From: Bifiguratus adelaidae
Lineage: Eukaryota > Mucoromycota > Endogonomycetes > Endogonales
Assembly (NCBI GenBank): GCA_002261195.1
Contig: MVBO01000104.1
Span: 1-51,068 of the forward strand
Direction of reading: 5' to 3'
Length of the DNA stretch: 51,068 bases
Below are positions 1 through 51,068 of this stretch, piece after piece (position 1 is the first letter of the stretch; the number at the start of each line of letters is the position of its first letter). Under the pieces are notes generated by a model. The model was given only the letters and a program-made list of their open reading frames with translations. It was not told where the DNA came from and searched no databases. Both the position numbers and the translations under genes were made by a program.

Positions 1-139
1 GCGGCCCGTCAGGCAGGCTTGAGGTATACCGATGTACCGTAGACTTTGAGATACCGGTTTCGGATGCGAACTTGCGGACAGAATAGCCTTTATGGTGCAG
101 CATTTTGATGTTGTTTGCCTTGGCGTTGCTGAGACCCAT
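1..139 (-). CDS. Transposase-like helix-turn-helix protein, N-terminal fragment (runs off left edge)
   Basis: On the minus strand an ATG at 139 opens a frame without stops to the window edge (about 46 residues). It reads as a homeodomain-like HTH: a first helix around NNIKMLHHKG, a second around VRKFASETG, and a recognition helix GISKSTVHRY. The spacing and the STVHR-type recognition helix are typical of the N-terminal DNA-binding domain of Tc1/mariner (IS630-like) transposases, which cut and paste into TA dinucleotides. The catalytic DDE domain would lie outside the window, so the family is inferred from the HTH alone. No terminal inverted repeat was found to its right. A cellular HTH regulator remains possible. 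Confidence 0.5.
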   Translation of the reverse strand, partial: MGLSNAKANNIKMLHHKGYSVRKFASETGISKSTVHRYTSSLPDGP

Positions 140-509
140 TGTTTGAACAAAGCTGGCTGCAGGAACGACAGTTGGGGGGCTTCTGGGGATTTTGAAGCTT
201 ATATATCGCGCGTACCTCTAGATGTTACACTAGGAACGCCATTGGCCAATGGTATGTGTACAAGGAGTTCTTGCCTTCCCAAATTTATCCGACGCGCAGG
301 GACAAACCTGTCCTAAGGAATTTATGGCCATCTAGCATTGGTTGTAACGGCACCAGAAGGGCTAAGAAGCTGAAACTCGGGCAGATAATAGCCAAAGGAC
401 ACATCTATGTCTAGTAGAAGTTTGAAATCCACACTTACTTCGGGTGCTACGCAATTACGCGTCAAAGTCAAAAATAGGCAATTCTTGGGACGGTTTTGAC
501 TGCCACTGT
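140..509. other. Unassigned flank of the HTH fragment
   Basis: This is upstream sequence of the minus-strand HTH reading frame. A short open frame on the plus strand (92-316) overlaps it antisense and has no family features. No inverted repeat, RNA gene or conserved protein was recognised. The TACAGTA/TACTGTA heptamers of the next region are absent here. Confidence 0.4.
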
Positions 510-3140
510 ACAGTATCTGCTAGCGATCTCGAGTTTCGTCACACTAAGCAACAGTGGTGGACAATATTGCACTACTGTACATATATCATTAACACAGATA
601 CAGTAAGTAATCCTGAGTAGCATAAAGTGAAATCCAAGTTGCACCAAGTTCCTTGGGTGGCATTTCTGCCCATCGTAATACCATATTCTATTAATACAGT
701 AATGCAATTTTGAGCAATGGGACACCCTACTCTCAGATGACTTCGGAGGGTGATTACAGTGCTGTACTTCGTAAAGCATAATCAACCAGCACAGAATGCT
801 TTCATTCGCAGTACAGTACAGCATCTTACCTCATCATTGCGACTACAGGTACATTACTTATAGTAAAATGCAGGTGCTCGTTCTTCTATAATTCACCTTC
901 ACTGTGCTTCAAGGCTCATTTGCGTTACAGTAACCTACTGCATACTGTAGTATACTGTACGGTACAGTAAGTGCTGTACAATACAGTGTGTCGAATCTAA
1001 ATGAAATGATGGAGTTTCTGAAAGGTGTAATTGAGTTACAGTAGTTTCTTGACACTAGCAGCTCGCAGATGACCCGGAAATGTTTACCCTAGCGATTGCA
1101 GGTACAGTACGAGTATTATAGTGCAGTCGGGCTCACAGTATACGTTTTCTACTTTTGAGCTCACTTTAACTTTGTAGACTCATGGGTACATGCATCTGGC
1201 CAATGGAATACTGTACAATCCCAACAAAGCGTAGCTTTCCATATTGAATATTGCATACTGGTACAGTACCGTATGTTCGGATCAGTGTTTGAATCTCAAT
1301 GGACGCTAACTTATACTCTCTAAGGCTACTGTAATAGCTGCGGTAGCATAGGCACTTACTGTACATATCGCACAGCAGCTGGTCGAGATTTGCATTTGGA
1401 ACGCTGTACAGTATGAGGCTTGATCTCAGCTGAAATTCGACATTACAGTAGCTGAGATGCGCTTGCTGAGACTGAGATGAGTTTAGATTTTCTTGCTAAA
1501 ATTGAGATCGACTGATATCGCATACTGTAAGTAAACAAGAAGGTTCCTTTACAGTAAATACTGTAACTGAATTTTTTCGAATCTACAGTAAGACTAATGA
1601 TCTACGTGTCCGCCATGCAAATTTACCAGAGTGCTACACTTAGTACTGTATACTGTAACAGAGAGACCAAACGAATTGAATAAGCATCGAGGTGTTACTG
1701 TACAGTATCTGAACTTGGGGTATGAAGCGATGCCTACTTCACCTGAGAACTCCGGAGTTACAGTAGAGGCTGCTGATCCCTACAACAAAGTCTCTGTGTC
1801 CAGAGCTGCCCACAATATCTAGCCAATGAACAAGCAGAATGCAGGTGTCCAAATACAGTACAGTAAGTGGGTCAAGATGTCCAAGCGTGCAGTCCGACTA
1901 GTCCTGTATTAATGTAACGCCCTAGAGCATTGGTCATACTATACTACACAGCTGTACAGCAATTCACAGTACTGTACTGTACGCTACTGTACAGTATACT
2001 GTACTCTGAAGAACCGCAGGAGTGTACTGTACAGTATGAGCTGGAGTAACCGAAATCAACACTGGACTGCAATATGGAAGGTTGGGCTCGAGTAGCGTGC
2101 AAACCAAAACACACGGTACTGTATCACATCTACAGTATTTCCCCAACAGTATGACGACTACCACGCAGAACACATTACAGTACTGTACAGTGCCCGAACC
2201 GCAAGTCCGTTTGTTGTAGTACTGTACGGTAATACTGCACTGTATCTTTGCGGCTTCAAGAACATCCACACTAGCAGTGTCGTCGAATATTGCGTTGTGT
2301 TATACAGTACAATAGATGGAGAGACATTGACTTAAAGTACTGTAAATCCATAGCTCCCGCGAAATCAGACCGGAGGAAACCAAAATAACATTGAGGAATG
2401 GGGATGCATGCTGTACTGTAGTACAGTAAGTACAGTAAGTGCGCATGCAAATATGTCTGAAATACAAGGCGTAGCATCACAATTGCAGTGGTTTTTTTGG
2501 TTGCGATCCAACCTGCAACTACTGTACAGTACTGTATCACCGATCCTTATGGGAGTCACTTGTATACACTATGCTCTTACAGTACTGTACTTTAGTATAT
2601 TTACCCTTTATAGTCAAGGAAAATCACTACAGTATACCGAAAGATGATATACTGTATTGCGCTTCTAGAAGACAGTAGATGAGACTACGTGACTTGTGAC
2701 AACAGTATACTGTACTGTAAGCCATACAGGATATCCATGATACAGGCACAATCTCTCAATTAGGGCAATTGGGAGCGTGTGGAGCGTAGCACCCGCAGCG
2801 AGCGCAATACTGTAGCTCTAATACTGTACGTTGTAGTATACAGTAGCTTACAGTATTTACTGTACAGTATTACTGAGATCTAAAGTTCATGTACAATGCA
2901 GTATACAGTATTCTGTACAGTAAGTTCCTTGTAAACGTTTGCATCTTGTTGCCAACTTTAAAGTAACACTACTACTCTTCAGATGCAAACCCTAAGAGTC
3001 ACGAAGCCTTGTCATACAGTAGATGAGCCTCCATTGGTCGCTGTTGCGTAATAGAATGTGCAATTGAACGGTTACCAAGGCTAAAGTGCCCTCTATGCAA
3101 TATGAACAACACTACATGACATACTGTAAGCTGTACAGTA
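510..3140. repeat. Dense field of TACAGTA / TACTGTA heptamers
   Basis: By eye I count roughly 65 copies of TACAGTA or its complement TACTGTA in about 2.6 kb, in about equal orientation. Two specific heptamers would be expected by chance about 0.3 times in this length. Spacing is irregular and the sequence between copies is unique, so this is not a tandem array. Some copies share their TA with the next: TACTGTACAGTA (perfect palindrome) at 1696-1707, 1985-1996, 2025-2036, 2520-2531 and 2858-2869; TACAGTACAGTA at 1854-1865; TACTGTACTGTA at 1970-1981. The heptamers equal the canonical excision footprint of Sleeping Beauty-type Tc1/mariner elements. Open frames here are short, on both strands, and show no family. 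Only the motif field is certain; its origin is inference. Confidence 0.9.
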
Positions 3141-4850
3141 GATTGAGTGCAATATGACGGCACGAATGATACATGTTAGGGAGGATATCATTGAATAGAA
3201 CATAGTAGACGTCGGAGTGTTGTACAGAGAGATAACGATGGCAAAAAACCACATCTATAACATCAATCACGACATAGGCAGATGCATTATGATATCTAAT
3301 ACTTAACCAAAGTAGCCTGACACAGCACAAATAACAAGACATATCGCGACATTCTTTTAAGCACCTACAGGCCCTATACAAAAAATTATGGGCAATGTCA
3401 TCATGGGCATCTACGTTAGCTTTGCGACTAAGCCAGGACAGGAAGAGCTGACAGGTGTCGGGAAGCAGGGCTAGCAGAACCAGAAGACTAGGATAGAGAC
3501 CCAAGAGCGGGTTAGAATGGGTAGCTTTGTTAATGAAAGGGAATACACGTTCTATTGTTCATATACATGTGCAAACAGAAAATAGTTAGGAAATTCGCTG
3601 AGAGATGATTGGTATGCAAAAGAGACCGGAGGGCGTGCTGATATTGAATTGATCTTGGGGTTTGAGAGGTAAGCCGAACAATTGAGACATGAACTCATGC
3701 AAGTCGAAATGAGTAGTGAGCAACTTGAACGGCGAAGACCCAAAGCAAAGGTGTATCATTGAGCTCTTACTGCAGGTTATATTGATACATCGCTGGGTTA
3801 TAAAACCGCGTGGTCGTCGAGAGCGAAGCATGCAAACGCTGCAAGCAGAATAATGCACACCAAATTTGGCAATCAGAAGTATCGGCTTGTAGAGGCGATG
3901 ACCTACAGTGAGCACTACGTGCTTGCAATATTTACGAAAGCTTCTTGTCATATCTAGCTATGAACGCGGACTAGCTGCTGCGTATGACCTGAACTGCTCA
4001 CACGCAAGGTCCGATTAGCAAACTTCCGTTGCGACGTCGATCACGGCACGAAAAGCAGTGTGTACATCATATTCTTCAGCTGTAATTACATGTGCCATTA
4101 CATTGACACGATGAAGACTGGTGTAGGCGACTATTCTGACAGTCGTGTAAGAAGATGTCAGCTTGGCGTCTGACCTGACGGTTTATGAATTCAATCGATG
4201 GAAAATGCCTTCCTCCTTCGACTTGATCCTCACTTACACTGAATTAAGGTTATATTGGCAGATAAAGGTGGACGTTACTCTCAAATTGTTCCCTTTCTTA
4301 CCTACGGCCATTCACCAGTGAAACGAATGTTGAATACCTGAAATCCAAGGAACCACCTCGTACCTTGTTTCTCTCATCCAGTCTATAAAAGCTGATTAGA
4401 TTCGTTGTCATGTTCATCGTGAAGAGCGTTGCAGTCAGCGACGACGCAACCTGCAGAGCATTGATATCCTCAGCATATGTAGCGCCGTTGCAAAGATACG
4501 GACACAATCTTGTCCGCTAAGTGCTCGTAGTACTACAGAATTTTCGTACTTGCTGCTGTATAGAATCGCTCAGATGAGGGTTCTCTAGTACTCCGATTTG
4601 GCAGCTTTGCTTTCTCCATCATATGACGAAGCCATTGTCCCTTCAGACAACTGAAGCTCATGCCATATCCAAGGGTTTGATGCGTTCCACCTGAAAAACC
4701 AGTATGTTGCCTGTTTTGGTTAGGGACGCGCAAACGGCGGACGGTTAAAAGTTAGTGGTTAGGAGCTTTGACCATTTAAGGTATCTCGATCCTGCGTGGC
4801 CCATCCCCTGGATTATAAGAAGTGCAGCCAACTCTCTAATTTTGACAGCT
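3141..4850. other. Gene-poor stretch upstream of xanthine dehydrogenase
   Basis: This 1.7 kb stretch lacks the heptamers of the region to its left. It has several minus-strand open frames of 60-130 codons (for example 3112-3504, 3586-3951, 4298-4507 and 4533-4733). None shows a domain, a convincing exon chain or composition like the genes to the right. A decayed gene cannot be excluded. The last few hundred bases presumably hold the promoter of the xanthine dehydrogenase gene. No tRNA or structured RNA was recognised. Confidence 0.4.
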
Positions 4851-7800
4851 ATGCCTCCTAACATTGGATATCACGGAGAAGCTGACGGGCGTGTTCCCGG
4901 GATCGTCACTGACGACAGCATACTATTCTTTTTAAATGGCCAGAAGGTCACTTTGAGCAATCCAGACCCCGAGACAACTGTATTGCAATATTTGCGTGCA
5001 CAAGGTCTTACAGGAACTAAGCTTGGTTGCGGCCAAGGTGGCTGCGGAGCATGCACCATTGTCGTCGCGGAAATACAAGATGCGGACGGCAGAGCGGAGC
5101 CGAGGTATGAATTTGAGACTCATTTAGACTGTTCTAACTTTTTCTCGAACGCAGGTACTCGCCGCAGCTAGCTTGTCTGACACCGTTGTCATACATGCAC
5201 AGCAAGCACATCATCACAATTGAAGGAGTGGGCACGGCCGATAGTCCGCATCCAATTCAAGAACGTATAGCCTTGTTGCATGGCTCTCAATGTGGATTTT
5301 GTACACCTGGGATGGTCATGAGCTTGTACGCGGCAATGAGAGAGTCACACAGAAAGCAGAGCGAACTCAGCGAGGAAGAGATCGAGCGAACGTTTGATGG
5401 TAATCTGTGTCGCTGCACCGGATATAGGCCGATTCTCGACGCTGGTAAGCCAAACTTCAACCATATTGGAGGATACTGAACAAAATGTTATTCTTACTGC
5501 AGCGAAAAGTGTAAGTCACCACATCTGATCTCCTCGTATTTTCTTCTTACTGCCTAGAATTGACCATGCTTCACTTAGATAAACAAGGAAAGGACAATGG
5601 CTGGTGCTATTGGATGCGGCGAGGAGAATTGCTGTCAATTGACCAGCTCAGAGCCTGTTCCTTCTGATTGTCTGGTTGACTTGACATTTCCAAAGGTAAT
5701 CGACAGCTCCCTCGTGCCAATGCTTACATGACTGCAATACCCCAGGTCGAGTTCAAACATTACGATCAGACTCAGGATTTGATATTTCCGCCTTATCTTG
5801 CAAACCACAAGGAGTTACAGCGAAACTGTTTGCATCTGGTTTCGAAACGTCACACCGGTGCCACATTCGAATGGTTTAGTCCAAGTGACATGGAAGGATT
5901 AAGCAAGATTAAGGCCCAACGTCCAAATGCCCGGATGATTGCTGGAAACACCGCCGCTGGTCTTAATGCGTTCCTAGAAAGCAAAGATAACCGACGTTTT
6001 TCAAGGTCCGAATCTGAATCAGTGATTTGGATAGGTCGTATCAAAGATATGCAGCAGCAGGAACTCGGGAGCCATTCAAAGGGTGGAGAAGGAGTCTGGG
6101 TTGGAGCAGGATGTAATATGGAGCAATTCAAACAATGTCTCCAGGCTGGATCCGAAAAGGTACGTGTCCCAACCAATCCAATATTTCACGAATGATGTAT
6201 TCATTTTGGTTACCGCTAGTACAGACAACCATCAATTTATAAAGCGTTTTTGAAAAGCCTTGATACTTATGCCAGTGCCCAAATCAGAAGCATGGCAACT
6301 GTTGGGGGTACCGTAATCCTAGGAGCAAATTTTTCGGTATGTTTGCCGTGATTATTACGCTATCTTGTCTAAGTCACTCCGTTCGTTGCCTCACCAGGAT
6401 CTAAATCCGCTCTTTATTATTTCCAATTCAAGGGCACGTATCTATTCGCTCAAATCTCAACGATTTCGAGACTTGCTGGTCTCCGACTTGTTTCCAACAA
6501 CAAGGGAGAGCAATCCTGGACGACCTCTAAGCGGGGATCGACGGCAGCCTTTAAATAATTTCGACCCAAACGATGACGTATTGCACGCCATTTTCATACC
6601 GCAGAAGTGTTGCGCATCGAAAGACACCAAAGAGTATGTCCAATTTTATCGTCAATCGAAAAGACATTACGCCTCGCTTTCAAGTGTGAACTTAGCCGTG
6701 CGCGTAAATCTCTCTTCAGAGAAAAAAATCAGCGATATGGCTGTCGCGTTTGGAGGTGAAGAAGTGTTGCAAGGACCCACGCAATCTCGCTCTTTTGAGT
6801 TTAGTCAAGACTTGTGCAGAGAGATATGGAGCGATCAAACTACTTTACAGGCGCTCATTGTGAAAATTGAAAAGATCATGCAGAAAGTTACCGTGGGTGC
6901 CGCGAATGAAGACGACGACCAGGCGTATCGACGAAGGAAACGATTTGTTTCAAGCGTCATGGCCGGATTCATGATGCGTTTGTGGTCCACCATAAGGAAT
7001 GATCTGGGTGATCAGTCAAACAAGGAGAAGTCGATGTCGCCTGCTGAAGAAATCCATCCGGGAACAAACAAGACAACTCACGATGTTTTGCAATTTAGGT
7101 GAGTTCCCGTCTCAAAGATCCCCAGTCCCTAATTGGAAATTGTAATTGGCAATCGTAGCAAAGAGCACGAGATCCTCGGAAAACCTTTGCCACACACAAC
7201 AGCCTTGAGTCAATCAACCGGAGAAGCAATCTATGTGAACGATATGCCCAAGGCTGATCGTGAAGCTTACGGATATATGGTGGTTTCGGAGAGACCACAC
7301 GCTTTCATCACTAGTATCGATGCTTCAGCTGCATTGTCCATACCCGGCGTTCTTACCTTCATCACTGGTGACGATATTCCAAATTCAAAGCGCATGTTTG
7401 AACCCAGGATGAAGCTGGATGAAGAATATTTTCCCCGCGAAGTCGTCTCTGTTGGTATGAATGTTATCTCGGGCTCCCACAAATCTCCTTACAGACATAT
7501 TGCAGGCACAAGTATTGGTATGATTGTGGCAGAATCCGCAGAGCTTGCACAGGAAGCTTCTCGACTCGTTAAAGTCACCTATCAAGATTTACCGGCTGTG
7601 CTTACACTTGATGTAAGTAAATCCATGGAGAGATGATTGCTGATAAGATACAGGATGCTATTGCTCAAGGCTCCTTTTGGAGCGAGGAGATGGTTGTCGA
7701 ACAAGGGGACTTTGAGGGTCAAATGAAGGCAGCAGACGTAGTATTCGATGGTATATTATGCGCTCTATATAGCGACAGCATTTGCTAAACCATGCCGTTG

Positions 7801-10183
7801 GGAATCTAGGTGGATGCCTTTTGCCAGGACAGGAGCATTTCTATATGGAAACGTATTCTGCAAGAGCTGTCCCTAGGTTGGAGGACAATGAATACGATAT
7901 TTACGCAGCGTGTCAGAATCCCAAAGGATTACAGGATGAAATTGCAAAAGCTCTCGGTGAGTAAGAAGCTGGAAGGGGATATCTCGGAAGCTAACAATCG
8001 TTGTCGCCAGGGATTGGAAGACATCGAGTTCGTGCGCATATCAAACGGCTTGGAGGAGTGAGTACGGCAACGCTGCAAATTGAATTGTTCCTCAATCATC
8101 GTATACTGCAGGGCTTCGGTGGAAAGGAAAATAGAGTCATTCCACTTGCCGTTAGCTGCGCTGTCGCAGCCAAAAAACTTCGTCGTCCCGTGAGAATCAT
8201 GTTTCAAAGGAACCTAGATATGCAAAACACTGGCAATAGGCATCCATACAAGGTCAAATGGCAAGTTGCGGCAATGCGTGATGGAACAGTCAAAGCAATG
8301 AAAATCGAGGTAGGTTGCGCTCGCAAGCCGTCAGCTTGCAAATAGTCATCAATCATAACAGATGTATGCAAATGGTGGCTGCAATTCAGACGTTAGTTCG
8401 CTGGTCCTCGCGGTTACCATGGGCAATTGCGAAGGGGTCTATCGAGTCCCGTCGTACCACGTTTCGGGCCGAGTCTGTAAAACTAACACACCCTCCAATG
8501 GAGCAATGAGAGGATTTGGTGGCCCACAGGCCTGCATGATTGCTGAGAGCTGGATACGACAACTTGCTGGAGCCGTTGGACGGCCTCTCTGGGAAGTTCA
8601 AGCCAGGAACTTCTACAAGGATGGTGAAGTGACGTTCAATGGCCTTCAATTGGTCGATTTCTACGCCCCACAGTGCTTTGAACAAGTAAAGAAGGACAGC
8701 GATTTTGAACGCAGGTTCCAGGAAGTAGAGGAATTCAACAAGCGCAACAAGTATCGCAAGAGAGGCATTACCATATTACCATCGAAATTCATCCTTGGCA
8801 TGGGTGGAGTCATTCCTCAAAACCAAGCTTCTGGAATTGTGCACATCTACACCGACGGAACTGTGCTACTCTATCACGGTGGCACGGAAATGGGGTAAGT
8901 GAACATCTATTGTACCTTCAATGAAGCATCTATTAAAGCGGCTCCATGTGTTACAGACAAGGACTGAATACAAAGGTGATCCAGGTCGCCGCGGAAACGC
9001 TTGGAATAAGTACGGACAAGATTTTTGTGACCGAAACCACAACCGACGCAGTTCCGAACCCCACAATTTCTGGAGGTGATTTGTTACATTGGATTGTCGT
9101 TCCGTTGCTCACTTTTCGTGCAGGCTCCATGGGTAGTGATTTGAATTGCGGCTCAATCTTGATAGCTTGTCGAAAGTTGGCCAAACGTCTAGCACCTTTG
9201 CAAAAGTCTAACCCGAACGCAAGCTGGGAAGAGGCACGCTTCATAGACGAGTGTACCGTCCGAGACATTAACGAATTCCTAGATTATCTCGAAAGCTTAC
9301 GAAGGAAGAATTAACCTCACCTCAAATGGTCAGCACAAGTCTCCGCTGAATAAAGCAGGCACTAAGGCATTTCAATATCAATCCTGTGGTGCGGCTGTGA
9401 CCGAAGTCGAAGTCGATGTCTTGACCGGCGACTGGAACATTCTCCGAACTGGTAAGTGTAATTTTCGTTGCATGTACTAGAAAGCCTTTTGATGATCAAT
9501 CTATAGACGTGGTTATGGAGCTTGGTAAAAGCTTGAATCCAGCACTGGATGTGGGACAGGTACATTGTTACATGATTTAAAAGGATGATCCAACTAACCA
9601 CAATACAACGTTTTTAGATTGAAGGCGCCTTCATGATGGGAGCAGGTGAATTCTCACGTAATGCATATTGGTTGAACATGGCGTCTCACCTTTGGCAGGA
9701 TATACCACCATGGAGGAAGTCACATATTCGCGCAATAACGGCAGTCACTTGGCATTGGGTCCAAACAAGTATAAGATCTTCATCGCCAAGTAGGTCATTT
9801 TGCTTCGGTTGCAGTCTTCGCTTAAGATACTCACGTCTACCATCCAAGAGACATTCCCAAGACTTTTAATATCGCTTTCTTGAGGGGTGTGACTTATGAC
9901 AATCAAGCAACTGTAAATAGAAGTAAAGGTGTCGGTGAACCGCCATTGTTACTGGTAAGTGATGCCAAGAGGGACATGTATATTCATTCTTCCATTAGGG
10001 CGGGTCTGTTTACTTTGCTTTGAGACATGCGATTGAATCAGCCAGGTAGAAAGAATGATTCCGTATTGAAAACCTCTTTAAGCATTACTTAGACGCGACG
10101 CTGGGATCAAGGAACAATTGCCTTTCAATTTTCCGGCCACCACACAATTTATCAAGCTGGCATGCATAGGCGATCCAAATTAA
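4851..10183 (+). CDS. Xanthine dehydrogenase (molybdo-flavoprotein), intron-rich
   Basis: Oxidises hypoxanthine to xanthine to urate in purine catabolism, using two 2Fe-2S clusters, FAD and molybdopterin. The ATG at 4851 begins [13 protein letters not shown]. Cluster I ligands lie in [12 protein letters not shown], cluster II in CGFCTPG and [10 protein letters not shown]. The FAD domain follows ([22 protein letters not shown]), then the molybdenum domain with [17 protein letters not shown] and the active-site Glu in GVGEPPL. More than fifteen exons can be joined in frame by eye with introns of about 50-70 nt, including an 8-nt micro-exon at 5503-5510 and a GC-AG intron at 9234-9282. All three cofactor regions are complete, so the gene looks functional at roughly 1300 residues. 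A GTG at 4755 extends the frame, but no ATG supports that. The central FAD part is rather diverged. Confidence 0.93.
9234..9282 (+). other. Candidate GC-AG intron in xanthine dehydrogenase
   Basis: Joining the exon ending in WEE (last base 9233) to the exon starting at 9283 restores [15 protein letters not shown], which aligns with the family pattern WEE-xxxxAYxDRVxL. Reading through would put a stop at 9312-9314. The donor is AG|GCACGC and the acceptor CCTAG, giving a 49-nt intron like its neighbours. None of the GT donors I tried nearby kept the frame. Confidence 0.6.
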
Positions 10184-10339
10184 AGGACACCAATTTGCCT
10201 TTAACTGAACGAACAAGAGCAATGGAATGAATGCAGACGATCTACGTGAAAACATTCTCTTAGTCTATGACGTGAAGTAACAAACGACAAAATGAAGTGA
10301 CCTATACATTTGCTCAACGTTGAATCAATACTCTTACAT

Positions 10340-11988
10340 TCACACCTTTGCAAAGAATCGTGGTTCCAGAAACACCCTTGTGAGCGCCATTAGCATGACA
10401 CCTGCAATACCGACGCATCCCCCAAATATTTTCGCTCGATCATATCCTCCATGCGCATCCACCAGAGCTCCGCCAATCGGACTGCCAAAGAGACCACCTA
10501 GAGCACACAATATGAGAGCCACTGAAAAATAATAGCCAATTTTGGTTGGATGAGGGCATAACTGTCCGACAGCAGCTGAGCCCAATGAAATGCAAGATCC
10601 AGAGGCAAAACCAAAAGCCACGGCGAATAAAGTAATTTCCCACACATTCGACGATGTGATCCATAGAAAATTCAACAACGCGGACATGGCAGCTGCAAGG
10701 AACAGGACATTGAGTCTATACGTATTCGTCAGTATCGGAATGGCAAGTCAGTATTTCTCCACCTACCTTCCAAACTTGTCCGCAATTAGACCAGGTATGA
10801 TGCGACCAAAGGCAGAAGACGCATTAATAATGGTAATGAGATAGAAGGCGTATGACACCGAGATACCCTTGTTGATTGCATCGACGGTAATGAAAAAGAA
10901 TGGAATGTAAAGCTACCGAGAGTAACAATTAGAGGACGATCCAATTTGTTCGGTTCTACTTACCCCGAGAAAGCACAAAAATAAGGCTGCAATGTACGTT
11001 AGGAAAACTCGATTTCGAAATAGGTCCCGGTCGTAAAAGTAAATCTTGTCACGTCGCGGAAGGCGTCCTTTCACCAGTATACAGCAGACAATAAGGAGAC
11101 CCAAGTCTATGAAGCCGACTATTCGGACAGTCCAACCAAAGCCAAAGGTTGAGCCGTTGAGCATTGCGTTCAAAGCAATTGGCCATACCACACCACCCAG
11201 AGAAGATCCGGCGGCGACAATTCCGGTGGCAATACCACGCTTTTCTCTAAACCAGTGGTTTGTAGCCACCATTCCTGTTCCGAAAAGCGCTCCACCGGCA
11301 AATCCTTGGATCAAACCCTGTGTTAGGAAAAGCTGAAGGATACATGCATCAGTATGCTGATCGAGATACAGCTAGATACGTACCTGATAATATTCTGTTG
11401 ATATGGAAGACAGCATGATGCCGATAATGTATGCTAAACTAGACCACATCATGAGATGCTAAACCATCCGTCAGCACGTATGCTCGGTTGGTACAACATT
11501 GAAAATGCTTACTCTAGCACCATGTCGATCAAATACTGGACCTGCCAGCCCGGCTCCAGCAAACATTCCAAAGAGTTGAAATGATCCAATCCAAGCGATG
11601 GTCGAAGGATCTATGAATGCAAATTAATATGATGCAACTCATTAAGCGTATCGACTTACCATATTGTGTCAGTAACTTTTCTTCGTAATATGTCTGAAAT
11701 ACACCCCAAGCGTTTGTCAATCCTAGCGTGATGCTAACCGTTGAGCAGCCAATCCATCACTAGGTTATCCGTCTTACCAAAACCGCAAAACATGGAAACT
11801 GAAGCGGCCAAGCAACACAGCCAAGCGTCCAATCCACCTTCTGGGAATGTGAGGGGTTCTGTTACAGGCAAAGCATCCTTCTCAGCGGCATGCACGGATG
11901 GTGTGCCCTCTGCGCCAACAGTCGATGCATCAGCGAGCGAATTTTGGTCAGAAGTTGCAATTTCTGTCGGATGTTCGCGAGACTCCAT
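10340..11988 (-). CDS. Monocarboxylate-transporter-like MFS permease
   Basis: A multi-exon minus-strand gene for a 12-TM major facilitator of the fungal MCT (SLC16-like) family. The hydrophilic N-terminus starts at MESREHPTEIATS (ATG at 11988). It is followed by FPEGGLDAWLCCLAAS and LTNAWGVFQTYYEEKLLTQY, the typical TM1 and loop of this family. Later come WFREKRGIATGIVAAGSS (loop before TM4), a GRIIPGLIADKFG motif after TM7, and a last helix pair with FGSPIGGALVDAHGG. Exons join at short GT-AG introns; one has donor GGTTTTG|GTAAGA. An upstream in-frame ATG at 12042 would add 18 residues. The substrate is not evident. It is convergent with xanthine dehydrogenase, with 156 bp between the stops, so a purine- or carboxylate-related role is only a guess. 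Confidence 0.85.
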
Positions 11989-13139
11989 CTTGTGCTTTAT
12001 CACGTCGAATATGTGAGGACAATGCAAATGGATTGTATTCAATGAGTAAAGGGACTACTTATACATAGAATTTAAAGTACTCGCGCCAAAGGATGAGCAA
12101 GAATTGCCTTTTTGTGCCAAATTTGCTCGTCGGGTACATCCCGAAATAGCAGCTGCCGCAGTTGAGCACGTTTGTGGCATGTATGCTGACCCCTTGGGGC
12201 TATAACCCATTATGTCTGCAAGGGTATTAAAATATATATCCATGGACATAAGATGACCCGTGTAAACTTATATCCGCATATCATACAAGTTGTGAGCTAC
12301 AGAAAATCCTCAACCGCTGACAGGTGATATGCAAGTCGTTCACTCCAAGATCCGGTTGGTCAAGCAGGGAGGAATGAAAGGCAAGGCCGCGCTTGTGGTA
12401 GATTCACCGCTTATTCACATGCTCTCAGGGTCAATGAATAATTCTTGTTGGGGTGTACCGACACATGTCCATACGGTGCAAATTCCAGATCGGTATGGGG
12501 TTAAAGGGTGATGTCACCTTGCCTGTCTCTCACTCATACTTGTGCGGCACTTCTCACGCATATTCGTTGTCATCAGGCCAATTTGCAGAGGATCTTAGAG
12601 GTGTGCAACGGACAAGGTCGAGCTTACCCAATCAGAGACGGAGATTGTGTTTTCTTAACAGTACAACAGAAGCGGTGACGGCAAACATGTTGCGCCGATA
12701 CATGCCATGGCATAAACAGCTAACTGCCAGCCTCTACCCAGATAGCGATAAGCCATACTTTAAACGTTTCTTGTAATTATTATCGACTGATGTAAGCTGC
12801 AAATCTGGTACCGTAGTATCGGCCAGAGGGATGGATCTTTCGGCTCCGATGGAAGCTTCGTACACGTGATCTAGTGCTTTAAGAGCTGCCTGCTCGATCT
12901 TTGGGCGGATGCACAAGATAGCGCATAAACAAATGGCTTTATCCACAACGTAGGAGATTCAACGTGCGCCAGCATGGTTGACGGCGTGCCTCGTTGCCTT
13001 GCTCTACATGGCATGGCTGGCGTATGACCGGGATTTCCCCACGAAGAGATCGTTGGCATCAGCATTATTTGTCCATTGAAGGCAACTGTAGAAATATAGA
13101 GGACCGTACATAAAGCGTTTACTGCTATTGATAAAGAGG
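11989..13139. other. Divergent intergenic region between two MFS genes
   Basis: About 1.15 kb separates the start of the MCT-like gene from the start of the broken allantoate-permease-like gene, so both promoters should lie here. Open frames at 12453-12776 (+) and 12871-13344 (-) were inspected and show no family features. No RNA gene or repeat was recognised. Confidence 0.4.
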
Positions 13140-14866
13140 ATGGCAGACATAGAAAAGAACGCTGTCGATCCTGTTGAAAACGTGGAATCTGAGAATGTCG
13201 GTGGAGGGGTGTATCGGTATAATGCAAAGGCAGAGACAGAAGGCACAGTACCGACCGTACCAGAAAATATGATTGAATGCGAGGTAGAAAAGCGGCTACG
13301 TAGGTAGGATTGATTTGAATCCATCCATGAGAGTCGTCGCTCATACATGCATCACGCTAGAAAATTTGATCTTCGGCTCGTCACGTTGATGTGGTGCATT
13401 TTTCTTCAGTAGCACGAATCGAGCCATTCCCGGTTTGGCATTGACAATGAGCGCGACACAAGTACACGCATTGGCTCAAGCTGTGAGCATCATTAGCAAG
13501 GAGTCCGCAGTTGGAATTGCATTATTATATGTAAGTTCGAACGTGCGAGGTGGTCATGCAGACACTCGACCATGATTTGAATAGGCGGCTTTTGCCATCT
13601 TTAACATTTCTTCAAACATGATTATTACCAAGGTCAAACCTGGCCTCTGGCTAGCTCGTATCGTTGTGACTTTTGGAGTCATAACGGCATTGATGGCGGT
13701 GATCAATAATCAAGCTTCATTCTATGTCTTGCGTGCAGCTGAAGCTGAGGTTGGTGATCGAGAACGACATCGTCCCAAAGTTTTGATACGTGGTTTGCTT
13801 AGTTGTTCTCAGGCACGGCTTTTTGCTGACTAGATTTTATCGCAAAGGAGAAGTATCTCAACGAGTGGGCCTCTTTTATTTTATCACAACGGTGTCCGGT
13901 ATTGTTGGAGTTTTCATTGGTGCTGGTTTAGAAATCATTGATGGTGCTGGTGGACTTTACTCTTGGAAGTGGGTTTTCATCATTGCTGGGGTGGCAACCG
14001 TCGTTTGTGGAGTCTCGGTTTGGTTCCTGCTTCCCAGTTCAATTGATGAATTCAAAGGTCTGACGGACGAGGAAATTGCTTGCGCACACATGCGTTTGGA
14101 TATTGACAGGTTGAGAAGAGAGCGGTTCGGTATCTAGGAGGCCCTTAGAGCCATGTGTCAGTATCGTGTACTGCTGGCGGCCGTCATTTACATGTGTCCC
14201 AATATCGTCGGTTCCAGTCTTCAAAATTACCTTCCGGTATGTATTCCTGTCATTGAGATTACCGTTCCCGAATTGACCTCTATCTAGACCGTTATTGCAC
14301 AACTTGCCGCTGGCCGTTTCGCCGCTACGCAAGCTACTCTAATCATTATTCCTTACAGTGTTTCTTAGCTCATCACCGCGGTCACCGTCCCTATAACATC
14401 TGACAAGGTCCGCTCTCGATCTATCCCTTACATCTGCAGCGCCGTCGCGGCTTCAACCGGACTAATCCTTGCATCGTACACTGTTCGCTTCGGCCCAAGG
14501 AAATTCTATAGTGATAGCAATAAAACATTTCCAGAACATTGTTCATGTCAGATCTGTAATTGTTGTCAATATCATTGTGGACTCTTGCTCAATGCTCTCG
14601 GTTTCGGAGGTCTGATACCCATGGCTACAGCCTGGATGACAAACTCGGTGAATAGTGACGCCCAAGTCGCTGGAACCATGTCAGCCGGAACCACCCTTGC
14701 CGAGATTGGAACCTTGTTGACGACCATGTTCCTGTACGCAGGCTGGCCTGAAGATGCACCTCGTTACCAAAGATCCAACATGATTGTGATGACCATCGGC
14801 TTACTTGGTGCACTCGTTGCAATTGGTCTTCGTTTCGAATTTGCAAGCGCGCGTAACCGGTAAATC
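13140..14866 (+). pseudogene. Broken allantoate-permease-like (Dal5 family) MFS transporter
   Basis: The ATG at 13140 opens a plausible acidic N-terminus (MADIEKNAVDP). After an intron at about 13302-13357 it leads into KFDLRLVTLMWC, the usual TM1 entry of anion:cation symporters of the Dal5/allantoate permease family. Downstream blocks keep the family pattern: ISSNMIITKVKPGLWLARI, LLTRFYRKGEVSQRVGLFY, YSWKWVFIIAG and NALGFGGLIPMATAWMTNSV. The frame is interrupted by a shift near 13410 and another near 14505. It also has in-frame TAG codons at 14135-14137 and 14366-14368 that no consistent intron removes. I infer a decayed gene. Stop readthrough or several sequencing errors are less likely. 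It lies about 3 kb from the end of xanthine dehydrogenase, which suggests, but does not prove, a former purine-utilisation group. Confidence 0.75.
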
Positions 14867-15327
14867 CGCGCCAACGGTGTCACGAGAGCGGGCGTTCAAC
14901 GTACCTCATATCTTGTAGTTTATCGTATCATATATGCTCTATGTATTCAAATACCCTCTCCTTTCAGCGACAAGGCCAATTTCTTTTCAAAACCAGTGCT
15001 CGTGAGGATTTACTATAATCTAGAAATCAAGGTACATCCTAAGTGTTGATTGCAACGAGTCTATGCTGGTCAGTGAGGAGAACGTTTTTGTACACACGGA
15101 CAAGGCAGTGTAGTGTGGGACTATGGCGAAAGCAGTTACCTACTAAAATCGCCCCGAGGGTTAGCAAGACGACAACGACCAGGTCGATGAACATGAACAC
15201 CGAGAATGCTTTCCTAATCAGGAATTTCCTTTTTGTGCGCGAGCCCTATCCCTTCGCCCTGCGTGTGTTTTGGCATATTGTCCAATGGGTAAAGACATGC
15301 TGCCTTCCTGAGCGTACGGTAGGGTCG
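14867..15327. other. Intergenic region upstream of RAD17
   Basis: This holds the 3' side of the broken transporter and the presumed RAD17 promoter. An open frame upstream of the chosen RAD17 start continues in frame to 15043 with several possible ATGs, but its sequence looks unlike the family. No other feature was recognised. Confidence 0.4.
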
Positions 15328-18042
15328 ATGTTGGAGGTTCGCGGTGGAAAAAGCCGCTGGACTGACAGTGAGGAAGAGGACGCTGGGTCGGCTCGACAAA
15401 AACGAACGACAAGTCGAAAATCGTTAACGGCACAATCTAGCCACGACAGTGAAGACAATCGGCTCGACAAAGTACGTGATACTTTTATCGTGGCCACAGA
15501 CATGGACTCCGACGATGGCGAATTTGTCCCGACAAAACGCCGGGCGGTTCGTAAAGCCGACAATCCCTCGCCGAGGAAAAAGTCAGTACGCAGAAACACA
15601 GGGTCGCAGATCAAGAAATCAGCTAGCAAGCAGAACAAGGGCAAAGCGTCGCCAAAAACAAAGGTCATCAATGCAAGCGTCATCCTGAGCCAGAAGCGAT
15701 TGGAGACATTTTTCGACAGCTCCCAAGAGGCGGCTTTGATCGCCAACGGGTTTGCGGATGATGTATGGGAAGATTTATCACTACCACAGACGCAGGAGGA
15801 ACAAGAGGGAACGTGGAATGACATTTTCGCGCCGAAATCTGAGGTAAAATTGAATGTTAATCTTTATCGACCTAGCTTTACTCATGTTGGGCCCTCAGGC
15901 TGATCTTGCAGTACACAAGAGGAAGGTGAACGAGGTCGCGGATTGGCTAGTGGGCGCATTTAACATGTCTGCGAGTCGAGATAGAGTAAGTTATCCCTTC
16001 CAGTGACTGTCGTGCTTTGTCTCTGATCGTCACCACTAGATGAAGTCTCGAATCTTGCTGCTCCTGGGGCCAACAGGAACCGGAAAGACGGCAACAATTC
16101 GCGTACTTTCTCAGCAGTTGCAATTTGACATTGCGGAATGGTTTAACCCTGCACAATCTAGCATTCTCAACAACAAGCAAGGAGAAGGCGGCGCCTGGTC
16201 TGACGAACGTAATGTAACGTTTTGACTTTTGTTCAAGTTTTACTGATACAATGTTAACGCTCAGATTATGCGTCCATCATTGACAAATGCCGAACCTTTC
16301 TGCAAAGATCTAACCGCTTTCGGGGACTTCAATTCGCAGATGAGGGCTCAAGTATTTCGTCGCCACCGCAATTGGATGGCCGACGAAAGATTGTCTTGAT
16401 TGAAGATCTTCCCAACATTACAAACATCAGTATCCGTCAAAAGTTCCATGCCATGATTCATGACGTTGTTAATTCGCCATACACTGGGGTACCTCTCATA
16501 TTGATCGCCAGTATAGCCGGAGTGAGGGATGGAAGTGATGGCGACGCTACCATAGAAAGGCGCCCTAGAGATGACTTTGATGTACGCACAATCGTGCCAA
16601 AAGAGTTAGCACTTGATCCAAGGATCAAGACAATCAGGTAAGCGCAAAGTCTTTTAGCGAACACTTTTCCGTATTAAAGTTGAATCTTAGTTTCAACGAA
16701 GTTGCGCCGACAATTATGAGAAAAGCGCTAGAAAGGATACAGAAGCTGACAAAAGTTCAATGCTTCGACACCAAGAGCCCGAATTTCCTCGCTCAGTTGG
16801 AAACCGAATTTCATGGCGACCTGCGGCTTGCTGTCAACACCATGCAATTCTGGCGGTCCTCAAAGAAATCCGCTATCAATAATTCGTCTAACGATGGAGC
16901 AAGTACCACGCTTACGCTATTTCATGCCTTGGGAAAAGTACTTTACGCCAAAAGTGAGATATACTGCTTGAATATTGAAAGCGGTGTGCTGACTTCTTGG
17001 CAGGAATAGACAGGCCGATTGCTGTTCATGCGACTACCTCACAAAACTTTGTCGACCTGGCGAAAACACACACCCCGGAATGGATAGAATTTAGGCCGAA
17101 CAATCCATTCAAAGACCCTCCAGATGTAAGTACCTTCGCCACAACATGTCATTGATGTTCTTGCCGTTTACACACACATTAGACCATTATGCAAAATCTG
17201 CCGGTTGACCATGCCCTCTTTACCTTATTTCTTCATCAGAATTATCTGACTTTTGTCGATGACATTGACGGAGCGGCCACTGTCAGCGAATGGTTTAGCT
17301 TAGGTGACGATCTTGTTTCTACCGGAGGGTGGGAGGTAGGTACAATATGGCCCTCAGGTAACCGGTGCTGAAGCACCCTACTATCCTGTAGAGAACCGTA
17401 CTGAGCAACTTGTACGCATGTGACTTTGCTGTGAGAGGCTACATGTCCAACAGCAGGCTGGCGAAAGTTTCGCATGGCATGAAACAACTACGCAAGCCTG
17501 AATTATGGAGTATGCAAAGACAGCAACATCAGAACAAACTTGACATGCACGCCTTATTATCGCACATATTGCCCATTGGTAGCCTGGCGAGCGCTCATGG
17601 TGAGACTTCTGTCCGGACCCAACCCATGCATGGCAGCTCACTCATTGTGATGGTAGGCAATGCATGTGTGGAGACTATTCCCATGCTATCGATCATGTCC
17701 AAGGCGCGAAAATCCAAGCCATTGCACGCCGCTCGCGACATATTCAGCACTTGGAGTCCAGGTCAGTGATTTACACATGCCGTTAACCATGACGCTCATT
17801 CTTTCAACGAACCAAAAGGACAAATGCATGCCTTGCAGAAGGTCTCTACCTACACTACCCTGCCGTATCCTCGGCAAGGCGACTTGTTGACAGAGAAAAA
17901 TGACGTTGTGGACGAGGAAGAGATGGCAAGCACCAATCCAGCTTCCATACCGCCCATCTCTACGCTTGTTCAACCTGTGGAACACCCCGATAGGACAGAC
18001 ATTGACTCACCTTTAGAAGCCATCGAAGACTTTTCGGATTGA
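15328..18042 (+). CDS. RAD17: Checkpoint clamp loader Rad17 (Rad24 of budding yeast)
   Basis: Large subunit of the alternative RFC that loads the 9-1-1 clamp at damaged DNA in the nucleus. After a long basic and acidic low-complexity N-terminus comes WNDIFAPKSE, then HKRKVNEVADWL. Walker A is GPTGTGKTATIR, and the Rad17-type Walker B region is KIVLIEDLPNI. Further blocks are PLILIASIAG, ELALDPRIKTI with FNEVAPTIMRKAL (sensor/lid region), and GDLRLAVNTMQFW. The C-terminal part includes NKLDMHALLSHILP and an acidic end AIEDFSD. Introns are about 50-60 nt. ATG 15328 (MLEVRGGKSRW) is chosen because translation upstream looks unlike a protein; ATGs further up are in frame. The splice into the last exon near 17765-17840 is uncertain. 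Its stop is 106 bp from that of convergent TYW1. Confidence 0.88.
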
Positions 18043-18148
18043 AGAAATGAAGAGGTGAATGGGGTTGTAAATTATTGTACAAAGGTGAAAAGACAATAGA
18101 TGTACATTTGCAACGCACTAATAGTACAAGTGGACCTCGTTTTATCGC

Positions 18149-20348
18149 TTAACAGCCTTGCTCAGCAACCCCAATGTCCCCCTTTTGTTTGCGATACCAC
18201 CTCGTCTCTTCCGGATCAAAGCCGCCTTCAGCCACTCCAAACACTGCCCAATCCGGAGTTTTTGCCATAAAATCCAGGGCCGTGAATGCCTTATTGGATT
18301 CGACCAATTGAAAGAACTTTTCATAGTCAATGTGGGTATACCATTCACCATCCTTTTTGAATCGCGTTGAAGCGATGAGGACGGAGCAGGAATGGGCGTG
18401 CTCTGATGCAATCTCGTATCCTTCACCGAGCAGGTTCACCAAATCCTCGCAAAACCCAATCACTTCGTTATGGTACGGGACCTGGGGGAAAGGATCGATG
18501 AATACAATGTCGATGCAAATGCTTCGCTTTGCTTACGTTAGCCATGGTAAGGTTGCTTGCTCCGCTATATCCGCAATAGGTGACGCCCTTTACCTCAATG
18601 AAGCAAGGTTTACCGCGCGAGATAAGTTCGACATAATTTCCAAGATCTTCCGTATTGTAGTCTTTGACCAGCGTGAGGCGATAGACCGTTCTCTGACCTT
18701 TGGCACTCAGGGCATCCAAAGAGTTCAGGAAGCGTTCCCAAAAGTCGCGGAACAATGGACGATCAATCTTCTTTAGCGCTTCTTTTGTGGACGCATCCAC
18801 GGAGACGTAGAGCTGAGTCACCATGTCCATTTCGGCAATCTTATCGGGAAACTGAGCATTGGTGACCAGAAACGATGAAATATGTTTTTGGTGCAAGAGT
18901 TTGACAAATTCGTTAATGTGTGGATACTAATGCAGAGAATTGTCTTAGTCGACGTACAATGGACCCAAGCGTACACTTACAAAGATGGGTTCGCCCACCA
19001 AGCTGAGTGCGCAGTGCCGGATGGTGAAGGCGTCCTGGAATCGATCTGCCTTGACTCCTGGAACGCCTTTCAGCTGCTTGATCATTTTGTAATGGTTTTG
19101 CATTGCTCCGTCTAAGATAAACTCTGGATCATCCACTTTCCATCTCCATTCCGTTCCAACTGGGTTTGTATGATGCCGCCAGCTAATGGCACACCCAATG
19201 AGAATACTGATCTGCCAAAAGAGATCAGCCACTTACCAAAACACGCACTTGTTCGCGCAAGCAAGAGACGGTGTGGTCTCCATACACAGATGTGATTGAA
19301 TGCCGTAAAAGGTGTGTTTGTAGCAAAATCCCCGTCCTCGAAGAGCAGATTTCGTCCAGCGACATATCTTTACTCCAGAATGGCTACCAATGATTTTGTA
19401 TCCCTGCTTAGTCAGAGCCTTGTGCAGCATTGGCGACACCATTTCTCTTGGTGGAGCTGGAGTCTTGGTCCACCCTGCGTCCTCTTTGCCGTTGCCTATG
19501 GTCCGCTTAGCTCGACCATTGGGCGCTCGCTGCCTTTGCGATTGTCGGTATGCCTCTTCTTCCTTGGACTTTTGTTCCACCGCAGTCTTTATCTTCGATG
19601 CAACCTTGCCAATATCCTCGACGTCCAACACTTCATCACCCGAAATTCCAGCACCATCTTCCCGTCCAGCTCCGACATCGCGAACCCGTTCCCCGTGTTC
19701 ATCCTCACTCACATCTTCACCTTCCGAGTCGTATTCCACATGATTGGGCGCAAAAGCCAGCTCTCGTTCATCGCTTAAAACGTGCAAGATGCCATCCGCC
19801 CAGGCCAAGAATTGCTTTTCCTGGTCATTGTTCTTGTCTCCCTCACCGGCTGGAAACAAGCGTGTCGCACCGAGCTGTCCAAGCCATTTATCCACATTGT
19901 ACGAATCTCGCATATAGTCTTCCTCGGCAAATGCCGAATCACCGAGTCCAAACACGGCATAGCGTATCTTTTGCAGCGCCAATCGATCTACTCGAAAGTC
20001 GTAGCGAGCATCCTTTAACCATCCATTGACGAACCAATCGACAGGACTTTCAATGTTGTAATTGGATAAGAGAAAGAAACAGATGCTTGTCTCCTTGAAG
20101 AAGTCCTCCGTGTCATACTCGACGACATCAATCACCTCTGTGGTATAGTGTTGCTGCAACACCGGGTGCTCTGCAACGAGTTGCGCTAGTCGTTGAGCGA
20201 GCTGCTTCGCTGTTCCTGTCAGCGATCCATAAAAGATCTTGATGTGACCACCTTTCAGCTCTTGACAGCTGCAATCATCTCCACAAGCAGTGTTCTTTCC
20301 CAACGAGAGAGCATTGGAGAGCGACGACAAGAGCGAAGCAAAAGACAT
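18149..20348 (-). CDS. TYW1: tRNA wybutosine synthase Tyw1 (flavodoxin + radical SAM)
   Basis: Second step of wybutosine synthesis: forms the tricyclic 4-demethylwyosine at G37 of tRNA-Phe from m1G and pyruvate. The N-terminal flavodoxin domain shows IKIFYGSLTGTAKQLAQRL (FMN P-loop) and YAVFGLGDSAF. An acidic linker follows. The radical SAM core has the CxxxCxxC signature in CMETTPSLACANKCVFCWRHH; an intron splits the codon of its fourth Cys. Then come KGVPGVKADRF, HCALSLVGEP, QLYVSVDAST, RLTLVKDYN and FIEVKGVTYCGYSGAS, and the end GFDPEETRWYRKQKG. All family blocks are present, roughly 700 residues. The start ATG at 20348 is only 33 bp from the CWC15 start on the other strand. Confidence 0.96.
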
Positions 20349-20381
20349 GCTGCAAAAATTCGAAGTGGCGTTCTCCGTTAA

Positions 20382-21188
20382 ATGACTACAGCAGCAAGGT
20401 AAAGGATATATGCGCTCAAATGGCCTAGATTAGAGGACTCATGACTGGTTAGACCGACGTTTGATCCTGCGCGAGGCAAGGGACAGCAGGCACCGACACG
20501 ATCATACTCTGCGCGAGATATTGCATCGCACACCAAGCTCAAATTTCGCCATGAGAAGCCAGAGACGGACAGAGAAAGGATGCGCGCAGAGTTGCGCAAG
20601 GCTGAGCTTGAACACTATGAGCAGAAGCGAAGGGAAACTGGACAGCTGGGAGGAGGCCAAGTTGATGACGACATGGCGGCCGATGCCGAGGTGGACGAGG
20701 ATACCAAGACGCGGTTGATTGAAGCAGCAGCACAAGTAGCCAAGCTAGACAAAGACGATACTGATAAGGAGGATGAGGATGAGGAGGATGAGGACGACGA
20801 TGACGATGATGATACAGAGCAGTTGATGCGGGAATTGGAAAAGATAAAGAGGGAACGAGCCGAGGAAAAGGAGCGTCAAGAACGTGAAAAGCGGGAGTTG
20901 GAAGAGGCTCAACGTTCAGAGGAGATTGCCACAGGGAATCCCCTATTGAACATTGGGGATGAAAAGAGGGACTTCAGTGTCAAGCGACGGTAAGTCAACG
21001 GACGCTCTCTATGAGGATCGATCGCACAGAATGCAGGGGCTGACTTTTTGTGAACCTTTAGATGGGACGACGATGTCATATTCAGAAACCAAGCGCGTGG
21101 TCTGGACGACAAGCCAAAGAAACGATTCATTAACGATGCTTTGCGTTCAGACTTTCATCGCAAGTTTTTGAGCAAATACGTGCGATAG
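20382..21188 (+). CDS. CWC15: Pre-mRNA splicing factor Cwc15/Cwf15
   Basis: Small component of the Prp19/Cdc5-associated spliceosome. A short first exon encodes MTTAAR and splices into [10 protein letters not shown], giving the conserved [16 protein letters not shown] start, followed by [12 protein letters not shown]. The middle is a long acidic run of Asp and Glu (about 20750-20815) and a charged coiled coil ([17 protein letters not shown]). The last exon carries the conserved C-terminus [15 protein letters not shown] and [20 protein letters not shown]. About 225 residues, normal for the family. It shares a 33-bp start-to-start interval with TYW1. Its own intron at 20991-21060 is a standard GT-AG intron. 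Confidence 0.96.
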
Positions 21189-21411
21189 ACGCTAGAGCTC
21201 GTGGAGATGATTCGGCGCATGTACATGTAGACAACGACTTGTATCATATATTAACTCTATGCAACAGAACAAGGAGGATGATTGCTCGGGAAGGTGCGCG
21301 TTGATGTTTATCAAGTGTGGACAGGCTTCACGAGGACAAGACAGTCAAGAAATGTATTGAGCAAAACACGATGCATCTAGCATTCTATACCCAAAACTTT
21401 TCTGTATTCAC

Positions 21412-23014
21412 CTACTGAGGCAAAGCAAAGACTTGTGAAATGGCTTCATCACCACAGGTGGTCAGCGTAGCTTTGCCCGTCTTGTCTTGTGTAAGGCAAA
21501 GTTTAGAAGCAGCGTTGACGAGGTTACCAGACCACTCATAGCTCCATTGTTGGCTGGTTGACGTACTGCAACGTTGTGCGACCATGTTACTGCCGGACAC
21601 GCCAAGACAGGTTTGAGGAGAGGACAGGAGACGAACTGTTTTGTCAGCATGGATTTGGAAGATTTGCTTGTCACTGGCATCGCAGGTACCAAACGTGGCC
21701 TTTTTGCCACTTTGAAGGCACTTTAAGGTCTGAGTGTTGAAGATTTGGCCTGTTGCCGAGACATTCTTGCAGTTGGCACTTGGGGTCACTCGGTAGACGG
21801 CTGTACTGTGGGATTCGAGATTATTGATACCAATGCTGTCTGTCACCTTGGTGGTGTTGCCAGTCCAAAGATCCTTGGCGCTAAAAGAGCATCCCGAACC
21901 CGTGAAACCGAGCTTGCTCATGGGAACCGTGATAGAGGCAGAGGTTGTGCCCTTGTTGAGCACCGTCAAAGCGCGATCACCATTGGCCAGGTTCTTGCTG
22001 AGCAAATCAAAAACGGGATCTTGACTGATCAAGGTAGCTTGGCTTACAAGAGGATCCTGGTCAAGCGCAATGAGATCCTTGTTGGTGAGATAGTCAATCT
22101 CATCTTGGCTCAAATCGGGGACATAGCCACTAATGATCAATGGAGCCGAGAACGAGGCCCAGAGAGCAAAATGAGACTTCTTCTCGGTCAGCGTGAGATT
22201 CCAGTCACCGGCCGTGATAAAGTCAGGATCATTGACGTAGCCGGGACGTTGATAGCGAGCGAGAAGCACCTCGTACCCGTAATTGATCATGACACTGTCC
22301 CATTTCGTGACACCCCCGTCGTTGTTGCCATAAGTATAGTAAACCTCAATATCATTCGAATGACGTGCCAATTGACCATAATATGGTACCCAATCCATTA
22401 CCTTGTACCAGTCGGTATTGTTCTTGGTACCAGAAAAGTAGGCTGGAGCCGATTCGGAAAACACGAGGGGTTGTTCCATCTTCCTCAAGACATCATGCCA
22501 ATGTCCGTAAATTTGCTGGTATCTCTCTTCGTCCGTTTGTCCTGGTAGCGGCGAAACGTAACAACCATCCAATTTTCAGGTAAGAGATACCCCATGAAGC
22601 AAATGTTTGCGCATCGAGTTCTTCGTGGCCCAAAGAACCTGGATATCCACCGCAGGTCAGGTTACCAGCGTCCGAGTAGATACCAAACTTCATGCCATGA
22701 TCCTTGATGTATTGTCCCAGCCAGATAAGACCGGCCGGGAAGAGGGCTGGATTCCATTGAAGAGAACCATTGGCAGCGCGTTCGTGGATTGGCCAGCAAT
22801 CATCAATATTAAAGTACTCGTACCCGGCCTTGACCAGACCTCTGGAGGCCATCGCATCGATCGTATCAGTGAACAAGGTCTGATTGACATTGCATTCAAA
22901 GCGCGCCCAGGGATTGAAACCCATAGGAGGTAAGGGCTGTAGAATACTACCCATCACTTGTTGAAAGGATGCCAGGGAGGTCATGGTCACAACAACGCGA
23001 GAAAAGGACGGCAT
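21412..23014 (-). CDS. Secreted alpha-galactosidase (GH27) with C-terminal ricin-B-type lectin domain; one-base frameshift
   Basis: Hydrolyses terminal alpha-1,6-galactose from oligosaccharides and galactomannans outside the cell. The hydrophobic N-terminus (MPSFSRVVVTMTSLASF) is a likely signal peptide. GH27 blocks follow: PPMGFNPWARFECN, YFNIDDCW, HGMKFGIYSDAG and HEELDAQTFASWGISYLK. The reading frame then shifts by one base at 22569-22570, exactly where the family nucleophile motif YLKxDGCY should be. The frame continues as DGCYVSPLPGQTDEERY with no further stop for about 385 codons. ARHSNDI is the likely site of the acid/base Asp. The C-terminal 130 residues form a ricin-B-type carbohydrate-binding module (CLQSGKK, CLGVSG, QQWSY, CLTQDK). 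Either a sequencing error or a very recent inactivation. Outside the shift the protein looks intact. Confidence 0.88.
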
Positions 23015-23425
23015 GATGCGATAGAGCACGAATGAATATCCCGCGCGCAGGTTCAGCTTTTATATCATCTCGGATCCGGAGTCCGGCCGCGGCTCGTCCA
23101 TCCACCATTATCGGCATTTTCCCAACGTGATAAGCTCCCATTGACGACTATCCTCCCATACCATATTGGGAATAGACGCGACATCAAATGTCTTGCGCGA
23201 CGAATGAACGCGTGTGATTTCGCTTCATTTTAGACACATCCGAGAGCTATGCATTGCCTCGGATGCAATGCGGAGACTCCGGTGTGGCAACAATCGTTTA
23301 TCATGGCCGATATAGACAAGAGGACATTAGGTACAAGTACAACAATCAAGACTATACTGATAGTACATTCCAGATCCTCATCGGAATCCGTGCATGCCAT
23401 GCCGAGCCGAGCCGACGGTGTCTAA
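23015..23425. promoter_or_regulatory. Alpha-galactosidase promoter region with TATA box and CGG-N9-CCG
   Basis: Just upstream of the minus-strand start codon (23014) there is a TATA-like TATAAAA reading on the minus strand at about 23058-23064. Behind it, at 23071-23085, lies the inverted triplet pair CGG-N9-CCG. This is the form of site bound by dimeric Zn2Cys6 regulators, which often control sugar-hydrolase genes. That a regulator binds here is inference. The rest of the stretch to the corepressor stop at 23426 shows no gene. Confidence 0.4.
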
Positions 23426-26400
23426 TCATACAACGCTCCACAGCTTGACATTGCTGTCCTTGTTGGAGCTGCCACTGGCCAGAATGATTTGTCCAGAGCC
23501 GTCTGACTTTGTGTGAGTCGCCAAGGCGATGACCATGGCGTTTTGCGCGTCAAGCGCTTGTTTTGGAGGAGCTGCACCTCCCATGCTTCCAAACTGCCAT
23601 ACATTAATGTTTTGGTATTCTCCGTATGCAATGCGCGGCACTGAACCGGCAATGAATGAACAGCTGGCAATCTTGGAAGAGGAGCTTTGGGTTGCAATCA
23701 ATCGCCAATGGGTAGTTTCCCAGACGCAAATGAGATCTTCCGATTGTGTGACGAGATAGGAACCGTCGAGAGACCAATCTATCGATGATATGTACTTATT
23801 GTGGCTGGTTGGCAGGGTTTTGGTGCTTGGTATTTCGGAGACAAGACCGTTGTGTTTGCAGGCATTAATATCGAAGATTGTCAGAGTACTCGACAGTGCG
23901 CAAGCGACTAACGTTTTTGATCGCGGATGGAATCGTAGAGGATTGGGGGTAAAACTAGATCGAGTATTGGAGGACTTTGCGTTGTCAGCAACGACAGCTT
24001 TGGTGAGATATTGCAACACTCACTATCTTTACGGTTTTCTCATTGGCGCCAGTATTAACATTCCAAACTTTGACTTCACCTTCAGCGTCGAGTGAGCAAC
24101 ATTTGTCGCTATTCTCGCCGGGTTGGAAGTCAACAGCCATGACTGGGGCTCGACAGGTCAACTGATGCTTGCAGGTCACCGTCGACGCTCCACTTGAAAT
24201 GGCACTGCCGACATCCCATATGCGCATAGTTTTGTCGTAGCTGGCCGTAGCCAAGAAATTACGCTGATCTGCATTAAATCGAACGCTTGTTACGGTTTGA
24301 GAATGACCTTCCAAAAGGAAACGCTTGGCTTTCTCATTGACGTCCCAAATAACCACCTATTGAATATGGGTATAACTATTTTGACTTTTGAATGATGACT
24401 TACCTTCTTGTCTTGTCCTCCAGATGCTAATAGGGATCCGTCTACATTGAACCACACTGCATTGACCTTTTGGTCATGTTCGGACAATACAGCGATAGGT
24501 TGCAATGGCAGATCGTTCATAGGTACTGACATTTGCGAGTCTAGTCCGAACGTCAGCACCATTGGCATCATAAACTCATTGTCCACCTACCTCCTATGAC
24601 ACCAGCCCCCAATGAGGCTAGAAAATTGTTGCTCCCAAAGGCATCCAAGTCAATGCCATCCGTGCCAATCAGTGCTCCTGCGTCATTCATGAGGTTCGTC
24701 ATATCCTCGTCTCCACCGGCAAACATCTCTGAAAAATCTGCACCGTCGCCCATCATCAGCTTTTCTAGTTCGTCTAACTGCAAATCGCCCATCGAGGACG
24801 CATTGACACCGTTGGTGATGCTTCCGTTCACAGAGCCATCGCCAAGATCCATATTGTTTCCATCGACTGGCAGCGATGTGACCGCACCTGGGTTTTGCGC
24901 GTGTGAGGCAGCTTGTGGTGAAGAGTCGGTGGTTGGTGTGGCATGAGTGACAGGTGTGTCAGTCGCCGAGGAAGCGAGAACTGGTTTAGGTGACTCCGCT
25001 TCGGAATTTGTTGGATTAAGGCTCGATAGATTCTTAGTAGCTGGTGTGGTGCTGGCACCTTTCCTTGGCGAACTAGCTCCCTTGTTCTTCGCCTGGGCCT
25101 TGGCTTGTTGTGGCGTCTGTCGAGGTTGTGGACCCGGTGCTGGAGAGGAGGCCGGATTGCCTTGAGGATTACCCTGTTGCTGTGTGGCTTGTGGACTATT
25201 TACTGGTAGAACTTTGATGTTGTTAGACGGTGATTGCGCGACTTGATTTTGACCTTTGTCTCCGGGAGCATTTGCTTCTCCCGCTTTGCCTGCCATACCA
25301 GCAGGAGGTCTGCCTGCCATTTGACCCATTTGTAGTTGCTGTTGTTGTTGCTGCTGCAAACGGAAAAGCTTTTGCTGATTCATCTGGTTCATCCATCGCG
25401 AGTATTGCTGAGGATCTTGGGGCATATTCGCAGGCATCATAGGTTGCCCATGTGCGTTCGCCATTCCCATCGGAGGCGGCATCGGCCCACCAGGACCCAT
25501 CATGCCTTGCTGACGCATCATCATCTGCTGCTGGTTACGGATTAAATTTTGGCGCTGGAAGGCCTGCATTTGGTGTGGTGTGAGATTCGGCATAGTCCCA
25601 TTCGGAAAGGCGCCAAATGATCCATCAACCATCATTTGCGGCTGTTTAAGGGCATTAGCAGTTGGAGCAGCTGGCATTTGGCCCGGTTGACCCGCTGGTC
25701 CCGCTTGCGTTCCTTGGCCTTGCTGTGCACCGGGTATTTGATTGTTGGATGTGACAGGTGAAAAGCTACCCACGGAATTGTTTCGCTGGCGCTTCCCAGG
25801 AGGAGGAGAGCCCATGGCACTGTTCGGGTTATTGTTCGCCCCATTGGCGTTTGGTGTCATGGCATTTGGCTAAATAGACATCAGAATATACTTTGCCGAC
25901 ACAATCTGCGACGAACTTACATTACTATTAGGGGGAGACATGGCGTTTCGAGCTGCTTGGGCCATCTGTTGCTGCTTTTGCATTTGTATTTGCTGAACCT
26001 TTTGCTGGACGCTGAGACCATTCATGTTGACCATGGGCATATTAGCTAACATCATTTGATTGCTGCCTTGAATGCCTGGACCAGCCGGTAACATTCCTGG
26101 TTGCATGGGTTGCCCAGGTTGCTGCTGAGGGCCTCTCATTTGCATCATGTGCTGAGCCATGAATTGTTGTCTTCTGATGTAGCCGGTGACCAAATTCTGA
26201 AACGCAAAACGCATGAGCACGCGACTTACACTCGGCATGGCAAGATGCTTGCCTTTTCTTCCTGCGTCAGACTTTGCGGCGCCTTTCCAGCCAATCCACA
26301 AGCTTGCATTGCCATCTGCAATTGCAGCTGTTGTGTAGGCATACCTTGCATGTTTGGTGGCATTTGTCCCGGATGCTGCGGCGTCATCATTGGGCCGCCT

Positions 26401-27218
26401 GGCTGTCCACCTTGTGGCATAGGAGTCTGCTGTTGCTGCGCAGTCATTTGCTGAGACATCAACTGTGGAGTATCCATTTGTGGTACGGCATTGGAAGCCG
26501 GTGGAGGTTGTTGAGCTCCTATGCTCCCTGATCGTTTGAGCTGCGCAGGAGACATGGAAGGTGATGGAGCGACGCCGCCTGGATGTTGTCCCATTGGAAC
26601 CTGTGGCGGTTGTTGTGTTTGTTGTTGATTAGGAATGTTGGATTGTTGCATCATCATATTCGCAGCTTGCCCTGCCTGTCCCATCATCATTCCAGGCTTT
26701 GTGGGTTGTAGGCCTCCCTTCTGAGCGTTCTGCTGCATGGAAACCAATTGCGCCATACGCATTTGCTGCATCTGCCGCTCTCGATTGTTTCGCATTGCTA
26801 AAGCGTCTTCAAACATTTTGGCTTCCATACTTCCTCCCATACCCTGTCTTGCTTCAAAAAGATCCCAGAATATTGACCACCATTCATACAAGAATCCTTC
26901 AGGAGCCTCAATCGGGGTCGGAGCATCCTGCGGCAGCTGTGCTTCCATAGCAAATGCTTTTGCCGCCTGATGGAAATTACGCTTGATGCAATAGTCATGA
27001 ATATAGACGTGGAGCATGTCTAGAGCCGATGCTTGTGTTGCTGATTGGTTTGACGCATTCCCAGTTGTCGAATTGCCATGCTGTTGCGATTGCAAGAGCT
27101 GAGTTTGAGAAAAGCTAAAGACCAAACGAAAAAGTGGTCAACCTCAATGCGTATATGCCCCCTTTACTCACCTCGGCGACTCCCAGGTCCTCTTCTGTAC
27201 CTGTGCCATGCTCGACAT
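23426..27218 (-). CDS. LEUNIG-like transcriptional corepressor (LisH, Gln-rich, WD40)
   Basis: A nuclear corepressor of the Groucho/Tup1 functional type, by architecture. A small first exon (MSSMAQVQKRTWESP, ATG at 27218; second ATG at 27209) splices into SFSQTQLLQSQQHG. Next comes a LisH motif, LDMLHVYIHDYCIKRNFHQAAKAF, with the conserved following segment GFLYEWWSIFWDLFEA that marks the LUFS domain of LEUNIG/SSDP proteins. A long Gln/Met/Pro-rich stretch follows (26.7-24.6 kb). The C-terminus is a WD40 propeller with repeats such as LLEGHSQTVTSVRFN, LATASYDKTMRIWDV, GEVKVWNVNTG, YISSIDWSLDG and a last SNVKLWSVV. Several introns split the gene; total length is roughly 1100 residues. LisH dimerises and WD40 binds partners in this family. 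Targets here are unknown. Confidence 0.88.
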
Positions 27219-27530
27219 CGTTCCCTACCTACGCGTCAGCGCATCCCATCGAACGCTACGCATTCGCTTACCTCCCAATAATAAAACGTTCCAGTGGTGT
27301 ATGACCACTAGAACCAAAGGACGCCGAACCAAACGAGGTGAATGTATGCTAATGGCCCCCAACAAGGTGCACCGCGCGTTGGAGTGCAGAGCGTGTGTGC
27401 TCTCTGTGACACTCGGTCGTCACAGCGGTGGCTTAGAACACCGTCTCATCACCTGATGTTGTGTCGACGTCATCAAAACGAACAGCTCTATAAATAGATA
27501 TCTCTCTGGTTGCTCTTGCGTGTGAAGGTC
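27219..27530. promoter_or_regulatory. Divergent promoter of the corepressor and MADS-box genes
   Basis: This 312-bp region lies between two transcription-factor-type genes. On the plus strand a good TATA box (TATAAATAG, 27489-27497) lies 33 bp before the ATG of the MADS gene, implying a very short leader. No other site was recognised with confidence. Confidence 0.5.
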
Positions 27531-29258
27531 ATGGGCAGAAAGAAGATCAAGATTCAGACTATCCAAGACGATAGAAACCGTCAGGTAAGCAAGAGCCCGA
27601 TTTTACACTGCATATACTGAGTTACGAGTAGGTGACGTTTCTCAAACGCAAGTTTGGGTTGATGAAGAAGGCCTATGAGTTGTCGGTCTTGTGTGATTGT
27701 GAGATTGCGCTTATCATATTCAATTCAAACAACAAGCTCGTGCAATATGCCAGTGGTGATATTGACAAGATTCTGTTGAAATATGCCGACTATAACGAGC
27801 CACACGAGTCTCGCAGCAACCAAGATTTCATCCACGCTTCAGATCACGAGCCAGAAATGGAAAAGGATGCGGACGAGGACGGAACGCCGCCAGAGACGCG
27901 TGCTGCAGCAACGACAGATTATTCGGAAGGAAGTGAGCCTCCGCGTCCGAGCCATTCAGCACTGCCTTATTCACTTCGAGGATCTACGTCGCACGCGCCA
28001 GCTCACATGCCGGCCATGCACACACCGATGCAACACCCCATGGGACAAGTGTCCTATGACATGTATGGTAATCCTGTGTACATGGTGCCAAGTATGCATC
28101 CAATGCAACATTACCCGCCCATGCATCATCCAGGTATGCCAACTCCTCCGCTTCATCCTTCTGTCCACATGCATCATGCACACGGCACACCGCCGCCCAT
28201 GACTCAAGCGCAAACATCCCCGTTCCCGCATATGCCACCGCAGCCAACCACATTTCGACGGTCACGATCAGCTCATTCATCGCCTTCCCTACAGCATTTG
28301 CCCTATCAGCAAGCGTATGGGGGTGTCCATCCGGGTGCCATGGGCCAACCGGCCATGCCTAATCGACAATCGATGCAACAAGTGCATACCTCCGCGCAGC
28401 GCGAGTCACAGAGCATGTCTCTGTCTCCTGGTCAGCAGCAAGTGTCTACTCCAGGCTCGGTGACAAGTCCTCCTAAAGGCCCGAGTCCGGTGTTAAACAA
28501 CAAAAAACCAAAGTTGAGCATTCATATACCCGGTGAACACGGTGATATAAAGAACCTCGTTGGTGAACAGATGGAAGACAATTTACAACATCTTGGTGTG
28601 GGTGCGAATGAAATAGAAGCAGTGAAGGATGAAGGCGGGGGTCAGAGCGAATCGGGTGGCAAATCATCCCGGCCCACAGCGCCAGCACCCATCTATACTC
28701 GTTTTGATACCAATATAAAATCAGAATCCTTACAGGACGGAGCTGGCAACACTCAGCATCACTTTCGAACAGACACGTCAGCTACAGCTGGTAACGTTAT
28801 ACCTTCCGTACAAACGCCTTTACCGCCTACGAACTCACTCTTGTCCGCGTCTGAACCGGGACCCCCTTCCGCTCTTCCTTCTCAATTCGCTCAGAATCTC
28901 CCATCGCCTTCCACCTTCTATCCCGAGTTTTACACGCAAAACGAGTTGCCCAGTCCGCTCAATTTCTCAAACACACCAACGAGTGCGGGAGGCGTATTCC
29001 ATTGGCCTCCTCCAGTCAATCGTAACCTAGCTGGCAGCAATGGATTGCAAGCATCCGGTAATCTCGACTCTTACAAATCTAGTCCTCTAGCGAGGATGGA
29101 AGGGTGAGTTGGCGGCAGTCATGTGCGAGTCATCTATCCTGACATTCAGTTTCAGAAATGGTTCGCCAAAGACGAGATCGCGAACTCAGAGGGAAAAGGA
29201 TGGCGGAACCGAGAATGATCAAGAGGATGGAAGAGAGGCAAAGAAAGTAAAGACTTGA
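27531..29258 (+). CDS. MADS-box transcription factor, Rlm1/MEF2 type
   Basis: Three exons. Exon 1 (from 27531) encodes [18 protein letters not shown]. It splices to [20 protein letters not shown] and [16 protein letters not shown], which together make a complete MEF2-type MADS domain (residues 1-60). The rest is low-complexity, rich in His, Met, Pro, Gln and Ser, as in fungal Rlm1. It includes [15 protein letters not shown] and a basic-acidic tail ending AKKVKT. About 525 residues. In yeast Rlm1 acts below the cell-wall-integrity MAP kinase; that role here is inference. Introns lie at about 27585-27631 and 29104-29156. MEF2 domain residues beyond the MADS box are weakly conserved. Confidence 0.93.
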
Positions 29259-29392
29259 CCATTGAGTCGCGAACTCGTTTGACATTAGATGTTAAACTTA
29301 TTTCATGGCATGGACGAGCGCTCTCATGAGACTCGGGCTTGTCTTTTCGTTATCTAAATCTGTACGCGACACCTGTATAGTAACGTGTGGTT

Positions 29393-30385
29393 TTATACCT
29401 GCAACAGTGCATTTAATCCCAACATACACATGGCTCCAGCCACTGAGACATTCAGACTCTCTGCTCCAGGCATCATGGGAATAGAGATACGTGTCCAGGC
29501 ATGGGGTTGAACCCCGCCTTGTCCATGTGCGCGCATTTTAAATCCCCAATGCTCCGAAGATAAAACGAGCGCAATCTTGCGGGGTAATCCCTTCAGAGGT
29601 CGTGCGCCCTCCGGAGACTGTGGATCCCATAGGACCGGTCCAACCGCGTCCACCGACACCGGAAGCATATCAGCTACAATAGGCATATACCCATGGCCTT
29701 CCATCCAAGCACCTGCTTCATGAATCGTACCAAACGATTGAAAAGGCCAAGTCAGGGACGTGGCTCGACTAGCCCTAATCACCTTGTCGTTCAACACATC
29801 CACCGTGCCTTGGACATTTAAACTGGCGGTCCAATTGAGCGCGCGGGCGGAACGAATCAAGTTACCAAGGTTCCCAGGGTCCTTGATGCCATTAAAGACC
29901 AAGAGCCGATCCGGCGGTGTGAATTCGATCGGCGGTCGTTCTGCTTCTGCCCATACTTCATTAGGATGTGGCTGGGACGCTGTACCGAGGATACGTCGTG
30001 TGAGGTGGATGTCAAGGGAGTAATAACGGGTGGCTGGGATTGATTCGGGATGCAGCAAAAGGTGACGGGCCTCTTGGGTGAGCGCAGCGTCTTCAATATG
30101 TCGGCTTGCCAGAATAGGTGGAGGGGTGGTGACAGCAAGTGCCTTGAGATGTATTTGACGCGCTACAAGCTCGTGGATGGTTTTGAGGCCTTGAACGAGC
30201 ACCGAGTTCTGGTCTGCCCGGTAAGCGCGCTTTTCGCGTAGTTGGCAAAAGTGAGTGACAAGTTTTGGGTCGTTTCGGTTCAAGATCTTGTATTGCGCAC
30301 TGATCGTGTCGCCCACCGGACGTGTTGTGGCCTTGGCGACCGCTGCTGCCTTGGCCATTTTGCTCTTTGCTGTCGTGGGAAGCAT
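29393..30385 (-). CDS. SpoU/TrmH-family rRNA 2'-O-methyltransferase, probably mitochondrial
   Basis: An intronless frame of about 330 residues with all three SpoU motifs: NGIKDPGNLGNLIRSA (motif 1), LVLSSEHWGF (motif 2) and SIPMMPGAESLNVSVAGAM (motif 3), which form the knotted SAM site. A substrate-binding domain (KRAYRADQNSVLVQGLKTIHE) precedes them, as in MRM-type enzymes. The first ATG is at 30385 (MLPTTAKSKMAKAAA), basic and free of acids, fitting a mitochondrial presequence. An upstream GTG at 30406 is not needed. It resembles the MRM3/RNMTL1 group, but I cannot separate it from MRM1. The start is 33 bp from the ELP5 start. Confidence 0.87.
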   Translation of the reverse strand: MLPTTAKSKMAKAAAVAKATTRPVGDTISAQYKILNRNDPKLVTHFCQLREKRAYRADQNSVLVQGLKTIHELVARQIHLKALAVTTPPPILASRHIEDAALTQEARHLLLHPESIPATRYYSLDIHLTRRILGTASQPHPNEVWAEAERPPIEFTPPDRLLVFNGIKDPGNLGNLIRSARALNWTASLNVQGTVDVLNDKVIRASRATSLTWPFQSFGTIHEAGAWMEGHGYMPIVADMLPVSVDAVGPVLWDPQSPEGARPLKGLPRKIALVLSSEHWGFKMRAHGQGGVQPHAWTRISIPMMPGAESLNVSVAGAMCMLGLNALLQV

Positions 30386-30418
30386 GCCTTGAATTATTTT
30401 TGTCACACTCCCAAACGT

Positions 30419-31773
30419 ATGCAGAACAAGAGCTTGCCATTACAGAGTATCCTTCGAGGCCATGACTCGCCGCCGTCACTGGTGCTTGTCCAGGATACTC
30501 TCTGCCTCTCTGGACTTCCGTTGCTGCGCGAATGTTTGGTCATGGCACAAGAGTAAGCGACGCGGTGCGATGACGTGGTGGTTGACCGTGACGTAGGGAA
30601 TCGCGTAGAGCCTTGTTGATTGCGACAGACACCGATCCACACCGACTAGCGGCAAAGAGTACAGTTGCAAAGTCGTGAGTTTGCAACGACAGCCATGAAC
30701 GAGTTTGCCCTAACGCATGCTATGCTTTAGAACAAGTGTTCTGGATGCCTACAGCGATCCCTGCGGTTGGATGGGCAATGCTCCCTCGCCTCATCAAGCA
30801 AGCTTTGCTTCCTACGAAAAGGTTCTTGCTTCCGATCTGAGAGGTCTATATCAACGGACCAAGGCGTGGATTGAAGGTAATAACGCTATCGCATGGGCGA
30901 GTGCTAAACCACTGGATCAGGACGTGGAAAGCAATCTTCCATCATTCTGCTCGACAGTATACAACCATTTTTAAACCGATCTGCTGCAGACACCATTGAG
31001 CTGCTCGTTCAAGTGAGCCGCTTGCTCCAAGGTAGACCTTCCCCACGGGATTCAGTTGCTGTACGAAATCTCAGCTTTCTCTAACACATACCTAGATCAC
31101 ACGAGACTACTTGTATTATTTCATCACGATCTTCCCACGCCCATCGCATCATCATCCAAACCGAGTATCTCAGCAACGCTTCAACACTTGTCCGACGCCA
31201 TCATCACATTACCACCTCCTCCCGCTCCTTCCACGTCCGTCATTGCTGGCTATGTTGCCGACGAGCCTTTCCGATATATCCATGTTGAAGCAAATCAATG
31301 GGACAAGGCACAGAATTGCACGGTGGAATGGGTCAGACGGAGCGGTAAAGTCATATTTGACAAGTGTCTGGTTCAAGTGAAAAATGGTCGGCTACACGTC
31401 ATGCATTTGCCAGAGCAAAAAGTGGTGGAAGAGGAGGTATCTCGAAGTGATACGGTAAGTGGACGAGATGGTGGCCATGCTTCATGCTAACATGCCTTAT
31501 CAGCCGGAAGGCATGTCCAATCTATCCTTTAATCTCTCCTTGACCGATGAACAACGCAAAGCCAAAGAAAACCTCATCCTTCCGTACACCAAGGTAATAG
31601 GTAGGTGATCTTTCCTATTGACGCCCCAATCATGCGTTGACGTTTTTTGCATAGGCAATCGTCAAGACGAAGTCAACGTCAACGAAAAGAAGCAGGACGT
31701 ATCCTTCTTTTATGAGCCGGACGCTGCAGATGACTTTGATGAAGAAGATCCAGATGATGATTTGACTATTTAG
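30419..31773 (+). CDS. ELP5: Elongator complex subunit Elp5
   Basis: Elp5 is part of the RecA-like Elp4-5-6 ring of Elongator, which modifies wobble uridines of tRNA. The start MQNKSLPLQSILRG leads into SLVLVQDTLCLSGLPLLRE (first strand of the RecA fold). A GT-AG intron after AQE is followed by RRALLIATDTDPHRLAAKS. Then come LDAYSDPCGW (a family signature), YVADEPFRYIHVEA and the diagnostic end LSFNLSLTDEQRKAKENLILPY plus DDFDEEDPDDDLTI, which is almost invariant in Elp5. About six exons. The 5' exons were joined by hand and fit in frame. Confidence 0.9.
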
Positions 31774-31934
31774 AGGTCGCTTGCAGTCTCTCGTGTACAT
31801 TTTACGTTGGAGGGATAGGCCATACCATAGATGCACATTATTCAACCTATTTCCTCTTGCATCTTGCCATGATGAAGATGAGCCCAGAGACAGCGGCAGT
31901 GGAGAGAACAATGGCTGCTGTAGGGTGATATTAC

Positions 31935-31948
31935 TAACCCTAACCCTA
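31935..31948 (+). promoter_or_regulatory. Telomere-like TAACCCTAACCCTA in the CDK promoter
   Basis: Two tandem copies of the CCCTAA unit lie 53 bp before the ATG of the kinase gene. They could be a telobox-type site bound by a Tbf1/Rap1-like protein, or chance. Nothing else of telomeric nature is nearby. Confidence 0.3.
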
Positions 31949-32001
31949 CAACTAGAAGGCGCGTTTGAAGCGTCTTCTGCAACGGTTGCCTTGCCCTTTC
32001 C

Positions 32002-33543
32002 ATGGATCGCTACCAGGTAAGCCTATAAGTTGCTGATGCATCCCTACGTTCTATACTCACACACACGCTGAGCAGAAGATTGAAAAACTGGGTGAAGGTA
32101 TGAGCGGGTCGCAGTGATGCATGTGAAGTTGTTCACATGTGCAGGAACCTATGGTATCGTCTACAAGGCGCAAAACAGGGACACCAATGAAGTCGTTGCT
32201 TTGAAGCGGATACGGCTGGATAATGAGGAAGAAGGCGTAAGTCTTTATGTGAGGTGAGCGTGTCTAAGGTTTTGTAGGTGCCTTGCACGGCTATACGCGA
32301 GATTTCTCTCTTGAAGGAGCTCAAGCATAACAACATCTTGCGGTGAGTGTGTACATGATCCTTTAGATAGCTATACTGACCTTGCACAGTCTCTACGATG
32401 TCTTGCATACCGAAAAGAAACTCACGTTGGTCTTTGAGTACCTCGATTCGGATCTGAAGAAGTTTCTGGACATGTATGGAGGCGACATTGATCCAATCAC
32501 CATCAAGGTGAGTCTTGTGCCCATTCGTCTTGAGATGGTTATGACTCACGGGCCGTAGCAACTCATGTATCAGCTGTTACAAGGTCTAGCGTTTTGTCAC
32601 GAACATCGCGTGCTTCACAGGGTAAGTATCTTCTGTTCACAATCGATCTCGGGTGTGGGTCTTAAACATGGCAATCTTAGGACCTCAAACCACAGAATCT
32701 ACTCATCAACAAGGTATGTGTTTGCATACTGCTTCAAGACGCGCTTTAGACTCAGGAAGCAATCATCATTTTGCAGAAGGGAGAGTTGAAACTGGGGGAT
32801 TTCGGGCTTGCTAGAGCCTTTGGGATTCCCGTCCGTAGCTACTCACATGAGGTAAGGAAGAGATCTACATGGCAGGAGAGCCCTAAACACTCATCGCCTT
32901 GCCCTGGTCCATCTCAGGTGGTTACCCTTTGGTACCGGGCCCCTGATGTGCTCATGGGGTCACGGCAATATTCTACGAGTATCGATCTATGGTCGGCTGG
33001 ATGCATTTTTGCGGGTAAGAATCCACAGGGATTAATCCTTGATTACTGCTTGCGCTGACAGTGCCTTTGTAGAAATGGCGTCAGGAAGACCGTTGTTTCC
33101 TGGTAGCTCAATATCGGATCAATTACAACGGATATTTAAGATACTAGGCACACCTACCGAGGATACGTGGCCCAAAGTAAGCCAGCTCCCAGAATACAAG
33201 GTAACGACGTGTCTGTTTCCTGAGTCACTGGCATCCTCATGCAATGTCTAGCGGGATTATGAAATGTATAAGCGGATACCCCTGGAGAGCGTCTTACCCA
33301 AACTAGATCCCTTGGGCATTGATATGCTGAGTGTAAGTGTTACGCGGCATGCCTGAACCATGACCTCTGACGGCATTCCTTCCTTTAGAGACTGTTAGAA
33401 TATCCACCCGAAAAGCGGATCAGTGCCGAGAATGCGCTCTCACGTAAGCCTATTCATTTGCAACCCGCCCATATGCTGATGCTATATATGTAGATCCCTA
33501 TTTTGAAGACCTCAAACGCAAGATGGCACCACCGAATCATTGA
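32002..33543 (+). CDS. Cyclin-dependent kinase, Pho85/CDK5 type
   Basis: A Ser/Thr kinase of about 300 residues in about ten small exons; the first encodes only MDRYQ. Kinase landmarks: [13 protein letters not shown] (Gly loop), [10 protein letters not shown] (catalytic Lys), [14 protein letters not shown] (cyclin-binding helix), [12 protein letters not shown] (catalytic loop), [28 protein letters not shown] (activation segment, no Thr in the T-loop position typical of Cdc28) and [22 protein letters not shown] and the neighbouring [12 protein letters not shown] place it with Pho85/CDK5 rather than Cdc28, although the helix spells PCTAIRE. In yeasts this class controls phosphate, glycogen and cell-cycle exit; the role here is inferred. 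Its stop is 101 bp from that of convergent VPS24. Confidence 0.93.
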
Positions 33544-33644
33544 TACCGAGACAAACGAGGGGCAAAGTGTATTATAGATTGTAGATCATATTCAATATCC
33601 AGCTAGTATACATTTCATCATAAACACGGCACACCTGGTGCACT

Positions 33645-34517
33645 TTATCCCTTGAGTGCCTCTAGTCGCTGCTTCATGACATCCATCTTTTCCGTCTCTT
33701 CCTCTTCCTCCTCGACTTCTGGTTGTTCCAATGGCGCTCCCACAGCTCCCGCTTCTCCCAGCATGCCTAAGGCGCATATCATGGTCAGTAAAACTCTGTA
33801 AGGAAAACGAGACCGCACCCCCTCTTACCATTCGTCACCTCATACAAGACCTTGTCGACTTCTGCATCGGCTTCCTCTTCTACTTCCTCATCATCCAACG
33901 ATTCCAAGGTATCCTGAACCATCTCATCCATGATACCCGCCTAGAAATGTCGCCATGAGCATCCGTTCGATTGCTTCTGGAGCCTCTAGCCTATACCTTG
34001 GTCAGCTCCATCGATAATTGCTGCATGGCCCGCGATACCTCGGGCAAGCGTACCAAGTTGTTGACCAACTTCATAACTTCACTTGACTTTTGCAACGTTC
34101 CGGCAATCTTGAGCGTCGCTGAGATAAGGTGAATACTGAAGCTCGACGCCTTTCCAATCACCCTGCCATGACCTTACCTAGCTGATGGTTAAGTTGCATG
34201 TTGATACTGCTGAGTTGAGCTTTGGAGGTATACAACCGTTCCTTGTGCTTGCGCGACCTCACCAACTCCTTGGCAAGCAACTTGCACGTCTTGGCATCGT
34301 TTCTAGCCGCACATTGCTTGAGTGTCTTTTTGACCTTGCTCTCCTCAACCTCGATGAACCTGATTTGCTTCTCGAGACCTCGCTCTTGTTGACGAATCTC
34401 TTGTCGCCATTTCTTGACCTTGGCCGCGTGAGCCTAAGCACTCAAGTCGTCGATACCTACCAGCTCTTCAGGCGTCTTCTTTCCAAAGAACCGCTGTATG
34501 CTTTCATAGGTCTGCAT
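33645..34517 (-). CDS. VPS24: ESCRT-III subunit Vps24 (CHMP3)
   Basis: Membrane-remodelling ESCRT-III protein of the multivesicular body. The ATG at 34517 starts MQTYESIQRFFGKKTPEELV. The next exons read KVKKWRQEIRQQERGLEKQI, LLAKELVRSRKHKERLYTSK, LQKSSEVMKLVNNLVRLPEV and AGIMDEMVQDTLESLDDEEV, which is the Vps24/CHMP3 pattern throughout. An acidic region follows, then the C-terminal MKQRLEALKG, which is the MIM1-type motif that binds Vps4. Basic N-half and acidic C-half are as expected. About 220 residues, five exons. First member downstream in a run of four minus-strand genes. Confidence 0.94.
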
Positions 34518-34608
34518 GGTCTATTTGGAACACTGGGACATTTACAGTGGGTGGGAGGAGGAGAGAACCAGTGGTTGCTTTGTATCTCTCTCTATGTGTC
34601 CTCTTTGT

Positions 34609-35181
34609 CTATGAGGGCGGTTTAGGGAGATAACTGGCGTGTTGAGCAAGGGAGAGAGACTTTTGCATGTCGTGGAGTTGGTATTTGCCAGAGGTCAAGA
34701 GCGACTTTATCTTTTCCTGTGGACATTGGAAAGTGAGAGGGGAGAAGAAAGAGAGAGCGGAAAGCATTGAGTACCAGTAATAGCAAGTTTGACAAGGCGC
34801 TGTGGTGCTTTGGCGACTGCCCTTTTCGCCTTGCGCCTTGTTTGTTCCATCACTTACTAGATCCCGTTCATGACGGTAGCGTTCAAAATCTGATCTGGCC
34901 CAATGTTGCATCTCTGCCTTGTCATGAGGTTGTAAATCTAGTCGTTTCACCCACGATTAGCCCCTCCTTGTCCTTCTGCAAAAGTCTCAAAGGACCATGA
35001 CAACACTTGCCTTTGATGCTTCGAAGACATTCTCGGTACAAGGCAATCACTCGTGCTCGAACGATAAACTACAAGGACGTATGGCTTGTCAGTGCAGTGC
35101 TCACAACACTCCTCTCCGCTTTGTATCTCTCTCTGTCTCTGTCTCTTTAGCTCTCACCCATAGCCTATCCCATACATACAT
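34609..35181 (-). CDS. LYR-motif mitochondrial protein, LYRM2-like
   Basis: A small gene of about 90 residues. Exon 2 carries RARVIALYRECLRSIK, a Complex1_LYR domain in which the LYR tripeptide is present (ALYR). It continues across an intron as DLQPHDKAEMQHWARSDFER, then EKIKSLLTSGKYQLHDMQKSL and ends LAQHASYLPKPPS. The order WAR-x-x-F, a charged stretch, then LxxGxxQLxxMxxSLxLA matches LYRM2, which is linked to mitochondrial complex I. The intron between SIK and DLQ has a GC donor (34938-35010). Exon 1 is uncertain: MYVWDRLW from ATG 35181 splices in phase, but the true start could differ. The name is by similarity from memory. Confidence 0.72.
34938..35010 (-). other. GC-AG intron in the LYRM2-like gene
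   Basis: On the minus strand the donor is AAAG|GCAAGT, the consensus form of a GC donor, and the acceptor is GACTAG. Joining it gives SIK-DLQPHDK, in frame with the LYR domain on both sides. I found no GT donor nearby that gives the family sequence. Length 73 nt. Confidence 0.65.
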
Positions 35182-35222
35182 GTTCTAGTGTGAGGCTAGT
35201 ATCGACCCGGCGAGACATTGAT

Positions 35223-35901
35223 TTAAGCATACATCCAATCCCGCTGCGCTTCCTCTTCTTCTTGCCGCACTTGTTCTTCACTCTCCACGCTCAATCGACA
35301 CATGGGGCATGTATTATGGAGCTTGAGCCAGGGGACAAGGCATTCCTTGTCGTAGAGGTGTCCACAGGGCATTTTGGTAATGCAAGTACTGGTGTGCAAG
35401 TCGTCTTTACAAATGATGCATTGCTCTTCAGATGCGATCGCTGTGGGTGGTATGTTGGGTAAAGCCTTGATGAATCGATCCGAGGCGGGTGGGGGGCCTT
35501 TGGCACTGTGTGGGTATGAGCGAAAGCCCTAAGGGCACGCATGCTTGCTGCTTCTTACCTAGCTTGTGATTCTTCAAGGAGTTGAGATATAAGATTGTCG
35601 AGAAACTCTTCCTGTACATAGTCACCGCTGTTCTGCTGTCGAAATCCTCCCAATAGGCTAGACAAGCATGAGTCGATTGTATACACAAGGTGTGTACCAC
35701 CTGCCTTATCACTTGCATAAAGTGATCCTCCTCTGGAACCGTCGACCGTGCGGATGTGGATGTATTCATGAAGTCGGAGGTATCTATATTGTAACCCTGA
35801 GGCTGCTGCCTTGTCGTACGGATATTCAACTCGTCTAGAAGGTGGTCAGGGAACCCTTGCGATACCTGCAACCTGTCGACCTTACCAAAGTAACTGGCCA
35901 T
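35223..35901 (-). CDS. RING-type E3 ubiquitin ligase, RNF126/RNF115-like
   Basis: An E3 of about 160-180 residues. The ATG at 35901 gives MASYFGKVDRLQVSQGFPDH. Later exons carry GDYVQEEFLDNLISQLLEES and then SAKGPPPASDRFIKALPN, the segment that precedes the RING in RNF126-type ligases. The RING is CIICKDDL...CITKMPCGHLYDKECLVPWL then CPMCR. The C-terminus is acidic (EEEEAQRDW). The fifth zinc-ligand position, normally His or Cys after CGHxx, is Asp here (CGHLYD). The intron near 35640-35705 can be read with a GT or a GC donor, so the protein is uncertain by six residues. Substrates unknown. Confidence 0.83.
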
Positions 35902-36068
35902 GATAGCGAGCGTAAAAGGACACGCAAGAAAAACCACGTCAGCCAAAAATTGGGCCCTGCGCTGAAATTGTGTGAATGGCAAGTGAAGCAAATACACAAC
36001 ACGCAAGAGATCAAAATGTCTAGTGGATGGATATCTATATCTCGTTCGCAGACTCATCAATATGGCCT

Positions 36069-37450
36069 CTACAATTGCTCAACATGTCCCTTGACCTTCT
36101 CTAAACGGGCACAAATAATCTGCAACGCCTTTCCGAGCTTTTCGAAATCTTCCAACTCATTGTACACCTGAACGCAGCAGCGGATCCACCAATGACCGGC
36201 ATGGCGGTATGGGCTTGCAAAACACTTGAACTCGAGGAGTAAAGTGTCGACCATGTATTGCAGTCCTTTGTTAAAGAGGACGTCGTCTTCCGTGGACACG
36301 GTTAATGGCAATTGGACATTGCACATGCTTGCGGTCAGCGTGCCTTCCTCATTTTCAATGTATCGGGTGCCGAAAAGTTTGGACAGGTATTGAGCTCCTC
36401 GAATGGCGAGGTCATGGCAATACGTTTGAATGCGTTCTTCACCGCCAATCTTTTTGCGGTATTCGAGCGCTACGCGTCATATGTTGGCTTCCCCGCTAAA
36501 AAGCTTGTCCGTGGCAAACTCACCTGAAAAGATGCTCATGTAGTTGCTATAGTCTAGGGTGCCTACCCATTCAAATTCGGCGGCCAGTCCCTTCTTGTAT
36601 CCGTGACTGATCGTGGTAGGATGAACGATGGCATGGTGTCTCTTGGGGACATACAAGATGGCACTTCCACGGACCGAGTAGAGCCACTTGTGACAATTTG
36701 TCACGAAAAAGTCGGGATCTAGCGCCTTCATGTCGAGTGGGATTTGTCCAATGGCATGAGCGCCGTCGACGATCGACAAGATATCATGTTGACGCAGGAG
36801 TGGCAGGATGCGTTCTATAGGTACCTTGACGCCGGGTACAGATGTGACAGCATCAAGGAAACAATAGCGGATCGGGTGCTGTTGCGTGGAATGCTGTTGT
36901 ATGGCTTCTTCAATCAGTCGTACATAGTCATCATCCGAGAGTGGATAGGCTAGATTGACCCGCACCAAATCTAAATTAGGCCGAGTATCTCGGAGATAGA
37001 CGAGTGCGCTATACAGAGGCTCATAAACGGTGCTACAGGAGGCGCTTCAGCCCGCAATCCAATAATAGTCCGCAAACAGACTCACTTGAAATACAGGATC
37101 TTGTCTCCTGGCTGGAAAGACAAGCTCCGTAAGATAGAGTTCACACCCACGCTTGTGTTCTGAACCATCACAACTTCCTCTGGGTCAGCATTGATAAAGT
37201 CGGCCATCGTCTTGCGAAGTTCCACCATCTTGCCAAACATGGTCTTCTTCATCCACAAGTCGCAATTGGACTCGATGAGGTCTTGATATTCTCGAAGACC
37301 ATCACGGACCGCTTTCGGATAGGCACCATATGAACCGTGGTTGAGAGGGACAAAGTCATCAGCAATAAGAAACTCTTTGCGCATAGCATGGCCAAAGGCC
37401 GGGTATTGATCTTTTGTTACCATACTGTCCCCTACCATGCCTCCACCCAT
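36069..37450 (-). CDS. PLP-dependent class-V aminotransferase family (isopenicillin-N-epimerase/Egt2-like)
   Basis: A cytosolic-looking PLP enzyme of about 410 residues. The ATG at 37450 starts MGGGMVGDSMV. The N-terminal FVPLNHGSYGAYPKAVRDGL is typical of the CefD-like branch. VMVQNTSVGVNSILRSL binds the cofactor phosphate. DGAHAIGQIPLDMKAL contains the Asp that pairs with the pyridine nitrogen. The Schiff-base Lys is in TNCHKWLYSVRG. The C-terminal domain includes HAGHWWIRCCVQVYNELEDF. Fungal members of this branch include the ergothioneine lyase Egt2, which is a plausible identity, but the sequence does not prove it. Introns are short. It is divergent from BCAT across 374 bp. Confidence 0.85.
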
Positions 37451-37824
37451 AGTCACTGACCAGGCTGTGATAGAGTCAGAATGACTCGACCGCTTTTGAA
37501 CAGAAGATTCGCATCACGTGACCCTTGGGTCCGTGGCTTCGGACGCATGATTCGGAAGCATTAGAGATCATGTCGCATGGCCAAAGCCGCATGATTGACA
37601 ACCAGAAAGTACCTGACAAAGTTCTCCCATGGCCTCTTTGCAACCGCTTGTCGCACTCCTCAACCGGAACAAAGGCCCATCCCAATTTGGAAACTGGCAA
37701 CATTTTCCACGTTCACGTGACACCGGATCTTTCAGATTGAAAGGTAGGATAGGGAACACCACACATACACATACTATCTCTCTCTTTCTCTCTCTCCCTC
37801 TTGCATCCCTTATTGCTTGTCAGC
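37451..37824. promoter_or_regulatory. Divergent promoter with two TCACGTGA boxes and a CT tract
   Basis: Between the aminotransferase and BCAT genes the palindrome TCACGTGA occurs at 37514-37521 and 37713-37720. CACGTG boxes are bound by bHLH factors such as Cbf1 (sulfur and amino-acid genes) or Pho4. A pyrimidine-rich TCTCTC tract (about 37769-37803) precedes the BCAT start, as in many fungal promoters. Binding is inference. Confidence 0.5.
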
Positions 37825-39186
37825 ATGTTGTCACGGAGAGGTTTGCAACGTATTGCTCGAGGAATCACTGCCCATCAGACACCGCGCCGGTACCTGGCTG
37901 CGGCTGCTCTCAACGGTCTCAAGGTAGGTCAAGGCTATTGTCGGGTCCTGATCGAGTAAGTAGCTCATAATTGGCGTCTAGGCATCCTCGGTCGAAATCA
38001 CTCCGTGCACCCTACCCAAAACACCTCCTGCCAATGCAGACCTTGTTTTTGGAAAGACGTTTACTGACCACATGTTGTCCATCGAATGGGATGATCGAAA
38101 CGGTTGGGGTACACCGCACATCAAGCCCTATGACAAGCTCAGTCTAGATCCAAGCTCTGTTGTCTTTCACTATGCTATTACGGTAAGTGCAACTATGCCA
38201 AACAGATCTGATGAGCATCTCAATCTTGTTCAGTGTTTTGAAGGCATGAAGGCTTACAAGGACAAGGACGGTAAAATTCGCCTTTTCCGTCCCGACATGA
38301 ACATGAAGCGCATGAACAAGTCTGCCGCGAGAATTACCTTGCCGGTAAGTCTCCATCAAACCAACTCCATATAGAGGACCATGGACACTCAAGTCTTCTT
38401 TAGACATTTGATGGCGACGAATTCCTTGCTCTCATCAAAAAGTTCGTCAAAGAAGATGCCAAGTGGATCCCCAATGAACGCGGCTACTCTCTCTACCTAC
38501 GACCCACCATGATTGGTACCCAAGAAAGTTTGGGCGTCGGTCCCTCCTCGCGTGCCCTTTTGTACTGCATTGCCTGTCCGGTAGGACCATACTACAAATC
38601 CGGTTTTAACGCCGTTAAGCTCTTGGCGACCACCGAATTCGTCCGTGCCTGGCCAAAGGGTACAGGAGAAGCCAAGATTGGCGGCAACTACGCACCGGGC
38701 ATCAAGCCTCAAATCATGGCCGCTCATGAAGGCTATGCCCAGAACCTGTGGCTCTTTGGCAACCATCACGAGTTAACCGAAGTGGGCACCATGAACTGTT
38801 TTGTCCTCTGGCGGAATGACAAGGGCGAAACCGAGTTGGTAACGCCTCCTCTGGACGGTGCCATTCTACCCGGTGTCACGCGGGACTCAATCCTGGCTTT
38901 GGCGCGCGAATGGAACGAGTTCAAGGTGTCGGAACGAAAGTTGACCATGCCTCAGATCAAGGAAGCCGTCAAGGAGGGTCGTCTCTTGGAGATGTTTGGA
39001 GCCGGTACGGCCTGTATAGTGAGTCCTATCAAGGCGGTGCGGTACCAGGGAGAGGATATTGCTATTCCATTGGATCCCAAGGACAGTTCGGCTCAGGCCG
39101 GTCCATGGGCGAGCCGATTCAACAAGGCCATCATGGATATCCAATACGGTGAAGTGGAGCATCCATGGAGTGTGGTTGTCGATTAG
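37825..39186 (+). CDS. Branched-chain amino acid aminotransferase, mitochondrial
   Basis: Transfers the amino group between Leu/Ile/Val and 2-oxoglutarate in the last step of synthesis or first of breakdown. The Arg-rich N-terminus [18 protein letters not shown] is a likely matrix-targeting signal. Domain blocks: [21 protein letters not shown] with [51 protein letters not shown], and [14 protein letters not shown], where the Lys forms the PLP Schiff base. These are followed by [29 protein letters not shown] and [16 protein letters not shown]. The end [16 protein letters not shown] is typical. About 385 residues in four exons, complete. Its stop faces INO1 at 116 bp. Confidence 0.96.
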
Positions 39187-39302
39187 AGATATCAGAGTCG
39201 TATTTATTGAAGGAAACAAAATGAAAAGGAGTGATTCATTTTTTTGACGATTCTACCTTGTTGAGTGCCATCCTTGCGCACCGATTTCGTTGTTTTTTTT
39301 TT

Positions 39303-40958
39303 TTAGAATTTCCAAGTCTTGTGCTCCAACAACATGTCATTGTTGGGGGGCAAGCCAACACAAGCTCTAAAGATGTTTTCCATGGCAGCACGTTGCTTAG
39401 CCAACGAGTTGACAACGGGAGTACCAGGAGCAACAAGAGGAGCCTTGAGCATGTAGGACAAGATGGAGAGGACACTGTGGAAGGGGCTGTACTCAGCCAT
39501 GTCGTCCGTCTTATATTGAATACGAGTCATGAGCTCGGTAACGATGCAGAGGTCCAAAATGAGAGGAGAGGCAAGGAGCGAGTCTTCGCACACATTGTAA
39601 ACAGAGATGGATTGACGACCGCCCATGAAAATGTCGCATTCGTATTCATCGAGCGCACGCTTGGAGTCACCGACGGAGGGAACGTACTTGATGACGACGG
39701 TGTGGTCAGGGTGCTCCTTGGGTCCGTAAAGGATCTTGTTGGCAGCAACCATGTCATCAACAACAGTAGACTTGGAGATCTCCTTGGAGCGGAATTGCTT
39801 GTAGGAAGACAAGTTCTTGCCGTCGTTGTTGCCCAAGTGGTTGTACGAAGTGATACCAACGGGCTTGATACCAGCATTCACCAAAAAGTCGACCAATGCA
39901 GACTTGAACTTGGTTTGACCAGATTTGAAATCATCACCTCCAATGTAGGTGCGTTCACGCTCAGCAAGCTCCAAAACACCGGGGACAAAGGTGTTTTGGG
40001 GAGAGCCGTTGATGAAGGGAACGTGCTCTTGGATACAGGCAAGAGCAAAGATGGAAGAAGGAGCAATCTCGTCATGCGAGTTCTTGACCGCTTGCAAAAT
40101 GTTGTCGGCGGTATCGTTAACACCAGGAATGATGTCAGCGTAGCGCTCAGTGTTGGCAGTCCAGACCACAATGATCTTGTCAAGGCCGTTGGCTTGCTTG
40201 AAGTCGCGAATGTCCTTCTTGATGTGCTCGAGGTGAGCTTGCTTATCGTTACCAGGGATCAAGTTATCAGCGCGATCCTCTTGGTTGGAAGCAATAAAGT
40301 CAGGGTAGTAGATGGAAGGCAAAGGTGTGAGCTTAGACATCTCCGCAGAGACCTGACGTTGCAAATCGTATTCCAAGACTTGAGCGCGCTCCATAGCTTC
40401 GGCCAGGTTCTTGGAGGAGATATCCCAACCACCAAGAACAAGATCGTTGGGGCTCACCATGGGCAAGATGTCAGTGAAGGGGACATAGATGTCGTTACCT
40501 TGAGGGTCCACACCAAGCTTCAATGTGGAAGCTTGGACCACAGAACCCCAGTAGTTGGGAGATTGAACACCACGCTTGGTGTGCCAAGTCAAGTTGTGCT
40601 TGTTGGCAAGAATGGAAGCGGTCAAGGTGGACCCATTGTTACCACCCCAGCCAACCATCATGAGACTATCATGACGGATGAGTAAACGAGATGGTGATCC
40701 ACAAGATCCAAGAACTTACCCCACTTTGGGAACGCGAGTGTCAGTCTTAAAGTGGTAAACAGTTTCGGCAGGCTTGACGCGGTAAGATCCATCCAATTCA
40801 TCCTTCTCAACAAGGGTGCTTTGGTACTTGTAGTCGGCATACACCGCATCATTGGTGTAGGTGACATTGGGAGAATCCACCTTGAAGGCAGGTTGATGGC
40901 GGACTTGGTGACCGTTGGAGCCAGTGTAGTAGCTATCGGGAGCAGCAGGAGGAGCCAT
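39303..40958 (-). CDS. INO1: Myo-inositol-1-phosphate synthase
   Basis: Converts glucose-6-phosphate to inositol-3-phosphate with NAD, the first step of inositol and phosphatidylinositol synthesis in the cytosol. Two exons joined by a GT-AG intron of about 50-60 nt. Exon 1 runs from ATG 40958 ([13 protein letters not shown]) to VPKVG. Exon 2 continues [20 protein letters not shown] (NAD-binding glycine loop). Further blocks: [64 protein letters not shown] (catalytic Lys region), [21 protein letters not shown] and [19 protein letters not shown]. About 530 residues, complete. A 484-codon open frame lies antisense to it and is a codon-bias shadow. Confidence 0.98.
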
Positions 40959-41397
40959 GTCAAAAGAGCAAAACCAAATAGATCAAGGGGATATGCTCTT
41001 AGAAAACTATACGAGGTCTATCGCTGCACCGTTTGTAGCCGCGATGAGGATTGTGTAGTGAACTCAAAAGATTCGCAAACTAGAGACCGTATGAGTTACA
41101 TGCGCACATGTCGTCTTTCATCCTATCTCTCCACGCCCTCTTCAAGTGTTCACACCGAGAACTTTCCATCGGTCGGATGCGAAGACCGAAACTCGGAAAA
41201 ACCTTGACCCAAGTCATCCCGCATCACCATCTCTCCTGTTCTCCATCACTCTACTTACCGTCTTGGCAAGACTGTTACTTTAGAGAAGGCTTGTTGCCAA
41301 AGAATAGAACAAGAACAAGAAGTAGAAGGGAAGGGAAGAAGCAGGCAAGCAGCCACTTAAATACCAGAGAACGCAGATTACATCACGTGAAACGGCC
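40959..41397. promoter_or_regulatory. Divergent promoter of INO1 and the PPTase, with TCACGTGA
   Basis: This 439-bp region holds TCACGTGA at 41383-41390, only 7 bp before the PPTase ATG. A CATGTG core (minus strand, 41105-41110) lies about 150 bp before INO1. In Saccharomyces, INO1 is controlled by a CATGTGAAAT-type bHLH site, so the second is a weak candidate. No gene was seen. Confidence 0.4.
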
Positions 41398-42354
41398 ATG
41401 CAGGTTTGGGCCGTGAATACGCGTGGTTGGGAGCCGACTGCGGTCGAGTTTGAAGGTGTCTTGGACAGGTTACCTACAGAGGATCAGCAACGCGTATTGA
41501 GAAAGAAGCTCAGCAGTGATGCCAAGTTGACCTTGGCTGGCCAGTTGCTCATTCGCAACTTTTTTCACACTTTAGGCGTGCCTTGGGATGACTGCACGCT
41601 GGGTAGAAGCGAGACCGGGAAGCCTTTTCGGGTAGGTGTCATGCCATGGAGCTTGGCTGGTGACTGATCCAGACTTCTAGATGTCCGCCAAGGCCAGTCT
41701 CTATGATACAAGCTTCAACATTTCCAATCATGGGGATTATGTCGTGTTGGGAGCACGCGCCGGTATGCAAGTGGGTGTGGACGTCATGAAGGTGGAGCAA
41801 GCTGTTCGCGAAGAGAGTCTGGACCAGTTTTTTTCGTATTTTGCGGAACAGGTAGGGTGGATGCAGGCAGACAATCGATGTGAACTAGTAACCAATGCCT
41901 ATAGTACACTCCGTCCGAGTGGGCTCTTGTGCGCGCGGTACCTCACTCGGAACAGCTTCGCCTGTTTTATAAGATATGGACGCTCAAGGAATGCTATGTG
42001 AAAGCCATTGGGTTAGGGCTCGGTTTTCCATTGACGCGCTTAGAGTTCTCGCACATTGATCAGGTGCGTAGGGATCCGCTTGGCCTTGCAAAGAACGTGC
42101 GCTTCGCTGACCATGCCATCCAGCCTGTTCCTCAGTTGCAGGTGGACGGTCAACCGGCAAAGAATTGGACGTTTCGGCAATATGAATTGGATGAGCACCA
42201 TGTGGTTGCGGTTGCAATTCATTCCCCCCATGACCCTATTGATCCCACCATGACCATACCCAAATCATTTAAACTAGTACGCGTACAAGAACTGCTACTA
42301 CAAGTACCGCCACTCTACAAACGAGTAGAGGGCCATGTTGCCTGGATACGTTGA
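41398..42354 (+). CDS. 4'-phosphopantetheinyl transferase, Lys5/AASDHPPT (Sfp) type
   Basis: Attaches phosphopantetheine from CoA to carrier domains, in fungi mainly the alpha-aminoadipate reductase Lys2 of lysine synthesis. ATG 41398 starts MQVWAVNTRGWEP. The N-half has LPTEDQQRVLRKK and LAGQLLIRNFFHTLG. Exon 2 gives FNISNHGDYVVLGA and GVDVMKVEQ (Mg/CoA-binding GxDxM). Exon 3 gives LFYKIWTLKECYVKAIGLGLGF, the KExxxKA signature. The single-domain-pair length, about 275 residues, fits AASDHPPT-type enzymes. Both introns are GT-AG. The stop (42352-42354) is separated by only 2 bp from the stop of FKBP25 on the other strand. Confidence 0.94.
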
Positions 42355-42356
42355 GC

Positions 42357-43199
42357 CTATTCAAAGCTCACCAGCTCCACATCAAACGTCAATCTGGCAT
42401 TAGGAGGAATTTTGGGTTCAAGACCCTTTTTGCCATATGCCCATTCGGGTTCAATGATGATGCGCGCTTTCTCGCCAACAGACATGGTCAGCAGTGCTTC
42501 ATCCCACCCTTTGATGACGCGACCGGTACCCACTGCCAAGCGTTAGTCGACTGGCAATGTTTAGTAGCGCGCGCCTACCTTTGAATCGTAGGGGTTGGGC
42601 CTTCTTTTTACCAGTCTGATTGGTATCAAAGATGGTGCCATCCTCCAGCATACCTGTGTACATGACAGACACTAGCGACATGTCAACAGATATATACCAG
42701 ATGTAAAGCATCACCTGCCTGTATCGCCCTTTTTCGGGACGCTTGTCTTGTTTCCCTTCTTATGAATCACCTTGGTATACAAGGGCTTCTCTTCCTTGTG
42801 TACCTCTTGCACCTTCTCATGATGCTCCTCCGCCTTGGGTTCATGCTTGTGAAGCGTCATTGGATCTACATCATTTTCACCTCTAATCAAACACAGATCA
42901 GATTTCTGATGGCTCCACCCATCCCCCCCTTCTGCCACCACATACCTAAACTGGTTCGTCTCAAAGAGCGCATTGTAAGCTTGGATCAAGGCATCTTTTT
43001 TCACGTTCTTTGCAATCAATGCGAGTTTACCGTTCAGTTTATGGTCCAGTAAAAACTATAGCCTTTTGTCAGTAGACTATTACCTCATAGGAGCACTTGC
43101 CTGTGAGTTTCCATGCGCTTGTAAAAAGGCAGCCAGATCCTTCTTTGACACGGCATCAGACTCTAGTTGAGCTTGCGACCATTCGCGCTCTGGTTCCAT
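42357..43199 (-). CDS. FKBP25-like nuclear peptidyl-prolyl isomerase (FKBP3)
   Basis: A two-domain PPIase. The N-terminal basic tilted helical bundle reads EPEREWSQAQLESDAVSKKD, LAAFLQAHGNSQ, FLLDHKLNGKL and KKDALIQAYNALFETNQF, as in animal FKBP25. A charged linker follows (EEKPLYTKVIHKKGNKTS). The FKBP domain has VPKKGDT, YTGMLEDGTIFDTN, VIKGWDEALLTMSVGEKARI, IEPEWAYGKKGLEPKIPPNA and FDVELVSFE; the drug- and proline-binding aromatic residues are kept. Five or so exons, about 220 residues. In animals this protein binds DNA, RNA and ribosome precursors; here that is inference. The chosen ATG at 43199 is 16 bp from the SHE9 ATG. A more upstream in-frame ATG would overlap it. Confidence 0.93.
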
Positions 43200-43215
43200 T
43201 TGAGAAATACAAGTC

Positions 43216-44364
43216 ATGCATCGGGTGGGACGTTGTGGGCTAAAGTACCGGCACATCGTCAACACTCGCTCACTACACCGGACTGGTGTTCTTTTTCGTC
43301 CTCAAGACAGCAGCACTCTGCGCGAAAGGCACAAGGACACATCCTTTTGGCAAGACGCGGCTCGACCTTATTTATCCCGCCTTTCCTCCACGTCTTCCAG
43401 TATTAAGGCGCTTACGGCAGAGATACAGGATCCAAAAGATGCGCTACAGGCCATGTCAAAGGCCATCAACGAGTTGACGGGCTACAACCATATCGAGAAG
43501 GTCAAGGAAGCCGTGGTGAAGCGATGTAAGTGTTCGGGTCTCTGAGCGTCCTTGTTCTCACGCTTTTTAGCCGAATCGTTCAATGCCTCTCGGCAGAGTC
43601 TACAAGAGGCCAAGGAAGCTTACCATGCAACGATTGAAGCGAGATCAAAGACGCAACGAGAGATTAATGAACTCTTGCAACGCAAACACACCTGGACAGC
43701 CGAGGACGTGACACGCTTCACCGAACTCTATCGTCTAGAACATGTGCATACGCAGGATGAAAAGTTGGCCAAAGACACCTATCAATCGGCAGAAAAACAG
43801 ATGGACCGAGAGTACATGGATTTGACCAAATCCATTATGGAAAGGTACCATGAAGAACAGATTTGGAGTGACAAGATTCGAAGTGTGTCGACTTATGGTA
43901 CCTGGGCACTCATGATTCTCAACATCCTCTTGTTCGTGGCGGTCCAAACGATCTTTGAGCCGCGCAAACGAACAAAACTGACGGAACGCTTCGAGGAATT
44001 GTTGGTCGCCAAGGTGGATGAAGAAGAGGCGAAATTTCAGGCCGTGTTGGATGAACTACGCAAGGGTCACTCGACCCTTTTGGCACAACAAGAGGCCTTG
44101 TTGGCTCATACTCGTCCCGCATCATACAATGAAGCACCGCATGTTCCGGTGGTTCTGGATACGCGGACGGACGATATACCTCCCACGGACCTTCTCTCAG
44201 TTGTGGACGGGACAGTCTCGACGGCGGATGAAAAGGATAGAGTTTCACGAGGTTGGTTGAGTACGGAACCAACGACGATGAGAAAGCGCGATTTTCTGTT
44301 GTATACCTTGGAGAGTGCGGTAGCGGGTATCGCTCTCAGTACACTGTTTATGTATTTTAGATAG
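43216..44364 (+). CDS. Mitochondrial inner-membrane protein She9/Mdm33
   Basis: A fungal protein that shapes inner-membrane fission. The ATG at 43216 begins with a basic presequence (MHRVGRCGLKYRHIVNTRSLH). A coiled coil follows, including LTAEIQDPKDALQAMSKAIN and, after one intron, LQEAKEAYHATIEARSKTQR and LLQRKHTWTAEDVTRFTELY. The latter (K-x-x-W-x-x-x-D-x-x-R-F) is the family signature. The first TM segment is TWALMILNILLFVAVQTIF, followed by EPRKR. A second TM lies at the very C-terminus (ESAVAGIALSTLFMYF). Two TM helices with the coiled coil in the matrix match Mdm33. About 360 residues. The stop is 45 bp from that of convergent PPME1. Confidence 0.91.
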
Positions 44365-44409
44365 ATCATAGAATGTGTTTAGGCAGGCAGCCGGTTATAT
44401 ACAAGCGAC

Positions 44410-45933
44410 TTAGGCGTCCTTTTTGGGTGGTATCGGGACTTTGGGCGGGAGGACAAGCCGCTCGTTGCGTTTCCAGAATTGCAATAGATTGGCGGCCAAA
44501 AGACCGGGTTGATCTTCTTGGACGCTGTGTCCACTTTCTGGCAACACGGCCATCTGGAATTTGCCTTAAGAGCGGTTTTGTCAGTGGCAGGTGATGGATC
44601 AGGGATATCGCTTCATCACTCACCTTGCATTTGTCCAATCATGAGCGTCTTGTCCAAGCGATCGGTACCTGATAGGATGCGATCAATCCTGGCAAAGGAC
44701 ACATCAGAAGGACCCACCTGCCAGAACCAGAAATTTGGCTGTCCGAGAGCTGAGAAACTTTTCAGACAGGCCTGTAAACCAATCTAGATCGCAGGAGGAT
44801 GAGCGAAATTATCTGAGCGAGCCTGCAATGACTGACCTGTCCAGTACTGCTCCGTCTTGGCTAAATTTGTTCGCCAACGGTATACTGTCGATGGTCCTTC
44901 TTGCATCTTAACAAGCAACGGCGGCACCGATACCTTCGCTGACTTGTCGTTTCGAATGTTCTCTTCGCTCAGGCTAAGATCATGATTATTAATAGGCATC
45001 TGTAATCCGGCCACCCGCTCACCTCCACTCAATGGCATCCTCAATATCGCCAAATTGCTTTGGCCGACTCTCAATGAGAGAGTGCATGGATGACAAGGCG
45101 TCCAGGGCTGAACCCTCCACCACATCAATGACGACTAGTCCCAAGATGTTTTTGAGCAGGCTTTGAGAGGTCACATGGGTCACCACAGCGCCTCCCATAC
45201 TACATGAATAGATTAGCGTGTTCAATCCATAGACATCCGACAAGAAACATTTTACCTATGTCCAACTAGAATGATATCCCCTGCTTGATCACCGTAAAGC
45301 TTGTGGACAATGTTAACCAGATCCTGCGCAAGTACATTAAGCGACAAGTCACTGGAAGCGGTCCTTGTCTCGCCTAGGGTTGCACGCCATATGAGCCCTC
45401 CATCCATGCCTTCTGTGTGATATGGCATCTTACCATGTTCCCGACTATCATAGGCAAGAATTCGACAAGGTCCAGGCGCCGTATCCATCATCTTTTTAGC
45501 CATGACCGCAAACGAAAGGGCACCAAGTCCAGCTCCATGGTGAAGGACAAAGAGCGGACCTTGCGCTTGCCCCTCTGTAGGAGAGGGTGATTGATAGACC
45601 CTAAAGGTGTGTGATCAAGTCAAGGATAAAACGCACGCGCACCCTACACAACATGTGAAAAGGATATATCCTCGTCTATGGCCACGTCTTTGCACGACCC
45701 AAAGTACGACTCCCACCCTGAAGGGCTATAGCGAGCCTTGTTGCGCCGGGCTAAAGGTCAAAGTGTTCAGACCGCAATACATCCATTCTTTTCCGATCCT
45801 TGCCTCTTGAACGAGTCGCCACTGGTGGAACCATCGCTCCACTATCGTCCTCTGCCTCTTGTTCCTCCCATTCACCACTCGTTATCTCTGCAGGCAACTT
45901 TTGCTTCAACAGGCGCTTGACGAGTTCAGACAT
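44410..45933 (-). CDS. Protein phosphatase methylesterase 1 (PPE1/PPME1)
   Basis: Removes the C-terminal methyl ester of the PP2A catalytic subunit. The ATG at 45933 gives MSELVKRLLKQKLP. An intron after KRMDVLR joins to PSGWESYFGSCKDV, the PPME1 N-terminal motif. The alpha/beta-hydrolase core follows: LFVLHHGAGLGALSF (oxyanion hole), ILAYDSREHGK, ILVGHSMGGAVVTHV (nucleophile Ser, codon split by an intron), LGLVVIDVVEGSALDALSSM (diagnostic for PPME1), RPKQFGDIEDAIEW and VYRWRTNL. The catalytic His is in VLPESGHSVQED. About 370 residues in about eight exons. In-frame ATG 45975 upstream would overlap the PheRS gene. With 45933, start-to-start spacing is 14 bp. Confidence 0.91.
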
Positions 45934-45947
45934 TTTATCGCACTCCA

Positions 45948-47520
45948 ATGCGCGTATTGACGACGTTATGGACATACAAGCCTCATTTGCTACGAACTGG
46001 CTTGCGCATAGTCCAAGTCCATGCTAGACGTCAATGGTCAAGCATTGCGCCCAAGGCAGAGGAAACACGGACAGGTAAAGAGGGAAAATGACGGCTTTGA
46101 TTCAGACCATTGATCTCGCACATTTTGTGATTCAGAGCCCATCTTTACGCAAGACTATGTGCAAATCAACAATGCCATGCACTATAAAGACAGTTGGACC
46201 AACGTGACTCCAAGCATTCTCGCAAGGACGACACGAAAACTTCATTTACATCCAGCGCATCCATTATCCATCATTCGACAAGAGATTGAGAACCATTTCG
46301 GCACCTTTACTCCCCTCAACAACTTTCATCCCGTCGTAAACACCAAGCAAAACTTTGATGATTTGGGATTCCCGAAGGGCCATGTTGCACGATCCACTTC
46401 TGACAACTACTACCTGAACGAAAACATCATGCTCAGGGCTCACACATCGGCTCATCAACTCCAGGGATTGCGCTCAGGATCTTCCAAATTTCTTATCTCC
46501 GGCGACGTGTATCGTCGTGATGAGATTGATGCGTCGCATTATCCCGTCTTTCATCAAATGGAGGGATTTCAGTATTTCGACATGCATCCTACTGTCACGG
46601 AACAGCAAGTCATGGCCGACATTAAATCACAGCAAGCCTTATCAGCATCCAGCATCGATCTAGCCGATAGCACCCTCATCAATGCGGACAATCCACTCCA
46701 AGCCAGGCACCCCGAAGCATGCGTTCAGCCGGTTATTGCCCATCTCAAGCATTCCTTGAATGCCTTGATTCGACGATTGTTCCGACATGAGCCTAACCTC
46801 AAGGTGCGATGGATCGATGCCTACTTTCCATTTACCAGTCCAAGCTGGGAAATGGAGATCTTTTACCAAGGCGAGTGGCTCGAGATCTGCGGATGCGGTA
46901 TCGTGAAGCAAGAGATTATGGATCAAGGAGGTAGGTGCATTGGCAGACGGTTATTTTAACATGTCTGACGTCTGGCATTAAGGACAACCGGACAAGATTG
47001 CCTGGGCATTTGGATTCGGATTGGAACGACTGGCCATGGTTCTCTTTAGCATCCCAGATATCCGTCTCTTTTGGTCTCAAGATGAACGTTTCCTGTCTCA
47101 ATTTGTCTCCAACCAAATCGTCAAGTTTCAACCTTTCTCCAAGTATCCTCCTTGTATCAAGGATATTAGCTTTTGGCTGCCGTCCGAGCAATGGAGTGAG
47201 AACGATTTCTGTGAGGTCGTGCGAGAAAAGGCCGGAGATATCGTTGAAGACGTCAAGATGGTGAGTGACTCGTCATGTCAACGCAATATTCACGGAGGTG
47301 TTCCATAGATTGATGATTTTGTGCATCCCAAAACTAAAAAGCGGAGTCTGTGTTATCGCATTATTTACCGTTCGATGGACAGGCAAGTATACAAGGCTGA
47401 CATCCGTGATCGATTGTCTTACCCTTGGTGTGCAGAAACGTGACGAATGAAGAGATCAATGATATTCAAGAGAGCGTGCGTGATCAAGTGGCTTCAAAAT
47501 TCGGTGTAGAGTTACGATAA
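45948..47520 (+). CDS. Mitochondrial phenylalanyl-tRNA synthetase
   Basis: Monomeric mitochondrial PheRS. The ATG at 45948 encodes a basic, acid-poor presequence ([18 protein letters not shown] and [10 protein letters not shown]). A GT-AG intron leads to [20 protein letters not shown]. Class II core: [24 protein letters not shown]-type region [35 protein letters not shown] (motif 2), [29 protein letters not shown] and [16 protein letters not shown] (motif 3). The C-terminal anticodon-binding fold is [34 protein letters not shown] and [17 protein letters not shown]. All parts are present in five or so exons. Its stop is 51 bp from that of convergent COX15. Confidence 0.95.
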
Positions 47521-47571
47521 TACAGAAGCAACATTCTATGTCTATCATTATTTTGCTTTTAGATCTGACAT

Positions 47572-49033
47572 TTACAATGCAATGGGCACACGACGCATGG
47601 CGTGAACAAGCCATAAGGCTGTCGTGAGAAGTGTCAATGCTCCACCTTGATGGGCAGCCGCTAGATTGATAGGAACCATATAGAGCAAGGTCGTGATGCC
47701 TAAGGTGACCTGAATCGCCGTGACACCGAGCATGGCATTCATGGCCACGCGCGCATTCTTGGGTAGTGGCAGGCGTCGAGAGTAGAGCCAGAGAGCTGTG
47801 ATGGCGGTGGCAGTGGCTTCGGCCATGGTGCGATGATCAAATTGAACCGCGGTGGGATTTTCCAAGAGATTTCGCCACTTGCCGGTATCACCTGGCTTGA
47901 CGAAATCATCAGACCATAGTTCCTTGGTGGGCGGTACGATGCGGCCACCCATGAAGGGAAACTCGTTATAGATAAGACCAGCATCTAGACCAGCGACAAC
48001 TCCACCGGACATTGCAGTCGCAAAGATGAGACAGGCTGCTCCGATGGCCGTACGTCGAAATGTGCGCAATGCAGGGTTGTTCAACGCCACAGCCGTTGAC
48101 TAGAGGATATCAGAACAATGAACGACATCCCGTCAGCACCTCTCTTCTTACCTTGGGATAAGTACCATCGGCGATCTTTGCACTTCGAAGAATATCGGCA
48201 CCCAACAGGACAGACCAGATATAGACCAAAAAGGCCGTGCAGAGATGAGCTGTCAGCCGGTATTGACTCACACGAGGGACAGCACCGGGCTTCTCCATGA
48301 GCGCTCTATCTAATCCAGACTTCACCATGTACCATCCAATAAAACCTTGAAATCCAATCAACGATGCCAAACCAAATACATGCTTGGCAACCCGTCTCGT
48401 CATCATGCCACGTGCAGCAAAATAGAGACCGGGCACGATAATCATTGCTCCGATGAAGCGTCCAATCATCCGATGAGACCATTCCCAGTAAAAGATGGTC
48501 TTGAACTCGTCAAGCGTCATGTGTCGATTCAGTCTATAAACATGCATGTCAGTTTACCGGATAAAACGCACGATCAGCGGTACTTGCATGTGGTACTCGG
48601 GGTACTGCTTATACTTTTCAAACTCTTGTACCCATTCCTCTTCAGATCGTGGAGGTTTCATGCCTGCAATCACGTTCCATTCGGTGATGGAAAGACCGCT
48701 CTCGGTCAACCGGGTTAAACCTCCAACAATGACGATGGCAAAGGTCAAGCCGGCGTTAAAGTAGAGCCAGTAACCAACAATAGGTCGTGTTTTCGTCACG
48801 GTCGCTTGCTTTTGAGCCGTCGCTGTATTGATGGCAGCTGGAATCTCTCTGGTAATAGCCGTATAGCTTCGGATCGGTGCACGGAACGCTGAAGCGGTCA
48901 ATGGTCGCTGAAACCGGTTGGCGGTCGCAAAGAGGCGTTGCGGACTGTAAGCAGGCCTCAACGCACTGCTAGGTCGCAGCATACCACGCGAGAGTAGCCC
49001 TAATGGCCTCAATGCCTTGCCAAGTCGAAACAT
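47572..49033 (-). CDS. COX15: Heme A synthase Cox15
   Basis: Mitochondrial inner-membrane enzyme that oxidises the C8 methyl of heme O to make heme A for cytochrome oxidase. The ATG at 49033 opens a long basic presequence ([18 protein letters not shown]). TM1 lies in [20 protein letters not shown], followed by the family motif [19 protein letters not shown]. Later blocks include [20 protein letters not shown] (heme-ligand His), [67 protein letters not shown] and [15 protein letters not shown]. The four family His residues are all kept. Three exons, roughly 460 residues. Start-to-start spacing with ALG6 is 27 bp. Confidence 0.96.
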
Positions 49034-49060
49034 TGAGAATTCGATCCGAGACAATTCGAC

Positions 49061-50914
49061 ATGTTTTACGTGCTGCTTCCAAAGAGTCAATGGCTCTTTG
49101 CTGCCATTGCTCTTCTCTTTGCTGCACTTGTACGATGGATGGTAGCGTTGGGTCCATACTCTGGTGAGTGGATTACTTTTGGTGCGATGGATGATGCTAA
49201 GAGTGAGATGAAGGGGCCAGAACACCGCCCATGTATGGTGACTATGAGGCTCAACGACACTGGATGGAGTTGACGCTGCATGTACCCATCAAGGAATGGT
49301 ATACGCATGATTTATCGTGGTGGGGCCTCGACTATCCGCCGTTGACAGCCTATGTGAGCTGGATATGTGGAGTAGTGTGAGTATCGGCGGACGCTTACGG
49401 GCTTATGGATTGATAGGGCGCATGTAGGGGTCAAGTTATCATGCCGAAATGGTTTGCTTTATACGATTCGAGAGGCTATGAGGACGCAGAGAGCAAGTTT
49501 TTCATGAGAAGCACCGTAATGGCGTGCGAAATGATCTTTTACATACCGGCATTGGTGTACTACTTCAAGCGCATCGTGAAGGGTTATAGCCTGAAGCAAC
49601 AGGTGTGTGAAGATGTCGGTGGAAATGCGAGCATAGGTTTGACGTTTGATCTAGGATTACATGCTCATGATTGCGCTCCTGCAACCAGCCCTGATCATTG
49701 TCGATCACGGACACTTTCAGTGAGTGGATACTTAGCCATCAGCCATTTCGGCCTGTTCATCATCTCTTGTCTCAGGTACAATGCAGTCATGCTCGGTCTT
49801 TCACTATGTGCCTTCAATTGTCTAGCTACGCATCGCTTTATCACGGCCGCAGTGTTCTTTTCGCTATCGCTCATGTTTAAACAAATGGCATTGTATTTTG
49901 CCATGCCTATTTTCGCCTTCCTACTTTCTCAATGCTTCCGTCAACAAAATGGGTAGGCATTGCTTCAAGTTTTGTTCATCAAAGACTCATGCATGTTTAC
50001 AGGTTCCTTTTGTTTGTGAAATTGGGCATTGCTGTCGTTGCGACCTTTGGCGTCTGCTTATATCCATGGGTGTTGCCTGTATCCGATCTGCTACAAGTAG
50101 CGCATCGCGTGTTCCCGATCGCTCGAGGTCTTTACGAGGACAAGGTGGCCAACGTGTGGTGTGCATTGAGTGTCATTCTCAAGCTCAAGTCGTTGCTCTC
50201 TGTAGAACGATGCATACAGATTAGGTATGGGCCGACGAGTCGCTACCTTTCGCATTGCTTATCTTTTTGTGCGCATAGCCTTGCCATGACGTTTGTTGGA
50301 CTTCTTCCGTCTTGTATCGATCTATTTCGGAAACCCACTCACCAAAAGCTCATCTACGCGCTCGCCAATTGTTCGCTTGCCTTCTTTCTCTTTTCTTTCC
50401 AAGTACACGAAAAGACAATTCTGCTGCCTGCTTTGCCGATACTGCTTCTTTTACCGATAGAGGGGGATGCGGTTATCCTTTTTCAAAATTGGGCCATGTT
50501 TAGGTAAGTTTGATGGAGCAACTCGGCAGGAAATGTACTCAGCGACGATCAAGCATGTTTCCCTTGTTGAGCCGCGAAAAGTTGCAATTGCAATATTTTA
50601 GCCTGTTTGTGCTGTGGAATTGGCTTCAGCAACAGACCCGCCCATCCGAATCAGGCTCCTCGGTAACGCGCATGCTCCATGCAGTAAGTGAGACATGTTG
50701 AATGGTCAAATTTGTTTCCCACTTATACCTGGATCAACAGGCATCCTTTACCATCATGGCCATATGGCATGTTCTACAAGTGACCACACCTCCACCACCA
50801 AGGTTTCCTGACCTCTATACCGTCACCAATTGCATTCTATCGTGCGCGGTCTTTTGTCTCTTCTATCTCTACCTGCACCATAGACAATTCACTGTAAAGA
50901 CAAAGTTAGAATAG
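49061..50914 (+). CDS. ALG6: Dol-P-Glc:Man9GlcNAc2-PP-Dol alpha-1,3-glucosyltransferase (ALG6)
   Basis: Adds the first glucose to the lipid-linked oligosaccharide in the ER. The ATG at 49061 begins with a TM ([20 protein letters not shown]). The lumenal loop carries [20 protein letters not shown] and [16 protein letters not shown], which distinguish ALG6 from ALG8. Next come [100 protein letters not shown] and [10 protein letters not shown]. About eight exons joined by short introns; every exon stays in frame when spliced by eye. About 510 residues. The stop at 50912-50914 is followed after 2 bp by the TatD start codon. Confidence 0.94.
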
Positions 50915-50916
50915 AC

Positions 50917-51068
50917 ATGTCCAAGCTACGGTTTATAGGCAAGTGTGGTTATTAGCTTGCTGTCTTGTGCTCATAGCTTGCAGACATTGGCGTCAACTTG
51001 ACGGATCCTGTGTTTCGTGGCGTGTATCGGGGAAAGACGCTTCATGCAGGTGAGAAACGAACTGATCG
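50917..51068 (+). CDS. TatD-family deoxyribonuclease, 5' end (runs off right edge)
   Basis: Two first exons are visible. Exon 1 is MSKLRFI (ATG 50917). After a 45-nt intron, exon 2 reads DIGVNLTDPVFRGVYRGKTL and HA, then a GT donor. The FIDIGVNLTDPxFRGxYxG start is the classic N-terminus of eukaryotic TatD/TATDN1 metal-dependent nucleases; its Asp belongs to the first metal site region of the TIM barrel. The remainder is outside the window. The promoter must lie inside the 3' coding part of ALG6, or the two share a transcript. Confidence 0.88.
50939..50983 (+). other. GC-AG intron in the TatD gene
   Basis: The donor is ATAG|GCAAGT and the acceptor CTTGCAG. Splicing gives RFI-DIGVNLTDP, the exact family sequence. 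A GT donor six bases further (AAGT|GTGGTT) also keeps the frame but gives RFIGKYIGVNLTDP, which inserts residues and loses the conserved Asp. The GC donor is therefore preferred. Length 45 nt. Confidence 0.7.

Follow-up and report, generated by a model that had tools for sequence, protein, structure and literature searches.

The window analysed here is the entire contig MVBO01000104.1 (C7; 51,068 bp) of the soil fungus Bifiguratus adelaidae (Mucoromycotina, Endogonales), whose genome comprises 18.63 Mb in 286 contigs. It carries 65 copies of the heptamer TACWGTA, every one starting within positions 509-3134, and none in the other 48 kb, raising the question of what could have written the same seven bases so many times into one short stretch of DNA. 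From the base composition of the field itself 0.48 copies would be expected by chance, and under an order-2 model of positions 3141-51068, 2.77 are expected and 0 seen. A preliminary description had located the cluster, called its spacing irregular and its orientation equal, and read each heptamer as a 5-bp scar in an ancestral TA, left by repeated local hopping of a Tc1/mariner transposon. It is highly probable that the heptamers are indeed excision footprints, left by a Tc1/mariner transposon resembling Sleeping Beauty.

The heptamer field and the adjoining transposon

The described appearance of the cluster agrees with the counts, as gaps between window heptamers range unevenly from 5 to 117 bp and the orientations are divided into 34 TACAGTA and 31 TACTGTA. 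Eleven neighbouring heptamers lie at a distance of 5 bp, i.e. with one TA in common. The surrounding DNA had also been called otherwise unique, which is mostly correct. Once scars are removed, however, 19% of the field finds alignments in other field segments of the genome, an incomplete ~120-bp repeated module among them, and the left side of the field is occupied by the end of a Tc1-type element rather than by free DNA (Table 1). Tandem Repeats Finder gave no rows, no known RNA family was found in the window, and the heptamer could be ruled out as part of a longer conserved motif, the window flanks sharing no sequence beyond neighbouring scars. Among the open frames of the window, one of 148 aa at 3115-3558 (minus strand) gave no match in a Pfam search, the later frames of the neighbour gene at 4749 resemble xanthine dehydrogenase by eye, and an inositol-phosphate synthase frame is also present.

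Table 1. Positions of the heptamer field and adjacent features in the window
Feature	Position	Strand	Basis or remark
Tc1/mariner-type element end	1..508	-	blastn to L029; truncated by contig start
Transposase, first 46 codons (MGLSNAKANNIKMLHHKGYSVRK...)	2..139	-	translation; same L029 region matches helix-turn-helix models, next piece DDE_3
Scar field, 65 TACWGTA	509..3140	.	198 TA sites after scar removal
Junction: TA target duplication of the element, then CAGTA scar	509..515	.	sequence at 504-515 is CACTG/TA/CAGTA
Start of ~120-bp repeated module (GTGTGACGA...GCTAGCAGATA)	511..544	-	reverse complement against module alignment, by eye
Partial ~120-bp module, scars at 1523, 1550, 1559, 1584	about 1523..1638	+	alignment scores
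Unscarred flank: 104 TA, 0 heptamers	3141..4748	.	reaches first recognised exon
First recognised exon of neighbour gene, 2Fe-2S domain	4749..5168	+	Pfam Fer2, E 3e-13; outside the feature

The window element is 93% identical over about 515 bp to a 1.62-kb copy (L029) on contig C167. Its outer end, CAGTGGCAGTCAAAACCGTCCC, stops exactly at the first window heptamer, and the order of the pieces suggests that the element was inserted at a TA with an older scar. The preliminary description had made its scar reading depend on the existence of a full element with CAGT...ACTG ends, and L029, which itself lies in a field, has such ends with TA on both sides. It displays the inverted repeats (211 bp, 72% alike) and TA target duplication of Tc1/mariner elements, together with a DDE/D transposase bearing an N-terminal helix-turn-helix; DDE_3 scores 57.2 bits (cut-off 28.6), and several helix-turn-helix models pass their cut-offs, with HTH_Tnp_Tc3_2 failing (27.3 of 31.5 bits). 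The coding region of L029 is broken by an internal stop into pieces of 139 and 217 aa, and no intact full-length transposase was found among the element copies whose frames were examined, other frames measuring at most 243 aa. For the 243-aa open frame of the copy on C139, the sole PDB match at E <= 0.001 was Sleeping Beauty SB100X (E 2.6e-22).

The first 500 bases of the element match 34 places in the genome, 28 of them on contigs with a sampled field or listed scars. Heptamers adjoin the matches on C209 (5 in 601 bp) and C93 (4 in 801 bp), and the remaining four lie on C261 (two), C262 and C280, contigs outside the sampled set. Since element sequence in the 28 loci counted has few heptamers (9 in 11,787 bp), most scars probably predate most of the element copies now present. 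Of the DDE_3 genes outside fields, the one on C177 was inspected for inverted repeats; it gave no evidence of a second source, as 2.1 kb around it contained a single heptamer and no inverted repeat.

Heptamers as five-base-pair units

TACWGTA is not generally enriched in the genome (3,077 copies versus 4,433 of its reversed control). Fields were defined by four or more heptamers spaced no more than 400 bp apart; by this rule 38 clusters were recognised in 28 loci, and their 1,412 heptamers in 72.8 kb make up 46% of the genomic total in 0.4% of its length. A check of heptamer density elsewhere, which had been proposed together with the scar reading, thus revealed dozens of fields, with 19.4 heptamers per kb (1,412 in 72,754 bp) versus 0.22 per kb in the other flank (34 in 152,213 bp). 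These 28 loci derive from 30 sampled stretches (L005-L034), two of which (L033 and L034) turned out to be non-field, and the survey is a lower bound, with the matching contigs C173, C199, C233, C261, C262, C279 and C280 lying outside the sampled set. The doubled heptamer TACWGTACWGTA occurs 274 times versus 21 for its reverse, and the tripled one 40 times versus 0; among the matches listed, they are mostly clustered, with many clusters at contig ends. Doubled heptamers on C57 and C135 were ruled out as fields (three and four heptamers, respectively, in 4.5 kb each). Field sequence is mostly unique, but some parts recur in other fields; comparison of L005-L034 with one another gave 1,014 aligned pieces, counting those in elements.

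All scar comparisons concern paralogous copies within one genome, with overlapping, non-independent pairwise pieces. At least 27 copies of the ~120-bp module lie on 16 contigs, each of which shows scars in the sampled reads, and BLAST located one further copy on C8. Copies such as L022:4496-4625 are sharp-ended, and the module was seen only on contigs with scar fields; an Rfam search of L022:4300-4800 around it gave no match, and a solo element or a motif of the domain are the candidate readings. In the alignment of 27 copies, a CWGTA insert at TA is present in some and absent in others, and the empty sites lack the heptamer, which excludes it as a pre-existing target consensus. Once scars were removed, the alignment of 25 copies was left with few gaps. 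Single TA columns hold A, T, TA or TT scars in different copies, and several hits at such shared columns look independent. Other module scars are common by descent (the L010, L014, L016 and L018 copies), and the 1,403 scars analysed below are not all separate events, some having been copied along with the module. In the window, the element interrupts the copy at the left edge at a particular TA; of the 22 aligned copies that keep this TA, 9 carry a scar there. Scar removal from the second window copy raised its alignment scores against three other copies, whose own scars were removed both before and after, from 6 to 44, 28 to 51 and 21 to 55.

The same behaviour was found across fields when each TACWGTA was replaced by TA in 42 element-free field segments (75,554 bp with 1,403 heptamers). 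The summed alignment score rose from 27,962 to 34,961 bits (+25%), 5-bp gaps fell from 244 to 142 and those of 10 bp from 48 to 3. When 5-bp deletions were instead placed at random after TA, four number-matched sets gave 13,491 to 14,753 bits, deletions displaced by 3, 8, 15 or -18 bp gave 12,410 to 18,884 bits, and masking of the heptamer middles gave 22,966 bits. For deletion sizes of 0 to 7 the scores were 27,962, 26,685, 28,281, 29,643, 29,405, 34,961, 27,484 and 25,252 bits, with the peak at 5 and the runner-up at 3. The 142 five-bp gaps left after removal are read as decayed scars, which does not explain all of them.

In individual alignments, a clean 5-bp gap stands opposite the heptamer in 248 of 1,320 aligned cells, and opposite eleven control words in 10 of 171 (4 of the ten at AGTWACT, 5 at TACSGTA). 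The other heptamer cells comprise 68 untidy 5-bp gaps, 531 other gaps, 189 substitutions and 234 + 50 unchanged cells; the 531 are read as misplaced gaps and multiple scars, a reading that the removal test supports in sum rather than case by case. Between dense field parts, gaps number 217 at 5 bp, 38 at 10, 66 at 4 and 33 at 6, and in the BLAST placement 120 of the 255 that measure 5 or 10 bp consist exactly of (CWGTA)n at TA. Pairs that are not both dense show a weaker 5-bp spike (268 at 5 bp, 160 at 4 and 66 at 6; 147 of 314 gaps exactly (CWGTA)n), since this class includes sparser field parts and elements.

The 5-bp presence/absence differences at TA predicted from the scar reading therefore exist between paralogs. 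Heptamers evolving by point mutation instead of 5-bp indels had been named as evidence to the contrary; the 189 substituted cells do change in this way, as expected of old scars, alongside the 5-bp units. Examined between paralogs, the refuting conditions left the scar reading standing. TACWGTA behaves as a net insertion of CAGTA or CTGTA at TA, as in an excision footprint. The claim of equal orientation also extends to the fields at large, the middle base being A in 670 and T in 733 of the 1,403 scars (p = 0.098). Footprint repair involves an A-A mismatch between the two 3-nt overhangs, and such a balance is expected if this mismatch is repaired either way.

The number of scars per TA site, from 0 to 6, is 4581, 959, 174, 26, 3, 0 and 1 (n = 5,744), with 20% of sites, about one in five, bearing at least one intact scar. 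Nested re-insertion describes these runs far better than independent hits do, although imperfectly: a geometric model that treats all TAs, whether original or created by a scar, as equal targets gives chi2 7.6 and is rejected at p 0.022, versus chi2 60 (p 9e-14) for a Poisson model of independent hits on original sites. Scarred TAs are enriched for A at -3 and T at +4 (0.39 versus 0.26), a bias likewise seen in Sleeping Beauty, whose target preference is ANNTANNT. One-mismatch heptamers in the fields number 1,028 versus 161.6 expected from the flanks, and many scars are therefore old and decaying. RIP-like mutation was rejected as the main source of the TA excess, as TpA/ApT drops from 1.26 in fields to 1.01 after scar removal; it is 0.88 in fields with one-mismatch heptamers masked, 0.80 in window positions 3141-4748 and 0.62 in 3141-51068.

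These data also bear on readings that dispense with excision. If the heptamer were the selected recognition site of a dimeric protein, in an origin, centromere or silencing element, a dense, confined and near-palindromic motif, sharp field edges and AT-richer sequence (GC of 0.41 in fields versus 0.48 in the rest of the window) would all be understandable. Such an array is nevertheless extremely unlikely, because the sites are gained and lost as whole 5-bp units at TA, their run lengths favour nested re-insertion over independent sites, the one-mismatch relics bear no sign of retention, and the fields also harbour matching transposon ends. Units as short and as many as those observed could come from very short MITEs or from template-copied microinsertions; however, shared flank is limited to neighbouring scars and the weak A(-3)/T(+4) bias, the unit is the known Sleeping Beauty footprint (available text of PMC4378557), and a matching element is present, leaving this source of CWGTA hardly credible.

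According to the favoured footprint model, the element would insert at TA and duplicate it, and its excision would leave CAG or CTG, the terminal 3 nt, between two TAs, converting TA into TACAGTA or TACTGTA. Each scar provides two TAs, and the run statistics show that later insertions hit scars about as readily as original TAs, so that re-hit scars grew into runs such as TACTGTACAGTACTGTA. The process was restricted to a few dozen short, bounded domains, where a fifth or so of the TA sites came to bear an intact scar, and the many decayed scars suggest that it was long-lasting.

Field boundaries and genomic surroundings

The footprint mechanism by itself does not account for the confinement to domains. 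Across 76 field edges, the number of heptamers per TA is flat, at 0.17-0.20, from 1,500 bp inside to the edge, and outside it is 0.046 in the first 250 bp and 0.002-0.015 thence to 3,000 bp; the edge definition sharpens this drop, and the flat interior is independent of it. As density is flat inside and stops at the edge, a bounded target domain is likely, rather than plain local hopping. The confinement may most readily be attributed to local chromatin, with the transposase tethered or the DNA open there.

The footprints might alternatively stem from distance-graded local hopping combined with the loss of genic insertions, without a special target domain. Local hopping is described as common to cut-and-paste transposons in the available text of PMC7827188, and several fields have recognised genes within a few kb, yet this alternative is unlikely in view of the density profile and of the window flank next to the field, where 1.6 kb with 104 TA carries no scar before the exon at 4749. 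The local hopping windows of Sleeping Beauty given in the same text, up to 15 Mb, are moreover far wider than the fields. The repeated local hopping originally proposed thus stands as far as repeated re-insertion near earlier sites is concerned, a feature shared with cut-and-paste transposons; it does not extend to a gradient, since density ends at the edge of dozens of fields instead of declining with distance. Separately, a 73% identical stretch between window positions 3020-3403 and L015:4412-4765 crosses the window field edge and lies outside the field in L015, and the window edge is therefore not simply the end of an inserted element.

Retrotransposon pieces occur near several fields, with RVT_1 on C29, RNase H on C91 and weak reverse transcriptase matches on C221; integrase matches near fields on C152 and C128 are below the Pfam cut-off. 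Pieces beside or between fields were seen at L014:6127-6726, L018:762-1253, L021:295-1113 and L009:7158-7667. The 500-bp bins around the L014, L018 and L021 pieces contain no or few heptamers, and these pieces may therefore have inserted after most scars formed. Other fields have ordinary genes within a few kb (BCDHK on C96, P450 on C114, aldehyde dehydrogenase on C139), and 7 of the 20 open frames searched gave no Pfam match.

Compact fungal centromeres and AT-rich heterochromatic islands form a comparison class for such domains, the likeness resting here on sequence. The fields resemble them in being AT-richer and in lying, in some cases, near retrotransposon pieces. No contig in the four complete pattern listings has two distant clusters, as would be expected of one region per chromosome, but many fields lie at contig ends. 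A 511-aa open frame matches the CENP-C C-terminal domain (C38:22315-22464; 50.7 bits against a cut-off of 29), and B. adelaidae thus appears to keep CENP-C. The only (TTAGGG)4 matches in the assembly are four overlapping ones at C256:4-45 and one at 21516-21539 of the same contig, which is outside the field contigs seen, making this search uninformative on a subtelomeric location. The AT-rich fields, their retrotransposon neighbours and the restriction of the module to scarred contigs would suit heterochromatin or centromeres. It is tentatively conceivable that the fields are centromeric or heterochromatic cores to which the transposon is confined and which its scars lengthen and enrich in AT. 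If so, each scar would be a further target, transposon traffic would build the DNA that it inhabits, and the scars would record at base resolution how far the domain reaches and how it developed.

Relation to Sleeping Beauty and implications

The B. adelaidae element shares with Sleeping Beauty and other Tc1-like elements the TA target, CAGT...ACTG ends and long inverted repeats, as well as a DDE_3 transposase, for which SB100X of Sleeping Beauty is the only PDB match. Direct repeats are located inside each inverted repeat of Sleeping Beauty. In L029 the search did not recover this layout: a single inner match to the outer motif was seen (17 bp, 194-210 with 1592-1608, E 0.027), which aligns on one strand with the far end of the element and so faces against its own outer end. 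The heptamers agree with known footprints, since the consensus Sleeping Beauty footprints in the available text of PMC4378557 are TACAGTA and TACTGTA, remobilisation inserting 5 bp, and 3-nt excision overhangs are given in that of PMC7827188. Scars of this type are already known. Sleeping Beauty footprints are presented in the same part of PMC4378557 as single events in tumour cells, in contrast to the more than 1,400 intact, nested and field-bound footprints in 72.8 kb of the B. adelaidae reference genome; no description of such a dense, nested and domain-bounded array was found in the listed titles and abstract openings of the openly licensed literature searched.

Excision footprints are usually encountered as isolated events. 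Their density here allows target preference, re-insertion into scars, decay and domain edges to be followed within a single genome. How cut-and-paste transposons come to occupy harmless zones of a compact genome becomes testable, as does the question of whether transposon traffic itself shapes centromeric or heterochromatic DNA. In this early-diverging fungus, the scars could also provide a natural map of a chromatin domain.
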